A stretch of DNA of 64,000 nt, from contig JAGQYM010000005.1 of the NCBI GenBank assembly GCA_020436085.1, forward strand, positions 62,001 through 126,000, in the 5' to 3' direction. The DNA is from Cyclobacteriaceae bacterium. GTDB lineage: Bacteria; Bacteroidota; Bacteroidia; Cytophagales; Cyclobacteriaceae. Below, piece after piece: positions 1-64,000 of the stretch; within the stretch, counting starts at the first letter, position 1, and each line of letters starts with the position of its first letter. The position numbers and the translations under genes were made by a program. The notes under the pieces are model-generated. The model was not told the DNA's origin. It saw only the letters and a list, made by a program, of their open reading frames with translations, and did not search any database.

Positions 1-1
1 A

Positions 2-1678
2 AAAAAGAGTAGCGCGACACTGATTTTTACGAACACGAGGTCTTTTGCAGAAATCTGGTATCAGAAAATATTAGACAAGGCACCAGAACTCTCTGGGCTG
101 ATCGCAATGCATCATGGCTCCATTAGCCAGGAGCTGCGAAACTGGGTGGAGGAGCAATTGCACTCCGGTAAAATCCGGGCCGTAGTCTGTACCTCAAGCC
201 TGGACCTGGGCGTAGACTTCAGGCCAGTGGAGACTGTGGTCCAGGTAGGTGGCCCAAAAGGAGTAGCTCGATTTCTTCAACGGGCTGGCCGCAGCGGACA
301 TCAACCCGGGGCAGTCAGCAAAATATATTATTTGCCAACTCATGCTCTGGAACTGGTAGAGGCCGCGGCACTGCGTGAAGCAATGAATCGCAAAATTGTC
401 GAGCAGCGTGTACCTTACCTGCGATCTTTTGATGTGTTGGTTCAGTACCTCGTCACGCTAGGAGTAAGCGAAGGTTTTGTTGGGGATGAAATACTGAAAG
501 AGGTGAGGGGTACTTATTCATATTCCTCAATCACAGACGATGAGTGGAAATGGATTCTAAGATTCATTACTACAGGGGGTGCTGCCCTTACTGCCTACGA
601 TGAGTTTCGGAAGGTGAATTTTGAAAAAGGTAGATATAAAGTTGAGAACGGAAGGATCGCACATAGACATCGGCTGTCGATCGGCACCATAGTAGGTGAT
701 ACCTCGCTGTTGGTGCAATATGTTTCGGGAAAGACACTTGGGTCGATAGAAGAATCATTCATAGCCGCCCTTAATCCCGGTGATGTATTTTGGTTTGCCG
801 GCAGGAGCCTTGAGTTGGTAAGGGTAAAAGACATGACGGCACAAGTCAAGCGTTCGTCAAGGAAGTCCGGCAAAGTGCCTTCGTGGCAAGGTGGTCGAAT
901 GCCCCTGTCTTCTGAGATGGGTGAAATGATCAGATTCAAAATCCATCAAAGCACAAAAGACCAATTTGACGATCCAGAAATGAAGTTTCTGCGCCCCATG
1001 CTCGAGTTGCAGAGTAAGTTGTCCCTTTTGCCCACTCAAAAACAATTCCTGATTGAATACCTGGAGTCCAAAGAAGGATATCATGTGATGATGTATCCGT
1101 TTGAGGGAAGATTTGTTCACGAAGGGATGGCAGCTTTGTTGGCTTACCGCATCGCACGTATTAGCCCCATCACCTTTTCTATCGCGATGAATGACTACGG
1201 CTTTGAGTTGCTGTCAGATCAGCCGATTCCCATTGAGGAGGCTGTCGAAACAGATGTACTCGGTTTGGATAATCTGCATTCGGATATCCAGGCAAGTATT
1301 AATTCCATCGAGATGGCGAGGCGCAAGTTCCGCGATATAGCCGCCATTGCCGGCCTTGTTTTTAAAGGATTTCCAGGGCAGCGTGTGCGGGACAGGCACC
1401 TGCAATCTTCATCCCAGTTGTTCTTCGAAGTCTTTCACGATCACGAATCGCACAATCTTCTTTTACTTCAGGCTTTTGAAGAAGTGATGGATTTTCAACT
1501 CGAGGAAAATCGACTGCGAAATGCACTGGAGCGAATCGCTCATCAAAAGATAGTGATCAAATATCCCGACAGGCCAACCCCTTTCGGACTTCCAATAATG
1601 GTAGACAGGCTCAGAGAGAAATTAACGTCTGAAAAACTGGAAGACCGGATTAAGAGAATGATTATTCAGTATGAGTAG
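2..1678 (+). CDS. Ligase-associated Lhr-type DEXH helicase, 3' part (5' end outside window)
   Basis: This is the C-terminal part of a large superfamily 2 helicase. The reading frame is open from base 2, upstream of the first ATG at 107, so the gene starts outside the window. Helicase motif IV (LIFTNTRSFAE) lies before that ATG. It is followed by motif V (TSSLDLGVDF) and motif VI (QRAGRSGHQPG), then a long winged-helix and Lhr-type C-terminal region. The order and spacing match the ligase-associated DNA damage response helicases, which act with an ATP-dependent DNA ligase, a beta-lactamase-fold exonuclease and the phosphoesterase PdeM. A pdeM gene lies at 4133, which supports this assignment; the ligase and exonuclease would be expected just upstream of the window. 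The 3' end overlaps the convergent PiT gene by 17 bp. Confidence 0.9.
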   Translation, partial: KKSSATLIFTNTRSFAEIWYQKILDKAPELSGLIAMHHGSISQELRNWVEEQLHSGKIRAVVCTSSLDLGVDFRPVETVVQVGGPKGVARFLQRAGRSGHQPGAVSKIYYLPTHALELVEAAALREAMNRKIVEQRVPYLRSFDVLVQYLVTLGVSEGFVGDEILKEVRGTYSYSSITDDEWKWILRFITTGGAALTAYDEFRKVNFEKGRYKVENGRIAHRHRLSIGTIVGDTSLLVQYVSGKTLGSIEESFIAALNPGDVFWFAGRSLELVRVKDMTAQVKRSSRKSGKVPSWQGGRMPLSSEMGEMIRFKIHQSTKDQFDDPEMKFLRPMLELQSKLSLLPTQKQFLIEYLESKEGYHVMMYPFEGRFVHEGMAALLAYRIARISPITFSIAMNDYGFELLSDQPIPIEEAVETDVLGLDNLHSDIQASINSIEMARRKFRDIAAIAGLVFKGFPGQRVRDRHLQSSSQLFFEVFHDHESHNLLLLQAFEEVMDFQLEENRLRNALERIAHQKIVIKYPDRPTPFGLPIMVDRLREKLTSEKLEDRIKRMIIQYE

Positions 1679-3935
1679 ATTGAGGCTTCTCTCTTTGTGT
1701 CTGAGATTGTCGCACAAAATCGTGGTACAATTGGTAAATCCTGTGGACCAGGGTTATAATGTCTTTTGTTTCCAAAAGTATCCGCGTTTGAAGCAGTGCC
1801 ATTCGATTGCCTAACTCGTCTTTTTGAATGTCGAGAATCTGCTCGTCAAGTTTCTTATTAATATGAAGCAAAAGCTTTTCCTTCCGGCTATCGATCGACT
1901 CGCTCTTTTCAAAGTTTAATTTTGAAATAGCGCTACTTATATCGTCAATAAAATCACCGAGATCCTTATCAATCTCCTGAAGCATTGAGGCATACTTTTT
2001 CTTTGGAGGAGAGTGGTGATTAACGACATGGTTTGCACTAGATTCATTCAGAAGCAACGCGCTTTGATACAGGTCTTGAGTAAGGTCAAAAACAAGAATA
2101 TAGAGTCGGCCAGCTGCAACATTGCCCTTCTCCATTTTGCGAACATACTTGATAATCTTATTATGTAACTTTTCGTTTTGAAGTTTCAGCTTCTGAATTT
2201 CATTTTTGGATTTTACCAACGCCTTGCTGTTCTCATTAATGAGCGACTTGATGCTGAGGCTGCCCACCTTTGATACTGTTTTCAGACTCTTTACCGTGTT
2301 GGATTTACTTTCCTCAATCACTTGCTGGATGTCGAAAACATCAGCTGCCAGAAATTGATTGTTGATCTCCTCTTCAGATGTTTTGCGTTTGAAAACAATG
2401 TGACTTCTAATAAGCAGAAAAATCGCGACAACCGTGAGCGCGATGACTCCTGGGAAACCTGTTTTGAAAAGAATGAAGGCAAAGAATCCGCAGGTGGTAA
2501 AAGCGACCAACGCGGTAGTGAGCCAACCTGCAATAACATTAATTACTCCGGCCACTCTGTACACCGCACTCTCACGGCCCCAGGCCTGATCTGCAAAAGA
2601 TGTGCCCATGGCTACCATGAAAGTTACAAATGTGGTGGAAAGTGGAAGTTTTTGAGAGGTGGCATAAGCGATCAAAACACTTGATACCAATAGATTAACG
2701 GATGCCCTGATCAGGTCAAACGAAGGTTTTTCCGAATCAACTACTACTTCGTCTTTGGCCTTTGAGAAACGGTCAGTTAGATATTGAGACCATTTCTCTG
2801 GAACGAAATATTGAACTGACTTGCCGATGAAAATACTCATCCCCACCAGACCCCGAGATATATAATTTGATCTGAATTTCTCATCGCCTTCATCCTGGCG
2901 GCTTAGTGAAACCTCAGTCTCTGTGACTTTTCTGCTTTTTGCATTAGTCCAAAGTGTAATGACCATGATGATGCCGCTGCCCAGCAATATCGTGGAGGGT
3001 GTAGCGACTTTTTGAGCCAGTCCCGCCATGTTAAATTCCGATGGCGAAACACCAGAGCCAGCCCAACTTTGAAAACTCATGAGTCCTGCCACAGAAACTC
3101 CAATAAAATTCACAAGATCATTGCCAGCGAAAGCCATGGCTAGTGAGAACGTCCCAAGCAACACAACGACCTTGAGCGGATTGATCTTACGCCACCACAT
3201 CAATGACTGTATGACTATACTCCAAAAAACAATTGAAATAATCAGGATTAAGAACGTATTAGACATAATCCATTTGATCTGGCTGTCACTAACCAGCGTA
3301 CTTCCTTTTACACCCTTAATCAGAAGAAAATAAATGATAGTGGTGATAGCCAAGCCACTAAACATCGCTCCATAGCGTTTTAGGTTTTTTTCAAGATTGA
3401 AGGTGAAAATGATCCTGGATATGTGCTGAATAATTGCCCCAACTACAAATGATATAAGTACCGAAAGAAATATTCCAGAGATGATGGTTATGGCACTTGA
3501 GTAATTAATTATCTCTCTCCATTTGCTCACTCCGTCACCATTTTCATAAGCTATTAAAAGGCCCGTGATCAGTGCACCGCCTAATAGTTCAAAGACAAGA
3601 GATACTGTAGTGGAAGTGGGCAGACCCAACGTATTATAAAAATCGAGTAGAATAATGTCTGTGATCATAACCGAAAGGAAAATGATCATGATTTTATCGA
3701 AGGTGAAATACGCAGGATTGAAAATGCCCTGTCGGGCTACTTCCATCATTCCACTGGAAAACGTGGAGCCCATGATTACGCCCAGAGATGCGATAATTAG
3801 AATCGTTCTAAAGGGGGCTACCCGCGACCCGATGGCAGAATTAAGGAAATTTACTGCATCATTGCTGACCCCTACCACCAGGTCGACAATGGCAAGAGAG
3901 AACAAAACAAAAACGAGAATCTGGTAACCTTCCAT
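1662..3935 (-). CDS. PiT-family inorganic phosphate transporter with C-terminal helical (PhoU-like) domain
   Basis: This predicted inner-membrane phosphate permease has 757 residues. The first half holds the PiT signature regions, VGVSNDAVNFLNSAIGSR near the N terminus and a second copy, FAGNDLVNFIGVSVAG, around residue 270. These inverted repeats form the transport core of the family. About ten hydrophobic segments follow to about residue 500. The last 230 residues are charged and helical, rich in Lys, Glu and Leu, and resemble the PhoU-like cytoplasmic domain fused to PiT proteins in many Bacteroidota. The gene is antisense between the helicase and pdeM, which normally belong together, so its position here looks like an insertion into that repair cluster. 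It probably has its own promoter. Phosphate as substrate is inferred from the family. Confidence 0.88.
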   Translation of the reverse strand: MEGYQILVFVLFSLAIVDLVVGVSNDAVNFLNSAIGSRVAPFRTILIIASLGVIMGSTFSSGMMEVARQGIFNPAYFTFDKIMIIFLSVMITDIILLDFYNTLGLPTSTTVSLVFELLGGALITGLLIAYENGDGVSKWREIINYSSAITIISGIFLSVLISFVVGAIIQHISRIIFTFNLEKNLKRYGAMFSGLAITTIIYFLLIKGVKGSTLVSDSQIKWIMSNTFLILIISIVFWSIVIQSLMWWRKINPLKVVVLLGTFSLAMAFAGNDLVNFIGVSVAGLMSFQSWAGSGVSPSEFNMAGLAQKVATPSTILLGSGIIMVITLWTNAKSRKVTETEVSLSRQDEGDEKFRSNYISRGLVGMSIFIGKSVQYFVPEKWSQYLTDRFSKAKDEVVVDSEKPSFDLIRASVNLLVSSVLIAYATSQKLPLSTTFVTFMVAMGTSFADQAWGRESAVYRVAGVINVIAGWLTTALVAFTTCGFFAFILFKTGFPGVIALTVVAIFLLIRSHIVFKRKTSEEEINNQFLAADVFDIQQVIEESKSNTVKSLKTVSKVGSLSIKSLINENSKALVKSKNEIQKLKLQNEKLHNKIIKYVRKMEKGNVAAGRLYILVFDLTQDLYQSALLLNESSANHVVNHHSPPKKKYASMLQEIDKDLGDFIDDISSAISKLNFEKSESIDSRKEKLLLHINKKLDEQILDIQKDELGNRMALLQTRILLETKDIITLVHRIYQLYHDFVRQSQTQREKPQSTHTE

Positions 3936-4132
3936 AAGCGCGGGAAAGATAATTACCCTCTAAGAATTAACCCAAAATGGCTGGAATAATAGGCCAGTTT
4001 TTTTGAGAAGACATAACATTATATTAACACAAGTCTGCCAATTATTTTTATCGGTTTAAACAGGAGATTATTTTAATGATTAATTTTTTCCGTACCGGTA
4101 AAGTGTTTTCTTGAGACTGAAGAAGAAAAGTG

Positions 4133-4801
4133 ATGAATCAGGTCTATTTACCAACTTTCTCAGCGTGCGTGGAATTGGAGGGATTAAAACTCGTGCTGCT
4201 GCCAGAGAAGGCAATATTTATCCCTGGCGAAAAATCCTTGCTTCTGGCCGATTTGCATTTGGGCAAAATCAACCACTTTAGAAGGGCCGGGATTCCACTA
4301 CCCAGTAAGGCGAATGACGAAAACCTGGAGCGACTAATTGATCTGATAAATAAGACTAACGCGGATAGAGTCATATTTCTTGGCGACCTGTTTCACAGCC
4401 ACTACAACTCTGAGTGGGAATCACTGGGGCAAGTACTTAGACATTTTCCGGGTTGTGAATTTCATCTTGTACTAGGCAATCACGATATCATGAGTCAACT
4501 ACAGTATGAACGATATCGGATCAAGATTTGTGACGAGCTTCATCTGGGACCTTTACTGTTAACACATGAATTAATGGATAACTCACAAAAATATAATCTT
4601 GCTGGCCATGTTCATCCTGGGGTGAGACTCACCGGTCGGGGAAAACAGTCAATGATGTTACCCTGTTTTTATTTTGGCGAGCGTAAAGGATTGATGCCTG
4701 CTTTCGGTTCCTTCACAGGCTTGGCTCGTGTTGCAATAAAGAAGGAAGATCGTGTGTTTGCAATCGCAGATGGAAAAGTGCTGAACCTCGATAATGCGTA
4801 A
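4133..4801 (+). CDS. pdeM: Ligase-associated DNA damage response endonuclease PdeM
   Basis: This is a calcineurin-fold metallophosphoesterase of about 222 residues. The metal-binding motifs occur in order: ADLHLGK (Asp and His near residues 40-42), GDLFHS (near 83-88), LGNHD (near 113-117), a lone LLTHE (near 144) and GHVHPG (near 157-162). The protein ends with a family-typical region ending in a conserved Phe-rich stretch. PdeM proteins are encoded with an Lhr-type helicase, a DNA ligase and an exonuclease. The helicase is present upstream, although an antisense phosphate transporter separates the two. The frame opens with GTG at 4130 directly followed by ATG at 4133; ATG is preferred, behind a purine-rich AGAAGAAAAG. 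The 3' end overlaps the CapA-like gene by 8 bp. Confidence 0.85.
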   Translation: MNQVYLPTFSACVELEGLKLVLLPEKAIFIPGEKSLLLADLHLGKINHFRRAGIPLPSKANDENLERLIDLINKTNADRVIFLGDLFHSHYNSEWESLGQVLRHFPGCEFHLVLGNHDIMSQLQYERYRIKICDELHLGPLLLTHELMDNSQKYNLAGHVHPGVRLTGRGKQSMMLPCFYFGERKGLMPAFGSFTGLARVAIKKEDRVFAIADGKVLNLDNA

Positions 4802-6158
4802 ACTAATTTTTTTCCTGTTTGTTGTTGGGGCATCTCAAGCTGCCGCTCAGGATACCACGAGGCTGTCGTTACTTTTTGTTGGCGATATTATGCAACATGA
4901 TTCTCAAATCCGTGCAGCAAAACTTGAAAAAGGAGGATATGATTACAATGAGTGTTTTCAATTTGTAAAACCATTGATTGAAAAAGCAGATGTTGCAATC
5001 GGAAATCTTGAGTTGACATTGGCCGGCCCACCTCACAAAGGTTATCCACAGTTCAGTGCACCCGATGAGTTGGCATACACTCTTAAAGAAAGTGGATTCG
5101 ATGTTCTGGTTACTGCCAACAACCACTCACTCGACCGCAGGAAGCGGGGTTTGGAACGGACAATCAAGGTGCTCGACTCACTCAACATTCCGCACACAGG
5201 CACTTTCAAAGATTCACTGGAACGAGCTCAACAGTATCCACTTTTGGTGGAGAAAAAAGGCTTCAAGTTTTCCCTTCTCAACTACACCTACGGTACCAAT
5301 GGAATACCGGTCACAAAACCTAATGTGATCAACCTTATTGACACCACGCAAATCAAAGTTGATCTGGAGAAAGCCAAAACCCAAAGCCCTGATTTTGTTA
5401 TTGTCTTTATGCATTGGGGTTTGGAGTATCAGGATACGCCCTCGAGGGAACAGCGTTCTGTAGCCAATTTCTGTTTAAAGAATGGAGCGCAATTGGTAAT
5501 TGGATCGCATCCCCATGTTTTACAGCAGTTTGAATGGGATCAGGAGAACAATACCGTTGTGGCCTATTCGCTTGGAAATTTTGTTTCAGGGCAGCAGTCC
5601 CGATACCGTGATGGAGGCTCTATGCTGTGGGTAGAAATGGAAAAGACAACCGAATTGGATAGCACCAGTAACGTGGTGATCAAAAATGTAGCACATGACC
5701 TGGCATGGGTATATAGAAACTTTGAAACACCTAAAAAATATTTCATCCTCCCAGTCAAAGAGTTCGAGTCTGATTCTATTTTGATGGGTAAAACCTCTCG
5801 CGAGTTATTGAAGGTATTCGCTGAAGACTCAAGAAAATTACTATCCTCTAAGAATAAAAATGTAAATGAATCAGAACGTCAATTAATTGAGTCGGACTAC
5901 TATAAAATTCATTTAGGTTCGGCACCCGACACTATACAAATCGATTCTCTGGCCGTTCTAAGTTTTTATAACATAACGCCATCGCAAAGGAATGATAGTT
6001 TGGAATGGATTTCAGAGCCGATCTACGATCGCGAAGTGGCGGAGGCAGCGTTATCAGATTTGAAAACCAACTCACCTTTTAAAGAAGCGAAGCTGGTGTG
6101 GTATTATTGGGGAAGGAGGCAAAATGCTTTACCGCCCCGTAAAGATGACGCCAATTGA
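4794..6158 (+). CDS. CapA-family (PgsA-like) metallophosphoesterase-fold secreted protein
   Basis: The protein has 454 residues and a cleavable signal peptide ending at SQAAAQ. The CapA fold is recognisable from LLFVGDIMQHDSQI, AIGNLELTLAG, VTANNHSLDRR, VFMHWGLEYQ, VIGSHPHVLQ and YSLGNFVSGQ, which are the usual metal-site and core motifs in the usual order. CapA/PgsA proteins take part in polyglutamate or capsule export in Gram-positive bacteria; in Bacteroidota the role is unknown, so only the fold and an exported location can be claimed. A C-terminal extension of about 130 residues follows the domain. The start codon lies within the end of pdeM (8 bp overlap), which implies translational coupling. 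The 3' end overlaps the convergent barrel gene by 30 bp. Confidence 0.85.
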   Translation: MRKLIFFLFVVGASQAAAQDTTRLSLLFVGDIMQHDSQIRAAKLEKGGYDYNECFQFVKPLIEKADVAIGNLELTLAGPPHKGYPQFSAPDELAYTLKESGFDVLVTANNHSLDRRKRGLERTIKVLDSLNIPHTGTFKDSLERAQQYPLLVEKKGFKFSLLNYTYGTNGIPVTKPNVINLIDTTQIKVDLEKAKTQSPDFVIVFMHWGLEYQDTPSREQRSVANFCLKNGAQLVIGSHPHVLQQFEWDQENNTVVAYSLGNFVSGQQSRYRDGGSMLWVEMEKTTELDSTSNVVIKNVAHDLAWVYRNFETPKKYFILPVKEFESDSILMGKTSRELLKVFAEDSRKLLSSKNKNVNESERQLIESDYYKIHLGSAPDTIQIDSLAVLSFYNITPSQRNDSLEWISEPIYDREVAEAALSDLKTNSPFKEAKLVWYYWGRRQNALPPRKDDAN

Positions 6159-6812
6159 AAACTCAAGCCCTGTGAAATCGATTTTCGCATCCGGATAGTC
6201 CGCTTGCACAGTCTGATTTGATCCATTCAGGTTGCCTCCGGAGTAGCTCCCCACTAAAGGAAACCTGGAGGTTCCGTTGAGGTAGTTGCACTCCAGTGAA
6301 ATACCAAACTGATTGGTAACATAAACTGTAAACTCCGCGCCCACGTGATAGCCAAACCCAGGGTTGTTGTCAAATGATAAAGCTGCATTGGCAATATCCC
6401 ATCCTTCATATTCACGCAAAGCTCTGTCCATATTACCGTAGTCGATCCGCTGATCAAAACCATAAAATGCAAAGCCACCACCCTTGATGTCAAACTGTGC
6501 TTGTTTGCCTTTGAATTGCAACACAAGTTCAAGCGGTACAAACAGCGTAAAGTTGGGTCCGGTTAGAGGATCAGTACTCTCAAATGGAAGATCAATAACA
6601 TTTAGACCTGCCATCCTATAAAGGGAAAATCCAGTCTCTACAGCCAGATATCGATTTAGGTCAAAGCCCACACCCCTGAGCGAAAACGGACTAATAGGAG
6701 TGGAAAATGAACCATTTCTGGGGATGAAATAGGAGAAGGACAGACCAACATTTTGCGAGTAGGCAGTGACAGCGGAGACTCCCAGAATAAGTGTAATCAG
6801 TATCTTTTTCAT
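6129..6812 (-). CDS. Outer-membrane beta-barrel-like protein of unknown function
   Basis: A 227-residue protein with a signal peptide ending near VTAYSQ. The mature part has alternating aromatic and polar strands such as VGLSFSYFIPRNG, AVETGFSLY, FGISLECNYL and FTGLEFSIGVIFTGR, with a C-terminal strand rich in hydrophobic residues as expected for a small outer-membrane barrel. No specific family is recognised. It is convergent with the CapA-like gene and overlaps its last 30 bp. The upstream region toward 6940 is shared with the divergent amidohydrolase gene, so the two may have back-to-back promoters. Confidence 0.7.
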   Translation of the reverse strand: MKKILITLILGVSAVTAYSQNVGLSFSYFIPRNGSFSTPISPFSLRGVGFDLNRYLAVETGFSLYRMAGLNVIDLPFESTDPLTGPNFTLFVPLELVLQFKGKQAQFDIKGGGFAFYGFDQRIDYGNMDRALREYEGWDIANAALSFDNNPGFGYHVGAEFTVYVTNQFGISLECNYLNGTSRFPLVGSYSGGNLNGSNQTVQADYPDAKIDFTGLEFSIGVIFTGR

Positions 6813-6939
6813 CAGGCAATAATTTCTGTCAGCAAGTTAATGACATACAGTCTTTTTAAAGACCGATTGTGGATACTTGTTCCCAATTCGCGATAAAAGA
6901 TGTTAATTTTCAGTTTATAACATTTGATCTTAAACCCCG

Positions 6940-8649
6940 ATGAGAAAATATCTAGCATTAATCGTTCTCTCCGTCATTCTGTTTTCATGCGGAGAAAAAC
7001 AGAAACCCGCTGACATAATCGTGTCAGGTGGAACCATTTATACAATGGACACAAACTCACCGACTGCCGAAGCCGTTGCGGTGTCAGGTGGGAAAATAAT
7101 TTACGTGGGCACTGCGGCTGACGTTCAAAAATATAAAGGAGAGAATACCACCATGGTTGACCTGCAAGGTCAAACGATGACACCAGGATTCATTGAGTCG
7201 CACGGCCACATGATGGGCTTAGGCTACAATGAAATGAATCTTGACCTGATGGATACCAAAAGTTGGGATGAAATTGTTGATCGCGTGAAAGAAGCAGTAG
7301 GGAAAGCACAACCCGGAGAGTGGATCGTGGGACGTGGATGGCATCAGGATAAATGGGATAAGAAACCAGAAAAGATGGTGAAGGGGTTTCAAACTCATCA
7401 CAAGCTTAGTGAAGTATCTCCGGACAACCCTGTGTTCCTCGGCCATGCTAGCGGTCACGCAGGATTCGCAAATGCGAAAGCCATGCAGATTGCCGGTGTT
7501 AATCAAATGTCGATCGAGAAGATGGAGAAAGATTTGGGAGAAGGTGGCGAAATTATAAGAGATGAACTTGGCAACCCAACGGGGCTGTTCAATGAAAGAG
7601 CACAAGGTCTGATCTATAACTACATTCCGGAGAATACAGAAGAAACAGATACGAAGGCACTCGAGTTGGCGATGGACGCATGTGCGCGCGAAGGTATCAC
7701 GAGCTTCCACGATGCTGGTGCATCCCGAAGCGATATTGCCTTGTTCCAAAAGTTTAGGGCAGAAGACAAGATGAAAACCAGACTTTATGTAATGGTGACG
7801 GGCAGAGATCCAGAGCTCGTATACGAGTGGATCAGAAGAGGGCCATTGGTTGACTCAACTGATTTCCTCACGATACGATCTATAAAGCTTAACTGCGATG
7901 GTGCATTAGGTTCCAGAGGCGCATGGCTATTGGAACCGTATACTGATAGAGATAATTGGTATGGCATGCCAACACTCTCTATGGATACGGTGTTGAGCGT
8001 ATCAAAGGCGGCACTGAAGAGCGGATTTCAGGTTTGCTCTCATGCGATCGGGGATAGGGCAAACCGTGAAATTCTTGATCGCTACGAAACGGCCTTTAAC
8101 GAGAATCCTTCTTTGGCTACCAATCACCGATTTAGAATCGAGCATGCACAACATGTCCATCCTCAAGACATTCCTCGATTTGGTAAGTTGAATGTGATTG
8201 CAGCCATGCAGGCCATTCACCTCTCTTCCGATAGACCCTGGGCGATTGATCGCCTTGGCGAAAAGCGAATTGTTGAGGAGACCTATGTATGGCAGGATCT
8301 GATGAAGTCTGGAGCCATGATTATCAATGGCACGGACGTTCCCGTAGAACCCATAAGTCCGGTGGCTAGCTTCTATGCTTCCGTTAGCCGGAGAACATTA
8401 CAGGGCGAACCGGAAGGGGGCTACGAACCCAATCAGAAGATGACCAGGGAGCAGGCGCTAAGGTCTTATACACTTGACGCTGCTTATGGGGCATTCCAGG
8501 AAGAACATCTGGGCTCTATCGAAGTGGGCAAGACCGCGGACTTTACAATATTCAGCCAGGACCTGATGACGGTTCCGGAGGATCAACTGTTAGGAACGAA
8601 AATTTCAAAAACAATTGTCAGTGGAAAGATAGTTTATGACGCCCCTTAG
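6940..8649 (+). CDS. Amidohydrolase-family lipoprotein (YtcJ-like)
   Basis: A 569-residue metal-dependent hydrolase of the amidohydrolase superfamily. The N terminus is a lipoprotein signal with Cys 17 in ILFSCGEK. The first metal-binding motif is PGFIESHGHM. Later YtcJ-type motifs are KLNCDGALGSRGAWLLEPY, CSHAIGDRANREILDRYE, RIEHAQHVHPQD and INGTDVPVEPISP, and the C terminus returns to the small beta-sandwich domain (EHLGSIEVGKTADFTIFS). The substrate cannot be read from sequence; YtcJ-like enzymes hydrolyse amide or lactam bonds. It should act at the periplasmic face. A strong hairpin terminator follows at 8671. Confidence 0.88.
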   Translation: MRKYLALIVLSVILFSCGEKQKPADIIVSGGTIYTMDTNSPTAEAVAVSGGKIIYVGTAADVQKYKGENTTMVDLQGQTMTPGFIESHGHMMGLGYNEMNLDLMDTKSWDEIVDRVKEAVGKAQPGEWIVGRGWHQDKWDKKPEKMVKGFQTHHKLSEVSPDNPVFLGHASGHAGFANAKAMQIAGVNQMSIEKMEKDLGEGGEIIRDELGNPTGLFNERAQGLIYNYIPENTEETDTKALELAMDACAREGITSFHDAGASRSDIALFQKFRAEDKMKTRLYVMVTGRDPELVYEWIRRGPLVDSTDFLTIRSIKLNCDGALGSRGAWLLEPYTDRDNWYGMPTLSMDTVLSVSKAALKSGFQVCSHAIGDRANREILDRYETAFNENPSLATNHRFRIEHAQHVHPQDIPRFGKLNVIAAMQAIHLSSDRPWAIDRLGEKRIVEETYVWQDLMKSGAMIINGTDVPVEPISPVASFYASVSRRTLQGEPEGGYEPNQKMTREQALRSYTLDAAYGAFQEEHLGSIEVGKTADFTIFSQDLMTVPEDQLLGTKISKTIVSGKIVYDAP

Positions 8650-8670
8650 GTCCACAGAGACGATAAACAA

Positions 8671-8697
8671 AAAGTCCCGCTTTTGCGGGACTTTTTT
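8671..8697. terminator. Bidirectional rho-independent terminator
   Basis: A perfect 10-bp stem (8671-8680 with 8685-8694) encloses a four-T loop. It has a T run on the plus side and an A run upstream, so it can stop both the amidohydrolase gene and the convergent TerB-like gene. Confidence 0.85.
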
Positions 8698-8716
8698 ATT
8701 GACTTGTATTACAGTC

Positions 8717-9109
8717 TTATTTCAAGAATCTCCGCGCTCTTTCCATCAACATATTCCTGTCGGCTGTGATGGTGGGATCACTATAAATACGGGAAGAAAG
8801 CTCAGCGACTACCCCTTTTTTATACCCAAGCTTCTCAGCGATTTCTTCACAAAACGAAATCTCACTTTTAAATACCTGCCCATCAGCTTTCATCAGTTGA
8901 ATCAGGTGATATAGGTTCTCAAATTTTTGGTCCTCGGAGAATACGGACAAGTCACCCACCGGTTTGGGGGCTTTCATCATAGCATCTACATCGTCTTTAG
9001 AAAGACCATTGGCTTTGCCGATCATATGGATGATCTTCGACTCGTGATCACCTACGGTCATATCGCTGGCTGCCAGGTTGATTAAAATATTTAATTGTTC
9101 CTTAATCAT
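8717..9109 (-). CDS. TerB-like (tellurite resistance B fold) cytosolic protein
   Basis: A 130-residue helical protein. It carries the two acidic repeats typical of the TerB fold: AASDMTVGDHESKIIHMIG near the N terminus and MKADGQVFKSEISFCEEIA near residue 72. In TerB these acidic helix pairs bind metal ions. The family occurs widely as stand-alone stress proteins, so tellurite resistance itself should not be inferred. No other ter genes are nearby. It is convergent with the amidohydrolase gene and separated from it by the bidirectional terminator. Confidence 0.7.
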   Translation of the reverse strand: MIKEQLNILINLAASDMTVGDHESKIIHMIGKANGLSKDDVDAMMKAPKPVGDLSVFSEDQKFENLYHLIQLMKADGQVFKSEISFCEEIAEKLGYKKGVVAELSSRIYSDPTITADRNMLMERARRFLK

Positions 9110-9262
9110 AGTCGTTAATTTTCGCTATTTGTGGCGGTTATAGGCTGAAATTTAGTCAAAAATGAATAATTTTTCGATTCTGACTGAAAAAAACCTTACA
9201 AAGGCATTATTTGTGAGCAACCCTCAGAGGCTGGGGTTGTCATTGTTTCAAAAATCATTGAT

Positions 9263-9943
9263 ATGAGAATATTCGTTCTAGTTGGTATAGTGTTGTTGTC
9301 ACATCTGTCGGTGTTTGCACAGCAGAGTGAGGTTCGGTCAGTCGGTTCGTTTAATGGAGTGAAAGCTGCTGAGGCTGTGGATGTTTACCTGAAAAAAGGT
9401 GACAAGGAAAGTGTAAGAGTTGAAGTATCAGGTACGAGCTTGTCCAATGTGATCACGGAAGTATCAGGGTCTTACCTGCGGATTCATATGGCAACCGGAA
9501 ATTTCAGGAAAACCAACGTAAAGGCGTACGTAACTTACGTGAGCCTTGAGAAGATATATGCCAGTTCGGCTTCCAACGTATTTTCAGAAGGAGTAATAAA
9601 GACGTCTTCGATGGATGTGAATGTGAGCAGTGCGGCTACCGTGGAGTTGGAGCTCGATGCAGGGGAAGTTACTGCGGACGTTTCAAGTGCCGGAGACATT
9701 GTGCTCGAGGGTAGGGCAGGTAGTTTGGAGGCAGAGGCGTCCAGTGCCGGTGATATTGATGCCTATAATCTTGAAAGTGGTGATGTGCGTGCGCGGGCAA
9801 GCAGCGCTGGATCAATAAAAGTAAATGCTACCAAATCTCTCGATGCGAGGGCGTCAAGCGGGGGGGATGTCCGCTATCGTGGTAATCCCATGAAAACCAA
9901 TACCGACTCCAGTAGTGGAGGATCAGTAAAAAAATCTAACTAA
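9263..9943 (+). CDS. GIN-domain (DUF2807) secreted protein
   Basis: A 226-residue protein with a signal peptide ending at SVFAQ and the head GIN domain (DUF2807), a right-handed beta-helix common in Bacteroidota. It starts with the typical region FNGVKAAEAVDVYLKKGD and then shows a regular succession of short strands punctuated by the turn motif SSAG, at least four times (ADVSSAGDI, AEASSAGDI, ARASSAGSI, ARASSGGDV). These repeats are the rungs of the helix. The C terminus is Ser/Gly rich. The exact role is unknown. A second GIN-domain gene lies at 60852. Confidence 0.85.
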   Translation: MRIFVLVGIVLLSHLSVFAQQSEVRSVGSFNGVKAAEAVDVYLKKGDKESVRVEVSGTSLSNVITEVSGSYLRIHMATGNFRKTNVKAYVTYVSLEKIYASSASNVFSEGVIKTSSMDVNVSSAATVELELDAGEVTADVSSAGDIVLEGRAGSLEAEASSAGDIDAYNLESGDVRARASSAGSIKVNATKSLDARASSGGDVRYRGNPMKTNTDSSSGGSVKKSN

Positions 9944-10133
9944 CCTTGAAACCCGGCTTCAAGCTGGGTTTTGCACTTCTGGGGAGTCTCAGCTTCCCAT
10001 TCTCCTCAACCATAAACATTTCCAGGTTTGAGAGGGCCTTATTAAAGCTCTTCAAATATGCCATGTTGTTCTTGGCGAGATTGAGCGACTTTTGGCTGAA
10101 ATTGATCATAATTCTTATGATTTGGTGTGTCAA
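9936..10133 (-). CDS. Possible small hypothetical protein (65 aa)
   Basis: An open frame of 65 codons on the minus strand, convergent with the GIN-domain gene and overlapping its last 8 bp. The product is basic and reads like a protein (for example LAKNNMAYLKSFNKALSNLE and VEENGKLRLPRS), but no family is recognised. An inner ATG at residue 9 (MINFSQ) could be the true start. There is no clear ribosome binding site, and the frame crosses the terminator hairpin of the neighbouring gene. If it is not a gene, the 438 bp from 9944 to 10381 contains only that terminator and the glnN promoter. Confidence 0.35.
   Translation of the reverse strand: MTHQIIRIMINFSQKSLNLAKNNMAYLKSFNKALSNLEMFMVEENGKLRLPRSAKPSLKPGFKVS
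9949..9972 (+). terminator. Rho-independent terminator after GIN-domain gene
   Basis: A 9-bp stem with one G-T pair (9949-9957 with 9963-9971), a TTCAA loop and a short T run. It lies six bases after the stop codon at 9943. Confidence 0.6.
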
Positions 10134-10298
10134 CGAAATAATGTGGCAAATGGTTCTATTCTTTTGCTACGATATATAGACAGCTGACCAGCCGTTTACC
10201 CCTAAGCCTTTCACAAATTACTTTAATGAATTTTGAACCTGAGGCAAAAGGGCTCGCTTTTCGTTTAACCCTCACTTACCCAAAAAGTGTAAAATTTT

Positions 10299-10311
10299 AA
10301 CCTCATAGGTT
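10299..10311. promoter_or_regulatory. Small palindrome upstream of glnN
   Basis: AACCT-CAT-AGGTT is a perfect 5-bp dyad just upstream of the predicted -33 element. It could be an operator, but a dyad of this size can occur by chance. Confidence 0.3.
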
Positions 10312-10315
10312 ATTT

Positions 10316-10349
10316 TTTGAACCTGATTTTAAAAAATAGCATACATTTG
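10316..10349 (+). promoter_or_regulatory. Predicted Bacteroidota sigma-ABfr-type promoter of glnN
   Basis: TTTG at 10316-10319, a 22-base spacer, and TACATTTG at 10342-10349 match the -33 TTTG and -7 TAnnTTTG elements. The ATG of glnN follows 32 bases later. Confidence 0.65.
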
Positions 10350-10381
10350 GGGCAAAATTTGATCAAAAAATAACCACTACT

Positions 10382-12544
10382 ATGGCCCACTTACGTTTTG
10401 AAGCCTTAAATAAGCTCACAGGAAGACAAAGAGTCCATGTCGAGGCGACAAATCCGAAGATTTCAGAGTTCTTCGGAGAAAACTCCTTTGGCATGAAGCA
10501 AATGCTGGGATCGCTTGCTCCAGCTGTTTACAAGAAAGTGAGCGAATCGATAAAGAATCACGAGAAGATTGATGCCGACACAGCAGATGCGGTAGCCTCA
10601 GCGGCAAAAAGCTGGGCCATGAGCAAAGGAGCCACTCACTTTACGCACTGGTTCCAACCCTTGACTGGTGGCACGGCTGAGAAGCATGACTCCTTTTTTG
10701 ATGCTATCTCAGGAATAGAAAAGTTTAAAGGAAGTGAGTTGGTGCAGCAGGAGCCCGATGCCTCTTCATTTCCTAGTGGCGGAATCAGAAGCACGTTTGA
10801 AGCCAGAGGATATACAGCGTGGGATCCAACATCGCCCATGTTTATCTACGGTAAGACGTTGTGTATACCTACCGTCTTCGTTTCGTACACAGGTGAAACC
10901 CTTGACACCAAGGCACCTCTGCTGAAAGCGTTGAAAGCTGTAGACACAGCAGCGACTAAGGTCTGCCAATTCTTTGATAAAGACATTAGCAATGTTGTTG
11001 CCTCATTAGGTGTTGAGCAGGAGTATTTTGTGGTGGACAGAGCACTATACATGGCTCGTCCAGATCTCGTAATGGCAGGACGTACCGTATTTGGTCATGC
11101 ACCCGCACGCGGACAGCAATTGGAAGACCACTACTTCGGTGCCATACCTTCGCGGGTATACGATTTCATGAAGGACTTCGAGATTGAATGCTGGAAGTTG
11201 GGGATTCCCTTGAGAACCCGTCACAATGAAGTTGCTCCGAGCCAGTTCGAGGTAGCTCCTCTATTCGAAGAGGTAAACGCAGCAAACGACCATAACCAGC
11301 TTCTCATGGATGTGATGAGCCGTGTTGCTGAAAGACATGAATTAAAAATTCTCTTCCACGAAAAACCATTTGCAGGTCTTAATGGAAGCGGAAAACATAA
11401 CAACTGGTCACTGATCACCAATACCGGTGTGAACCTGTTTGCGCCTTCAAGTAGCGCAAGAGATAATTTATTGTTCCTTACCTTCTTCGTGACCGCCATC
11501 AAAGCCGTTCACGAACAGGCTGATTTACTTCGCGCAAGTATTGCCACCGCGGGTAATGACTTCCGCCTTGGCGCCAACGAGGCACCTCCAGCGATCATGT
11601 CAGTTTTCATTGGCAAACAAATGACTGCTGTATTGGATGAACTTGAGAAGAAAGGTAATGTGAAGATTGAGAAGGGCGACAACATGTATATGAAGTTAGG
11701 TATCGATCAGATCCCTGAGATCATTCTGGACGCTACTGACAGAAACAGAACTTCACCATTTGCCTTCACTGGAAATAAATTTGAGTTCCGTGCAGTAGGT
11801 TCAAGCGACAACTGTGCAACACCGATGACAGCGTTGAACCTGATCATGGCCGAGCAGTTAACTCAATTCCACGCAGCTGTTTCCAAGGAGATTGAAAAAG
11901 GAACTGAGAAACGCCTTGCGATCGTAAATGTGTTGAGGAAATACATCAAGGACTCCAAGTCTATTCGATTCGAAGGAGATGGATATTCAGATGAATGGGT
12001 GAGAGATGCCGAGAAGAAGGGTTTGAATAACATCAAAACCATGCCTCGCGCTATTGATTCGTACCTGTCCAAGAAATCGGTTGAGCTTTTTGAGAAACAC
12101 AACGTACTAAGTCATAAAGAGCTGGAAGCAAGACAAGAGATCAAGCTCGAAGGGTACATGAAGAAAGTGCAGATTGAGGCTCGCGTAATTGGTGACCTTG
12201 CGGTTAACCACATTATCCCAACTGCAATTTCTTATCAAAACAAGCTTATTCAGAATGCTAATGGCTTGAAGGGACTTGGAATTGACAATAAGGCGGTCGT
12301 TGACACCATCAAGGAAATCAGCACGCTCACACAACTGATCAAGACAAGCGTTGATAAAATGATTGACGAGCGCAAGCGAATCAATAAGATGACAGATACG
12401 CACAAGAGAGCCGTTGCCTATTGTGATGACGTGAAAGAGAAGTACTTCGACAAGATTCGTGATGCAGTAGACAAGCTCGAACTACTCGTTGATGATGAGG
12501 ATTGGCCGTTGGTGAAGTATCGCGAGCTATTGTTCCTAAGATAA
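10382..12544 (+). CDS. glnN: Glutamine synthetase type III
   Basis: A 720-residue enzyme that makes glutamine from glutamate, ammonia and ATP in the cytoplasm. Length and motifs match type III glutamine synthetase, the form common in Bacteroidota. They include KSWAMSKGATHFTHWFQPLT, SLGVEQEYFVVD with its metal-binding Glu residues, RTRHNEVAPSQFEVAPLFEE, the substrate loop KPFAGLNGSGKHNNWS and the signature AGNDFRLGANEAPPAIMS. It is a single-gene unit with its own promoter (10316) and terminator (12568). A small palindrome upstream (10299-10311) might be a nitrogen-control site, but that is inference only. Confidence 0.95.
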   Translation: MAHLRFEALNKLTGRQRVHVEATNPKISEFFGENSFGMKQMLGSLAPAVYKKVSESIKNHEKIDADTADAVASAAKSWAMSKGATHFTHWFQPLTGGTAEKHDSFFDAISGIEKFKGSELVQQEPDASSFPSGGIRSTFEARGYTAWDPTSPMFIYGKTLCIPTVFVSYTGETLDTKAPLLKALKAVDTAATKVCQFFDKDISNVVASLGVEQEYFVVDRALYMARPDLVMAGRTVFGHAPARGQQLEDHYFGAIPSRVYDFMKDFEIECWKLGIPLRTRHNEVAPSQFEVAPLFEEVNAANDHNQLLMDVMSRVAERHELKILFHEKPFAGLNGSGKHNNWSLITNTGVNLFAPSSSARDNLLFLTFFVTAIKAVHEQADLLRASIATAGNDFRLGANEAPPAIMSVFIGKQMTAVLDELEKKGNVKIEKGDNMYMKLGIDQIPEIILDATDRNRTSPFAFTGNKFEFRAVGSSDNCATPMTALNLIMAEQLTQFHAAVSKEIEKGTEKRLAIVNVLRKYIKDSKSIRFEGDGYSDEWVRDAEKKGLNNIKTMPRAIDSYLSKKSVELFEKHNVLSHKELEARQEIKLEGYMKKVQIEARVIGDLAVNHIIPTAISYQNKLIQNANGLKGLGIDNKAVVDTIKEISTLTQLIKTSVDKMIDERKRINKMTDTHKRAVAYCDDVKEKYFDKIRDAVDKLELLVDDEDWPLVKYRELLFLR

Positions 12545-12567
12545 TTTTAGTAATACCTGTAAACTGG

Positions 12568-12597
12568 GGGCTGACGATTGTCAGCCCTTTTTTTTTT
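12568..12597 (+). terminator. Rho-independent terminator of glnN
   Basis: A perfect 8-bp stem, GGGCTGAC with GTCAGCCC (12568-12575 with 12580-12587), and a GATT loop are followed by ten T residues. The T run reaches into the stop codon of the convergent hydrolase gene at 12596. Confidence 0.85.
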
Positions 12598-13483
12598 AGT
12601 TCGCGCTAAGCTTGACCGTTGAGGTGGAGTTAAGCATTTTAATAATCGCCTCACGTATCAACTCGGGATGTCCCCATGGAACAAAATGATCCATGTCTTC
12701 TTTTTTGACCAACTCCAGCGGTGCATTGACCAACATCTTTTCTGCAAAGTCAGCATTGCCTGGTGGCACTAGCTTGTCTTTGTCACCTTGAATCAGGATG
12801 GTAGGCGCCTTGACTTTTGACCAAAGTGGCTCCATATCTTGAAGTTCTGGTTTGAGTTTCCATATCTCATCGTTGGATGCGCGAATGGAGCGGGGGAGAA
12901 GCCACTTAAAAAATGGCAACGCCAGCGGGCCTCTAAACCATTCGTTGGGTTCCAGCTCAGGATCGATTGATGGTGCCACCATAATCAAGCCATCAATCAA
13001 CTCAGGATAGTCCATCGCCATGCGCGCAATCACCGGGCCGCCTAGGGAATGCCCAACCAGAGTTATAGGCCGGTGATCCTTGTATTGCTCTACCAGAGGC
13101 TTAAGTAGCGAAACCTGTTTTTCTAAAGAAGGCTCTGCGTAGCCAAAGTTCGAAGCACCAAACCCCGGACGGTCCACAGACACCAACTGCGCCTTTTCTA
13201 ATAACGAAGAGTCAGCCAAAAAGTGAATAAAAGCACTCAGAGAACCCGGAGAGCCATGAACGAAGATGACTGTCGGCAGACTATCATTACCAACATGTAC
13301 GTAATTGATTTTTCGGTTCCCGATCTTGTAGTAAGACTCCTGACCTTCTAATCCTCTCTTCTCGAAGTATTCCTTTATTTCAGATGAACTCATCCGAAAC
13401 TGCATGCAGGAATCGGCAAAAAGTAAGGGCAGTGAGAGTAACGTAAGCCCCGTAAGCCATTGCCAATTTCTCTTGAGTCGCAT
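12596..13483 (-). CDS. Alpha/beta hydrolase
   Basis: A 295-residue alpha/beta-hydrolase fold protein. The oxyanion-hole motif FVHGSPG is near residue 76. The nucleophile elbow GHSLGG gives Ser 146, IQGDKDKLVP supplies the acid (Asp 234 or 236), and MDHFVPWG supplies His 266, so the catalytic triad is complete. An N-terminal hydrophobic segment followed by Cys 26 (LFADSC) suggests membrane anchoring or an atypical lipobox. The substrate is unknown. Only four bases separate its start from the stop of the upstream CtpA protease, so the two are probably co-transcribed. Confidence 0.85.
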   Translation of the reverse strand: MRLKRNWQWLTGLTLLSLPLLFADSCMQFRMSSSEIKEYFEKRGLEGQESYYKIGNRKINYVHVGNDSLPTVIFVHGSPGSLSAFIHFLADSSLLEKAQLVSVDRPGFGASNFGYAEPSLEKQVSLLKPLVEQYKDHRPITLVGHSLGGPVIARMAMDYPELIDGLIMVAPSIDPELEPNEWFRGPLALPFFKWLLPRSIRASNDEIWKLKPELQDMEPLWSKVKAPTILIQGDKDKLVPPGNADFAEKMLVNAPLELVKKEDMDHFVPWGHPELIREAIIKMLNSTSTVKLSAN

Positions 13484-13487
13484 GCGA

Positions 13488-15134
13488 CTAGATTGCCTTC
13501 AAGGTCTTTTTATAGAGTGTAGAGTTGTTCAGAACTTCGATAGACTTTTTTACATCGGCATCGTATTGGAATTCAACCTCCGTTGATCCTCGTTCAAGAT
13601 AGTATCTCGATACAATGTCCTGCTCAAGCAAAGTCTTGATCTGATCTTTAAAAGTGTAAAGGTCTTTTTTCCTACTTTCTTTAAGAAGTTCGGTAATCTG
13701 ATCGATCTGTGGTCTCAGGTCATCATAATAACGTTCCCTTTTCGCCTGCTCTTTCAAAAGACTCAGTTCAATCTCAACAGGCGAACGGTAATTGTATTGT
13801 CTTGATTTTACCCACATCACAAAGCCGTCATATTCTTTATCCGTTAGCTTGAACTCTCGGGCTGGTGCAATTGTCTGATGCTCGGATGCATACAGCGTTG
13901 CATAGTCGAAGATAAACCCGTTACCATACAACACCTGGGTGAGTGTAGCAATCTCGTCACCATCAATCACCATGTCAGGATCAATACCGCCACCATCGTA
14001 CACAACTCTGCCATTAGTAGTCTTGAATGCTTTTTTCAATGAATCAGGAATCGAGCCCACACTGCCATCGTCTCTTCGGTGAGAATAATCAAGCACCTGA
14101 ATGCAGCGCCCGGTAGGTGTGTAATATTTAGCTGTAGTAATTTTTACCTGCGAGTTGTATGACAGCGGCCTGCTCAACTGCACAAGCCCCTTGCCAAATG
14201 ATTTTTCCCCAATTACCACTGCTCTGTCGTAATCCTGTAGCGTGCCAGCCACAATTTCAGAGGCAGACGCACTCCCGCGGTTGATTAGCACCGCAACAGG
14301 TATCTCTAAATCCACCGGGTTGTTCAACGTTTCGTAGGCAACATTGCTGTCTTCTGTCTTGCCTCTCGTAGTCACAATCTTCTTTCCCTTAGGCAGAAAG
14401 ATGTTGCAAATATTCACCGCTTCGAAAAGAAGCCCACCTGGATTGTCGCGGAGATCAAGAATGATACCCGTAGCGCCTTGAGATTTCAGGTTCACCACCG
14501 CGTTCTTTACCTCCTTGCCCGCATCAGGCGTAAAGTCCGCCAATTGAACGTACCCAATATTTTTACTCACCATTCCTGAATAAGGAACGTTGCTGATTTT
14601 TACTTTCTCACGCTTGAACTCCAGTTCAATTGGATTGTTGACACCAGCTCTCTTCACCTCAAGCTTCACTGAAGTTCCCAACTGGCCACGCATCAGTTGA
14701 TTGGCCTCTTCTATGGTGAGTTTAGATAGTTCAATGCCATCCATTTTAATCACCTCATCACCAATCTTCAGTCCGTTAGTATGAGCAGGATAACCTTCAT
14801 ATACCATCGTCACAACTGTGCGATTTCCGATTACTCTGGTTACTGCTCCGATGCCACCGTATTGGCCGGTATTTAACGTGCGATAAGTTTCAACTTCATC
14901 TTCGGCAATAAAATTTGTGTAAGGGTCGAGTGATTCCAACATGGCATCGATGCCAGTGCGAATCAATTTGTTGGGGTTGACTTCGTCAACGTATAATGCA
15001 TTTACCTCTTTGAAAAGAGAGGCAAAAATGTCCAGGTTCTTGGCAATTTCGAAGTAGCGCTCAGCAGGAGGGGTGAACGAGAGCGCAAACAGGCTCAGTG
15101 TAACTATAGAGAGTGCGATGAATTTCTTCCGCAT
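13488..15134 (-). CDS. C-terminal processing peptidase (S41 family, CtpA/Prc-like)
   Basis: A 548-residue periplasmic serine protease that trims C termini or degrades exported proteins. An N-terminal signal segment is followed by a helical region and a PDZ domain (about residues 90-165, with GGIGAVTR and GLKIGDEVIKMDG). The S41 catalytic core comes next. The Ser/Lys dyad is visible as Ser 290 in NRGSASASEIVAG and Lys 315 in GEKSFGKG, at the family spacing of 25 residues. A charged helical C-terminal domain of about 120 residues ends the protein. It heads a two-gene unit with the alpha/beta hydrolase downstream. Confidence 0.93.
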   Translation of the reverse strand: MRKKFIALSIVTLSLFALSFTPPAERYFEIAKNLDIFASLFKEVNALYVDEVNPNKLIRTGIDAMLESLDPYTNFIAEDEVETYRTLNTGQYGGIGAVTRVIGNRTVVTMVYEGYPAHTNGLKIGDEVIKMDGIELSKLTIEEANQLMRGQLGTSVKLEVKRAGVNNPIELEFKREKVKISNVPYSGMVSKNIGYVQLADFTPDAGKEVKNAVVNLKSQGATGIILDLRDNPGGLLFEAVNICNIFLPKGKKIVTTRGKTEDSNVAYETLNNPVDLEIPVAVLINRGSASASEIVAGTLQDYDRAVVIGEKSFGKGLVQLSRPLSYNSQVKITTAKYYTPTGRCIQVLDYSHRRDDGSVGSIPDSLKKAFKTTNGRVVYDGGGIDPDMVIDGDEIATLTQVLYGNGFIFDYATLYASEHQTIAPAREFKLTDKEYDGFVMWVKSRQYNYRSPVEIELSLLKEQAKRERYYDDLRPQIDQITELLKESRKKDLYTFKDQIKTLLEQDIVSRYYLERGSTEVEFQYDADVKKSIEVLNNSTLYKKTLKAI

Positions 15135-15193
15135 ACATTCAAATTTATTGAATATAAACGGCTAAAAAGAGAATTAGTATGAGATAATGGAGA

Positions 15194-15655
15194 CTATTTG
15201 AGCTTAAAAATGGCTTCAATCTCTACGGGAATACCTTCCGGAAGCGAACTCATGCCTACTGCACTTCGTACACCCACTCCCTTGTCTTCACCCCACACTT
15301 TTGCAAAAAGCTCACTGCATCCGTTGATCACATAAGGATGTCGCGTAAAATTCGGTACGCAGTTTACCATACCCAGAAGTTTTACCACATGATCTACATT
15401 GTCCAGACTGCCCAAATATTTTTTCAACGTGGCGAGAATAGCAAGTCCAACTTGCTGCGCAGCTGCCTTTCCCTCATCAAGAGAAAGGTCGTCACCAACT
15501 TTACCCACAATCCACGTGCTGTCTTCTTTCAAGGTACCGTGACCTGAAACATAAGCGTAGTCTCCTTCAACCAACAACAACTTGTATACACCCAGCGGGT
15601 CAGGTGATGGAGGAAGGGTCAATCCCAACGAGGCAAAGCGTTCTTCAGGAGTCAT
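15194..15655 (-). CDS. RidA/YjgF-family protein
   Basis: A 153-residue member of the RidA superfamily, trimeric proteins that typically deaminate reactive enamine or imine intermediates. Recognisable parts are YAYVSGHGTL, DEGKAAAQQVGLAILATL, LGMVNCVPNFTRHPYVINGC and GVGVRSAVGMSSLPEGIPVEIEAIF. The last matches the conserved RidA signature, but the catalytic Arg of true RidA is not clearly aligned, so it may belong to a non-deaminase subfamily. Its ATG overlaps the stop of the preceding 74-aa gene as TAATG, showing tight translational coupling. Confidence 0.85.
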   Translation of the reverse strand: MTPEERFASLGLTLPPSPDPLGVYKLLLVEGDYAYVSGHGTLKEDSTWIVGKVGDDLSLDEGKAAAQQVGLAILATLKKYLGSLDNVDHVVKLLGMVNCVPNFTRHPYVINGCSELFAKVWGEDKGVGVRSAVGMSSLPEGIPVEIEAIFKLK

Positions 15656-15879
15656 TAGTATTTGTCTGGTAGTTGTACCACTTTGATTACAATCTCATGC
15701 TGGTCACCATCCTTGTCTACCAAATAGAACTTCACCGTTGGATTATCTTTTGATAGATCAGGTTCGGTTTTGATGATCTTGTTGTCTTGTAAATGTGGTT
15801 CAATTTCCTGACTCAGGATCTGCAATGCGTTTGCAAAATCTACCTCGAGCGGACTTGGGTTGTAGGATACTGTTTTCAT
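15655..15879 (-). CDS. Conserved hypothetical 74-aa protein coupled to RidA
   Basis: A small soluble protein with a predicted N-terminal helix (VDFANALQILSQEIEPHL) and two or three strands (TVKFYLVDKDGDQHEIVIKVVQ). No family is recognised. It lies directly between fabH and the RidA gene, and its stop overlaps the RidA start by one base (TAATG), so it is very likely real and co-translated with RidA. Confidence 0.7.
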   Translation of the reverse strand: MKTVSYNPSPLEVDFANALQILSQEIEPHLQDNKIIKTEPDLSKDNPTVKFYLVDKDGDQHEIVIKVVQLPDKY

Positions 15880-15893
15880 TTCCTCAGTTCACA

Positions 15894-16895
15894 TTACCAT
15901 TTGATGAGTGCCGATGCCCAGGTGAAGCCGCTGCCAAAAGCAGCAAGACAAACGATGTCACCGTCTTTTATTTTATTCTCGCCCCATGCTTCACTCAATG
16001 CGATAGGGATGGAGGCGGCTGTCGTATTCCCGAACTTCATGATGTTGTTGTAAACCTGTTCGTCCGACAGTCCCATTTTTTCCTGAATGTATTGGCTAAT
16101 CCGAAGGTTAGCTTGGTGCGGTACCAGTAAATTGATTTCCGACTTGTCTATTTTATTTGTGGTCAGCGCTTCATTGATCACTTCCATAAAACGAACCACC
16201 GCGTGCTTAAATACCTGGTTGCCATTCATTACCACTTTAAAAGAAGTAGTGTCCAATATTTGTTCAGGCTGTCTTTCAGCATGTGGTCGACTGCTTCCCG
16301 GATCTTTTACATACAACTCTTCCGCAAACTTTCCATCAGAGTGAAGGTGAGTGGAGAGAATACCAGCATTGTCAGAAGGTTGAACGATAGCTGCCCCAGC
16401 TCCATCACCGAAGATCACAGCCGTATTTCGGCCTCGGGTGGTGATATCCAATGCGGTGGATTGAATCTCTGCACCCACCACAAGAATTGTCTTGTACATT
16501 CCAGTTTTAATAAACTGATCGGCAACCGATAGCGCGTAGATAAATCCAGAGCATGCATTGCGGATGTCAAGCGCACCAATTCTTCCGTCCAATCCCAACT
16601 CACGCTGAAGTAAAACTCCTGATCCAGGAAAGAAGTAATCTGGAGTAATAGTGGCAAACACAATAAAGTCGATGTCCTCAGCAGTAAGCTTTGCCCGCTC
16701 CAGTGCCATACGCGTAGCCTTGGCAGCCATGTTGGCTACCGTGTCAGTTTCAGGGTTGATCCACCTTCTTTCTTTGATACCAGTCCTTTCGGTAATCCAT
16801 TCATCAGTGGTATCCATCACGTTGGATAGATATTGATTTGTAATTACCGTATCGGGTACGTGGTGGCCAAGGCCAACAATCTTTGAGTACTTCAT
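15894..16895 (-). CDS. fabH: 3-oxoacyl-ACP synthase III
   Basis: A 333-residue KASIII enzyme, which condenses an acyl-CoA with malonyl-ACP to start fatty acid synthesis. The triad is complete: Cys 115 in IRNACSGFIY, His 260 in VPHQANLRI and Asn 290 in MKFGNTTAASIP. The glycine-rich VIFGDGAGAAIV and the C-terminal LAAFGSGFTWASALI are also typical. It is encoded between leuS and the 74-aa/RidA pair on the same strand, with 48 bp separating it from leuS. It is not inside a classical fab cluster, so it may be one of several FabH paralogs with its own acyl-CoA preference. Confidence 0.92.
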   Translation of the reverse strand: MKYSKIVGLGHHVPDTVITNQYLSNVMDTTDEWITERTGIKERRWINPETDTVANMAAKATRMALERAKLTAEDIDFIVFATITPDYFFPGSGVLLQRELGLDGRIGALDIRNACSGFIYALSVADQFIKTGMYKTILVVGAEIQSTALDITTRGRNTAVIFGDGAGAAIVQPSDNAGILSTHLHSDGKFAEELYVKDPGSSRPHAERQPEQILDTTSFKVVMNGNQVFKHAVVRFMEVINEALTTNKIDKSEINLLVPHQANLRISQYIQEKMGLSDEQVYNNIMKFGNTTAASIPIALSEAWGENKIKDGDIVCLAAFGSGFTWASALIKW

Positions 16896-16943
16896 AATAT
16901 CTTCTTTGAAGGAAGGGTAGGTGCCCTTTGAAGTTTTACTTAA

Positions 16944-19900
16944 CTAAAGTACAACGTTTACAATTTTTCCGGGTACAATTATCACTTTTTTAGGAGCCTT
17001 CCCTTCAGTCCATTTCTGCACAACTTCAGAAGCCAACACAAGTTTCTGCACATCTTCTCTTGGCATATCCAGTGCAAAATTCATTTTAGCGCGCACCTTT
17101 CCGTTGATTGAGATCGGGTATTCGAAAGAACTCTCCACCAGGTACTTCTCTTCCACTTTAGGATAACTGGCAAAACTCACACTCTCTTTGTGACCTAACT
17201 CTTCCCAGATTTCCTCGCACAAGTGAGGAGCGAAAGGAGAGAGGGCAATCACCAATGGCTCAAGCACACTTCTTTTTTTACACTTCAAAGACGTCAGTTC
17301 ATTAGCGCAAATCATGAACTCACTGACAGACGTATTGAAGGAAAAATTATCAATGTCTTGTTCAATCTTCTTGAGTGTTTTGTGCAACACTTTCAATTCC
17401 TGATCTGAAGGTTGATCATCACTCAGATCAAGTTTGCCTTGCTGGTCGTGAAATAGATTCCAAAATCTTCTCAAGAACTTGTAGACACCATCGATACCGC
17501 TGGTGTTCCACGGCTTGGACTGCTCCAATGGGCCGAGGAACATCTCGTACATTCTCAATGTGTCAGCGCCATAACTTTCAATGATCTTATCAGGATTGAT
17601 CACGTTGAAATATGACTTACTCATTTTCTCAATCGCTGATCCACAGAGATACTTGCCATCTTCCAATATGAATTCAGCGTTAGCAAAATCAGGCTTCCAT
17701 GTCTTAAACGCGTCAATATCAAGTTCGAATCCATTTACGATGTTAACATCAACATGTAAAGGATCAGTGTCGTACTTGTCTTTCAGGCCTGCCGACACAA
17801 ACTTATTAGTACCTCTTACTCTGTAAACAAACCTTGAATCTCCCGTTATCTTACCTTGGTTGATCAACTTCTTAAACGGCTCATCAAAATTCAGATAGCC
17901 CAAATCATGAAGTACCTTGATCCAAAGACGGGCATAAAGCAAGTGAGCTACTGCGTGTTCCGATCCTCCCACATAAACGTCAACCTGATTCCAGTAATCT
18001 AGCGCTTTGCGAGAAGCAAACTCACTGTCGTTGTGAGGATCCATGTACCGCAAGAAATACCACGCTGCTCCCGCGTGCGTGGGCATCGTATTCGAGTCAC
18101 GTTTTTCACCCGGACCAATGTTGATCCAGTCCGTTAGGTTGGCCAGTGGCCCTTCTCCATTACCTGACGGTTTAAATTCATTGGTGTCAGGAAGCTCAAG
18201 CGGTAGATCACTTTCCGCCATAGCGTAAGGCACATCATCTCTGAACACAACAGGGAAAGGCTCGCCCCAATAGCGTTGGCGGCTCCATCCTGCATCACGC
18301 ATCTTGTAGTTAACCTGACGCTCGCCAATACCCATCTCCTCAAGTTTTGCAATCACTTTTCCGATAGCATCCTTCATCTTCGTCCCGTTAAGGAAATCCG
18401 AATTAGTCAGGGTCGCCTCGTAGGTGGGATTGGCTTCTTCTCCGTTATAATGTTCACCAATGATGTTGGTGATGTTGATATCAAAATGTTTGGCAAAGCG
18501 ATGGTCTCTTTCATCTCCACAAGGCACACCCATGATGGCGCCCGTACCATACCCGGCCAGAACATACTCACTGATCCAGATCGGCACTTCTCGGTTATTA
18601 AAAGGATTGATGGCGTAGGCCCCCGTAAAGCAGCCCGTCACTTTTTTTACCTCCGACATGCGATCCACTTCAGATCGACTTTCAACGTAGGCCAGGTACT
18701 TGTCAATGTCAGCCTGTTGTGTTGGTGACGTAATTTTTTTTACCAAGGGATGTTCAGGAGCCAGAACCATAAAGTCAACCCCGAAGATGGTATCGGGACG
18801 GGTAGTGAAGACGGTGATCACCTCACCCCCCGGCCCCCTCTCCATTGGAGAGGGGGAGCTGAGTTCGATCTTAATTTTGTTCAAGACCCCCTTGGTATTA
18901 TTCAAAACTTCATTGTTAGAAAATCTGATTGTCCTAAATCCTTCGTGCGCGATAATTTGTTCTCGCTCAGCATCCTCTCTTTTTTGGAATTCATGGATCG
19001 GACCATCGACTTCGACCACCAATTTTTTCTCTATGCAAACAAAATCAACTATGAACTGAGCGATTGCATGCTGTCGTCTGAATTTATGCCCGAGTTTTCC
19101 ATTTCGAATTTCTTGCCAGAGGGTATCTTCCGCCTCAGTTGGAGCTTTTCTGTTTTCGCGAGCGTGCTCCTTTAGCTCTTCCCAAGAGCGTTTGTCTGCT
19201 GTGAAAACATGGTCTTGGATTGTTTCACTCGCTCCCCTCTCCTTTGGAGAGGGGTTGGGGGTGAGGCTAAAATGAATCAAAGCTCCTTCACTTCTCCCGA
19301 TCCAGTTGCGCTGAATTTCTTTCATCGACTCGCTGAAGTCAATTTCATCAAGCCCTTTCAGCAAACGCTCTGCGTATTCGGTGATGCGCAAACTCCACTG
19401 ACGCATTTGTCTTTTTACAACAGGGTAGCCACCGCGATAGCTAACACCGTTTATAACTTCATCGTTGGCCAGCACTGTACCCAACGCTTCGCACCAGTTT
19501 ACATCGGTGTACGCCAGATAAGCCAACCGATACTGCATCAGTATCTCGCGCTGTTTCTTCTCGTCAAAGTTTTTCCATTCCGCAGCGGAAAAATTCTGAA
19601 TCTCAAATTTGGAATTGGGCACTGCATATTTCGCGTTCCCCTCTTTTTCAAAGTTGGCAATCAAAGCCGAAATAGGTTCAGCCTTTTGTGTCACCCTGTT
19701 GAACCAACTGTCAAACAATTTTAAGAATATCCATTGCGTCCATTTATAGTATGAAGGATCACAAGTTCTTACCTCGCGACTCCAGTCGAACGAGAAACCG
19801 ATTCGGTCAAGTTGGTTGCGAAACGTGTCAATATTTTTTGCCGTTGAAATGGCAGGGTGAACTCCATGCTCCAGCGCGTACTGTTCTGCAGGAAGCCCAA

Positions 19901-20153
19901 AGGCATCGTAGCCCATAGGGTGCAGAACGTTAAATCCTTTTACTCTTTTGAAGCGAGCTACAATGTCGGTGGCGATATAGCCCAGCGGATGGCCCACGTG
20001 CAACCCTGCGCCAGAGGGGTAAGGAAACATGTCTAGTACATAGTACTTCGGCTTGGAGGTATTGTTTTCAGTTTTAAACACCTGCTTTTCCCGCCAATAG
20101 CTCTGCCATTTATCCTCGATCCGCTTGATCTCCTCTTTACTGTATTCCGTCAT
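16944..20153 (-). CDS. leuS: Leucyl-tRNA synthetase carrying an in-frame DUF559 endonuclease insert
   Basis: LeuRS charges tRNA-Leu with leucine. The class I signatures are intact: the HIGH-type HVGH at residues 52-55 and KMSKS at 843-847. The CP1 editing domain retains TTRPDT at 450-455 and Asp 547 in VPCGDERD. In that last motif the His usual in bacterial LeuRS is Gly. The protein has 1069 residues against about 920 expected. The excess is an insert of about 149 residues (roughly 296-444) between GRSEGALIHF and VITVFTTRPDT, where normal enzymes have a short hairpin loop at the base of CP1. The insert is a DUF559-type endonuclease domain bounded by inverted repeats. The whole frame has no stops. 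A TATTTTTG box lies upstream at 20182-20189. Confidence 0.95.
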   Translation of the reverse strand: MTEYSKEEIKRIEDKWQSYWREKQVFKTENNTSKPKYYVLDMFPYPSGAGLHVGHPLGYIATDIVARFKRVKGFNVLHPMGYDAFGLPAEQYALEHGVHPAISTAKNIDTFRNQLDRIGFSFDWSREVRTCDPSYYKWTQWIFLKLFDSWFNRVTQKAEPISALIANFEKEGNAKYAVPNSKFEIQNFSAAEWKNFDEKKQREILMQYRLAYLAYTDVNWCEALGTVLANDEVINGVSYRGGYPVVKRQMRQWSLRITEYAERLLKGLDEIDFSESMKEIQRNWIGRSEGALIHFSLTPNPSPKERGASETIQDHVFTADKRSWEELKEHARENRKAPTEAEDTLWQEIRNGKLGHKFRRQHAIAQFIVDFVCIEKKLVVEVDGPIHEFQKREDAEREQIIAHEGFRTIRFSNNEVLNNTKGVLNKIKIELSSPSPMERGPGGEVITVFTTRPDTIFGVDFMVLAPEHPLVKKITSPTQQADIDKYLAYVESRSEVDRMSEVKKVTGCFTGAYAINPFNNREVPIWISEYVLAGYGTGAIMGVPCGDERDHRFAKHFDINITNIIGEHYNGEEANPTYEATLTNSDFLNGTKMKDAIGKVIAKLEEMGIGERQVNYKMRDAGWSRQRYWGEPFPVVFRDDVPYAMAESDLPLELPDTNEFKPSGNGEGPLANLTDWINIGPGEKRDSNTMPTHAGAAWYFLRYMDPHNDSEFASRKALDYWNQVDVYVGGSEHAVAHLLYARLWIKVLHDLGYLNFDEPFKKLINQGKITGDSRFVYRVRGTNKFVSAGLKDKYDTDPLHVDVNIVNGFELDIDAFKTWKPDFANAEFILEDGKYLCGSAIEKMSKSYFNVINPDKIIESYGADTLRMYEMFLGPLEQSKPWNTSGIDGVYKFLRRFWNLFHDQQGKLDLSDDQPSDQELKVLHKTLKKIEQDIDNFSFNTSVSEFMICANELTSLKCKKRSVLEPLVIALSPFAPHLCEEIWEELGHKESVSFASYPKVEEKYLVESSFEYPISINGKVRAKMNFALDMPREDVQKLVLASEVVQKWTEGKAPKKVIIVPGKIVNVVL
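18821..18863. repeat. Left terminal inverted repeat with internal hairpin
   Basis: CCTCACCCCC is followed by a perfect 10-bp hairpin (CCCCCTCTCC at 18834-18843, loop ATT, GGAGAGGGGG at 18847-18856) and AGCTGAG. In the leuS frame it encodes the Ser/Pro/Glu/Gly-rich linker SSPSPMERGPGGE. Confidence 0.85.
19226..19266. repeat. Right terminal inverted repeat with internal hairpin
   Basis: This is the inverse of the left repeat. It contains the perfect 9-bp hairpin CCCCTCTCC (19234-19242), loop TTT, GGAGAGGGG (19246-19254) and ends in GGGGGTGAGG. In the leuS frame it encodes the linker LTPNPSPKERGAS. Confidence 0.85.
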
Positions 20154-20181
20154 TTTTGCTCTACCTGCTTAAAATAAAGGG

Positions 20182-20189
20182 CAAAAATA
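20182..20189 (-). promoter_or_regulatory. Predicted -7 box of leuS
   Basis: On the minus strand the box reads TATTTTTG followed by CCC, matching TAnnTTTG. It lies about 30 bases before the leuS ATG. No clear TTTG is seen at -33. Confidence 0.45.
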
Positions 20190-20236
20190 ACGTAAACGGG
20201 CGAGAAACCCAGATTATGAGCGTGACGCCAGAAGCG

Positions 20237-21535
20237 TTATTTCACCTTGGCAGGGTCAATTCTGGTGGGCGTATCCTGCCCGCTCACGATGGATGCCGCA
20301 CCGGCTGCAATCGCCCGAATAGTGGAGACGATATTCGCTATGTCCAGAGTTTCCACCTCATCATTTACAGTATGATAGTAGGGGTCCGAAGGAATTTGAT
20401 CTGTGGAAATGGAATGTGCCGGAACTCCAAGCCGGGCCAGCGTGGCATTGTCCGACCTGTAAAACAAGTTTTGCTCTATGTAAGGATCAGGGTAAAAATG
20501 GAACGGTGTTCCCTGAACATTTTTTTCCAGAATTTCACCTAAGCTACTTTTATCAAAGCCAGTAATGAACGCAGAGTTTGTTCCCCAGAGAGAAGGCTTG
20601 CCAATCATCTCGATGTTGAACATGGCTATGACCTGGTTCGGATCGAGTTGTTGGGAAAAGTATTTCGACCCAAAGCCTCCCACTTCTTCAGCAGTGAAGG
20701 CTACAAAGATGAGTGAGCGTTCATTAGACTTTAGTTTGCTGTAATACTTCGCTAAGGTGATCACCGCAGTTGTGCCTGAGGCATCGTCATCAGCACCATT
20801 TGCTATAGAGTCACCCTCAACAGCCGCTTGGATGCCAATGTGATCATAGTGACCGGAGAAGACAACGAATTCATCCTTACGTGATTTTCCTTCGATCATA
20901 CCCACAACGTTGCTCATATTAAGAATCTCAACTTTCTGCCTTGCCTCCGCATTGAGGCCGTCAGTATTTTGTAGACGTCCCAGGATGTAAAGCGAAGTGC
21001 TTTCAGTCCGTTCATCAACGCCTATAATTTTTGGACGACCCAGATAGTGCTTTGCTGTGTTGAAATTCTCCGCATGCTCGGGAGCCACAAACACCACCTT
21101 GTTACCAGGTTTTTTCTCCATCGCGCCAATAGTGAGAAATAGGTTTTGTCCAGCCCCGATACTATCAATAGTCGCACTCGCATCCATGTCGACTGTCTCT
21201 TTGGTAGAGCTAAAAATGAGAACAGAGTCAGGTAGGTTAACGCCATTGATGACCACCGCTAATTTCTCAAGGGAAATTCTCTTTTGTTGAAAACGCTGAC
21301 GATAGGATGTCACCCCGGGAAGCGGCTTCAGTTTGGCCTTTTGGAATTCCTTTTCGATAAAAGCAGCGGCCTTGTCAATGTCTGTAGGGCTTAAGGCAGA
21401 CCGCCCGCGCATTTCATCTGATGCCAGCTTGCTTATTATCCTTGACACATCCTTTTCCTTAATGATCTTTTCCACGGATTGAGACCAGGAAACGGACAAA
21501 CAGAACGTAAGAACAATGGTAATCAAGGAGCGCAT
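20237..21535 (-). CDS. M28-family zinc aminopeptidase, exported
   Basis: A 432-residue peptidase with a signal peptide ending near SVSWSQ. The two-zinc site of the M28 family is visible in order: the His of SGHYDHIG, the bridging Asp of NGADDDASGTT, Glu-Glu in AFTAEEVGGFGS, the Asp/Glu position in NIEMIGKP and the final His in DPYYHTVNDE. An inserted domain lies between the N terminus and the catalytic core (about residues 90-200), resembling a PA-type domain. It probably trims peptides in the periplasm or outside the cell. It ends 83 bp before leuS on the same strand and has its own upstream TATTTTTG box. Confidence 0.9.
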   Translation of the reverse strand: MRSLITIVLTFCLSVSWSQSVEKIIKEKDVSRIISKLASDEMRGRSALSPTDIDKAAAFIEKEFQKAKLKPLPGVTSYRQRFQQKRISLEKLAVVINGVNLPDSVLIFSSTKETVDMDASATIDSIGAGQNLFLTIGAMEKKPGNKVVFVAPEHAENFNTAKHYLGRPKIIGVDERTESTSLYILGRLQNTDGLNAEARQKVEILNMSNVVGMIEGKSRKDEFVVFSGHYDHIGIQAAVEGDSIANGADDDASGTTAVITLAKYYSKLKSNERSLIFVAFTAEEVGGFGSKYFSQQLDPNQVIAMFNIEMIGKPSLWGTNSAFITGFDKSSLGEILEKNVQGTPFHFYPDPYIEQNLFYRSDNATLARLGVPAHSISTDQIPSDPYYHTVNDEVETLDIANIVSTIRAIAAGAASIVSGQDTPTRIDPAKVK

Positions 21536-21555
21536 TGGTAGTTAGTTTAGGTGGC

Positions 21556-21563
21556 CAAAAATA
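21556..21563 (-). promoter_or_regulatory. Predicted -7 box of the M28 peptidase gene
   Basis: On the minus strand the box reads TATTTTTG followed by GCC, matching TAnnTTTG. It lies 20 bases before the ATG. There is no clear -33 TTTG. Confidence 0.4.
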
Positions 21564-21694
21564 AGCTTTTTGACTAAATCCGTTCCCTTCCATCTCAGTT
21601 CGCTACAGTTCATCCAGCCCAAGCCACAGCTCGGTCACTGTTTTTATTAGAGGTCTAACAGGCTCTTAATCTTTACACCGTAATCAACGGAAAA

Positions 21695-23848
21695 ATGAAA
21701 ATCCTTCTGACTGTATTGGGTGTAATTATTGGGTTTGAGGTGGCAGCACAAACGCTGGTAAAAGGCAAAGTGCTTGACGAAAAAGGTGAGGCTATTCCCG
21801 GTGCAAATATTTCAATTGACGGAACCTATGATGGTGCAAGCAGTGATATAAATGGTGAATTCAGTTTTCAGACATCCGAAGAAGGAGAACAAACGATCTC
21901 AGCATCCTTTGTTGGATACAAAACATATACTCAAAGCGTAAAACTTTCTGGCGCACTGTTACAACTCTCCATCACACTGAGAGAGGAAATCAATCAACTT
22001 GATGCCGTTGTAATTTCTGCGGGAGCGTTCACTGCAGGAGAAGAGAAAAGACGAACTATCCTTAAGGCCGTTGATATCGCATCAACTGCCGGAGCTACAG
22101 CCGACATCGCGGGCGCACTGAATACGTTGCCCGGAACACAAAAAGTAGGGGAGAGCGGAAGGTTGTTCGTACGTGGAGGTGATGGCAACGAGACCAGAAC
22201 TTTCATCGATGGCTTGATGGTACTCAACGCCTACAATCCGACTGCACCCAATACACCCTCTCGCGGAAGATTCCTCCCCTTCATGTTCAAGGGTACCAGC
22301 TTCAGCACTGGCGGTTACTCCGCTGAATACGGTCAGGCATTGTCATCCGCACTGGTACTGAATTCGAAAGATAAATCTGAACTAAATCAAACTGATTTTG
22401 GAATCCTGTCAGTGGGTGGCGATGTAGCTCATACCCACGCCTGGGATCATGCCTCTTTAGCGGGAAAGATTCAGTACACCAACATCCGGCCTTACTTCGG
22501 TCTGATAAATCAGCGCATGGATTGGATCAAGCCTCCTGTGTCCATCGAAGGCAGCTCAGCGTTTCGTCAGGAAACGGGAGAGAGTGGCATCGTCAAATTC
22601 TATGGCAATTTCAATCACACCAACTATTCGCTCTATCAGCATGATATCGCTGAACCTGCTCAAAAATTCTCATTTGACCTCACCAATAACTACGGCTATG
22701 GTAATGTAGCCTTCCTGCAGGCGCTGAATGAAAAATGGTCCGCACGTGGTGGCGTTTCTTACAACTATAACCACAACGACTTGCTCATCGATGGCAGCCC
22801 CGTAGATGAAATAGAAAAAGGCCTTCACGCCAAAACTGTGTTTGAAAATACAGTCTCAGATCGCGTGGAATTGAAATTTGGTCTGGAGCACATACTTGTT
22901 GACTACGAGGCGAGCCGTGTGGATAGCACACTTGGCCGTCAAGTGCAGCAGTATCAGGATCCGATAACGTCAGGTTTTGTCGAAGCAGAATTATATGCCA
23001 GCAAAAAATTGGTGGCAAGAACAGGAGTGCGCGGTGAGTATAGCCAGCGATTAGGCGATGCATTTGTAGATCCAAGAATTTCAGTTGCGTACAAACCTTT
23101 TCAGCAAGGCCAGTTTTCATTTGCCTATGGACGATTCAGGCAAACTCCACAAAGTATTTACGTTAGAGCCGAATCCAATTTACGACCAGAGACAGCCGAA
23201 CACTTCATCCTTAACTACCAACTGGTAAATGACAAACGCACATTTCGCACTGAGCTTTATTATAAACGATACAGTGACCTGGTAAAATTTGTCAATGGCA
23301 ATCCTAACAATCTTACCAACTCCGGACGCGGGTATGCAAAAGGTTTTGAATTTTTCTGGAGAGACAATGCCACTTTCAAAAATCTCGACTACTGGATTTC
23401 ATACTCCTATCTGGACACAGAACGTGATTACCTGGACTACCCTGTAGCCTCGACTCCATCATTTGCATCTACTCATAATTTTTCAGTTGTTGGAAAGAGG
23501 TATGTCTCCGCAATCAAGTCGCAGCTAGGTGTTACATACTCGGTCAGCAGCCCAAGAACTTATCACAACCCGAACATGGAAGGATTCAACAATAGCAGAA
23601 CTCCGTGCTATCAAGACCTGAGTATGAATATTTCTTATTTACCAAAACCATTCTTAATTATTCACGCATCCGTCACCAACGTGTTGGGACGTGACAATGT
23701 ATTTGGGTACGAATACAGCAGCACACCCGATGTCAACGGCATTTTTGCCGGGCGACCAATCAAGTTACCCGCTACACGATTCCTTTTTCTTGGAGTATTC
23801 ATCACACTTTCAAAAAATAAATCCATTAACCAATTACCGAACTTATAA
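21695..23848 (+). CDS. TonB-dependent receptor with carboxypeptidase-regulatory-like domain
   Basis: A 717-residue outer-membrane receptor. A signal peptide (to EVAAQ) is followed by a carboxypeptidase-regulatory-like beta-sandwich (about residues 20-105, with VKGKVLDEKGEAIPGANI and SFVGYKTYTQ). The plug domain comes next (about 110-230, including LNTLPGTQKVGESGRLFVRG and YSAEYGQALSSALVL). A 22-strand-type barrel ends with a hydrophobic strand near TRFLFLGVFITLS. There is no SusD partner, which argues against a polysaccharide utilisation locus. The ligand is unknown. It is followed after five bases by a TPR-like secreted protein and probably shares its transcript. Confidence 0.9.
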   Translation: MKILLTVLGVIIGFEVAAQTLVKGKVLDEKGEAIPGANISIDGTYDGASSDINGEFSFQTSEEGEQTISASFVGYKTYTQSVKLSGALLQLSITLREEINQLDAVVISAGAFTAGEEKRRTILKAVDIASTAGATADIAGALNTLPGTQKVGESGRLFVRGGDGNETRTFIDGLMVLNAYNPTAPNTPSRGRFLPFMFKGTSFSTGGYSAEYGQALSSALVLNSKDKSELNQTDFGILSVGGDVAHTHAWDHASLAGKIQYTNIRPYFGLINQRMDWIKPPVSIEGSSAFRQETGESGIVKFYGNFNHTNYSLYQHDIAEPAQKFSFDLTNNYGYGNVAFLQALNEKWSARGGVSYNYNHNDLLIDGSPVDEIEKGLHAKTVFENTVSDRVELKFGLEHILVDYEASRVDSTLGRQVQQYQDPITSGFVEAELYASKKLVARTGVRGEYSQRLGDAFVDPRISVAYKPFQQGQFSFAYGRFRQTPQSIYVRAESNLRPETAEHFILNYQLVNDKRTFRTELYYKRYSDLVKFVNGNPNNLTNSGRGYAKGFEFFWRDNATFKNLDYWISYSYLDTERDYLDYPVASTPSFASTHNFSVVGKRYVSAIKSQLGVTYSVSSPRTYHNPNMEGFNNSRTPCYQDLSMNISYLPKPFLIIHASVTNVLGRDNVFGYEYSSTPDVNGIFAGRPIKLPATRFLFLGVFITLSKNKSINQLPNL

Positions 23849-23853
23849 ACACA

Positions 23854-24495
23854 ATGATTATGAAACCTTATGTAATGATTTTAGCAATGAGCCTGTTGAC
23901 TCAGATGAGTTGGGCCAACGATAAGTATGAACAGGCAATGTTGAAAAACATAGAAGCCGTGTACGATGCAGAGACGCCCGAAAGTATTCAGCAGGCAGTG
24001 AATACCTTTGAAAGAATTGGAGGCGCAGAAAAAGACAAGTGGGAGCCATTCTACTACGCATCTTTTGGATACATAATGATGTCGGTTCGCGAGCAGGATG
24101 CGATGAAGAAAGATGGTTTGCTCGACAAAGCGCAGGAGGTTTTGAAGAAAGCCTCCGCCATTAACGCGCAGGAGTCTGAGATTGTAGCGCTTGAAGGTTT
24201 TATATACATGATGAAAGTTGCAGTCGATCCAGCTTCAAGGGGCCAGCAGTATTCAGGTCTCGCCATGCAAACTTTTGGAAAAGCATTGGGAATGAATCCC
24301 GAAAACCCACGAGCATTGGCAATGATGGCGCAGATGGAGTTGGGAACTGCACAGTTCTTTAAGTCACCGATTGACAAAGCTTGCGCAACAGCGCGAGGTG
24401 CTTTGGAAAAATTCGATAGCTTTCAATCCAGCAACCCTCTTGCTCCTCGCTGGGGACGTCACAACGCAATGATGGTTGTCAACCAGTGTAAATAA
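23854..24495 (+). CDS. Exported TPR-like protein of unknown function
   Basis: A 213-residue protein with a signal peptide ending at MSWAN. The mature part consists of helix pairs of TPR size, for example AQEVLKKASAINAQESEIVA and QTFGKALGMNPENPRALAMM, so it is probably a periplasmic scaffold. It starts five bases after the TonB-dependent receptor and very likely works with it or its cargo. A strong hairpin terminator follows at 24505, separating it from the next genes. Confidence 0.75.
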   Translation: MIMKPYVMILAMSLLTQMSWANDKYEQAMLKNIEAVYDAETPESIQQAVNTFERIGGAEKDKWEPFYYASFGYIMMSVREQDAMKKDGLLDKAQEVLKKASAINAQESEIVALEGFIYMMKVAVDPASRGQQYSGLAMQTFGKALGMNPENPRALAMMAQMELGTAQFFKSPIDKACATARGALEKFDSFQSSNPLAPRWGRHNAMMVVNQCK

Positions 24496-24504
24496 ACTTA
24501 TAGC

Positions 24505-24540
24505 AATGCCATGCCTGCCAAGGCGTGGCATTTTATTTTA
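24505..24540 (+). terminator. Rho-independent terminator after the receptor/TPR operon
   Basis: An 11-bp stem with one T-G pair (24505-24515 with 24522-24532), a TGCCAA loop and a T-rich tail. An ATG at 24525 lies inside the stem, so the next gene must start downstream, at 24546. Confidence 0.75.
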
Positions 24541-24545
24541 AAATA

Positions 24546-25199
24546 ATGATAACCCTTCTCACTTATCTGCACATCATAGCCGGAGTTATTTCATTAATCG
24601 TAGCACCGATCGCTTTAGCAGTAGCTAAGGGAGGTTACGTTCACCGCCTCACCGGGAAAATTTTTTTCTGGTGTATGACAACCATTTTTGTTTCCGCAAT
24701 CATTCTCTCCACGTTGAAGAGCATTCCCTTCCTTCTCATGATTGCAATCTTTAGTTACTACTCCGTCATCGTGGGCTATCGCAGCGTCCATCAAAAAGCA
24801 GTCGACCCTAAACACCGGGTGAAATGGTATGATTGGTTCGCTGTCACTATATCCGGATTGTTTAACTTGGCATTTGTGACTTGGGGTTCCTTACATATCA
24901 TCGAAGGTAACTTTCTCCATTATCTGGCCATCGGATTTGGAACAGGAGGATTGCTCGTAGTGTGGAGTCAAATTAGAATGTTTACCAGAACCTATTCAGA
25001 CAGACGCCAATGGCTCTATGCTCATATTGGCAACATGACAGGCGGATTCATTGCCTCCGTCACCGCGTTCTCAACTCAGGTTTTAACTTTCCTTCCCGAT
25101 GCGTTTCAATGGATATGGCCAAGCCTGGTTGGAGTGCCCATTATTTTCTATTGGATAAAAAGAGAGCGAGAAAAAGTGAAAGTGCAACCTATCATTTGA
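24546..25199 (+). CDS. DUF2306-like multipass membrane protein
   Basis: A 217-residue inner-membrane protein with about seven hydrophobic segments. The N-terminal LHIIAGVISLIVAPIALAV, the loop HRLTGKIFFW and RRQWLYAHIGNMTGGFIASV fit DUF2306-like predicted membrane proteins. The function is unknown. The longer frame from 24525 is rejected because that ATG lies within a terminator stem; ATG 24546 gives a natural membrane start, MITLLTYLHI. It lies 13 bp before the LytS-like kinase and may belong to the same transcript. Confidence 0.75.
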   Translation: MITLLTYLHIIAGVISLIVAPIALAVAKGGYVHRLTGKIFFWCMTTIFVSAIILSTLKSIPFLLMIAIFSYYSVIVGYRSVHQKAVDPKHRVKWYDWFAVTISGLFNLAFVTWGSLHIIEGNFLHYLAIGFGTGGLLVVWSQIRMFTRTYSDRRQWLYAHIGNMTGGFIASVTAFSTQVLTFLPDAFQWIWPSLVGVPIIFYWIKREREKVKVQPII

Positions 25200-25212
25200 T
25201 CTCTAAAAACAG

Positions 25213-26235
25213 ATGACAATGCCAACGGCAGAAAAAAGGAACTGGAAGAATGAAATCCGCGATGTGATTATTCTAATCGCAATCGGTCTTGGCATGACTG
25301 TCATTTTTGGCTACACCAATTCAGGCAGGCAGATAGGTATTGTTGGATCTTTTACCGTCTTGATGTGGATATCACTATGGAAAGGCAATGAAGGTATTGG
25401 CACGTACATCTCAACCAAAGTCAGTTGGGTAAAAACACCCGTTAAAAGTTTAGTACTACACTCGATTGCCACGATCTTGTACACGCCAGTGACCGTGCTT
25501 ATCCTCATGAAGTTGTACGAGCTGTTGTTCAAAGTTGATTTTGGCGACTCCTACGACATGATCTACTCAGCGATGGTCATTACCATAATCATCTCCTTGT
25601 TTATGCATGGCCGTGGATTCTTAAAAAGCTGGAAAGAGGCAGAACTGGAAGCCGAGAGAGCAAAGCGTGAAAGCATCAAAGCCAATTATGAAAGCTTGAA
25701 AAATCAGGTCAACCCACACTTTCTATTCAATAGCCTGAATGCATTAACTAATCTCGTATATCAGGATCAGGACAAAGCAGCAAAATTCATTAAGCAACTG
25801 TCAGAAGTATATCGATATGTACTCGACACCCGTGATAGGGAGGTGGTCTCACTTCGCGAAGAGTTGAATTTTTTAGAGTCGTATCTCTTCTTGCAACAAA
25901 TCAGATTTGGCAATAACCTCAACATACAAATGCTGGTGGAGAACACAGAGGGAAATATTCCCCCTTTGGCCATTCAGATGCTGTTGGAGAACGCGATCAA
26001 GCACAACGTAATCTCCACTGACCAACCTCTTACAATCACAATAAAGCGTGATAAGGACAAACTCATTGTGGAAAATAGCCTGCAGAAAAAGCGACTGCAT
26101 CCTCATGATGTCTCAGGTGTAGGTCTGGAGAATATCAAAAGACGTTACGAATTTTTGAGCTCACATGAAGTGAGCGTGGCGGAAGACTCTCAGGCCTTTA
26201 AGGTGACACTTCCAATTTTAACCGCAGTTTCATGA
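25213..26235 (+). CDS. LytS-type sensor histidine kinase
   Basis: A 340-residue inner-membrane kinase. Four hydrophobic segments (about residues 17-130) are followed by a coiled linker and the His_kinase domain. The phospho-acceptor is His 169 in NQVNPHFLFNSLN. A degenerate HATPase domain follows with the N-box-like LAIQMLLENAIKHNV and G-box GVGLENIKRRYEFL. There is no separate sensor domain, so the signal is probably read in the membrane. The stop overlaps the start of the LytTR regulator by four bases (ATGA), so the two form a coupled two-component system. Confidence 0.92.
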   Translation: MTMPTAEKRNWKNEIRDVIILIAIGLGMTVIFGYTNSGRQIGIVGSFTVLMWISLWKGNEGIGTYISTKVSWVKTPVKSLVLHSIATILYTPVTVLILMKLYELLFKVDFGDSYDMIYSAMVITIIISLFMHGRGFLKSWKEAELEAERAKRESIKANYESLKNQVNPHFLFNSLNALTNLVYQDQDKAAKFIKQLSEVYRYVLDTRDREVVSLREELNFLESYLFLQQIRFGNNLNIQMLVENTEGNIPPLAIQMLLENAIKHNVISTDQPLTITIKRDKDKLIVENSLQKKRLHPHDVSGVGLENIKRRYEFLSSHEVSVAEDSQAFKVTLPILTAVS

Positions 26236-26990
26236 AGGTACTAATAGTGGAAGACGAGCCCCACGCTGCAGCACGACTGAAAGAATTAGTAGCCAAAATA
26301 GTACCCAACGGCAACGTGATAGATTCTGTAGATTCTGTGAAGGCTGCCGTAAGTTGGTTTAACACGCATCCGATGCCCGATTTGGTTTTGATGGACATCC
26401 AACTGGCGGACGGTTTAAGTTTTGAAATTTTTGATCAAACCAAAATTATATCCCCCGTCATTTTTACAACTGCCTATGATGAGTACGCGCTAAAGGCATT
26501 CAAAGTCAATAGCATTGACTACCTGCTAAAGCCCATTGATGAAGATGACTTCAGAAATGCAATGAAGAAGTTTGAAACGCTGAGACAACCTTCCGATTCG
26601 CAACAGCTGTTAGAACGTATCGGCAATGCGGTACAGATGTTTTCGAAGAATTACAAAGAGCGATTTGTAACTAAAGTGGGGGAGCATCTGAGATTCATCA
26701 ACACTTCGGATATTCTTTTCTTCTACTCGGCAGACAAGGTTACGTTCGGAAGAACTTCTGATGGAAGAAGTCACATTCTCGACTACACCTTAGATCAGGT
26801 GGAAGGTCTGGTGAACCCCGATCACTATTTTCGAATCAACAGGAAATACATCATTCGGGTAGAGGCGATCAGCGATATGATCAGTCACGTTAATAGCCGC
26901 CTCAAACTCGTATTGAAGACAAGTGACGACAACGACATCATAGTCGCGCGCGAACGCCTGTCAGATTTTAAAAACTGGATTGACAAATAG
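26232..26990 (+). CDS. LytTR-family response regulator
   Basis: A 252-residue regulator. The receiver domain (about residues 1-120) has the acidic pair in VEDE, phospho-acceptor Asp 55 in LVLMDIQLAD, the Thr in FTTAYDEYA and Lys in YLLKPIDEDD. The LytTR DNA-binding domain (about 145-250) shows KVGEHLRFINTSDILFF, HYFRINRKYIIRV and SRLKLVLKTSD. It is partnered with the overlapping LytS-type kinase. Targets cannot be read from the window; the DUF2306-like gene upstream is one candidate. Confidence 0.93.
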   Translation: MKVLIVEDEPHAAARLKELVAKIVPNGNVIDSVDSVKAAVSWFNTHPMPDLVLMDIQLADGLSFEIFDQTKIISPVIFTTAYDEYALKAFKVNSIDYLLKPIDEDDFRNAMKKFETLRQPSDSQQLLERIGNAVQMFSKNYKERFVTKVGEHLRFINTSDILFFYSADKVTFGRTSDGRSHILDYTLDQVEGLVNPDHYFRINRKYIIRVEAISDMISHVNSRLKLVLKTSDDNDIIVARERLSDFKNWIDK

Positions 26991-28079
26991 TTATTGCGCG
27001 TTCATGAATTCACTGATAAGACAGTGGAAGTGATGCGTTCCTTTTTCTTGCTTCACCGAATAGCGGCCATGCTTGTAAAACCTTGACCGTATACCTTTTT
27101 GCACATTTTGTACAATGTCTTCGTCCTCCATTTCCACCTTGTGAAGATTCGATCCCGCACCCTGCCTGAGCTTACTCTCATCATACACATACGAGCGAAA
27201 CGACACTTTGCATTTATCCACATCCATCGGAGAAACAATGTTTACTGAAAGTCCCCACGGATAAAAGTTGAACATCAGATTTGGGAACACCCAGAAGTAA
27301 TAACCAGCCACATTCTTGCCATAGTCCGGTGATCCCTTCGGCAAGTCGAAGGTGAGTTCTCCTTCTTTTGCAATTCCAAGTTGGAGCGAGCTGTATTTAC
27401 TCAACTCAATGGTATAGTTAGAGTAGTCAATAGCAGCATTGAGGCCAGCGTGCACGAACGGAATGTGAAACCCTTCCAGGTAATTTTCGCAATACAAGGC
27501 CCAACTCGAAGTCACGAGATAGTCTTTGGATAAATCAGGCCTGAAGTGAAACTTGTCAAAGTCCATCCAGCCGACCCGCTTCATCATAAAGTCCAGAAAT
27601 GCAGATGCTGGTTCAAGAGGATTCAGCGAAGTGAAAAGCCATTGACCCCATGTGTACAACGGAAGAGCCGAAAGGTTGTCGTCTTCCGTAGGAAAATTTT
27701 CAACCTCTTTAAACTCCGGCATCGACATAAACTTTCCATCCAGTTGAAAACGTCTGCCATGATACTTGCAGCGTATGTCATTGAGTTTGCAAGGCTGCTC
27801 CACCATCAGGTTTCCTCGATGAGTACATACATTCGATAAGCAGTGAACCTCACCGTTTTGATCGCGGGAGAGGATAAGCGGTTCGTTAATCATGTGCTCG
27901 AGCATGTTGACAGGCGTCACCCAACCATTCTCCTTGATCTGTTCACGATCGCCAACCAACTGCCAGGTTTTTGAAAAAATCTTTTCTTTAGAAGCCTCGT
28001 AATAATCCCGGCTCAAATAGAACTCTGTAGAAAGCGTCTTGGCGGTAGCAATATTGGGGTCCATCTCGAGTTTCTGCAT
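26991..28079 (-). CDS. Rieske non-heme iron oxygenase, alpha subunit
   Basis: A ring-hydroxylating-type oxygenase of about 362 residues. The Rieske 2Fe-2S ligands are Cys 85 and His 87 (CTHRG) and Cys 104 and His 107 (CKYHGR). The mononuclear iron ligands are His 205 and His 210 in EGFHIPFVHAG, and the third carboxylate should lie in the C-terminal third. The overall type resembles choline or carnitine monooxygenases more than aromatic dioxygenases, but the substrate is unknown. No reductase or beta subunit is adjacent. The frame stays open up to 28184, but that would overlap the divergent DoxX-like gene, so ATG 28079 is preferred. The stop is directly adjacent to the convergent LytTR gene. 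Confidence 0.88.
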   Translation of the reverse strand: MQKLEMDPNIATAKTLSTEFYLSRDYYEASKEKIFSKTWQLVGDREQIKENGWVTPVNMLEHMINEPLILSRDQNGEVHCLSNVCTHRGNLMVEQPCKLNDIRCKYHGRRFQLDGKFMSMPEFKEVENFPTEDDNLSALPLYTWGQWLFTSLNPLEPASAFLDFMMKRVGWMDFDKFHFRPDLSKDYLVTSSWALYCENYLEGFHIPFVHAGLNAAIDYSNYTIELSKYSSLQLGIAKEGELTFDLPKGSPDYGKNVAGYYFWVFPNLMFNFYPWGLSVNIVSPMDVDKCKVSFRSYVYDESKLRQGAGSNLHKVEMEDEDIVQNVQKGIRSRFYKHGRYSVKQEKGTHHFHCLISEFMNAQ

Positions 28080-28151
28080 TGCCTGATCGGTTTGGTTAAG
28101 CTTTGTAAAAATAGCAATGATGGTCCGACCGGAGACATTTCGACAGCGAAA

Positions 28152-28159
28152 TACTTTTG
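28152..28159 (+). promoter_or_regulatory. Predicted -7 box of the DoxX-like gene
   Basis: TACTTTTG matches TAnnTTTG and lies 12 bases before the ATG at 28172, so any leader would be very short. A one-mismatch copy on the minus strand (28106-28113) could serve the divergent Rieske gene. Confidence 0.4.
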
Positions 28160-28171
28160 CTATTTTGTAGT

Positions 28172-28567
28172 ATGAACAAATCAAAAATTCTTCACTGGGG
28201 AGCTCGTATAGTCGCTGCTATTATCCTCTTGCAAACTTTGTTTTTTAAATTCTCGGGAGCGGAGGAGTCTGTTTATATTTTTACTACTGTGGGAATGGAG
28301 CCTTGGGGGAGAATTGGAGTAGGAGTGATGGAGCTGATTGCATCGGTGCTGTTGTTGATTACCCCTGTTGCATGGATGGGCGGACTTATTGCTGTTGGGC
28401 TGATGGTGGGAGCAATAGGAATGCACCTGACGCTGTTGGGTATAGAAGTGCAGGGAGACGGTGGTTATCTTTTCATTCTCGCTGTAGTCGTTACAGCCTG
28501 TGGTGCGCTTGTTCTGTGGCAAGACCGCGACAAGGCTCTGGCATTTGTTAAAAAGTTGACTGGCTAA
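28172..28567 (+). CDS. DoxX-like small membrane protein
   Basis: A 131-residue protein with four hydrophobic segments. The first carries LQTLFFKFSGAEES, the conserved region of the DoxX family, which spans residues that follow a helix in small quinone-linked or redox-linked membrane proteins. ATG 28172 is chosen because the earlier in-frame codon at 28157 lies within the predicted promoter. The gene is divergent from the Rieske oxygenase, with 92 bp between their starts. A common regulator is possible but not shown. Confidence 0.75.
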   Translation: MNKSKILHWGARIVAAIILLQTLFFKFSGAEESVYIFTTVGMEPWGRIGVGVMELIASVLLLITPVAWMGGLIAVGLMVGAIGMHLTLLGIEVQGDGGYLFILAVVVTACGALVLWQDRDKALAFVKKLTG

Positions 28568-28568
28568 C

Positions 28569-29339
28569 CTATAGCATGCTCAGGAGTTGATTTAATTGAT
28601 CCTGCCAATCTTTTTCTTTGAGGTATTCTTTCAAGGCTTCAATTTGGTAACGGGGTACCAACTGGTTGCTCTCTATTTTAGAAAGCATATCATTCAAAAT
28701 CTGAGTGATCTCGCCTTTATTGTCAATACTGCTGTCATCAATCTTTCGGATGAATTCCATGATGAACAGTCGTTTGTTGTCTCTCGAAATTTCGGCCTTG
28801 CCTGCATTAAATCTTGATTCGGTTTTGCCCTTCATGCAATCGTTAAACAGATCAACGATCAACGGTAGCTCATTCCGTCCCAACTCCTTTGATTTTACTT
28901 TCTCTGAAACATCGTAACATTCCGTTAAGAAGTTGACGAGCGCACCACGAAATGTTAGTGTAGGGACGTCAACGTATGAACCATCCAATTTACGCAACAA
29001 TCTGCCGCCATAGTCTCGCTCTCGCTCTACTTTGTAGGCATATAAACTCATGAAGCCTGACTTAATGAGTTTCATAAATCTAATGCGTTCGCCAAGTTGA
29101 ACGGGTTCGAAAACCTCCATGCCGATATTTACTTCCTTCACCTGCATGGCGGTGAGATTTACCTTTCCTGTTCCTGTGTTGATCTGCACACGATCAACTA
29201 CACTCGTGGAATTCAACGTTACCTTGCCGGCAATAGAATCGCCTTGGAGTGTTAGCACATAGTCAATTTGTGCGCCTGCACAAATTGTCAAAAAGAAAAG
29301 AACAATCGAGAGAAACAACTTCACCATCTTGATAATCAA
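28569..29339 (-). CDS. Exported protein of unknown function
   Basis: A 256-residue protein with a signal peptide ending at ICAGAQ. The first third of the mature protein is strand-rich (DYVLTLQGDSIAGKVTLNS, then VDRVQINTGTGKVNLTA), as in several Bacteroidota exported proteins that begin by describing a value to be updated. The rest is helical and charged, with a possible coiled region near the C terminus (YQIEALKEYLKEKDWQDQLN). No catalytic motif is seen. An alternative start is the ATG four codons later (MVKLF). It is convergent with the DoxX-like gene, one base apart. Confidence 0.75.
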   Translation of the reverse strand: MIIKMVKLFLSIVLFFLTICAGAQIDYVLTLQGDSIAGKVTLNSTSVVDRVQINTGTGKVNLTAMQVKEVNIGMEVFEPVQLGERIRFMKLIKSGFMSLYAYKVERERDYGGRLLRKLDGSYVDVPTLTFRGALVNFLTECYDVSEKVKSKELGRNELPLIVDLFNDCMKGKTESRFNAGKAEISRDNKRLFIMEFIRKIDDSSIDNKGEITQILNDMLSKIESNQLVPRYQIEALKEYLKEKDWQDQLNQLLSML

Positions 29340-29408
29340 CTATTAAAACTCAAATAAGGCGAATCTTATGCCATAAACTTAATAACGAACGAAGTTTTGA
29401 TAAAAAGA

Positions 29409-29442
29409 TTGACAAAATACCCCTTAATAAGTGCCACCTTTG
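29409..29442 (+). promoter_or_regulatory. Possible promoter of the bestrophin gene
   Basis: TTG at 29409-29411, a 23-base spacer and CACCTTTG at 29435-29442 resemble the Bacteroidota promoter with one mismatch in the -7 box (TACCTTTG expected). The ATG follows 57 bases later. Confidence 0.35.
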
Positions 29443-29499
29443 CCTTTGGAAATAAAGTCGGTAGTATTTTTATTCGCACCTTAACCTAACTCATCTAAA

Positions 29500-30384
29500 A
29501 TGATTGATTACAATCCGAAAAGTTGGTTCACATTAGTCTTTCATGCCTACAGCAGGCATGTGATGAAAACGCTGACGCCTGTAATCTTATTTATGGGTAT
29601 TTTTTCGGCTTTATTCTGTTATATCGTTTTAGATGTCTTTGCCTGGCATGAGCAGGATCTTCACAGTACCACAGCCATGCACTCATTGGTGGGTATCGTT
29701 CTTGGTCTTTTCCTCGTGTTCCGTACCAACTCAGCTTACGACAGATGGTGGGAGGGTAGAAAGCACTGGGGGCTGATGGTAAATAACACCCGAAACCTTG
29801 CACACAAACTCAACGCATTTCTTGACAAGAATGATGAAGCAAATCGAAAATGGTTTTCCATCATGATTCCCAATTTTGTATTCTCTACAAAAGAACACTT
29901 GAGAAAAGGAACAAAGCTCGAAGAATTGGAGGCGGCCGATGATACATTCAATGACAGAATCAAAACCGCAAAGCATATCCCAAATAGAATCTCATCGATG
30001 ATGTATGAACGTGTCAACGATTTGTACCAAACAAAAAAAGTTACCGGTGAGCAGCTTTACGTCCTGGACAAGGAACTAAAACAATTCTCTGATATTCTCG
30101 GTGCATGTGAGAGGATCAAGAATACACCCATCCCGTATTCATACACCATGTATATCAAGAAGTTCATCTTCATATATATACTCACATTACCTTTTGGTTT
30201 TGTCACCATTGCCGAATACATGACCGTTCCAATCGTTGTGCTCATCTCGTATGTATTACTCAGTGTCGAACTGATCGCAGAAGAAATTGAGGATCCGTTT
30301 GGAACTGACGTGAACGACCTGCCTACAGATGAGCTCTCCGTAAAGATAAGAGATAACGTGAAGGAGATTATTTTCCAGAGCTAG
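29500..30384 (+). CDS. Bestrophin-family ion channel
   Basis: A 294-residue membrane protein of the bacterial bestrophin (UPF0187) family, pentameric channels. The N-terminal PKSWFTLVFHAYSRHV, the first helices and the strongly conserved VFRTNSAYDRWWEGRKHWG around residue 75 identify it. The second pair of hydrophobic helices is near residues 215-255, followed by the Glu-rich AEEIEDPFGTDVNDLP, which is conserved in this family. Bacterial members conduct cations or anions; selectivity cannot be predicted here. No functional partner is evident. Confidence 0.92.
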   Translation: MIDYNPKSWFTLVFHAYSRHVMKTLTPVILFMGIFSALFCYIVLDVFAWHEQDLHSTTAMHSLVGIVLGLFLVFRTNSAYDRWWEGRKHWGLMVNNTRNLAHKLNAFLDKNDEANRKWFSIMIPNFVFSTKEHLRKGTKLEELEAADDTFNDRIKTAKHIPNRISSMMYERVNDLYQTKKVTGEQLYVLDKELKQFSDILGACERIKNTPIPYSYTMYIKKFIFIYILTLPFGFVTIAEYMTVPIVVLISYVLLSVELIAEEIEDPFGTDVNDLPTDELSVKIRDNVKEIIFQS

Positions 30385-30388
30385 TGCG

Positions 30389-30493
30389 CTAGTCGGCCAT
30401 CATCGTGTAGATAAAGAACAGGATAATCAGAAGTATCCAGACACCGTACATGATCAGGTCAGTACGAACGTACTCCCGATATTCATTGTACAT
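30389..30493 (-). CDS. Possible 34-aa single-pass membrane protein
   Basis: A short open frame below usual gene-finder limits. The product has a charged amphipathic N terminus (MYNEYREYVRTDL), one hydrophobic helix (GVWILLIILFFIY) and a short acidic end. It reads as a typical small membrane protein rather than a chance frame. The frame extends upstream to a GTG at 30514 next to AGGA, which could be an alternative start. It is convergent with the bestrophin gene and fills most of the gap before 30648. Confidence 0.45.
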   Translation of the reverse strand: MYNEYREYVRTDLIMYGVWILLIILFFIYTMMAD

Positions 30494-30647
30494 CTTTTTG
30501 ATCCATCTAAACACTCCTCAAGTTACTACTTTTAGTGAGGTGCCCCTTCGCATACCACAGATTAAGTGACTAAGAAAATTATTGAAAAGCCTGTGCAATT
30601 TAGGTGGACTAATGTAGTTTCATGGTTTGTACAAATTGAAATCTTTC

Positions 30648-33644
30648 ATGGTCCGCGGGTGGGCAGGTTTTTTATTCTTGATGATGGTTGCCGTAAGCGG
30701 GTTGGCGCAGGAGTCGGTGACTGCCGAAACAAGTCCTGCTTCTATGAAGTGGTTCCAGATCAACACCAATCATTTTCGGGTTTTATATCCTGATGGCTTC
30801 GAAACTCAGGCACAGCGCGTTGCCAACACACTCGAGCATATTCGTGAGCCTGAGTCGAAAACGATAGGCACCGCTCCAAAGAAAATCTCAATACTCCTTC
30901 ACAGCCAGTCGTCCGTTTCCAATGGATTTGTGACCCTCGCACCCAGACGCTCCGAGTATTACGCCATGCCTCCGCAGAACTATAATTTTGCGGGAACCAA
31001 TGAATGGCTGAGCCTGCTGTCCTCACACGAGTATAGACACATGGCGCAATTTCAAAGCAGCATCACCGGCTTTAATAAAGCAGTGTATCTGCTCTTCGGC
31101 CAATTGGCGCAAGCCGGTATGTCGTTCGTGGCTGTGCCGCAATGGTTTTGGGAAGGAGATGCAGTGGCCACCGAAACAGCTTTCACCCAAAGCGGGAGAG
31201 GCCGAATACCAGAATTCAACCTGTTGATGCGAACCAATTTCCTCGAAGGAAGAAATTTTGGATACCATAAGCAGTATCTCCGGTCATACAAACACAACAT
31301 CCCCGATCACTACGTGCTGGGCTACCACATGGTGTCATACCTTCGTCAAAAAACTGGCAATCCTGATGTGTGGCACGACATCACCAAACGAGCATGGAAT
31401 GTTCCCTTCATTCCCTTTACCTTTTCAACCGCAATAAAAAAAGAAACAGGACTTCATGTAACTGACCTTTACAATGAGATGGCCGCTGACATCAAATCTA
31501 AATGGGAAAATGAACAAGCATCGCTCGAGCTCACAGACTTCGAAAAAATAAACGTAAGATCTTCCAATGCATACACCGACTATTCCTATCCGCAGCCATT
31601 AAGTGATGGACGCGTATTAGTGTTAAAGTCTGGGATCGGAGATATTTTTCAATTCGTCACACTGTCGAATGGCGAAGAACATCGGCAACACACACCCGGG
31701 CTGGTAAACGATGCAGGCATGCTCTCAGTAGGAGCAGATAAGATAGTATGGAACGAGTACCGATTCGATCCCCGCTGGCACACTCGCTCATATTCTATCA
31801 TCAAAGGATATGATGTAGCTCGAAGCCAGCCACCCAGCGGTAGAAAAAGCGTAGTAGCAAAAACTTCGCGCTATGCAGGAGCAAGCATTTCTCCGGATGG
31901 CTCAACGGTAGTCACGGTCGAAACAGATGAAACATACAAGGTCAGCCTCGTAGTGCTGGATTACAACACAGGCGGTGTCATCGACAGGTTCGCAAACCCG
32001 AATAACGATTTAATCTCAATGCCTCGTTGGAGTACAGATGGAAAGTCAATCGTTTATATCCGGCTAACAAAAGATGGAAAAGTAATTTCAAGCGTTGAGG
32101 TTGCCACCGAAGAGACAAAAGATTTATACGATGCAAAAGATGAAAATGTAGGATACCCAGTCCTTTTCGGCAATGACCTGTTCTTCAACTCTCCATACAG
32201 CGGCATCGACAACATCTACTGCATTGACACATCTACCGGAAAACGCAAGCAGGTAACCTCAAGCAAATACGGAGCTTATAACCCTGCCATTTCCCCGGAT
32301 GGTAAACACATCTATTATAATGATCAGTCGAAAGATGGACTTGACGTGGTAAGAATACCTTATCAAAAAAATACCTGGAAAGAAATTGAAAACGTTCACG
32401 TTACAAACGACCTGTTCAGCACTACACTCGCAGAACAGGAAAGCAATCCAAACCTGTTAAGCTCCGTTCCGAATGAAAAATTTGCGACAAAAAGATATCG
32501 AAGAAGTAGCGGCATGATAAATCCGCATTCGTGGGGTGTGTACGTGCTTAATTCGCTTAGTCAGGCAAACCTGGGTATTGTCTCGCGGGATATTCTCAGT
32601 ACGACAGAAATTAGTGGAGGATATCAATTTGATATTAATGAAAGAACCGGCACATGGCGAGCTGGAATCAGCTACCAGGGTATGTACCCGATCTTTGATG
32701 GTGAGTTCACCTATGCAAAGAGGGAAGACGACACAGGAGCATTTGGAAGAGACGTATCTTTTGAGTGGACAGAAATTGGCGGAAATGCCGGATTGAGAAT
32801 TCCTCTACTGCTCACGCATTCAAAGTTTCATCGAAGTATGTCAATCAGTAACTCAGTTGGCTATTCACAGGTCTCCGGATTTAAATACTCAGTCACAGAA
32901 AACGGTTCAAATGTTGGGTCCGGCTTCGGTAGATTGATTCCAGCTAATGATACTTTGTTTTTCAACTTCACAGACAAAGTGAGTAATGGCGACCTGCTTT
33001 ACAATCATTTCTCTTTCAACGCGTCAAATTTGCTAAAACAAAGCAGACGGGATTTTAATCCGCGATTCGGTCAGGCCCTTGCCGCAGAGACATACTCGAC
33101 AATACTGACCTCTGACTTTGAAGGACGAATGAACGTAGCTCGCGCCACATTATTTTTTCCCGGTCTGTTCAAACATCATTCCCTATACTTCAGAGGAGGT
33201 TTCCAGGAGTCATTGTCGGATCCGTCCCTGTCAACCTATCAGTTCAGGAATCGAATTTCCAAACCCAGAGGTTATAGCTACCCGAGAGACACAAAATTCA
33301 TTAGCCTGTCAGCCAACTATGCACTGCCAATTTGGTATCCTGATATCAGTCTTGGTCCAGTCCTCAATCTGCAACGGATAAAGACAAATTTGTTTTTTGA
33401 CTACGGCAAAAGTGAAGGCCTCGTTTACCTCTATCGCTTTCGGCCCGGCCAGCCAACCGAGCGCTACTTTATCAACAACGGAACCACCTATCAATCGATG
33501 GGTGCCGAACTCACCTTTGATATAAACGTGATGCGTTTCCTCCCGATAGTCGAAGTCGGTGTTCGGGCTTCCTACCTCACTGCCAACAAGTTCTTCAACA
33601 ATGACCTCGTTGTCGAGTTTATCATCGGCAATATTCCGTTTTAA
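30648..33644 (+). CDS. Exported metallopeptidase-like, beta-propeller and outer-membrane barrel protein
   Basis: A 998-residue multidomain protein with a signal peptide ending at SGLAQ; ATG 30648 is chosen over an upstream TTG because it gives this signal. The N-terminal domain holds HEYRH (about residues 127-131) and a downstream Glu in WFWEGDA (about 169), the ligand pattern of gluzincin metallopeptidases. The middle part (about 290-600) has TolB-like propeller repeats such as SISPDGSTVVTV, RWSTDGKSIVYI and AISPDGKHIYYN. The last 370 residues are strand-rich and end in VVEFIIGNIPF, as in an outer-membrane barrel. The active-site pattern is complete, so proteolysis is plausible but not proven. 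Confidence 0.8.
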   Translation: MVRGWAGFLFLMMVAVSGLAQESVTAETSPASMKWFQINTNHFRVLYPDGFETQAQRVANTLEHIREPESKTIGTAPKKISILLHSQSSVSNGFVTLAPRRSEYYAMPPQNYNFAGTNEWLSLLSSHEYRHMAQFQSSITGFNKAVYLLFGQLAQAGMSFVAVPQWFWEGDAVATETAFTQSGRGRIPEFNLLMRTNFLEGRNFGYHKQYLRSYKHNIPDHYVLGYHMVSYLRQKTGNPDVWHDITKRAWNVPFIPFTFSTAIKKETGLHVTDLYNEMAADIKSKWENEQASLELTDFEKINVRSSNAYTDYSYPQPLSDGRVLVLKSGIGDIFQFVTLSNGEEHRQHTPGLVNDAGMLSVGADKIVWNEYRFDPRWHTRSYSIIKGYDVARSQPPSGRKSVVAKTSRYAGASISPDGSTVVTVETDETYKVSLVVLDYNTGGVIDRFANPNNDLISMPRWSTDGKSIVYIRLTKDGKVISSVEVATEETKDLYDAKDENVGYPVLFGNDLFFNSPYSGIDNIYCIDTSTGKRKQVTSSKYGAYNPAISPDGKHIYYNDQSKDGLDVVRIPYQKNTWKEIENVHVTNDLFSTTLAEQESNPNLLSSVPNEKFATKRYRRSSGMINPHSWGVYVLNSLSQANLGIVSRDILSTTEISGGYQFDINERTGTWRAGISYQGMYPIFDGEFTYAKREDDTGAFGRDVSFEWTEIGGNAGLRIPLLLTHSKFHRSMSISNSVGYSQVSGFKYSVTENGSNVGSGFGRLIPANDTLFFNFTDKVSNGDLLYNHFSFNASNLLKQSRRDFNPRFGQALAAETYSTILTSDFEGRMNVARATLFFPGLFKHHSLYFRGGFQESLSDPSLSTYQFRNRISKPRGYSYPRDTKFISLSANYALPIWYPDISLGPVLNLQRIKTNLFFDYGKSEGLVYLYRFRPGQPTERYFINNGTTYQSMGAELTFDINVMRFLPIVEVGVRASYLTANKFFNNDLVVEFIIGNIPF

Positions 33645-33721
33645 CCTCCCACGACAGGATTTGAAAATAGACGTTTTAACCGCTATTTTTAGGCCTTCTA
33701 ACCCGTAAAAAAGACCAAGCA

Positions 33722-35353
33722 ATGGCAGAAATAGTGCGTATGCCCAAAATGAGCGACACCATGACTGAAGGGGTGATCGCCAAATGGCATAAGAAAGTTG
33801 GAGATACCGTAAAGTCGGGAGAACTCATGGCAGAAATTGAGACTGACAAAGCCACCATGGATTACGAGTCCTTCAACGATGGAGTAGTACTGCACCTTGG
33901 TGCAAAAGAAGGCGAAGCGGTGCAGGTGAATGGGGTATTGGCTGTAGTCGGTAAGAAAGGGGAGGATATCTCATCACTTCTTTCGGAAGCTAAGGCAGAA
34001 AATAAGAAATCAGCAAATGAAGGCGGAGGTTCGACATCTGCCCCTGAAAAGCAAACAGCTGTTGCAGAAGCAATAGATACATCAAACATTAAGGCTGAAG
34101 TGGTACCCATGCCGAAGATGAGTGATACGATGACAGAAGGCGTGATTGCCGCATGGCACAAAAAAGTAGGAGATACCGTGAAGTCGGGTGAGTTGATGGC
34201 AGAGGTCGAGACCGACAAGGCTACAATGGAGTATGAATCTTATCACAACGGCACGGTATTGTACATAGGTGCAAAAGAAAAAGAATCAATTCCAGTTAAC
34301 GGAGTGCTCGCCATCGTGGGAGAGAAAGGCGCTGACTGGCAAACGTTGCTGAAAGCCTACCAGGCGCAAGATGGCAGTGAGGGCAAATCCGAACAATCAG
34401 CGTCAACACCTGCCGCATCGGCAACTACCACATCAACATCATCAACACCTGTAAGTACTGCAAGCAGCAACGGCAGCGCAAACGGCAGATTGAAAGCTTC
34501 CCCATTGGCTAAGAAGATGGCCAAAGACAAAGGCTACGATATTTCAAAAATCGAAGGCACCGGAGACCATGGAAGAATAACCAAGCGGGATATTGAGAAC
34601 TACAAACCTTCTTCAGCTCCTTCAGCTAAAGGTGGCGATGCGAAGATCGTACTTCCATCAGTAGTAGGAGAAGAAAGCTACGAAGAAGTAGCGGTGTCTC
34701 AGATGCGTAAGACAATAGCACGCAGATTGTCTGAAAGTAAATTCACCGCTCCGCACTTCTACCTCACCATGGAGATCAACATGGATAAAGCGGTAGAAGC
34801 AAGAAAGAGCATCAACGAAGTTTCTCCGGCAAAGATTTCTTTCAACGACATCGTACTGAAAGCAACAGCAGCAGCATTGCGTCAACATCCCGATGTTAAC
34901 GTGTCATGGCTGGGAGATAAAATGAGAAAGAATCGTCATATCCACATCGGTGTAGCCGTAGCGGTGAAGGACGGACTCGTTGTTCCAGTAGTGCGCTTTG
35001 CGGATAATAAGTCACTTGCTCACATCGCGACAGAGGTAAAAGAACTCGCACAAAAAGCTCACGATAAAAAATTACAACCTTCTGAATGGGAGGGAAGCAC
35101 ATTCACGATCTCTAATCTCGGAATGTTCGGTATCGAGGAGTTCACCGCGATCATCAACCCGCCTGACGCATGTATTCTGGCAGTCGGAGGGATCAAGGAA
35201 ACACCAGTCGTGAAAAATGGACAAATCGTTCCGGGCAACGTAATGAAAGTGACCTTGTCCTGCGACCACCGTGCGGTGGACGGTGCAGTTGGGTCCGCAT
35301 TCTTGAAAACGCTCAAAGGTCTGCTTGAAGATCCAGTGAGAATTCTGATTTAA
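33722..35353 (+). CDS. pdhC: Dihydrolipoamide acetyltransferase (E2) of pyruvate dehydrogenase, two lipoyl domains
   Basis: A 543-residue E2 subunit of the pyruvate dehydrogenase complex, which transfers acetyl groups to CoA. It has two lipoyl domains with lipoyl-Lys 43 (EIETDKATMDYES) and Lys 166 (EVETDKATMEYES). A Ser/Thr/Ala-rich linker leads to the E1/E3-binding domain (about residues 256-294, with ASPLAKKMAKDKG and GDHGRITKRDI) and then the catalytic domain. The active site is His 516 and Asp 520 in SCDHRAVDGA. The E1 and E3 genes are not adjacent. The hslV gene starts six bases downstream. Confidence 0.95.
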   Translation: MAEIVRMPKMSDTMTEGVIAKWHKKVGDTVKSGELMAEIETDKATMDYESFNDGVVLHLGAKEGEAVQVNGVLAVVGKKGEDISSLLSEAKAENKKSANEGGGSTSAPEKQTAVAEAIDTSNIKAEVVPMPKMSDTMTEGVIAAWHKKVGDTVKSGELMAEVETDKATMEYESYHNGTVLYIGAKEKESIPVNGVLAIVGEKGADWQTLLKAYQAQDGSEGKSEQSASTPAASATTTSTSSTPVSTASSNGSANGRLKASPLAKKMAKDKGYDISKIEGTGDHGRITKRDIENYKPSSAPSAKGGDAKIVLPSVVGEESYEEVAVSQMRKTIARRLSESKFTAPHFYLTMEINMDKAVEARKSINEVSPAKISFNDIVLKATAAALRQHPDVNVSWLGDKMRKNRHIHIGVAVAVKDGLVVPVVRFADNKSLAHIATEVKELAQKAHDKKLQPSEWEGSTFTISNLGMFGIEEFTAIINPPDACILAVGGIKETPVVKNGQIVPGNVMKVTLSCDHRAVDGAVGSAFLKTLKGLLEDPVRILI

Positions 35354-35359
35354 TAATCA

Positions 35360-35899
35360 ATGGAAAAAATTCACGCGACAACCATTCTTGCGGTACTGCA
35401 TAATGGCAAAGTCTCTATTGGCGGTGACGGCCAGGCGACCATGGGAAATACTGTGGCGAAAAGCAACGTCAGGAAGATCAGAAAACTACAAGACGGAAAG
35501 ATATTAGTCGGATTTGCAGGCTCCACTGCCGATGCATTCACACTTTTGGACCGCTTCGATGAAAAACTGAATGCCTTCGGTGGCAATATGAAAAGAGCAG
35601 CGATCGAACTTGCCAAAGATTGGCGCATGGATCGCTACCTCAGACGGTTGGAAGCAATGATGATAGCAGCAAACAAAGACGAACTACTCGTGTTGTCGGG
35701 AACCGGAGACGTGCTTGAGCCGGACAATCAGGTAGCAGCTATTGGATCAGGCTCGATGTATGCTCAGGCTGCCGCTCTCGCGTTAAAAAAACACGCCCCT
35801 CAACTCAGTGCAGAAGATATGGTTCGCGATAGCCTGCACATCGCAGCTGACATTTGCATCTATACCAATCACAATCTGGTGATAGAAAACCTTGGCTAA
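35360..35899 (+). CDS. hslV: ATP-dependent protease peptidase subunit HslV
   Basis: A 179-residue proteasome-like peptidase. The N-terminal catalytic Thr is exposed after removal of MEKIHA, giving [19 protein letters not shown], the family start. [20 protein letters not shown] and [15 protein letters not shown] are also diagnostic. HslV forms a double ring that needs the ATPase HslU for unfolding; hslU is not next to it and must lie elsewhere. The six-base gap from pdhC suggests co-transcription with central metabolism. The propeptide is longer than the single Met found in many HslV proteins. Confidence 0.93.
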
Positions 35900-35902
35900 A
35901 GC

Positions 35903-37087
35903 CTAAGACTTCTCAATTGCTTCGAGAATCACCTCACACGATTCATTGATCTCCTCGTCAGTGATGGTAAGCGGTGGAGCAATACGGAAACTCGCAGGAC
36001 AGGAGAGAAACCAAAAACAAATCACTCCCTTCTCCAACGCATATTTTACAATTCGCTGAACCCTATCCTCAGATTCAAAGTCGATCGCGAAGAAGAACCC
36101 CGCACGTCTTATCTCTTTGATCGAGGAATGATGCAGCAGCTGTTCAAATAACTTTCCCTTTCTCTCTACATCATCCAAAAGACGTTCCTCCAATATTACT
36201 TTGATCGTGGCAAGTGCCGATGCACAGCAAACTGGATTCCCACCAAAAGTAGTAATGTGACCAAGCATCGGCTTGTGAATCAGCGATTGCATATTCTCAT
36301 AAGACGAAATGAAAGCCCCGATTGGCAATCCACCACCAAAAGCCTTTCCGATGGTTAGAATGTCCGGCACGACATCAAACTGCTCGAAGGCAAATAAACT
36401 TCCAGCTCGCCCCATTCCGCATTGAATCTCATCAAAAATCAACAGCGTCCCGGTCTTGTTGCATCGTTCGCGCAGCGCCCTCAAATATTCTTTCGATGGA
36501 ATCCGCACACCAGCATCGCCCTGAATAGTTTCAGCGATAACGCACGCTGTCTTGGAAGTGATTTTTTCCAGGTCACCTTGATTACCAAATTCAATAAACT
36601 TCACACCTGGCAGCAGAGGGCGAAACGCACTCTTCTTCGTCTCATTGCCCGACACACTTAACGACCCATGCGTGCTGCCATGATATGATTTTTTGAACGA
36701 TATGATCTCACGCCTTCCCGTGATTCGTTTGGCAAGCTTTAATGCCCCCTCATTCGCCTCCGTTCCAGAGTTTACAAAATAGCAGCAGTTGAGTGATGGA
36801 GGAAGCAAAGACGTCAGCAGCTTTGCTAATTCATTGGGTGCCGATTGAATATATTCCCCATACACCATCACATGCAGATGTTTGTCCAGTTGACCTTTGA
36901 TAGCCTCTACAACTTTTGGATGGCGATGGCCGATGTTGGTCACTCCAATGCCCGATATTAAGTCAGTATATCGCTTGCCTTCCGGTGTATACAGGTAAAT
37001 GCCCTCAGCCTGCGAAACCGGGATCAAAAAAGGAAACGGACTCGTTTGAGCCAAATGCTTCAGAAATATCTCAGGGCTATATTCCAT
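35903..37087 (-). CDS. Class III PLP-dependent aminotransferase
   Basis: A 394-residue fold-type I aminotransferase of the acetylornithine/ornithine/4-aminobutyrate group. Typical motifs are NSGTEANEGALKLAKRITGR, KSYHGSTHGSLSVSG, LLIFDEIQCGMGRAG and the PLP-lysine region TIGKAFGGGLPIGAF. The C terminus carries FRIAPPLTITDEEI. Substrate preference cannot be told from sequence, and no arginine or GABA pathway genes lie nearby. It is convergent with hslV, three bases apart. Confidence 0.88.
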   Translation of the reverse strand: MEYSPEIFLKHLAQTSPFPFLIPVSQAEGIYLYTPEGKRYTDLISGIGVTNIGHRHPKVVEAIKGQLDKHLHVMVYGEYIQSAPNELAKLLTSLLPPSLNCCYFVNSGTEANEGALKLAKRITGRREIISFKKSYHGSTHGSLSVSGNETKKSAFRPLLPGVKFIEFGNQGDLEKITSKTACVIAETIQGDAGVRIPSKEYLRALRERCNKTGTLLIFDEIQCGMGRAGSLFAFEQFDVVPDILTIGKAFGGGLPIGAFISSYENMQSLIHKPMLGHITTFGGNPVCCASALATIKVILEERLLDDVERKGKLFEQLLHHSSIKEIRRAGFFFAIDFESEDRVQRIVKYALEKGVICFWFLSCPASFRIAPPLTITDEEINESCEVILEAIEKS

Positions 37088-37219
37088 CGCGCAAATCTAC
37101 ACAACATCCCCCACAGTCGGTGATTTGCAACCTTTGCCAGCAAAGTCAGGAGTAGAATGTCAAGGCAGCGACTCTTTGTAACCATCAAATCCATCTATCT
37201 TAGTTTCAAACTAGAAAGA

Positions 37220-38152
37220 ATGCGGAGACTAATTTTTGCAAGCCTGATTTTTACACAAGCCTGCATAGGTACTGATGTAGTGGATGACCCCATTGTAGGA
37301 GAGAAGCTGGAGATTATGCCCGATCGCCTCGGTCTGCTGGAAGGCACTACTGCAACGGCCACAGCTGTTTATTATAATCAGTTCGGAGTGGCGGAGGATG
37401 TCAGCGTTGTGTGGAGCTTATCAGCGATATCTTCAATTGCAACCGTAAGTACCGGAGGTGTGGTGACTGGGAATACTGCTGGCGGCCTGTTACTCTATGC
37501 TCGCTTCGGAACACTCGAAGACTTCGTGCGTGTTAGTGTAGTAAAGAACGCAACCGACCCCGCCTTCCTTGATATTTCTGCGCCAACTACAGCACTGGAG
37601 ATTGATGAAACAGTAAGCCTTTCGGCCGCTGTCACAACAATAAATGGAACATTAATCACATCAGCATCACCATCATGGTCCTCCATGAATCCGTTGGTAG
37701 CTACTGTAGATGGAAATGGAGTCGTAACCGCAGTGGGCAACGGCACCACGTTTATTGACGCCACAGTCTCCGGAGCCTTCAGTGAAAGGATCATGATTAC
37801 AGTGGGAGGCGCTGGTGAAAACCTGACTGGTACTTTCATGTCGGCCAACGGATACCACGCAAGTGGCATGGCTACCCTGGCTAATGATGGCGATGACCTG
37901 ATACTCACTTTCAGCGATGACTTTATGACCAGTTTTGCGTTGGGTACTTTTATTTACCTGGCCAATAACAACACATCCGGCACCACCATTAAATCGCAGG
38001 GAATTGAGCTGGGTCAAATCACCAACAACGGGTCGCACACTTTTAATGTAACAGAGAAGTTCCCCGATGCCATGTCGTCTCAGTACCAATACGTCATCGT
38101 GCTATGTAAGCCCGCATCGGTTGTTTTTGGATTTGCAGAACTGAAAAATTGA
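37220..38152 (+). CDS. Big2 (bacterial Ig-like) plus DM13 domain lipoprotein
   Basis: The product has 310 residues from the preferred start ATG 37220, which is preceded by AGAAAG; the frame is open from 37157. A hydrophobic leader ends at FTQACIG, a weak lipobox. Two Ig-like Big2 modules follow (about residues 35-190, with typical ends such as ATVSTGGVVTGNTAG and ATVDGNGVVTAVGNGTTFI). The C-terminal part is a DM13 domain: GTFMSANGYHASGMATL, LGTFIYLANNN and the Cys-containing VIVLCKPASVVFGFAEL. DM13 domains are predicted to be redox or cytochrome-like, but the role is open. It is followed after three bases by a barrel protein. Confidence 0.8.
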   Translation: MRRLIFASLIFTQACIGTDVVDDPIVGEKLEIMPDRLGLLEGTTATATAVYYNQFGVAEDVSVVWSLSAISSIATVSTGGVVTGNTAGGLLLYARFGTLEDFVRVSVVKNATDPAFLDISAPTTALEIDETVSLSAAVTTINGTLITSASPSWSSMNPLVATVDGNGVVTAVGNGTTFIDATVSGAFSERIMITVGGAGENLTGTFMSANGYHASGMATLANDGDDLILTFSDDFMTSFALGTFIYLANNNTSGTTIKSQGIELGQITNNGSHTFNVTEKFPDAMSSQYQYVIVLCKPASVVFGFAELKN

Positions 38153-38155
38153 GTA

Positions 38156-38995
38156 ATGAGAAAATTCTTAATAACATTAACGCTTGCATCTATTGTATTA
38201 ACAGCCCATGCCGGTGGAGGGTGGCCGCAACCAAAACGTGGAGGTTATTTTAAACTGGGTCAGAATTTTATCATAGCACCCAGCTTCTATGGCCCAACAG
38301 GAGACATTGTAGATATTACTACCATTAGCCTTTATACTACCAGCATTTATGGGGAATACGGATTTACCGATCGACTAACAGGTATCGGTTACTTTCCTCT
38401 CTTCGTAAGAAGCACGTTGAATGAAATTAAATTTCAGCAGAGCGGTAGCACGATACCAGGTGACGAACTCAATTCAATTGGTGACGCTGAGTTAGGATTG
38501 AAATACGCCATCATAACAAACAAACCCGTGGTTCTAAGTGCGACCGTCACCTTAGGATTGCCGCTTGGCGAAACCGCTGGAGGCGAAAGTCAGATTTTGC
38601 AAACCGGTGACGGTGAATTTAATCAGATGCTGCGACTGGATGTGAGTCACTCGTTTTACCCGAGCCCTTTTTACGTATCAGCCTATGGCGGCTTTAACAA
38701 CCGAACAAAGAATTTTTCTGACGAAGCAAGATTTGGTTTTGAAGTAGGAGCAACGTTCAAAAAGTTCATTCCTATTTTTAAGCTAAACGTTGTTCAATCC
38801 TTAAATAATGGCGGAGCAGCCGTAGTCCAAAATGGTGTTTTCAGCAACAACACCGAGTACGTGTCGCCAACCATTGAATTAAATTATCAACTGAAGGACA
38901 AGCTCGGAGTGACAGCATCAGGTGGCTTCGCGTTTGCAGGGCAGAATATATTGGCAGCTCCCAACTGGGGCGTAGGCGTTTACCTTAAGCTATAA
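38156..38995 (+). CDS. Outer-membrane beta-barrel protein
   Basis: A 279-residue protein with a signal peptide ending at TAHAG. The rest is made of amphipathic strands (for example SIYGEYGFTDRLTGIGYFPLFV, broken up by turns) and ends with NWGVGVYLKL, a plausible C-terminal barrel strand. The overall pattern resembles solvent-exposed transporter or porin-like barrels of Bacteroidota. It starts three bases after the Big2/DM13 lipoprotein gene and is very likely its partner. A strong terminator follows. Confidence 0.75.
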   Translation: MRKFLITLTLASIVLTAHAGGGWPQPKRGGYFKLGQNFIIAPSFYGPTGDIVDITTISLYTTSIYGEYGFTDRLTGIGYFPLFVRSTLNEIKFQQSGSTIPGDELNSIGDAELGLKYAIITNKPVVLSATVTLGLPLGETAGGESQILQTGDGEFNQMLRLDVSHSFYPSPFYVSAYGGFNNRTKNFSDEARFGFEVGATFKKFIPIFKLNVVQSLNNGGAAVVQNGVFSNNTEYVSPTIELNYQLKDKLGVTASGGFAFAGQNILAAPNWGVGVYLKL

Positions 38996-39000
38996 AACAA

Positions 39001-39028
39001 AAAGCGCTCTTGATGGAGCGCTTTTTTC
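39001..39028. terminator. Bidirectional rho-independent terminator
   Basis: A perfect 9-bp stem (AAAGCGCTC at 39001-39009 with GAGCGCTTT at 39016-39024), a TTGATG loop, a T run after it and an A run before it. It lies between the barrel gene and the convergent gap gene. Confidence 0.85.
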
Positions 39029-39045
39029 TTTCTATTCTGTTTGTC

Positions 39046-40182
<1,137 letters not shown>

Positions 40183-40191
40183 TTAGAGGAC

Positions 40192-40263
40192 GGTCCGTTC
40201 GTCTAGGGGTTAGGACACCAGATTTTCATTCTGGCAACACGGGTTCGATTCCCGTACGGACTA
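40192..40263 (+). tRNA. tRNA-Glu (anticodon TTC)
   Basis: A complete 72-base cloverleaf. The acceptor stem GGTCCGT pairs with ACGGACT (one G-T at the end). A D arm follows, then the anticodon arm CCAGA-TTTTCAT-TCTGG with anticodon TTC, and the T arm ACGGG-TTCGATT-CCCGT. The 3' CCA is not encoded. A good promoter lies upstream and a terminator directly downstream, so it is transcribed alone. Confidence 0.97.
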
Positions 40264-40265
40264 CA

Positions 40266-40296
40266 AAAAAGACCGGATTTCTCCGGTCTTTTTTTA
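40266..40296 (+). terminator. Rho-independent terminator of tRNA-Glu
   Basis: A 7-bp stem (GACCGGA at 40271-40277 with TCCGGTC at 40282-40288), extended by A-T pairs, with a TTTC loop and a T run. It begins two bases after the tRNA. Confidence 0.85.
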
Positions 40297-40379
40297 TTCC
40301 CCTCTACCAACCCCTCATTCAGGCTCGGACGAAACACCCCGTATCCATCAATTTGTTGCCCGATACCTGTTCAAAATTC

Positions 40380-41048
40380 TTACTTCAACAACTGAGCATA
40401 ATGCTCTACGATATATTCGTTGATCGATTCGTAAAAATCTTCCAACTCCATCTCGTCCAGGTCAATTGTCACCGTATTGCCTCCCGACAACTCCACCTTC
40501 ATCTTGTGCAACACATCTCGCTTATCTTTCACCAAATGTATTTGCTTGACCTCCGTAAGCTGGTACGTGCCCTCCAATTCATTGTTTTTGTATTGAATGG
40601 CACCACCAGTTAACTTCAGAAAGTCGTTGTAGTTTTTGATTCCCGACATCAGCTTCCCCACCACCGGCAGCCCTGCCACCACCACAGCCCATGCCAAAAA
40701 ACGGAATGTATTCACGTTGAAGTTGAGATAAACAAAAACGATAATCACCGGAATGATCAGGTAGAACATCGCCTGAACTTTCAACTTGGTTCCATGATTT
40801 CGAAAGAGGAGACCATCGTCTACCGGTTTGATGTGTACATGAAAGAGAATCTCCTCCCACACAATCAGCACCATCACGATGACCGCCAAACTTACCAGCC
40901 CTTTCGCAAGATTGACATCCATCAGCTCATTGACATTAGGCTGATGTTTTTCAAACAATTGACCAGCAAGAAAAAAAACTACTGCGAAAACTATCACCAT
41001 GAGACCAAAGCTGACATCTCTGCGATAGGTTCTCCGAACAACTTTCAT
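40380..41048 (-). CDS. Membrane protein of unknown function
   Basis: A 222-residue protein with four hydrophobic segments (about residues 14-30, 48-65, 92-108 and 113-130), then a cytoplasmic tail of about 90 residues with short strands such as GAIQYKNNELEGTYQLTEVK and VELSGGNTVTIDLDEMELED. This tail resembles a PH-like domain, but no family is recognised with certainty. It lies downstream of the RND efflux operon on the same strand, 40 bp after the outer-membrane factor gene, and may be co-transcribed. Confidence 0.7.
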   Translation of the reverse strand: MKVVRRTYRRDVSFGLMVIVFAVVFFLAGQLFEKHQPNVNELMDVNLAKGLVSLAVIVMVLIVWEEILFHVHIKPVDDGLLFRNHGTKLKVQAMFYLIIPVIIVFVYLNFNVNTFRFLAWAVVVAGLPVVGKLMSGIKNYNDFLKLTGGAIQYKNNELEGTYQLTEVKQIHLVKDKRDVLHKMKVELSGGNTVTIDLDEMELEDFYESINEYIVEHYAQLLK

Positions 41049-41088
41049 ATTGAAATAATACGGTTTAGATTAATTCTGATACATGCTC

Positions 41089-42516
41089 TTACTTCCATCC
41101 GCCACCAAGCGCCTGATAGATGTTAACCATTGCATTCATCTGCTGCTTTTTGGTCTCCACCAATTCAAACCTCGACTCCAGTGCGTCACGTTGCGTCAAC
41201 AGTACCTCCATGTAGTCCGCACGTGCCGAACGGAACAAAACAGTTGAAATGTCAATTGACTCTGTCAATGCCTGCACCTGCTTCGACTTCAGATCGTAAC
41301 TCTTCTCAAGGTTGCTGATCATCGACATCTGATTGACTACTTCAATGTAAGCGTTCAACAAACGCTGCTCGTATTCATACACAGCCTGCACTTGTTTTGC
41401 ATTAGCGGTATTGAAGTTCGCGCGGATAGCATTCCTGTTCACAAGCGGAGCAAGCAACTCGCCCCCCAGTGAATACAACATCGACTCAGGAGTAACGAGA
41501 TATTTGAGGTTGAATGACCGAAACCCAACGCCCGACTTTATCTCCAGCGAAGGATAGAATTCAGCGCGAGCCACATTGATATCCAATTTGGCAGCAGCCA
41601 ATTCAAACTCAGCCTGCCTGATGTCCGGACGATTAGTCAAAAGCTGTGACGGGATACCCGAATACACCGTTGACGGTACCAGGTTATAGAAGTTGGAAGA
41701 GTTCCTTTGAATCGGCTGCGGATATCTTCCGATTAGGAAGTTGATCCGGTTTTCCATCTCCACAATCTTCTGACGGATCTCATACTGCAAGCTTTGGTTT
41801 TTCAACACCTCCGCCTGAAACCTGCGAACCGCAAGCTCAGTCACCCTGGCCGATGCCTTCTCTACTTTTACAATTTCAAGAGCATTCGTTTGGATGGTCA
41901 GGTTTTGTTGAACAATCTCAAGCTGGTTATCCAACGCCATCAACTCAAAGTATGAATTGGCAATCTCCGCAATGAGATGCGTCACCATAAAGTTTTTCCC
42001 TTCAATAGAAGACAAGTATCGGAATACTGCCGACTTTTTAGCGTTGTGCAATTTGTTCCAGATGTCCACTTCCCACGAAGCATAGGCACCCAACATGAAA
42101 TCGGGGAGTGGGTCTGGAAACTCTTCACCAGCTTTGATTTCTGTATTGGCATCGTTAGCGCCTTGACTGGTGTATCGTCCGACTTTTTCAACCCCAGCGC
42201 CAGCACCTATATCAACAAAGGGAAGATACTCCCCCTTACGAGCCCTTACCTCATTTTGAGTAATCTGAATTTCTCTCAAAATGATATTCAGCTCCTGGTT
42301 ATTATTAAGTGCAGTATCAATCAAAGCCACCAGATAAGGATCGGTGAAAAAATCCTTCCACTGAACCTTTGCTGAGTTGACTGTATCCTGTGAGTTGACA
42401 AATGCCTCAGGAGTATCGCTATTTTCTGTTTTCTGAACAGATGTTGGAATAGTGCAGGCACCAACGCCCAAACACAAACAAACAATACCGATGTTCTTAA
42501 TTATTCTGTTTTTCAT
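41089..42516 (-). CDS. RND efflux outer-membrane lipoprotein (TolC/OprM family)
   Basis: A 475-residue outer-membrane factor. A lipoprotein signal ends at Cys 21 in VGACTIP. Two TolC-like repeats of long helices follow, with family motifs LLTNRPDIRQAEFELAAAK and YLVTPESMLYSLGGELLAPL. It forms the outer-membrane exit duct of a tripartite efflux pump. It is the third gene of an operon with the pump (13 bp upstream) and the adaptor. Confidence 0.93.
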   Translation of the reverse strand: MKNRIIKNIGIVCLCLGVGACTIPTSVQKTENSDTPEAFVNSQDTVNSAKVQWKDFFTDPYLVALIDTALNNNQELNIILREIQITQNEVRARKGEYLPFVDIGAGAGVEKVGRYTSQGANDANTEIKAGEEFPDPLPDFMLGAYASWEVDIWNKLHNAKKSAVFRYLSSIEGKNFMVTHLIAEIANSYFELMALDNQLEIVQQNLTIQTNALEIVKVEKASARVTELAVRRFQAEVLKNQSLQYEIRQKIVEMENRINFLIGRYPQPIQRNSSNFYNLVPSTVYSGIPSQLLTNRPDIRQAEFELAAAKLDINVARAEFYPSLEIKSGVGFRSFNLKYLVTPESMLYSLGGELLAPLVNRNAIRANFNTANAKQVQAVYEYEQRLLNAYIEVVNQMSMISNLEKSYDLKSKQVQALTESIDISTVLFRSARADYMEVLLTQRDALESRFELVETKKQQMNAMVNIYQALGGGWK

Positions 42517-42529
42517 TCTTTCGTCAGTA

Positions 42530-45500
42530 TTAGTTGTTGCTTCTACGGCTGCGTGACCGCATTCTTAATAGTCTCATAATGGCATTAATCCTTCGCGTGT
42601 TCTTTGCCAGTGTTCCTTCCTCACGTTTTCGCACGTATTCTTCTGAAAGTGATTCACTCGACTCATCCCTGATAAGCTGACGTCCGGAAACCATCTTGCC
42701 GAATGTGTAGTACAAACCCGGAATGATAATCACACCAAACACAGTCCCCAACAACATGCCACCCATCGCTGAACCACCAATGGTCCTGTTTCCGATGGCA
42801 CCGGCACCACTCGCTAACACGAGAGGAATCAAACCCGCCACAAACGCAAACGAAGTCATTAGGATAGGTCTGAAACGAACCTTGGCACCTTCGATGGCAG
42901 CCGATAGAACCGGCATACCTTCCCGATGTTTCTGTACACCAAATTCCACGATCAACACAGCGTTCTTACCAAGCAATCCCACCAGCATGATGATCCCCAC
43001 CTGGGCATACACGTCATTCGCCAGCCCCATGAATTTCAACAGCAGGAACGACCCAAACACCCCAACCGGTAGCGAAAGAATTACAGCCAACGGTAGGAGG
43101 AAGCTCTCGTATTGTGCCGCCAACACAAGGTAGACGAACACAAGCACGATGATGAAGATGTACAAAGCCTCACTTCCACGTCTCGATTCATCATAAGACA
43201 AATCCTCAAACGCAACATCATAACCCCTGGGCAGTGACTTCGCTACTTCACGAATGGCGGCAATAGCATCGCCCGTAGTGTAGCCCGGAGCTGGTTGGCC
43301 TCTGATGGAAGCAGAGTTGTACAAGTTAAATCGCGTGATCTCGTTCGGGCCTTGCCTTTTGGTTACCGTCATGAACGATGAGTAAGGCACCATTTCACCG
43401 TGATCATTTTTCACAAATAGATTACTAAGATCGGATGGATACCTTCTGTATTCTGGTGCAGCTTGTACATACACTTTAAAAAACTGACCGAAACGAATAA
43501 ACCCTTGCTCATAGGTACTTCCGATCAGGATGTTCAAATTCTCCATCGCGTTGGCGATCGTCACACCCTTTTGCATCGCAATCTTGTTGTCGATCTTAAG
43601 CTCGTACTGAGGATAATTCGCAGCGAAGAAGGTAAACAGACCAGTGATCTCTTTGCGCTTACGTAAAGCATCCATGAAGTCGTTATTGATTTTCTCAAAA
43701 GCGTGATAGTCGGTCGAGTTGGTTTTATCCAACATCCTCATCGAGAATCCACCTGACGAACCAAAGCCCGGTACCGCTGGTGGTTCAAAAAATTCGATAA
43801 TGGCCCCGAGATCTTTTGTCTTCTCCTCAAGCTCTTCCATGATCTCATGCACAGACTGCTTTCTGTCTGACCAATCTTTAAGGTTAATCAAACAGGTGCC
43901 CGCATTCGATCCGCGGCCCTCCGTCATGATTTCATAACCCGCAAGCGATGATACCGACTCAACGCCCTCTATCTCTTCACATATTTCCTGCAGCTCCCTG
44001 GAGACCTGATTTGTTCGCTCCAATGTAGCGCCCGGAGGTGTTTGAATGATCGCGTAAATCGTACCCTGGTCTTCACCGGGGATAAATCCCCCAGGCAAAA
44101 CGCCATTCATATAAAGAATGCCAAGACAAAAGCCCATAAGAATAAGAAAAGTCAATGCACGCTTCCCGGCTATTCGCTGAAGCAAGGCGACATACTTGCC
44201 AGTGACCTTTTCAAAAATTCTGTTAAATCCATCAAGCAATCGAGTGATGATATTTCTCTTTTTAGAATGACTATGCGGACTCTTCAGAATGATCGCGCAA
44301 AGCACAGGTGTAAGCGTAAGAGCAACCAATCCCGAAATGATGATAGACGATGCCATGGTAATCGAAAACTGACGATAGAATACCCCAACCGGCCCCGACA
44401 TGAAAGCAATCGGAACAAACACGGCCGTCATTACAAGAGTGATCGCGATAATAGCACCGCTGATCTCATGCATTACTTCTTGTGTTGCCTTATAAGGCGT
44501 CATCGCTTTTTCTTCCATTTTCGCGTGCACCGCCTCCACCACCACAATGGCGTTGTCCACCACAATACCAATGGCGAGCACAAGTGCAAACAACGTGATC
44601 AGGTTGATCGAAAGCCCGAATACCTGGATGACAAAGAATGCACCAACAAGCGAAACGGGTACCGCCAAAATCGGAATAAGAGTCGATCGCCAATCACCAA
44701 GAAATATGAACACCACCAGCGCCACAAGAATGAACGCATCCCGTAGCGTATGCAACACCTGTTCTATAGACGCATCAAGGAAGTTAGATACGTCATAGCT
44801 GATCTTGTAGTCCATCCCGGGAGGGAAGTCACCTTTCAGCTCAGCAATCAACGCCTTCACGTTTTCAATTACCTCAGATGCATTACTACCCACCGTTTGT
44901 TTCAATACAATAGAGGCAGACGGATGACCATCAAGGTTGGAGTAGATATCGAAGAACTGGCTGCCTAACTCAACATCGGCAATGTCTTTCAAGTGGATGA
45001 TCTCACCATCCTCATTTGCACGAATGATGATCTCCTCATACTGCTCGGGTTTGTTAAACCTGTCCTGATAAGCCAAAACATACTCCAGTGATTGAGCCTG
45101 TTTACCAGAGCTCTGGCCTAGACGACCCGGCCTGGCAAGAATACTCTGCTCCATCATCGCTTCCATCACTTCCTCCGAAGAAATGCTGTACGCACGCATG
45201 CGATCTGGCTTCAGCCAAATCCTCATCGCGTAGATGCGGCTTCCAAGAATCTGAGCCCTCGCCACACCAGTGATCCGCTGAATTTCAGGGATGAGGTTTA
45301 CGTTCGCGTAGTTGTAAAGAAATTTCTCATCCGCATGCTCATCTGTGCTGTACAGGTTCACATACATCAACATACTAGGTTGAATAGGAGTGATGATCAC
45401 ACCCTCTCGCTGTACGAGCTCAGGTAGCAATGGCATCACCTGGTCAACCCTCGTCTTCACCTGCACAACTGCAAGGTTAGGGTCAGTACCAGGTTCGAAA

Positions 45501-45778
45501 ATAACCCTGATAGTTGCTTCACCCGCGCTCGTAGCATCAGACGAAATGTAACGCATCCCTTGCACACCGTTGATCGCGCGCTCCAAAGGAATGAGCGTAG
45601 AGTTTACCAACACCTCAGCATTCGATCCGGGATAATCCACAAATACGTTTACTGTAGTAGGAGCAATCTCTGGAAACTGCGAGATCGGTAATGTCTTTAT
45701 GGCCAGACCACCGATAAACAGTATGACAACTGAAATAACGATGGCGAATACCGGCCTATGTAATATTCCGCTAAACAT
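42530..45778 (-). CDS. RND multidrug efflux permease (HAE1/AcrB family)
   Basis: A 1082-residue proton-driven inner-membrane pump. The first helix with PVFAIVISVVILFIGGLAI, the porter-domain features and the transmembrane motif ALVLAIGIVVDNAIVVVEAVHA are typical. That motif carries the Asp expected in the proton relay of helix 4. The second half repeats the fold (IMLVGLLGKNAVLIVEFGVQ). A basic C-terminal tail follows. It is encoded between the adaptor (24 bp upstream) and the outer-membrane factor. Hydrophobic drugs or bile-like compounds are the usual substrates, but specificity is not predictable. Confidence 0.95.
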   Translation of the reverse strand: MFSGILHRPVFAIVISVVILFIGGLAIKTLPISQFPEIAPTTVNVFVDYPGSNAEVLVNSTLIPLERAINGVQGMRYISSDATSAGEATIRVIFEPGTDPNLAVVQVKTRVDQVMPLLPELVQREGVIITPIQPSMLMYVNLYSTDEHADEKFLYNYANVNLIPEIQRITGVARAQILGSRIYAMRIWLKPDRMRAYSISSEEVMEAMMEQSILARPGRLGQSSGKQAQSLEYVLAYQDRFNKPEQYEEIIIRANEDGEIIHLKDIADVELGSQFFDIYSNLDGHPSASIVLKQTVGSNASEVIENVKALIAELKGDFPPGMDYKISYDVSNFLDASIEQVLHTLRDAFILVALVVFIFLGDWRSTLIPILAVPVSLVGAFFVIQVFGLSINLITLFALVLAIGIVVDNAIVVVEAVHAKMEEKAMTPYKATQEVMHEISGAIIAITLVMTAVFVPIAFMSGPVGVFYRQFSITMASSIIISGLVALTLTPVLCAIILKSPHSHSKKRNIITRLLDGFNRIFEKVTGKYVALLQRIAGKRALTFLILMGFCLGILYMNGVLPGGFIPGEDQGTIYAIIQTPPGATLERTNQVSRELQEICEEIEGVESVSSLAGYEIMTEGRGSNAGTCLINLKDWSDRKQSVHEIMEELEEKTKDLGAIIEFFEPPAVPGFGSSGGFSMRMLDKTNSTDYHAFEKINNDFMDALRKRKEITGLFTFFAANYPQYELKIDNKIAMQKGVTIANAMENLNILIGSTYEQGFIRFGQFFKVYVQAAPEYRRYPSDLSNLFVKNDHGEMVPYSSFMTVTKRQGPNEITRFNLYNSASIRGQPAPGYTTGDAIAAIREVAKSLPRGYDVAFEDLSYDESRRGSEALYIFIIVLVFVYLVLAAQYESFLLPLAVILSLPVGVFGSFLLLKFMGLANDVYAQVGIIMLVGLLGKNAVLIVEFGVQKHREGMPVLSAAIEGAKVRFRPILMTSFAFVAGLIPLVLASGAGAIGNRTIGGSAMGGMLLGTVFGVIIIPGLYYTFGKMVSGRQLIRDESSESLSEEYVRKREEGTLAKNTRRINAIMRLLRMRSRSRRSNN

Positions 45779-45802
45779 GATTTTTCTTTTTGCTTACAGG
45801 TT

Positions 45803-46882
45803 CTACTCTGTGAAGAGTTCCAGTTGATTGATAGCCTCAGATGGCTTGATAAACTTGAAATCTATCTTGGCGCCATCTCTTGTCTTCCTTAATCCTTCCA
45901 ATAAGATTTGATCGCCTTCTTCCAGACCAGTTACCGCATAAAGGTGTGTGATCTCCGCCTCGATGTCCACCCTCCTTGAATGCACCACACCCTCTTTGTC
46001 CACAACGAAGACAAACTTCTTGTCCAACACTTCAAACGTACACTTCTGAGGAATCAGCATCGCGTTCTTGAGAGGAACCCTGATCAGAATATTTCCGGTT
46101 TCTCCATGTCTTAATAAAGCCTCCGGATTTGGGAAGGTAGCCCTGAATGCAATGTTTCCGGTCTCATTATTAAAGTCAGCTTCAATGGCCGAAACTTTAC
46201 CTTCATGATTAAACAGTTTGTTGTTTGCCATCAGCAAACTCACCTTCATTGTACTATCCTTTTTTACGCGCGTCTTGTATTCAAGATATTCAGCCTCCGG
46301 CACGTTGAAGTATACCCAGATGTGACTGTTGTCTGATAGTTCGGTCAGCAATTCACCCTCGTCCACATAACTTCCCAGTCGCACGTGAAAGCGATCCATG
46401 ATACCATCAAACGGAGCTCTGATTTCAGTAAACCCAAGATGAACTTGAGCTAGCGCTAGTTCAGCTTTAGCCTTGTCCAGTTTGGCTTTGGCAAGTGCCA
46501 GTTCATTGGGCGCCACAATGCTGCTATCAGCCAACACTTTTGTATTTCGATATTCAATTTCTGCAAACTCTGCCTCAGCCTGCGCCTTCTGCATTTCCGC
46601 GCGGTACACCAGCGGCATAATTTGAAACATAAGTTGACCCTTTCTTATCTGCTGACCTTCGTCTACAAATATTTTTTCGAGGTAACCCTTTTCCATGGCT
46701 CTCAACTCAATGTGCTGGATCGAGTGAACCTGGCAAACATATTCACGGTTGGTGACAGTATCTTTTTTCAGTGGGCTTGTAACCATGAATTCAATACTCT
46801 CTTCCCCGCCTTCTTTGTGTGACTCACAGCCTGCATACACCAGCATCGATATTAAGCATGTGATGATGTGAATTTTCTTCAT
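45803..46882 (-). CDS. RND efflux periplasmic adaptor (membrane fusion protein)
   Basis: A 359-residue lipoprotein; the signal ends at Cys 19 in VYAGCES. A short lipoyl-type domain, a helical hairpin (about residues 95-150), a beta-barrel domain and a membrane-proximal domain follow, as in AcrA and MexA. Typical are LRAMEKGYLEKIFVDEGQQI and FTEIRAPFDGIMDRFHVRLG. It is the first gene of the efflux operon, whose promoter should lie between it and 47028. No local regulator gene accompanies it. Confidence 0.92.
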   Translation of the reverse strand: MKKIHIITCLISMLVYAGCESHKEGGEESIEFMVTSPLKKDTVTNREYVCQVHSIQHIELRAMEKGYLEKIFVDEGQQIRKGQLMFQIMPLVYRAEMQKAQAEAEFAEIEYRNTKVLADSSIVAPNELALAKAKLDKAKAELALAQVHLGFTEIRAPFDGIMDRFHVRLGSYVDEGELLTELSDNSHIWVYFNVPEAEYLEYKTRVKKDSTMKVSLLMANNKLFNHEGKVSAIEADFNNETGNIAFRATFPNPEALLRHGETGNILIRVPLKNAMLIPQKCTFEVLDKKFVFVVDKEGVVHSRRVDIEAEITHLYAVTGLEEGDQILLEGLRKTRDGAKIDFKFIKPSEAINQLELFTE

Positions 46883-47027
46883 TAGAATAATTGTCTAAAA
46901 ACGATTAGTAAGATGATTTTAAAAAAGTTGAGAAATTCAAGAGATCAATACTTCTGACTGCCACACTGAGAGCAGGGAAGAGGGCTACCAGACGTTATTC
47001 TCCAGTAGTTTTGGAAGTAGGATCAAA

Positions 47028-47444
47028 TCATATCCTGAACACGCGGAACAGGATATACCATTTAGGGAATGAATCGAGAGAATGGGCCAGCCAATGAAGT
47101 TGGTGGCGACCTTTGCGATAGATCAGAATTAAAGCAAGGGCAAAACTAATCAGGATGAAAAGTTGGCCGAACTGTGAGAATCTCTTTGAAGTCGACTTGT
47201 CGTCACTGTCTTGCTCTTCGTACACCTCAACCGTACCTTCCTTTTTCTGGTCTTTTTTGGCATGATCAGACTCCTTGGAAGTGACTGAAGAGGTATGTTG
47301 GTGGGCAATTACCAATGATGATGCAGGCTTTTTGCCCGTTAGGGAGGCGAAATCGATTTCGGTTGAAGTATTTGCCGCCAGGAATGTCGCTGCTAAGGTG
47401 ATTAAACCCAGCGATAGAAAGAATCTATTTGACAACTTCCTCAT
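47028..47444 (-). CDS. Small exported or membrane protein of unknown function
   Basis: A 138-residue protein with an N-terminal signal (MRKLSNRFFLSLGLITLAAT). A charged, Ser/Lys/Asp-rich middle (KESDHAKKDQKKEGTVEVYE) is followed by one C-terminal hydrophobic segment (FILISFALALILIY) and a basic end. No family is recognised. The frame opens at 47471, but a promoter with TTG-N20-TATGTTTG lies across that first ATG (47452-47482), so ATG 47444 is preferred. The transcript would then be almost leaderless. Confidence 0.65.
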   Translation of the reverse strand: MRKLSNRFFLSLGLITLAATFLAANTSTEIDFASLTGKKPASSLVIAHQHTSSVTSKESDHAKKDQKKEGTVEVYEEQDSDDKSTSKRFSQFGQLFILISFALALILIYRKGRHQLHWLAHSLDSFPKWYILFRVFRI

Positions 47445-47451
47445 TGGGGCG

Positions 47452-47482
47452 CAAACATATATAAACTTCATTTTCCAGACAA
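47452..47482 (-). promoter_or_regulatory. Predicted promoter overlapping the upstream start of the 47028 gene
   Basis: On the minus strand, TTG (47482-47480), 20 bases and TATGTTTG (47459-47452) match the Bacteroidota consensus. The first in-frame ATG (47471) lies inside this promoter, which favours the second ATG. Confidence 0.5.
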
Positions 47483-47723
47483 GGCATATTGTGCCTGTAT
47501 AAGACAGCGGTTGGGGCTATTCCAATTGTTTTGTGGTGCTTTTGTCGAAGACTGATCTGAATACATCAACCTGGATAGGTGTAACCTATGCGCTGTTTAA
47601 CATCTTCGGAGAAAAAAGGTTGCAATACGCTGAAGAAAATTCACCAACAGAGATAGGCGTACATTAATGGTAGATCACCAGCAATAGGGATATTGTTAGT
47701 AGCCATCAAATTTCACCTTTGAA

Positions 47724-48872
47724 TCAAGGTCGCTTCTGCTCCGTTTGGGGGTGAAAGGTGCGCCAGCTGTGCCAAAACTCCTGGTAGGCCGGCACTCGTT
47801 TTAGGTCAGATACGCTGTCGGCCAAAGACCGACCACTAAGATCGAAAGCTTTACTATCAAGAAAGATAGTATCATTTGAGAGTCTGGCAGGTTCCGAACC
47901 ATTTTGTTCAAAAACACCAAAACTTTGACCGTCAGAAGAAAGCACCACCAGCAGCGACTTGTTTGCAAAGGTGTCCTCGATTAAACCCTTTGCCTTCAAA
48001 GCATTCCAGTCATATGCTTTGGCCTTACCGCCAATATCAACACCTACCACCCATGACTTATCCAGCCACGAAAGCGTATCCGTGCGCGTAAGGTCACCTT
48101 CACTTTTTCCCCTTTCAAAACGAGCAAGCGAATCGTAGCTATCCATAAACTCCGTGTCTGCCTGCATTACCAGAGCCTGAGGATAAAGCTCAAAGAGTTT
48201 TCCAACCGTCAACTGCGTAGTCTCAATTTCCTCGAGCATGGTGCCTTTCAATTTTCCGGTAATCGCTTCTCCATTGGCCTGCCGCCACCAGCTTCCCGTT
48301 CTGCTATCCTCAAGCATGGCATTAAAGTGATCCATTCCCACAAGCCTGAAATGCTCAATCTCACCATTCACATAAGGCTCAAATGCCCTCCCGGTTCTGC
48401 ACACGTTGCAGTAAGTGACCAGCACAGGTTGGCTTCCAATAGTATCCTGCACTTTATGATGATAGGCGATAAACTGAATAGGATAGGCTTTTACCTCGTT
48501 GGCAATCTTCACCGAAAGCACAAGGCTCGTGTCGCCAAGTTCATTTCCAGACTGAGGTTTGAATACAAGATTGGTCGGCTCCAAAAACATATGATCGGCC
48601 GTCATCTTGAAATTGAAATTGTAGATGATGAAAAGACACACCGCAGCAGTGATGGCCGGCCACAACTTCTTCTCCGATTGAAATGCCTTCATAGCGCCAG
48701 CAAGAGCAAGCGTAGTTAGAATAATTCGAAAGTGCCAGCGATAAGTATGAAGGAAGTAGGCAAAGTCAATAGAATTCATTCGCTGACTTCCCGGAAACGG
48801 CATGATGAAATACACTTTCAGGATCTCAAAAAGAGTTAAGCCGATGATTCCAATATAGAATAGTTTTTTCAT
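47724..48872 (-). CDS. DUF3179 domain membrane protein
   Basis: A 382-residue protein with two or three N-terminal membrane segments (to about residue 90) and a DUF3179 domain. The recognisable parts are EVKAYPIQFIAYHHKVQD, VTYCNVCRTGRAFEP (two conserved Cys) and DSRTGSWWRQANGEAITG. The function of DUF3179 is unknown; its conserved Cys pair and Trp/Gly motifs suggest an enzymatic or metal site in the periplasm. It is divergent from the response-regulator gene at 48979. The gap of 279 bp after it (47445-47723) holds the promoter of the 47028 gene and no supported gene. Confidence 0.85.
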   Translation of the reverse strand: MKKLFYIGIIGLTLFEILKVYFIMPFPGSQRMNSIDFAYFLHTYRWHFRIILTTLALAGAMKAFQSEKKLWPAITAAVCLFIIYNFNFKMTADHMFLEPTNLVFKPQSGNELGDTSLVLSVKIANEVKAYPIQFIAYHHKVQDTIGSQPVLVTYCNVCRTGRAFEPYVNGEIEHFRLVGMDHFNAMLEDSRTGSWWRQANGEAITGKLKGTMLEEIETTQLTVGKLFELYPQALVMQADTEFMDSYDSLARFERGKSEGDLTRTDTLSWLDKSWVVGVDIGGKAKAYDWNALKAKGLIEDTFANKSLLVVLSSDGQSFGVFEQNGSEPARLSNDTIFLDSKAFDLSGRSLADSVSDLKRVPAYQEFWHSWRTFHPQTEQKRP

Positions 48873-48978
48873 GTGAGAACTTTATCTCTAAAGGAGCAAG
48901 TTAGAGACCCGTGCGAGGAATACCAATTCATATCTTATTTAGCCAAAAATGCCTTAATTCGCATCCGAAGGTAATTGA

Positions 48979-49650
48979 ATGAAAGTACTCCTGGTTGAAG
49001 ACGAAGAAAAGGTATCCTCCTTTATAAAGAGGGGGCTCGAAGAGAATGGTATGCAGGTCACCCAGGCATTTGACGGCCTTTCCGGTTTGAAGATGGCACA
49101 ACGCAATAAGTTTGATGTCGTCATTCTCGACATCATCATGCCTGAAATGAACGGCCTCGAAGTGTGTCGCCAACTCAAACAGCAATTCGGATCCGACATC
49201 TCCATTTTAATGCTCACAGCCTCCGGCACCACAGATGATATTGTCGAAGGATTAAATACCGGAGCAGATGATTATCTCACCAAGCCATTTAAACTTCGTG
49301 AACTTCATGCACGCGTGATGGCCCTCGGCAGACGCAAGTCCGCAAGCGGACAAGTCCTGAAAGTGCAGGAGCTGGCGATGAACCGCGAAACAAAAGACGT
49401 AACCAGAGAAGGGAAAGTGATATCCCTCACTGCTCGTGAATACCGGCTGCTAGAGTACCTCATGCTGAATAAAAACAAAGTGGTGTCAAGAATCGATATC
49501 CTTGAGAATGTATGGGATGTCAATCACGACCTGGGTACCAACGTAGTCGAAGTCTATATAAACTACCTACGAAAAAAGATTGATCATGGATTTGATAACC
49601 AACTCATTAAAACAGTAGTGGGTATGGGATATACATTGAAGGAGTCCTGA
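48979..49650 (+). CDS. OmpR-family response regulator
   Basis: A 223-residue regulator. The receiver domain has the acidic pair in VEDEE, phospho-acceptor Asp 51 in VVILDIIMPEMNG and the Lys in YLTKPFKLREL. A winged-helix DNA-binding domain (about residues 125-220) follows, with SLTAREYRLLEYLMLNKNKV and VEVYINYLRKKID. It has CusR/QseB-type architecture. It overlaps the sensor kinase gene by one base (TGATG), so the pair is translationally coupled. Confidence 0.95.
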   Translation: MKVLLVEDEEKVSSFIKRGLEENGMQVTQAFDGLSGLKMAQRNKFDVVILDIIMPEMNGLEVCRQLKQQFGSDISILMLTASGTTDDIVEGLNTGADDYLTKPFKLRELHARVMALGRRKSASGQVLKVQELAMNRETKDVTREGKVISLTAREYRLLEYLMLNKNKVVSRIDILENVWDVNHDLGTNVVEVYINYLRKKIDHGFDNQLIKTVVGMGYTLKES

Positions 49651-51011
49651 TGTCATTTACAATGAAGCTTCGCGAACGCCTTTCCCTTTCTTTTAGTATC
49701 GTGGCCTCACTCACGTTGCTGTTCTTCGGCTTTGCCATGTTCTTCTTCTTTTCACAGTATCGTAAGAATGAATTCAACAACAGACTAAAGCAACGAGTGG
49801 AGGTAACAGAGAAGATGTTTCTCGAGCGAGAGAATTTCTCCGATCAGGCCTTCCGCACAATACAGGAACAATTTTTAAATAAACTACCAGAGGAAACAGA
49901 GGAGGTAGTAGAGTTGACCCAAGACTTCAGAAGCCAGCTAGTGTTAGAGTACCCCGAATCGTTTCTGGAAAATGTTACCAACAACGAAGAAGCATTCTTT
50001 GAAAGAAATGATAGACAGGGATCGGGAAAAGTATTTCACGTGGGCGGAAAAGACTACCTGGTACTGCTCACCGCGAAAGATGACATTGGAGTGCGACTCA
50101 TGGATCATTTCCTTACCATCATTTTTATTGGTCTTGCCATCTGTATCATCGCGATGGTACTCGTAAGCTATTTTGTATCAGGGTGGATCTTGAATCCCAT
50201 CGTTCAAAAAATTAGCCAGGCAAATTCAATCAGCGCCACCAATCTTCACGAGCGACTTAATGTAGGTAATGCCGAAGACGAAATGGGTCAACTGGCAATT
50301 GCATTCAACAATTTACTTGACCGGGTAGCCGAAGCCTTCGACACGCAAAGGTCTTTTATCGATAGTGCATCTCACGAAATCCGAAACCCGCTCACCACCA
50401 TTATCGGTGAGGCTGAATTTGCGTTGCAACGTGAACGTACACAAGAAGAGTACATCCACTCACTCAGTTCAATCTCAGAAGAAGCCGACCGACTAAATAC
50501 ACTCGTCAACAGCCTGCTCAAGTTGTCAGGGATAAATACACGGAAAGCGAGTTACCCCGAAGAGGTATTTTCGATTGCCAATGTCCTGGAATCTTCTATC
50601 AACAAGCTTCACTCTCTAAATCCTGATCAGAAGGTTATCGTTTCTGGAACCGAACTGCAATTGAAAGCAAAAGGAAATATCCATCTGATGGAAACAGCAT
50701 TCATCAACCTGTTGGATAACGCCTGCAAATTCTCATTTAATAAACCCGTAGAGGTCAACGTTACTGACGGTCCCGATAATAACTTTACTGTTATCATTAA
50801 AGATCAAGGGATTGGAATTCCACCTGAAGATATTCCGAAAGTAACACAGCCATTTCACCGCGCACACAATGCCCGCAAGATTACCGGCATTGGTATCGGG
50901 ATTCCTCTGACAGCCAAGATCATAGAGCTTCATAATGGCATGTTGGAATTTGACTCTGAATTGAGCGTGGGTACCGAAGTGAAGGTAATGCTGCCAAAAT
51001 CTGCCTTTTGA
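49650..51011 (+). CDS. Sensor histidine kinase, HAMP type
   Basis: A 453-residue kinase with two membrane helices (about residues 11-35 and 154-180) enclosing a periplasmic sensor domain of about 115 residues. HAMP follows (about 180-235), then HisKA with His 242 in IDSASHEIRNPL, and HATPase with the N box FINLLDNACKFS and G-box DQGIGIPPEDI and GIGIGIPLTAKII. It works with the overlapping OmpR-type regulator. The RND operon lies about 2 kb away on the other strand and is a plausible but unproven target, as is the SulP gene downstream. Confidence 0.94.
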   Translation: MSFTMKLRERLSLSFSIVASLTLLFFGFAMFFFFSQYRKNEFNNRLKQRVEVTEKMFLERENFSDQAFRTIQEQFLNKLPEETEEVVELTQDFRSQLVLEYPESFLENVTNNEEAFFERNDRQGSGKVFHVGGKDYLVLLTAKDDIGVRLMDHFLTIIFIGLAICIIAMVLVSYFVSGWILNPIVQKISQANSISATNLHERLNVGNAEDEMGQLAIAFNNLLDRVAEAFDTQRSFIDSASHEIRNPLTTIIGEAEFALQRERTQEEYIHSLSSISEEADRLNTLVNSLLKLSGINTRKASYPEEVFSIANVLESSINKLHSLNPDQKVIVSGTELQLKAKGNIHLMETAFINLLDNACKFSFNKPVEVNVTDGPDNNFTVIIKDQGIGIPPEDIPKVTQPFHRAHNARKITGIGIGIPLTAKIIELHNGMLEFDSELSVGTEVKVMLPKSAF

Positions 51012-51098
51012 GGCTGTCTCTCTAATCTCATTCTAATCTTGTTCTTATTTGAGTCTAATAACCTCGGTGTACTCTTGTAGCTTCTAAACAAGCGTACA

Positions 51099-52703
51099 AT
51101 GAGCGAAGCGAATAAGTCCACAGGTTTTTTCTCCCATCTTAAAAATGACTTACCAGCCAGTGTGGTGGTGTTCTTTGTGGCGTTGCCGCTCTGTTTGGGG
51201 ATAGCCCTGGCCAGCGGTGCTCCGCTCTTTTCCGGCATCATTGCTGGTGTTGTAGGAGGTATCGTAGTGGGGTTGCTCAGTAACTCATCTCTTGGTGTTA
51301 GTGGTCCCGCAGCCGGTCTTACCGTCATCGTCCTCAGCTCAATCGAACAACTTGGAACCTTCGAGGCTTTTCTGCTTGCAGTTGTCATCGCGGGTATTTT
51401 TCAAATCATTCTTGGTGTTTTGAAAGCTGGAATTATCGGATACTACTTCCCTTCGTCAGTCATCAAAGGCATGCTTACTGCCATAGGTGTAATCATCATA
51501 CTCAAGCAGATACCCCACGCTTTTGGTTATGATGCAGACTACGAGGGCGACCTGTCATTTCTGCAAGCTGACGGTGAAAACTCTTTCTCCGAATTGGTCG
51601 CTATGCTTGATGCTGTATCTCCAGGCGCCATCTTTATCTCTTTGATTTCTATGGCAATCCTGTTGCTATGGGATATCGTGCTTTCGAAAAAGCATCAGTT
51701 CTTCAAGTTGATCCAGGGGCCACTGGTAGCTGTGGTGATTGGTATCGTCTATCAAATCATGATGAGCAACATGTTCCCCGAGCTTGCCATTGAGGAGAAG
51801 CATTTGGTAAGTGTACCAGTAGCTGATAATGTGACACAGTTTTTAGGGCAATTTCGATCGCCTGATTTCGGTATGATCATGAACTCACAAATCTGGATCG
51901 TTGCATTGACCATCGCCATTGTGGCCAGCCTTGAGTCTTTGCTTTCCGTGGAGGCCACAGATAACCTTGATCCCCACAAAAGGGTAACCGATACTAACCG
52001 TGAGTTGATAGCTCAAGGTTCCGGCAATCTGGTTTCGGGACTGATTGGCGGATTGCCTGTTACTCAGGTGATTATCAGAAGTACGGTAAATATCCAGTCT
52101 GGCGGAAAGACAAAGGCGTCTGCTGTTATTCATGGTGTTTTTCTTTTGATCTGTGTTGCAGTTATACCCTACGTTTTGAACATGATTCCCCTGGCTGTTC
52201 TTGCTTCAGTTCTTTTGGTGGTAGGCTTCAAATTGGTTAACCCCGATAACATCAAAGCCCTTTACAAAAAAGGATGGGGTCAGTTTCTGCCATTTGCTTT
52301 TACCGTAGTCGGAGTAGTGATGACTGATTTGCTGATGGGTATTCTTATGGGATTGTCAGTTTCGATAGTCATTATTCTTAGAAGAAGCCTTCAGAATTCC
52401 CACTTCCTCAACATGGAGAATCATGAAGGGAACAATCACATCAAGATGACCCTTGCGGAAGAAGTTTATTTTATGAACAAAGGAGCAATTTTAAGCGAGC
52501 TCAACAAAGTACCTGACAACAGCCAGTTGACGATCGATATGAGCCGATCTGTGAGCATCGATTACGATGTCCTCGAGATCATCAACAATTTCAAAGAGAC
52601 GGCAAAGTCGAAAAATATTTCATTGACGGTGATCGAAGGTAATCCAAAACAAAAAGGGGAAGATAAAAAGCCAGTGAAAAAACTCCTTCAGGAGACAGCT
52701 TAA
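51099..52703 (+). CDS. SulP-family anion transporter with STAS domain
   Basis: A 534-residue inner-membrane transporter. The SulP core has about 10-14 hydrophobic segments, with the start HLKNDLPASVVVFFVALPLC, VSGPAAGLTVIVLSSI and TNRELIAQGSGNLVSGLIGG. A C-terminal STAS domain (about residues 425-515) follows. SulP proteins carry sulfate, bicarbonate or other anions. No carbonic anhydrase is adjacent, so the anion is open. The two-component system ends 87 bp upstream, and a Usp gene follows 9 bp downstream. Confidence 0.9.
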   Translation: MSEANKSTGFFSHLKNDLPASVVVFFVALPLCLGIALASGAPLFSGIIAGVVGGIVVGLLSNSSLGVSGPAAGLTVIVLSSIEQLGTFEAFLLAVVIAGIFQIILGVLKAGIIGYYFPSSVIKGMLTAIGVIIILKQIPHAFGYDADYEGDLSFLQADGENSFSELVAMLDAVSPGAIFISLISMAILLLWDIVLSKKHQFFKLIQGPLVAVVIGIVYQIMMSNMFPELAIEEKHLVSVPVADNVTQFLGQFRSPDFGMIMNSQIWIVALTIAIVASLESLLSVEATDNLDPHKRVTDTNRELIAQGSGNLVSGLIGGLPVTQVIIRSTVNIQSGGKTKASAVIHGVFLLICVAVIPYVLNMIPLAVLASVLLVVGFKLVNPDNIKALYKKGWGQFLPFAFTVVGVVMTDLLMGILMGLSVSIVIILRRSLQNSHFLNMENHEGNNHIKMTLAEEVYFMNKGAILSELNKVPDNSQLTIDMSRSVSIDYDVLEIINNFKETAKSKNISLTVIEGNPKQKGEDKKPVKKLLQETA

Positions 52704-52712
52704 CTTTTCACA

Positions 52713-53561
52713 ATGATAAGGAACAGAGTTCATCAGGCAGGAGAAGTGAGGGACACACGGTCGGCTACCGTAGGTTCACTTAGTTTCCTGGTTCCTGTTG
52801 ACTTTACTGACCGTTCCTACAATGCCCTTGCCTATGCCCTGCAGTTAGCAAAAATGTGCAACGGATCTCTCGAGTTGTCCCCTATGGCTGAGGATGTTCC
52901 ATTGCCGCAATCCGAAAGCCCCCTCACGTTGCGACATGCATTGACAGCAGGTGAGTCGCAGATGAATAGGAAAATTGAGTCGTTGAAAGAGATAATTAGA
53001 GATAATGGGGTCGAGGTTTCTTCCAGTGAAATACAATATGGTGCGATAGCGTCAGCGTTAGCTGACCAGTTATCCATCACTCGATCGGATGTCGTTGTGG
53101 TAGGAGGTGGTACAACCTCGGGCGTATTTGCCAGAGTGGCGACTGAGGCGAAAATCGCTTTGTTGGTTGTGCCACCCACCCTCCAGGCCAGCGTGCCACA
53201 CAAAGTGCTGTTACTCAGAGACGAAAGTGCAGTGAAGGAGGAGAGCCTCAGACCCTTGTTCTCGATTGTCCACAACGGCTCCAGGCAGCTGAGGGTGGTC
53301 GGTAAGAAAACGGGGAGTTTGAAGAAGATGATCTTTAAATACCTCCTTCCTGTTGATGAGTTCGAGATCGGAATCAATCGAAGTTTTGATGTGCAGTCTA
53401 CATTGACTGACGATGTTGAAGCTTATCTGCAAAAAGAAAAACCTGACATGATCTGTCGCATCGTACGATCGCCTTCTCTTTGGCAGCGTATAATCTGGCC
53501 TTGGCGTGACACTATCATCTCTAGCAGGATAGAGGTGCCTACCTTGTTCATTACAGACTAG
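52713..53561 (+). CDS. Universal stress protein family, two-domain
   Basis: A 282-residue protein with a UspA-like first half: FLVPVDFTDRSYNALAYALQLA and SDVVVVGGGTTSGVFARVATE, followed by LLVVPP, correspond to the nucleotide-binding fold. The second half repeats the fold less clearly. The ATP-binding GxxG(S/T) signature is altered, so ATP binding is uncertain. It follows the SulP gene after nine bases, an arrangement seen in other bacteria where a Usp is encoded with an anion transporter, probably to regulate it. Confidence 0.8.
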   Translation: MIRNRVHQAGEVRDTRSATVGSLSFLVPVDFTDRSYNALAYALQLAKMCNGSLELSPMAEDVPLPQSESPLTLRHALTAGESQMNRKIESLKEIIRDNGVEVSSSEIQYGAIASALADQLSITRSDVVVVGGGTTSGVFARVATEAKIALLVVPPTLQASVPHKVLLLRDESAVKEESLRPLFSIVHNGSRQLRVVGKKTGSLKKMIFKYLLPVDEFEIGINRSFDVQSTLTDDVEAYLQKEKPDMICRIVRSPSLWQRIIWPWRDTIISSRIEVPTLFITD

Positions 53562-53574
53562 GGCAAATACAAAA

Positions 53575-53625
53575 GAGTGTAGCCTTCCGCAATCATTCCT
53601 GGAATGTTTGAGAAAAGCTACACTC
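53575..53625. repeat. Inverted repeat after the Usp gene
   Basis: The 9-base arms GAGTGTAGC (53575-53583) and GCTACACTC (53617-53625) are perfect. The 33-base spacer contains a second dyad, CATTCC-T-GGAATG. It may be a terminator-like or regulatory structure of the SulP/Usp operon, but it has no T run. Confidence 0.4.
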
Positions 53626-53678
53626 ATGGGCATGTTTTACGGTTTCACATGCCTAAAAGCTTGCTAGTAAAGTCCTTC

Positions 53679-53909
53679 TTATTTCTTGAAAGGCTTACCT
53701 TTTCCGAGGACCATCCAGTCTACGGAAACGTCTTTGAAAAACTTACAAAGTTTTACGATAGTGGACAGTTTCGGCTCCGTGTCGCCACGAAGAAAACTTC
53801 CGGTTTGTCCATGATACAATCCCGCTTTGGCATCAAGTGTCATCACGCGGATCTCGTAGTGGTCTAGTAGAAATGCTAGACGGTCTCTAAATGTGTTCTT
53901 TTTTGACAT
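53679..53909 (-). CDS. XRE-family helix-turn-helix regulator
   Basis: A 76-residue single-domain DNA-binding protein. The helix-turn-helix region is FRDRLAFLLDHYEIRVMTLD (helices 1-2), then HGQTGSFLRGDTEPKLSTIV (recognition helix), followed by LCKFFKDVSVDWMVLGKGKP, the normal end of this family. It is likely a local transcription factor. It is convergent with the SulP/Usp operon. A possible small frame lies just upstream on the same strand. Confidence 0.8.
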   Translation of the reverse strand: MSKKNTFRDRLAFLLDHYEIRVMTLDAKAGLYHGQTGSFLRGDTEPKLSTIVKLCKFFKDVSVDWMVLGKGKPFKK

Positions 53910-54308
53910 AATTTTGGCTCATTATATGATAAAAATAAACAAACTCTTAAAATAATTGTAAACCACACATATAATCTGTCAAAGAATTTCCCGCTATAGG
54001 GTTTCTCATCATCTCAGGTTTCTCAAACACTTCTTTAACTGCGTTGCACAACTCTGGTTGCGGTGGCGAAATTGGTCTTAAATCAGTAAAACACACTATT
54101 TCAGCATGTTAGCAAGACAGTTTAAACATCAATTCCCTATACTAACTAACGTTGATTCTTCACTTTAGGGACGAAATGTTTATCATACAGTTTTTTGCAC
54201 GATGCCGCCAGTACCTCTGGTCGAACCATTTCCACGGTTAAACGATGCTGCCGACCATTGGTTGAGGCAGTTCAAGGCATCGATTTGCCAATCCTTAAAT
54301 TAGGAGTT
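53910..54308. other. 399-bp intergenic region
   Basis: Apart from the doubtful small frame at 53947-54096, this stretch shows no gene, RNA or repeat that can be supported. It should contain the promoters of the divergent XRE and TPR genes. Base composition is somewhat richer in A and T than in its neighbours. Confidence 0.5.
53947..54096 (-). CDS. Possible 49-aa open frame upstream of the XRE gene
   Basis: An open frame from a GTG at 54096, 37 bp upstream of the XRE gene on the same strand. The product reads like a real protein (LRPISPPQPELCNAVKEVFE, then KPEMMRNPIAGNSLTDYM), but there is no ATG at its start, no clear ribosome binding site, and it is short enough to be chance. It could be a remnant of a longer gene. 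Confidence 0.25.
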   Translation of the reverse strand: MCFTDLRPISPPQPELCNAVKEVFEKPEMMRNPIAGNSLTDYMCGLQLF

Positions 54309-54935
54309 ATGCAATCCTACCATTTTCTACGTAAGTATCTGTTTGTCCTTGCTCTTCCGCTCCTGGCTACTGGTGCGGTGATGGCTCAGTCGTTTGAGGA
54401 GTATGTGGCACAAGGCGATGAAAAAGCCTCCAACTTCAATTTTGAGTCTGCGCTCATTGACTATGACCGTGCGCTTGAGCTAAATCCCGAGTCGGTGGAC
54501 GTGCTCATTAAAAGAGGAGTGGCCAGAGCTGAAGTAAAAGTCTTTGACCTGGCCATGGCCGACTTCAAGCGAGCGCTGGACATTACCCCAGGCAACGCAA
54601 AGGCCCTGGTTGCCCGGGCCGATGCAAAAGTTGATCAGTTGGATTATCACGGTGCGATGCAAGACTACAATCTGGCGATTGCGTCCGACAGCTTAAATTC
54701 ACAAGCCTACAATGGCCGTGGTGATATCAAGCTAGATAGAAAAGACTACCTCGGTGCTATACTCGACTATGACAAAGCAATCTCAATTGATCCAAAAGAC
54801 GCATTCTCTTTCTACGCTCGTGGGATCGCCAAAATCAAAGCGCATCGCCAGGAGGAAGGCTGCCTCGACCTGAGCAAGTCAGGAGAGCTTGGCTACGATC
54901 AGGCGTATACCGATATAAAGAAGATGTGTAAATAA
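54309..54935 (+). CDS. Exported TPR-repeat protein
   Basis: A 208-residue protein with a signal peptide ending at AVMAQ and four tetratricopeptide repeats. They are visible as successive 34-residue units: FESALIDYDRALELNPESVD, FDLAMADFKRALDITPGNAK, YHGAMQDYNLAIASDSLNSQ and YLGAILDYDKAISIDPKDAF. It is likely a periplasmic scaffold for protein interactions. ATG 54309 is chosen because it is preceded by AGGAG and gives a good signal peptide; the longer frame from 54195 does not. Confidence 0.85.
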   Translation: MQSYHFLRKYLFVLALPLLATGAVMAQSFEEYVAQGDEKASNFNFESALIDYDRALELNPESVDVLIKRGVARAEVKVFDLAMADFKRALDITPGNAKALVARADAKVDQLDYHGAMQDYNLAIASDSLNSQAYNGRGDIKLDRKDYLGAILDYDKAISIDPKDAFSFYARGIAKIKAHRQEEGCLDLSKSGELGYDQAYTDIKKMCK

Positions 54936-55033
54936 GGCCGCTGAATTTCCATCCAGCCATTCCTGTAATTCGCATACGGGTTCCCGTAATTGACATATCG
55001 TTAACAAATAAAGCCTATGAAAACCCGGGTGAG

Positions 55034-55051
55034 GTCAGTAATTTAACTGAC
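55034..55051. promoter_or_regulatory. Dyad upstream of the molybdenum hydroxylase genes
   Basis: GTCAGT-AATTTA-ACTGAC is a perfect 6-bp inverted repeat 25 bases before the iorA-like start. It may be a regulator binding site. Confidence 0.35.
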
Positions 55052-55076
55052 TTAAAACCAACCAACCCGCGTTCCT

Positions 55077-55535
55077 ATGGCAGTTTTCAATCTTACTATC
55101 AATGGCAAGTCTCAGCAAGTGGATGTTGATCCTGACACACCGGTGCTGTGGGTGCTGAGAGATAATCTCGATCTTGTTGGAACCAAATACGGCTGCGGGA
55201 TTGGACAATGCGGTGCTTGTACCATTCACCTGGACGGCACCGCTGTACGCTCTTGCTCGTTGCCAGTGTCGGCCGTTGGAGAAAAGAACGTGACAACCAT
55301 TGAAGGCCTTTCGGCAAATGGTGATCATCCCGTACAGGAGGCGTGGAGAGAGCACGATGTTCCTCAATGCGGCTACTGTCAGGCAGGTCAGATCATGAAT
55401 GCCGCGGCTTTGCTTAGCAAAAACCCTAAGCCTTCGGAGGAGCAAATTGAAAATGCCATGAATGGGAACCTTTGCCGCTGTGGCACCTACCTGAATATCA
55501 AAGCAGCGATCAAGTCAGCTTCCGCTAAACTCTAG
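55077..55535 (+). CDS. 2Fe-2S subunit of a molybdenum hydroxylase (IorA type)
   Basis: A 152-residue protein with two 2Fe-2S clusters. The plant-ferredoxin-type site uses Cys 40, 45, 48 and 60 ([12 protein letters not shown] and RSC). The helical second site uses Cys 98, 101, 133 and 135 (QCGYCQAG and NLCRCG). This is the small subunit of isoquinoline 1-oxidoreductase or aldehyde-type xanthine oxidase family enzymes, passing electrons from the molybdenum centre. It is followed after 23 bp by the large subunit. It has no signal peptide and may be exported together with the Tat-dependent partner. Confidence 0.92.
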
Positions 55536-55558
55536 TCCTCCAAAAAAATTGAAACACT

Positions 55559-57688
55559 ATGTCAATCGTTAAGACTACATACAACAGAAGATCTTTTATC
55601 AAAGCTTCCCTTGCAGGAGGAGGTGGTTTGATGCTCAGCTTTAGCTGGCTCGCTGCCTGCAGCCCTGCGGGCGCCACCAAAGAAATGCCCTCGACCTGGT
55701 TTGATTTGAATGCGTACTTGTCAATCGCTGATAATGGAGAGGTCACCATTATGTCACCTAATCCGGAAGTAGGTCAGAATGTGAAAACGTCCATGCCGAT
55801 GATCGTGGCCGATGAGCTTGATGTAGATTGGAAAAACGTGATCGTGAAGCAAGCACCACTCAATACAGAAAGCTTCACACGTCAGGTGGCTGGTGGTAGC
55901 CAATCTATACGCCAAAGTTGGCAGGGGCTGCGTACAGCCGGAGCAACAGCCAGGCAGATGCTAAAGAATGCTGCGGCAAAGCAGTGGAACGTAAGTCCGG
56001 AGGACTGTAAGACGGAGGCCGGTTATGTGATCAGCGGAGATAAGAAAATAAGTTACGGTGAGATCGCATCAGCGGCAGCTACCATGGAAGTGCCCGCAGA
56101 AGTGAAACTAAAAGATCCGTCAGAGTTCAGAATCATTGGAACAGATCAACGCAATGTCGATATCGATGCGATAGTCACCGGCAAATCCCTGTTTGGGCTC
56201 GATACAAAAAAGGAAGGGATGCAATATGCAGTGGTGATGCGCCCTCCAGCCTTTGGTTTAAAACTAAAATCATTTGACGACTCAGAAACGCGAAGTGTGA
56301 ATGGAGTGAATGACGTGCTGCAATTCGGGAACAAACTAGCCGTATTAGCCACCTCCACCTGGGCAGCGATGAAGGGGCAGCGTGCCTTGAAGGCACAATG
56401 GGAAAAAGACACCATGCTGGAGAGCACCAGTTACCATGATAAGACCATGCGTGATCTGCTGAACAAGAAAGCAAACGAACCGAAACGGTCCGATGGAAAT
56501 GCCCGCGCGCAGTTTGCCAAAGCCGATCACGTGATCGAGAAGATATACGAAGCGCCATTCCTCCCTCACAACGCAATGGAGCCGATGAACTTTTATGCCA
56601 ACGTCACCGCAGAAAAAGCTGAATTCGTTGGACCCATTCAAACACCGGAAAGAACTCGAAAACAGATTGCTGAGTTGCTGGGTCGCCCTGAAAGCGACAT
56701 CAGTATTGATATGACAAGAATCGGAGGTGGATTTGGGCGCAGATTGTATGGAGACTTCGCACTGGAGGCAGCCGAGATTTCCAACCTCGCGAAAACAGCT
56801 GTCAAAGTAGTGTACTCGCGGGAAGATGATATGACCGCAGGTATCTACCGCCCCGGATCGAAATATAAATTCAAAGCAGCCATAAAGGACGGAAAGATGG
56901 TCGCCTATCATCTCGTGGGCACAGGCGCGAACATGGGTAATGCCACCCGAGAAAATAACTTTCCTGCATGCACACTCGATCACTATCTCGTGGAGTCGCA
57001 TGAACTGAAGAGCAACATCACTACAGGTGCATGGCGTGCGCCTATTACCAACTTTCTTGCTTACGCAGAACAAAGTTTTTTCGATGAAGTAGCAAGCGAA
57101 CTAGGACAGGATCCCGTGCAGTTCAGACTCGACCTCTTCGCCAAAGCAAAAGAAAACCCCGTAGGCGATTTGCAATACGATGTAGATAAGTCAATAGGTG
57201 TTATCAAACTGGCTGCCGAAAAAGCCGGGTGGGGTAAAGCCCCAGAAGGTGTACACCAGGGATTCAGCACTTATTATTCTCATAATACCTATGTAGCGGA
57301 AGTAGCCGATGTAGTAATGCAAGGCAGCACACCCGTAGTAAAGAAAGTGACCTGCGCCATCGATTGTGGTATCGTAGTGAATCCAATAGCTGCGATCAAC
57401 CAGGTGCAAGGAGGTGTGATTGATGGAATTGGTCACGCCATGTTCGGTGACTTTTCATTTGAAGAAGGACAGCCGCAGGCTCGCAACTTTGACAAGTATC
57501 GGTTGATCAGAATGAAAGAAGCTCCTGAAGTAGAGGTGCATTTTGTGAAGAGTAACAACGATCCCACTGGATTAGGAGAACCTGCGCTACCGCCTGCCGG
57601 TGGTGCGATAGCCAATGCCATTGCCAAAGCAACAGGTAAGCGCTTTTACCGTCAGCCTTTTGTAAAGGAACAAATTGTATTGGGCTAA
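55559..57688 (+). CDS. Molybdopterin-binding subunit of a molybdenum hydroxylase (IorB type), Tat lipoprotein
   Basis: A 709-residue catalytic subunit of the xanthine oxidase family. A Tat signal (NRRSFIK, Arg 10-11) is followed by a hydrophobic stretch and Cys 34 in LAACSP, so it is probably exported folded and then lipidated. Conserved cofactor regions include GGGFGRRLYGDFALEAAE and VNPIAAINQVQGGVIDGIGH, and the catalytic Glu 674 lies in GLGEPALPP near the C terminus. It oxidises an aldehyde or N-heterocycle at the periplasmic face. No cytochrome c gene for the next electron step is adjacent. Confidence 0.92.
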   Translation: MSIVKTTYNRRSFIKASLAGGGGLMLSFSWLAACSPAGATKEMPSTWFDLNAYLSIADNGEVTIMSPNPEVGQNVKTSMPMIVADELDVDWKNVIVKQAPLNTESFTRQVAGGSQSIRQSWQGLRTAGATARQMLKNAAAKQWNVSPEDCKTEAGYVISGDKKISYGEIASAAATMEVPAEVKLKDPSEFRIIGTDQRNVDIDAIVTGKSLFGLDTKKEGMQYAVVMRPPAFGLKLKSFDDSETRSVNGVNDVLQFGNKLAVLATSTWAAMKGQRALKAQWEKDTMLESTSYHDKTMRDLLNKKANEPKRSDGNARAQFAKADHVIEKIYEAPFLPHNAMEPMNFYANVTAEKAEFVGPIQTPERTRKQIAELLGRPESDISIDMTRIGGGFGRRLYGDFALEAAEISNLAKTAVKVVYSREDDMTAGIYRPGSKYKFKAAIKDGKMVAYHLVGTGANMGNATRENNFPACTLDHYLVESHELKSNITTGAWRAPITNFLAYAEQSFFDEVASELGQDPVQFRLDLFAKAKENPVGDLQYDVDKSIGVIKLAAEKAGWGKAPEGVHQGFSTYYSHNTYVAEVADVVMQGSTPVVKKVTCAIDCGIVVNPIAAINQVQGGVIDGIGHAMFGDFSFEEGQPQARNFDKYRLIRMKEAPEVEVHFVKSNNDPTGLGEPALPPAGGAIANAIAKATGKRFYRQPFVKEQIVLG

Positions 57689-57706
57689 AGCTGGTTTTAT
57701 TATCTC

Positions 57707-58663
57707 TTAATTCTTTTTCTTGCGCTTCTTGGTGAAGAGCTTCTTATGGTTGTGCTTAGGTGCAGAAGATTTGTTAGTTACAATCGGCTTGCTTGAGTGC
57801 CTCGGCTCAAATCGCTTCTTAATCTGAATGATCCTGCAAATTCCGATTTCAACAGACAAGAACACCTCATGACGTGTGCCATATAGATCAGGTGCATCCG
57901 ATGTTTGTTTTAATTGTTCAATGTAGTCTTTCTTCCTTGGGTCAAACAAGCCAAAGTTGGCGCGACCATCGAAGTTCAAGCTCCAGTCGTCATTAAGGTC
58001 AAAATCGGAACGAAGACCTACCGCAGCAAAGAGTTGAAAAGCATTGAACTTGTCTTTCGTCACGTACTCCTGATCGTTGATTTCAGGAACTAATACACCA
58101 TCAAATACTTCTGTGTATCCAGGATCAGTAGGAATTCGCACACTCGAAGGATAATCTAACTTGGCAGCCGAGTGAGATATCGTTTCGCTTCCGCTAATCA
58201 GATAGTTGAAGTTCAATGCAGCAACTGCACTCAATCGAAAGAAAGCGAGATCATTGAGGTGAAGTTTGAGTGCAACAGGAACACTGAAGTAATTAAGTTG
58301 CACATCTCTCGATCCCACATCACCGCCAACTGTATTCTTGATCAAAAACTTTTGCCCAATCTGTGTATAGTTAGGGGAGAGCACGAAGCCAAAGCCTACA
58401 TGATCATAACCATAGGTGAAGCCGACTGGTGTTGCCCTGAAAGTGACCTTACCCACAAAGCGAGGATCTTTGCTTAGACCTTCATCATAGGTGATGGGTA
58501 CATTGAAACCGCCAAAGACCCCAAAAGACTCCACGTTTTGGCCGTGAACAGATTCGAAGGCCATCAGCATCATCATCCAGCAAAATAGCCTCGTCCTCAA
58601 GGGCTTAGGTGTTAGGTTTTTAGTATTAAAAAACAATATAAAAAGCCGCTTTTTAATATCCAC
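57707..58663 (-). CDS. Outer-membrane PorT-like barrel protein with basic C-terminal tail
   Basis: A 318-residue protein with a long N-terminal leader ending near SVHGQ. Strand-rich segments with alternating hydrophobic residues follow (VGFGFVLSPNYTQIGQKFLI, FSVPVALKLHLND, FQLFAAVGLRSDFDLNDD), as in PorT-type barrels. Unusually, after the last strand-like part there is a tail of about 45 residues that is nearly all basic (many Lys, His and Arg). A barrel C terminus followed by such a tail is odd. It is convergent with the molybdenum hydroxylase genes, 18 bp apart. Confidence 0.7.
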   Translation of the reverse strand: MDIKKRLFILFFNTKNLTPKPLRTRLFCWMMMLMAFESVHGQNVESFGVFGGFNVPITYDEGLSKDPRFVGKVTFRATPVGFTYGYDHVGFGFVLSPNYTQIGQKFLIKNTVGGDVGSRDVQLNYFSVPVALKLHLNDLAFFRLSAVAALNFNYLISGSETISHSAAKLDYPSSVRIPTDPGYTEVFDGVLVPEINDQEYVTKDKFNAFQLFAAVGLRSDFDLNDDWSLNFDGRANFGLFDPRKKDYIEQLKQTSDAPDLYGTRHEVFLSVEIGICRIIQIKKRFEPRHSSKPIVTNKSSAPKHNHKKLFTKKRKKKN

Positions 58664-58789
58664 AGAATTACAAAACTAAGACAAAAACTGAAACCATAAT
58701 GCGGTTCCATAGGGTTGATTTGCCTTATTTTGCGCTGAATGACATGTCGAACGGAGGGTCGGTAAATGTGTTGGGATAACGGAAGATAA

Positions 58790-60778
58790 ATGCAATCAAT
58801 TCAGACATTTTTTGAGGGCGTAAGACTTAAGGGCAACATCTACTTCGGACTGATCAAGCGATTGACTTTGGTGATGGCTTTCTACACCATCGGTCGCATC
58901 AGTTTCTATCTGTTCAATGTCAGTTACTTCCCCGATATGACCTTCGATCGCATGGCAACGATCATGTTGGGTGGATTGAAGTTTGATCTCGCAGCAGTGC
59001 TTTACATCAATTCATTATTCATTTTATTGACGATCATTCCTCTGAAGATCAAATTCCATCCGATCTATCAGAATATACTTCATTATGTTTTCATCGTCAC
59101 CAATGCCATTGGACTTGCAGTCAATTCGGCTGACAATATTTACTATCAATACACACTCAGGCGGACTACCGTCACCGTGTTCTCACAATTTGAAAACGAA
59201 CAAAACTTTGGAGCGCTGCTGATTTCGTTTCTTCTCGACTACTGGTACGGCTTTGCTTTCTTTATCGTGTTGGTATTTCTGTTTATTAAACTGGCCAACC
59301 AGATAAAAATAGATGGACCACAAACTAAAAATCCCTGGTCATTCTACGGTGTGTCAACTGCTGTGATGCTGTTGATTGTTTACCTTTTTGTAGGTGGAGT
59401 AAGAGGAGGCTTCCGCCATAGTACTCGACCGATTACCATCAGCAATGCAGCCGAATATGCTAAAGTACCGAAAGACATCAACCTGGTTTTGAATACGCCT
59501 TTCGCACTCATGCGCACCGCCAAGGCAAACGTCATTGAAAAAGTAGATTACTTCTCCAGCGATGAGGAGGCTGCAAGGTATTATACACCCGTTCATCATC
59601 CTTCACCGAGGGAGCCTTTTAAGCCCGACAACGTGGTGATCATTATTCTTGAAAGCTTTTCGAAAGAATTTGTTGGAGCTTATAATAAGAATATGGGTAT
59701 CGCAGACTACAAAGGTTACTCGCCTTTTGTCGACTCGCTTATTTCAAAAAGCAGAGCGTATCAATATTCGTTTTCTAACGGAAGGAAGTCTATCGATGCT
59801 ATGCCATCAGTTATCTGCAGTATTCCTTCTATCGAAGTGCCCTACGTACTCTCTCACTATTCAGGTAATAAAGTCAACAGCCTGGCAAGTATCCTCAAAG
59901 AAAAAGGATACTACACTTCCTTTTTTCATGGCGCACCCAATGGCTCTATGGGCTTTCAGGCTTTCGCCAACCTTAGCGGCTTTGATGACTACTATGGAAT
60001 GACCGAGTATGACAACGATGACGACTTCGATGGAATATGGGGAATATGGGACGAGAAGTTTCTTCAGTATTTCGCTCGCGAACTCAACACCTTCAAAGAA
60101 CCGTTTTACTCAACATTATTTACCGTCACATCACACCCACCGCACATCCTGCCCGCAGAGTATCAGGACCGATTCAAAGGCGGCCCACTCGATATTCACA
60201 GAACAATCGAATACACAGACTACTCCCTCAAACGGTTTATGGAGACAGCAGAGAAAATGCCATGGTTCAACAACACATTGTTCGTCTTCACGGCCGACCA
60301 TCCCACAGCCGCTATTCACTATCAAGAGTATAACTCAGCTTGGGGATATTATTCAGTGCCACTATTCTTTTACAAACCCGGAAGCGATTGGTCAAGCTTC
60401 ACGCAAGAGATCATCCAGCAAATCGACATCATGCCAACGGTATTGGGTTATCTCAACTACGACAAACCATATGTCGGCTTCGGTCGTGATATTTTCGATC
60501 CCGAAACAGAACCTTTTGCTTTCAATTATTCCGATAATGTCTACCAGGTTTTTATGGGCGACTACCTCCTTCAATTCGATGGCACAAAGTCTATTGCCCT
60601 TTATGATTTCAGACGCGACCTTAGACTAAAGGAGAATTTGCTGGCCAGCCAACCTTTCATCGTGGAAAAAATGGAGCGCAAACTCAAGGCCTTCATCCAG
60701 CAATACAATAGCCGCATGGTGGACGATAACCTCACCATGGAAGGCCCGCAGTCAGGTGCGCTTGGGGCAGGCAAATAA
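58790..60778 (+). CDS. LTA synthase-like sulfatase-fold membrane enzyme
   Basis: A 662-residue protein with five N-terminal membrane helices (to about residue 205) and a large extracytoplasmic domain of the sulfatase/phosphoglycerol transferase fold. Metal-site motifs are NVVIIILESFSKEFVG, FSNGRKSIDAMPSV (nucleophile region), SFFHGAPNGSMGF and VFTADHPTAAIHYQEY. In Gram-positives LtaS builds teichoic acid; in Bacteroidota such enzymes are likely to transfer phosphoglycerol or phosphoethanolamine to envelope glycans or lipids. The substrate is not known. Start ATG 58790 has no clear ribosome binding site. Confidence 0.88.
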   Translation: MQSIQTFFEGVRLKGNIYFGLIKRLTLVMAFYTIGRISFYLFNVSYFPDMTFDRMATIMLGGLKFDLAAVLYINSLFILLTIIPLKIKFHPIYQNILHYVFIVTNAIGLAVNSADNIYYQYTLRRTTVTVFSQFENEQNFGALLISFLLDYWYGFAFFIVLVFLFIKLANQIKIDGPQTKNPWSFYGVSTAVMLLIVYLFVGGVRGGFRHSTRPITISNAAEYAKVPKDINLVLNTPFALMRTAKANVIEKVDYFSSDEEAARYYTPVHHPSPREPFKPDNVVIIILESFSKEFVGAYNKNMGIADYKGYSPFVDSLISKSRAYQYSFSNGRKSIDAMPSVICSIPSIEVPYVLSHYSGNKVNSLASILKEKGYYTSFFHGAPNGSMGFQAFANLSGFDDYYGMTEYDNDDDFDGIWGIWDEKFLQYFARELNTFKEPFYSTLFTVTSHPPHILPAEYQDRFKGGPLDIHRTIEYTDYSLKRFMETAEKMPWFNNTLFVFTADHPTAAIHYQEYNSAWGYYSVPLFFYKPGSDWSSFTQEIIQQIDIMPTVLGYLNYDKPYVGFGRDIFDPETEPFAFNYSDNVYQVFMGDYLLQFDGTKSIALYDFRRDLRLKENLLASQPFIVEKMERKLKAFIQQYNSRMVDDNLTMEGPQSGALGAGK

Positions 60779-60851
60779 TTTTTTCATTTCGGGTAGGGGG
60801 ATCACTGTCGCTGGTTGTCTTTAAGGCGAAAACAACCAAAAAACAGTGTTT

Positions 60852-61562
60852 ATGAGCTTTATTAAGACTTTTAGCCCATTAATAGTAATAGCGTTCGCGT
60901 TCGTTATCGCCTCTTGTACCATCAATGAAGATCCGGGGCCCATCCAGTATAACGAACAGCCTTTTGCCGTAACGGACTTCGACCGGCTCGATATTGGCGA
61001 TGCCATGTATGTCACAGTTACCCATAGCAGCTTGTACAGCGTGCAGGCTCGTGGCGACAGGAGAAACCTTGACGACCTGGAGGTATCAAAAGTAGGCAAC
61101 ACGCTGGTGGCTCGTTTCAGCAAGAACCGCAACCGGAAGCATACCACTTATATTAATATAACCATGCCCGAACTGGTGTCGGCCAACTTCTATGGTGCCA
61201 CCACCTCAGCCATCAGCGGATTTGAAACCGAATCATTTTCGATGAACCTGTCAGGTGCGTCTGTGTCTCAATTAGACATCGTAGCGAATGAAAGTTCGTT
61301 CATATTGTCAGGCGCGTCAAACCTGAGTTTGTCTGGCGCATCTGTAAAAGTGTCCGTGAATATTTCGGGTGCCTCTTTATATAAAGCGTACAACCTGGAG
61401 GCGGAAGATGTGGACGTAAATGCATCTGGCGCAAGCCATGGATATGTGCGGGCAAGCAATACGCTCGTAGCAGAAGCCAGCGGTGCAAGTTCCATCCTCT
61501 ATCGGGGCAACGCTACCGTATCAAGTAGCGTGTCGGGCGCCAGCACTATCATGAAAGACTAA
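60852..61562 (+). CDS. GIN-domain (DUF2807) lipoprotein
   Basis: A 236-residue lipoprotein with its signal ending at Cys 22 in VIASCTIN. It contains a second copy of the DUF2807 head domain, with the diagnostic region TDFDRLDIGDAMYVTVTHSS. A beta-helix of at least six rungs follows, each marked by the turn SGAS (for example NLSGASVSQ, LSLSGASVK, VNISGASLY, VNASGASHG). ATG 60852 is preferred over GTG 60846. It is a paralog of the gene at 9263 but is lipid-anchored. The function is unknown. Confidence 0.85.
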   Translation: MSFIKTFSPLIVIAFAFVIASCTINEDPGPIQYNEQPFAVTDFDRLDIGDAMYVTVTHSSLYSVQARGDRRNLDDLEVSKVGNTLVARFSKNRNRKHTTYINITMPELVSANFYGATTSAISGFETESFSMNLSGASVSQLDIVANESSFILSGASNLSLSGASVKVSVNISGASLYKAYNLEAEDVDVNASGASHGYVRASNTLVAEASGASSILYRGNATVSSSVSGASTIMKD

Positions 61563-61580
61563 ATAAATAGGAGTGACCTG

Positions 61581-62288
61581 CTAGGCCAGGTTGTGATACA
61601 CATTCTGTACATCATCGTCCTCTTCGAGGGCGGTGATGCACTCCATCACTTCATCCAGATCAGCTTCCGACAGTTCCTTTGTGGTCGTTGGAATGTATTG
61701 CAACTCCGAACTCTTCGCGTTGATCTCTTTGGTTTCGATGAACTTCTGCATGTTGCCGAAGTCATTGAACTTGGTGTACACCACGATCTCCTCCTCTTCC
61801 TGTTCTATATCTTCAGCACCGGCATCGATCAGATCCAGCTCCATTTCTTCAAGGTTCAGTGAGCCCGGTGCGAACTTGAACACTCCCTTACGCTCAAACA
61901 TAAAAGCCACCGATCCGGAGTTACCCATGTTACCACCATTCTTTGAAAAGTGAAGCCTCACATTCGCCACGGTGCGGGTAGGATTGTCGGTAGCGCACTC
62001 AACAAGCACAGGTACGCCATGCGGAGCATAGCCCTCATAGGTAACTTCCTCAAAATCCTTTTCCTCACGCGAAGAGGCACGCTTGATAGCAGCATCCACC
62101 CTGTCTTTGGGCATGTTCGCACCCTTGGCATTCTGGATAGCAAGGCGAAGACGAGGATTGTTTTCAGGCAAGGGCCCCCCTTGCTTTACGGCAATGGCAA
62201 TGTCCTTACCAATTCGCGTGAAAGCCTTGGCCATCCGGTCAAAGCGCGCAAACATCTTATGCTTTCTCTTTTCAAAAATACGTCCCAT
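61581..62288 (-). CDS. yebC: YebC/PmpR-family protein
   Basis: A 235-residue protein of the YebC family, historically described as transcription regulators and linked to translation of proline stretches. Typical motifs are KMFARFDRMAKAFTRIGKDI, NNPRLRLAIQNAKGANMPKD and YEGYAPHGVPVLVE. The first is preceded by the MGRIFEKRKHK start. It is convergent with the GIN-domain gene, 18 bp apart. A near-consensus promoter (TACCTTTA on the minus strand at 62331-62324, with TTTG 20 bases upstream) lies before the start. Confidence 0.94.
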   Translation of the reverse strand: MGRIFEKRKHKMFARFDRMAKAFTRIGKDIAIAVKQGGPLPENNPRLRLAIQNAKGANMPKDRVDAAIKRASSREEKDFEEVTYEGYAPHGVPVLVECATDNPTRTVANVRLHFSKNGGNMGNSGSVAFMFERKGVFKFAPGSLNLEEMELDLIDAGAEDIEQEEEEIVVYTKFNDFGNMQKFIETKEINAKSSELQYIPTTTKELSEADLDEVMECITALEEDDDVQNVYHNLA

Positions 62289-62429
62289 GACTACTGCGTA
62301 TACAAGTTAGAAGGGGTCAAAATTAAAGGTATTGGTGAAAATTGAAAACCTCAAAACGCGGAAACCTCAGGCACTTTGTAACCAATTAGAATCCTGGTCA
62401 CTCTACAGGGTTGAAACAAACCTAACATT

Positions 62430-62768
62430 ATGCTCTATCTAACTATCGGATTATTTGCTCTGTCGGCTGTTTTAGGCCTGACCATGTTGCTGAGGTGGAT
62501 TTCCAAAAATGATGCACCAAAAGCAGTCATCTACTCGCATGGCGGTGTTGCTGCAATCGCACTTGTACTATTAGCGATCTATGCAGTGCAAAATCCAGCA
62601 AGTTATCCTAAACTAAGCATTATACTTTTTACCATCGCGGCATTAGGTGGCTTCTATCTGTTTTTCACAAATCTTAAATCTGGAGCCAAACCTATTGGTG
62701 TTGCATTGATCCATGGTTCACTGGCGGTGGCTGCATTTCTTATGCTGCTTTTATTTGTGTTCGGATAA
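62430..62768 (+). CDS. Small multipass membrane protein
   Basis: A 112-residue protein with four hydrophobic helices and little else; the loops contain LRWISKNDAPKAVIYSHGGV and FTNLKSGAKPIGVALIHG. The two His in helix ends are reminiscent of small quinone- or heme-linked proteins, but no family is recognised. Its stop is directly followed by the GTG start of the DUF2231 protein, so the two are coupled. Confidence 0.7.
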   Translation: MLYLTIGLFALSAVLGLTMLLRWISKNDAPKAVIYSHGGVAAIALVLLAIYAVQNPASYPKLSIILFTIAALGGFYLFFTNLKSGAKPIGVALIHGSLAVAAFLMLLLFVFG

Positions 62769-63221
62769 GTGAAAGTGCTAGGCCATCCTGTTCATTTAAT
62801 ATTGGTACACTTTCCAAGTGCGCTATTTCCAGTCGACTGGTTGCTTTGCGTGATGGGTATGGTCACGGGAACTACTTCATTTTATCCGGCAGCATTTTAT
62901 GTCCTTGCCGTTGGTGTTGTGTCCGGTTGGTTCACCATACTGGCTGGGGTAGCAGATGCCGTTCGGTTGCAGGCGAATGAAAGGCTTTTTAAAAAGGCTA
63001 TTGTTCACGGTGCAATCAATGCCACCATTGTGATGATTTATTCCGTATTGGTATTCAGACAAATGAAATTGTACCATGGACTAACAGCACCATCATGGTA
63101 TTTGCTGGCATTTAAGTTCACATTGATTCTTGCATTGGCCTTCGGGAATTATTTGGGGGCTGAACTCGTATTAAGATATGGTGTGGGAACGATCAAAGAC
63201 AAACATGACACAGCTGCCTGA
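62769..63221 (+). CDS. DUF2231 membrane protein
   Basis: A 150-residue membrane protein with four hydrophobic helices. The motif GHPVHLILVHFPSALFPVDW at the N terminus is the DUF2231 signature, whose His residues could bind heme or metal. It starts with GTG directly after the TAA of the previous gene (TAAGTG), so there is no room for a separate ribosome binding site and translation is probably coupled. Its 3' end overlaps the ECF sigma factor gene by 17 bp. Confidence 0.8.
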   Translation: MKVLGHPVHLILVHFPSALFPVDWLLCVMGMVTGTTSFYPAAFYVLAVGVVSGWFTILAGVADAVRLQANERLFKKAIVHGAINATIVMIYSVLVFRQMKLYHGLTAPSWYLLAFKFTLILALAFGNYLGAELVLRYGVGTIKDKHDTAA

Positions 63222-63858
63222 GAATCTTGTTATTCGAAAAATACTGGAAGGGGAGGTTTCGATGTTTGAAATACTCATTCGAAGGTATAATCCTCTGTTG
63301 TACAAGGTAGGTAGATCCTATGGGTTCTGTCATGAGGATGTTCAGGATTTAATGCAGGAGTCATTTGTGAGTGTTTACCTGAACCTTTCCGGATTTCAAA
63401 ATAGATCCTCCTTCAAAACCTGGGTGATCACCATTATGCTCAACAAATGCTATCACAAAACGCAACGTCTTCGCCATCAATTGGAAGTGTCATCAAACGG
63501 ACACGAAAAAGAAAACTCAAAACCAATGTTTGCATCAGATCACACCCAAACCAATAGAGCAGTTGTTAATAATGAACTCAGTCGTGTGATCGAAGATGCG
63601 CTGCAATCTATCCCGCTTGAATACAGAATGGTATTTTCCTTACGTGAAGTGAATGGATTAAATACTGCCGAAACCGCTGAGGTGCTGAACCTTTCGGAAT
63701 CAAATGTGAAAGTCAGGTTGAACCGCGCACGAAAGATGCTCCGAACCGAAATTGAGAAGATGTATTCAGCAGATGAAATATTTGAATTCAATCTGATTTA
63801 TTGTGATCAGATCGTGGAAAGGGTGATGACAGAAATCGGTTGGCGAAATGTAGTCTAA
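63205..63858 (+). CDS. ECF-type RNA polymerase sigma factor
   Basis: A 217-residue sigma-70 family factor of the ECF group. Region 2 contains DVQDLMQESFVSVYLNLSGF and SSFKTWVITIMLNKC. Region 4 contains IPLEYRMVFSLREVNGLNTA and LNLSESNVKVRLNRARKML. It is longer than most ECF factors and carries a C-terminal Cys-containing tail (LIYCDQIVERVM). ATG 63205 is preferred; it lies inside the DUF2231 gene. No anti-sigma gene is visible in the remaining 140 bases, so it may lie beyond the window or be absent. Confidence 0.92.
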   Translation: MTQLPENLVIRKILEGEVSMFEILIRRYNPLLYKVGRSYGFCHEDVQDLMQESFVSVYLNLSGFQNRSSFKTWVITIMLNKCYHKTQRLRHQLEVSSNGHEKENSKPMFASDHTQTNRAVVNNELSRVIEDALQSIPLEYRMVFSLREVNGLNTAETAEVLNLSESNVKVRLNRARKMLRTEIEKMYSADEIFEFNLIYCDQIVERVMTEIGWRNVV

Positions 63859-64000
63859 ACATCCACCCAACTCAATTCACCTAAATACTCGCTACAGAAT
63901 ATCCTCGATTGACATCAGGGAATGGCCGGTTCATCCATTCTGTTGGGCTCGAAGCTGTAATCTTATTTTATTGCCTTCAAAGCCAACCATATGATCAAGA

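Follow-up and report, generated by a model that had tools for sequence, protein, structure and literature searches.

The leucyl-tRNA synthetase gene (leuS) of a Cyclobacteriaceae bacterium carries, in the middle of its reading frame, a segment that encodes a nuclease domain, which evokes the question of what kind of element can reside, in frame, within an essential enzyme. The window analyzed here, meaning the whole stretch of DNA that was studied, has a length of 64,000 nucleotides and belongs to a draft genome of 191 contigs; its features of interest are listed below, with positions counted from the first nucleotide of the window.

16944..20153, minus strand: leuS, leucyl-tRNA synthetase with the insert, 1069 aa (Pfam, NCBIfam); the sole leuS found in the genome.
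18821..19266, minus strand: inserted element CCTCACC...GGTGAGG, 446 nt (sequence comparison, AlphaFold model).
18861..19178, minus strand: DUF559 nuclease domain, aa 326-431, with conserved Asp370, Glu381, Asp383 and His387 (Pfam, alignment).
19234..19266, minus strand: 5' end unit in the sense of leuS, tail CCTCACCCCCAA followed by hairpin CCCCTCTCC-AAA-GGAGAGGGG; reads SLTPNPSPKERG.
18821..18856, plus strand: 3' end unit in the sense of leuS, an inverted copy with tail CCTCACCCCCCGG followed by a hairpin; on the leuS strand it reads SPSPMERGPGGEV.
18835..18855, no strand assigned: palindrome CCCCTCTCCATTGGAGAGGGG, 21 nt.
19234..19254, no strand assigned: palindrome CCCCTCTCCTTTGGAGAGGGG, 21 nt.

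A first interpretation of this locus, the sequence-only reading, had described a leuS gene about 149 codons longer than usual, whose extra segment is bounded by inverted repeats with hairpins and encodes a complete DUF559 domain with Asp370 and Glu381/Asp383 in place, with no stop in the frame and no ATG inside the domain. This description is borne out throughout. The gene is recognized as leuS (NCBIfam leuS_bact, 938 bits), its frame is open over all 1069 aa, and the segment at 18821-19266 is a real, in-frame insert of 446 nt, which makes the figure of 149 codons correct to within a base. DUF559 (PF04480) is matched by Pfam at aa 326-431, between the two parts of LeuRS, with an E-value of 1.5e-32 and a score of 112.2 bits against a curated cut-off of 20.6, and the residues in question occupy near-invariant columns over 67 copies found in frames of at least 290 aa (Asp370 67/67, Glu381 67/67, Asp383 65/67, His387 66/67). 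Each end bears a 21-nt palindrome. Codons 297-377 are free not only of ATG, but also of GTG, TTG and CTG, so that within the insert the DUF559 domain lacks a start codon of its own; in this respect the leuS insert does not appear to be a free-standing homing endonuclease gene. The sequence-only reading had also named two circumstances that would undermine it, a second normal leuS and an assembly error, and neither has come to light: a search of the whole genome finds one leuS and one DUF559. Although the genome is a draft, the insert lies deep within a contig of 132,790 bases and the same arrangement recurs in many independent genomes, including those of the isolates Cellulophaga baltica DSM 24729 and Gillisia mitskevichiae DSM 19839, so that an assembly or annotation artefact has a negligible chance of being the explanation.

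The structural context of the domain suggests how LeuRS could accommodate it. AlphaFold2 modeling of the window LeuRS from 38 rows (mean pLDDT 78.6) puts the insert in a turn between the beta strands at aa 287-297 and 445-450, with pLDDT values of about 75-86 for the DUF559 domain and below 50 for the stretches encoded by the end units (300-315 and 434-442), a prediction that fits a folded domain carried by flexible linkers at a hairpin tip. Modeled in isolation, the domain has a mean pLDDT of 85.7. The first two profile matches are to 3hrl, an endonuclease-like protein (E 1.3e-28), and 3r3p, the catalytic domain of I-Bth0305I (E 2.3e-5); Foldseek likewise returns 3hrl, then 3r3p at rank 2 (E 2.5e-4), while Vsr appears lower and is not significant (E about 0.1). 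Alignment with the sequence of the I-Bth0305I crystal construct shows agreement at the position of Glu381 and differences at those of Asp370 and Asp383. Unlike I-Bth0305I, the insert contains no separate DNA-binding module, which leaves its specificity unexplained.

The sequence-only reading had further proposed a lifestyle unlike that of inteins, introns or insertion sequences, and the content of the insert agrees with it. Apart from the LeuRS domains and DUF559/MTES_1575, Pfam finds nothing in the window protein, and in particular no splicing (Hint) domain; no intron family is present among Rfam matches in 16800-20300, even at E <= 1; and within the insert there is no transposase, the only match being DUF559, overlapped by the related MTES_1575. 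The place between the window repeats that a Y1 tyrosine transposase could occupy is likewise taken by DUF559. The element fails a defining feature of each class of mobile element tested.

If the insert were shared by all close relatives, an old, fixed domain would have to be considered, as the sequence-only reading had pointed out. This is not what is observed. A leuS match is present in 32 of 36 genomes of the same genus, and DUF559 is found at the same site, in the CP1 loop, in 12 of these 32, at a second site in one (G020), and at neither in 19. On a LeuRS tree built with the insert columns removed (41 rows, 928 columns), presence at CP1 within the genus needs at least nine changes, and the well-supported branches by themselves force nine; the scatter resembles that of shuffled labels, which need 10.6 changes on average, with 78 of 500 shuffles as low. 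Sister leuS genes with and without the insert (G023/G013, G035/G007) share 90-91% DNA identity over the aligned gene. The 5' tail begins at the identical nucleotide in 10 of 12 CP1 copies, among which both DUF559 clades described below are represented, and the length of the element equals 2 modulo 3 in nine of the ten copies in which both ends can be located. Reading of the junctions revealed no target-site duplication, and the sister pairs show no co-conversion of flanks beyond the loop itself, where the alignment is unreliable. Judged from these genomes, the insert is neither the oddity of a single genome nor a fixed domain. The proposed comparison of leuS with and without the insert has revealed that the state differs at one site, but it does not fix the exact empty site base by base, since native CP1 loops vary in length and several genomes hold there an unrelated AATTC-type repeat.

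The domain also has a history of its own. A tree computed from 64 DUF559 domains splits the genus's CP1 copies into group A (seven, including that of the window) and group B (five), the latter clustering with DUF559 copies from the second LeuRS site. The LeuRS cores of G031 (group A) and G008 (group B) are 92% identical as protein, while their DUF559 domains are only 50% identical; conversely, the DUF559 domains of the second-site copies in G106 and G020 are 61-73% identical to group B, while the corresponding LeuRS cores reach only 60-64%. This mismatch indicates that the history of DUF559 has been separate from that of the surrounding gene. DUF559 trees nevertheless sort by host site, with 19 changes against 43 for shuffled labels, and jumps to new sites are therefore rare. 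Comparison of the G008 and G023 domains gives a dN of 0.14 with a dS of about 2.2, and that of G194 and G136 a dN of 0.09 with a dS of 1.95, values of dS that are near or past saturation and limit the claim to dN being far below dS; by this measure the domain is under strong purifying selection and not decaying.

Such constraint is what one would expect of an old accessory domain that serves the host, for instance in tRNA handling, regulation or phage defence, and that has been inherited vertically with many losses. Support for this alternative also comes from the four LeuRS copies of family f25, which we take, from their likeness to named loci, to be flavobacterial: they form a single well-supported clade, which fits an old, vertically kept insert there, as does the fact that in many of the named flavobacterial LeuRS copies no palindromes were detected. 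In addition, several hosts of the domain are restriction or modification enzymes. A function specific to LeuRS, however, is a poor fit for two clades at one site with at least nine changes of state, and the same domain, often with similar ends, occurs in about 20 host clusters; taken as a whole, vertical inheritance of an accessory domain is improbable.

These host clusters were delineated in Bacteroidota and beyond. Among 58 relatives, 28 of 48 DUF559 matches lie in open frames of at least 290 aa, with matches at the ends of frames included, and a phylum-wide draw finds DUF559 in 222 of 395 genomes. When a copy is called internal if at least 100 aa of open frame stand on both sides, DUF559 is internal in 64 of 80 named loci, isolates among them, this named set being the best 80 of 580 when ranked for similarity to an alignment mostly of inserted copies; the phylum draw contributed 40 loci, all with frames of at least 306 aa, and about 50 among the matches listed are near or above 300 aa. 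Internal DUF559 was thereby recorded in 116 cases, a non-random sample, in 21 host clusters, or 115 in 20 once locus L049 is set aside, a partial DUF559 match without hairpins that was discounted as an internal case. According to Pfam matches of cluster representatives, the hosts are LeuRS (60 cases), MetH (12, at several sites), a B12-dependent mutase fusion (7), IleRS (7), MetRS (3), a UvrD-like helicase (2) and RecJ (2); further hosts are restriction or modification enzymes, of more than one type, and one case each was recorded in proteins such as Acs-type, MazG, Lhr-type helicase, CoA-transferase and M23 peptidase. In the single-member clusters L111, L114 and L145, as in HsdM (L140), Pfam recognizes the host to one side of the domain only, which makes these candidate cases of a split host. 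Cluster 2 had been considered as pyruvate carboxylase, an identity that was rejected given that Pfam finds a fusion of B12-binding, MeaB and methylmalonyl-CoA mutase domains, presumably IcmF.

Within LeuRS, 51 of the 60 insertions are located in the CP1 loop (two of them, L246 and L249, assigned from flank positions), eight in a second loop and one in a third place (L047, a weaker match). In ten of ten genomes, eight of them named Bacteroidota records, leuS is single and always the insert-bearing copy. Among isolates, Leeuwenhoekiella marinoflava DSM 3653 likewise has the insert in its leuS. A Paceibacterota MAG encodes a LeuRS with a core that shares no more than 39% identity with any of the other 59, and at the same CP1 loop this LeuRS carries a DUF559 domain that is up to 62% identical; since DUF559 is present in 58 of 239 genomes of Patescibacteria, mostly in short frames, in-frame insertion looks like an exception in that group. 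A site preference of the intein kind, with inserts at the most conserved parts of the host, was also considered and is contradicted by the data: flank conservation lies below the host median at 16 of 18 insertion sites (clusters with at least two members), with a mean percentile of 0.25, part of which may be explained by leftover linker columns. Insertion points in locally variable host parts argue against intein-like choice of site.

The same variability would be expected if repeats and DUF559 fragments reached tolerant loops by illegitimate recombination and were then filtered by selection, with no homing involved, and the AATTC-type repeat in the CP1 loop of other genomes illustrates that unrelated sequence can be found there. 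Such passive arrival is difficult to reconcile with the confinement of 60 LeuRS insertions to two loops plus one doubtful case, with the 5' nucleotide junction shared by two clades, and with catalytic residues that are kept in nearly all counted copies, and we consider it slightly less probable still than the vertical inheritance of an accessory domain.

The ends of the element provide a further indication of its nature. Each is a unit of about 35 nt that consists of the tail CCTCACCCC, a few bases, and the hairpin CCCCTCTCC-nnn-GGAGAGGGG; in the window the two units are inverted relative to each other, with tails outward and arms about 80% complementary. The palindrome pattern has no match in 100 shuffles of the window, and as single strands the units fold at -10 to -11.7 kcal/mol (z -2.2 to -3.4 against shuffles), an energy that beats nearly all shuffled sequences. 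In 88 open frames with a DUF559 match, two of which are pieces of one gene (L074), a search of the 220 nt on either side of the domain finds hairpins with arms of at least 8 nt: 51 frames have one on the left, 46 have one on the right and 35 have both, compared to 5.3% of 1377 control windows; at least one flanking hairpin is undetected in 53 of the 88, and among the 64 internal copies of the named set both are present in 25 and at least one is undetected in 39. A pyrimidine-rich 5' arm characterizes 167 of 181 flanking hairpins and 8 of 52 control hairpins, and CTCAYC, found in 2.6% of shuffled tails, occurs within 78 of 167 outer ones. A hairpin follows the tail in 99 of 127 outward tails, 32 of 81 inverted tails and 40 of 709 control tails. 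(L191 and L212, whose contigs are as long as those of L037 and L036, were left out of the counts of flanking hairpins, internal cases and tails.) The 5' arms differ among copies, with 26 different versions, and pairing is retained; this was not counted as covariation, as the hairpins had been selected by pairing. One limit of the element is also visible in the DUF559 copies of an HsdS (L066) and an Eco57I-type enzyme (L069), which are 80.5% identical over 379 nt: the likeness starts at the start of the domain and ends right after the 3' end hairpin, a breakpoint that, to judge from this alignment, gives one boundary of the moving unit in two hosts that are not homologous.

It counts against the interpretation favored below that inverted tails are common as well, at 81 against 127 outward ones.

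Repeats of this kind also exist away from DUF559. The expectation that they would recur beyond this locus holds for related genomes, but in the window genome the palindrome is found, allowing up to two mismatches, only at the two element ends, and there is no sign that the units have recently multiplied in that genome. The palindrome pattern is present in 25 of 58 relatives, against two for the reversed control (G000 and G045, one match each), and 15 of the 58 hold 3-19 copies. DUF559 is found in all 15 relatives with at least three palindromes and in 19 of the 43 others (Fisher p 1.1e-4), and within the genus in 12 of 12 versus 13 of 24 (p 0.006), an association that, where a genome has few copies, is in part circular, and that involves related genomes. 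Twenty regions with units, hand-chosen and including 13 from G019, were read. In G019, three lone units lie in frame, by open frames alone, within AspRS, a B12-dependent mutase (methylmalonyl-CoA mutase) fusion and a TPR protein, and the remaining units of the 20 regions are apparently intergenic or just before a start codon. In L183, L184, L185 and L188, pairs or clusters of units without a DUF559 match show no DUF559 relics between them, so that units may move without DUF559.

Lone units and unit pairs of this sort would be natural if the units were the mobile entity, moved in trans by, for example, an IS200/RAYT tyrosine transposase, with DUF559 being cargo caught between two of them. Y1_Tnp is matched in 44 of the 58 relatives, the window genome included (one partial match on another contig, E 1.4e-9), and PMC3733652 provides a precedent in RAYT genes flanked by REPs. 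Several observations nonetheless speak against movement in trans: G017, whose genome is 97% complete, has DUF559 and six palindromes, and G007 has DUF559 and one palindrome, and neither has a Y1_Tnp match; no Y1 domain occurs in 24 insert-bearing proteins typed with Pfam; DUF559 accompanies every case of three or more palindromes; and the tail CCTCACCCC is unlike the GTAG or CGTC tag of REPs described in that paper, neither of which is present at the ends of the DUF559 element. We regard the cargo explanation as unlikely, though it is the strongest of the competing ones.

The interpretation that we favor, with a probability of roughly 0.6, is that the insert is a mobile, REP-like and homing-like element whose sole gene, the Vsr/EDxHD-like DUF559 nuclease domain, is expressed as an internal, unspliced domain of the host protein. 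Comparison shows defined ends, presence or absence at one site, exchange of lineages, many hosts and retained nuclease residues; mobility itself is what we infer. The process could be envisaged as follows. The DUF559 nuclease would cut at or near hairpin units or the empty allele, and repair would then copy the element into the cut site, in a homing-like manner. Most landings would be lethal or lost, and survivors in essential genes would be those in frame in a surface loop. The element ends, which are free of stops in the frames used, would code for flexible linkers rich in Ser, Pro, Gly and Arg, as a result of which the host enzyme could still fold and splicing would be unneeded, and residence in an essential enzyme would give the element both expression and protection against deletion. 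That one loop is occupied again and again points either to homing to the empty allele or to a swap of the central part between end units that were already there. The selfish spread into conserved genes that the sequence-only reading had proposed is upheld as regards turnover of presence and absence and the roughly 20 host clusters, whereas its being driven by the nuclease is something that we infer, and the insertion points themselves are locally variable. A bolder formulation, in which these are phylum-wide, splicing-free homing elements that enter essential genes as translatable surface domains on flexible linkers, LeuRS itself is an active homing endonuclease and lone units are the non-autonomous form, falls a little short of even odds. 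The combination of no DNA-binding module, a partial match to I-Bth0305I and no co-conversion argues against a strict homing endonuclease.

Known systems share some of these traits. PMC3733652 describes intragenic REPs and Rickettsia palindromic elements (RPE) that lie in frame inside proteins, tRNA synthetases included, and whose repeat, tagged with GTAG or CGTC, is reported to code for about 20-82 aa; these, too, are short palindromic repeats that are intergenic as well as in frame, but here a whole nuclease domain stands between two units, and the tag is CCTCACCCC. REPtrons, as portrayed in the same paper, resemble the present element in having a DNA-processing gene between hairpin units that also occur alone, and differ in that here the gene is DUF559, with no Y1 domain, no start of its own in the window, and read-through from the host. 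In PMC3943268, I-Bth0305I is described as a multi-domain, dimeric protein with a target of nearly 60 bp, and homing endonucleases with the same catalytic fold occur in mobile introns. This EDxHD family is similar in its related catalytic fold, by sequence and structure, and in that a single site of a conserved gene is occupied repeatedly, but in the present case there is no intron found, no splicing domain and no DNA-binding module; unlike what that paper says of intron- and intein-borne homing endonucleases, the DUF559 insertions lie at locally variable points. Inteins are likewise in-frame inserts with a nuclease domain in conserved genes, and they differ from the present insert, in which Pfam finds no splicing domain and whose insertion points are locally variable. 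Finally, VsrA of Caulobacter, a stand-alone DUF559 gene, is proposed in PMC12907096 to play a role in mismatch repair and is linked to DNA damage in cells without a methyltransferase; the domain is the same, with the difference that here it is an insert and not a separate gene. Searched by title and abstract, open-licence PMC papers yielded no description of DUF559 inserts, and no published match was found among these papers for a hairpin-bounded nuclease element that is translated by read-through as an internal part of essential enzymes.

If this interpretation is correct, the element would represent another solution to life within a conserved gene, namely to remain part of the protein, within a loop and tethered by linkers that the element's own repeats encode. 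It would provide a role for a widespread domain that is still named 'of unknown function', a candidate mobilizer for a family of palindromic repeats, and an explanation for Pro/Ser/Gly/Arg repeat peptides within bacterial proteins. The natural insertions would also map where large essential enzymes tolerate a whole domain, and, as named isolates bear the element, direct testing is possible.

Outside Bacteroidota, a DUF559 nuclease domain is likewise found at the CP1 site of leucyl-tRNA synthetase (LeuRS), in another phylum, the host being encoded by a Candidatus Paceibacterota MAG:

L201, 4209-6854: LeuRS carrying DUF559 at CP1

The insert alone was likely transferred across phyla. In a Chloroflexi MAG, five open frames matching DUF559 lie inside approximately 4 kb of one contig (L244, about 4.9-8.7 kb), some of which are perhaps fragments of a single gene. 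It was also observed that a single host protein, the HsdR of genome G318, carries two nuclease domains, both of homing-type families:

L129, 3175-7191: HsdR with GIY-YIG (aa 251-316) and DUF559 (aa 443-547)

The tail-plus-hairpin units also occur away from DUF559, and in genome G019 lone units lie in frame within three proteins:

L180, 642-2432: AspRS
L172, 3-2993: methylmalonyl-CoA mutase fusion
L179, 1-1845: TPR protein

At three further loci of this genome (L176, L181, L182), lone units stop directly 5' of an apparent start codon (GGGGTGAGGTTATG and similar), a position from which they could possibly affect translation. At other loci (L183, L184, L185, L188), units are paired, with a spacing of 374-532 nt, or in one case form a group of three; a DUF559 relic was sought at these pairs and this cluster and none was found, and such arrangements are candidate non-autonomous elements.

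In insert-free leuS genes of relatives (L150, L154, L155, L156 and L157, from genomes G007, G013, G009, G024 and G017, respectively), the CP1 loop holds a different short repeat, of type AATTCAAAATTCAAAATTC, which codes for peptides such as FKIQNSKLKI or FSILNSQFSIL. This repeat and the DUF559 insert occupy the identical LeuRS loop, as if coding repeats in general could settle there.
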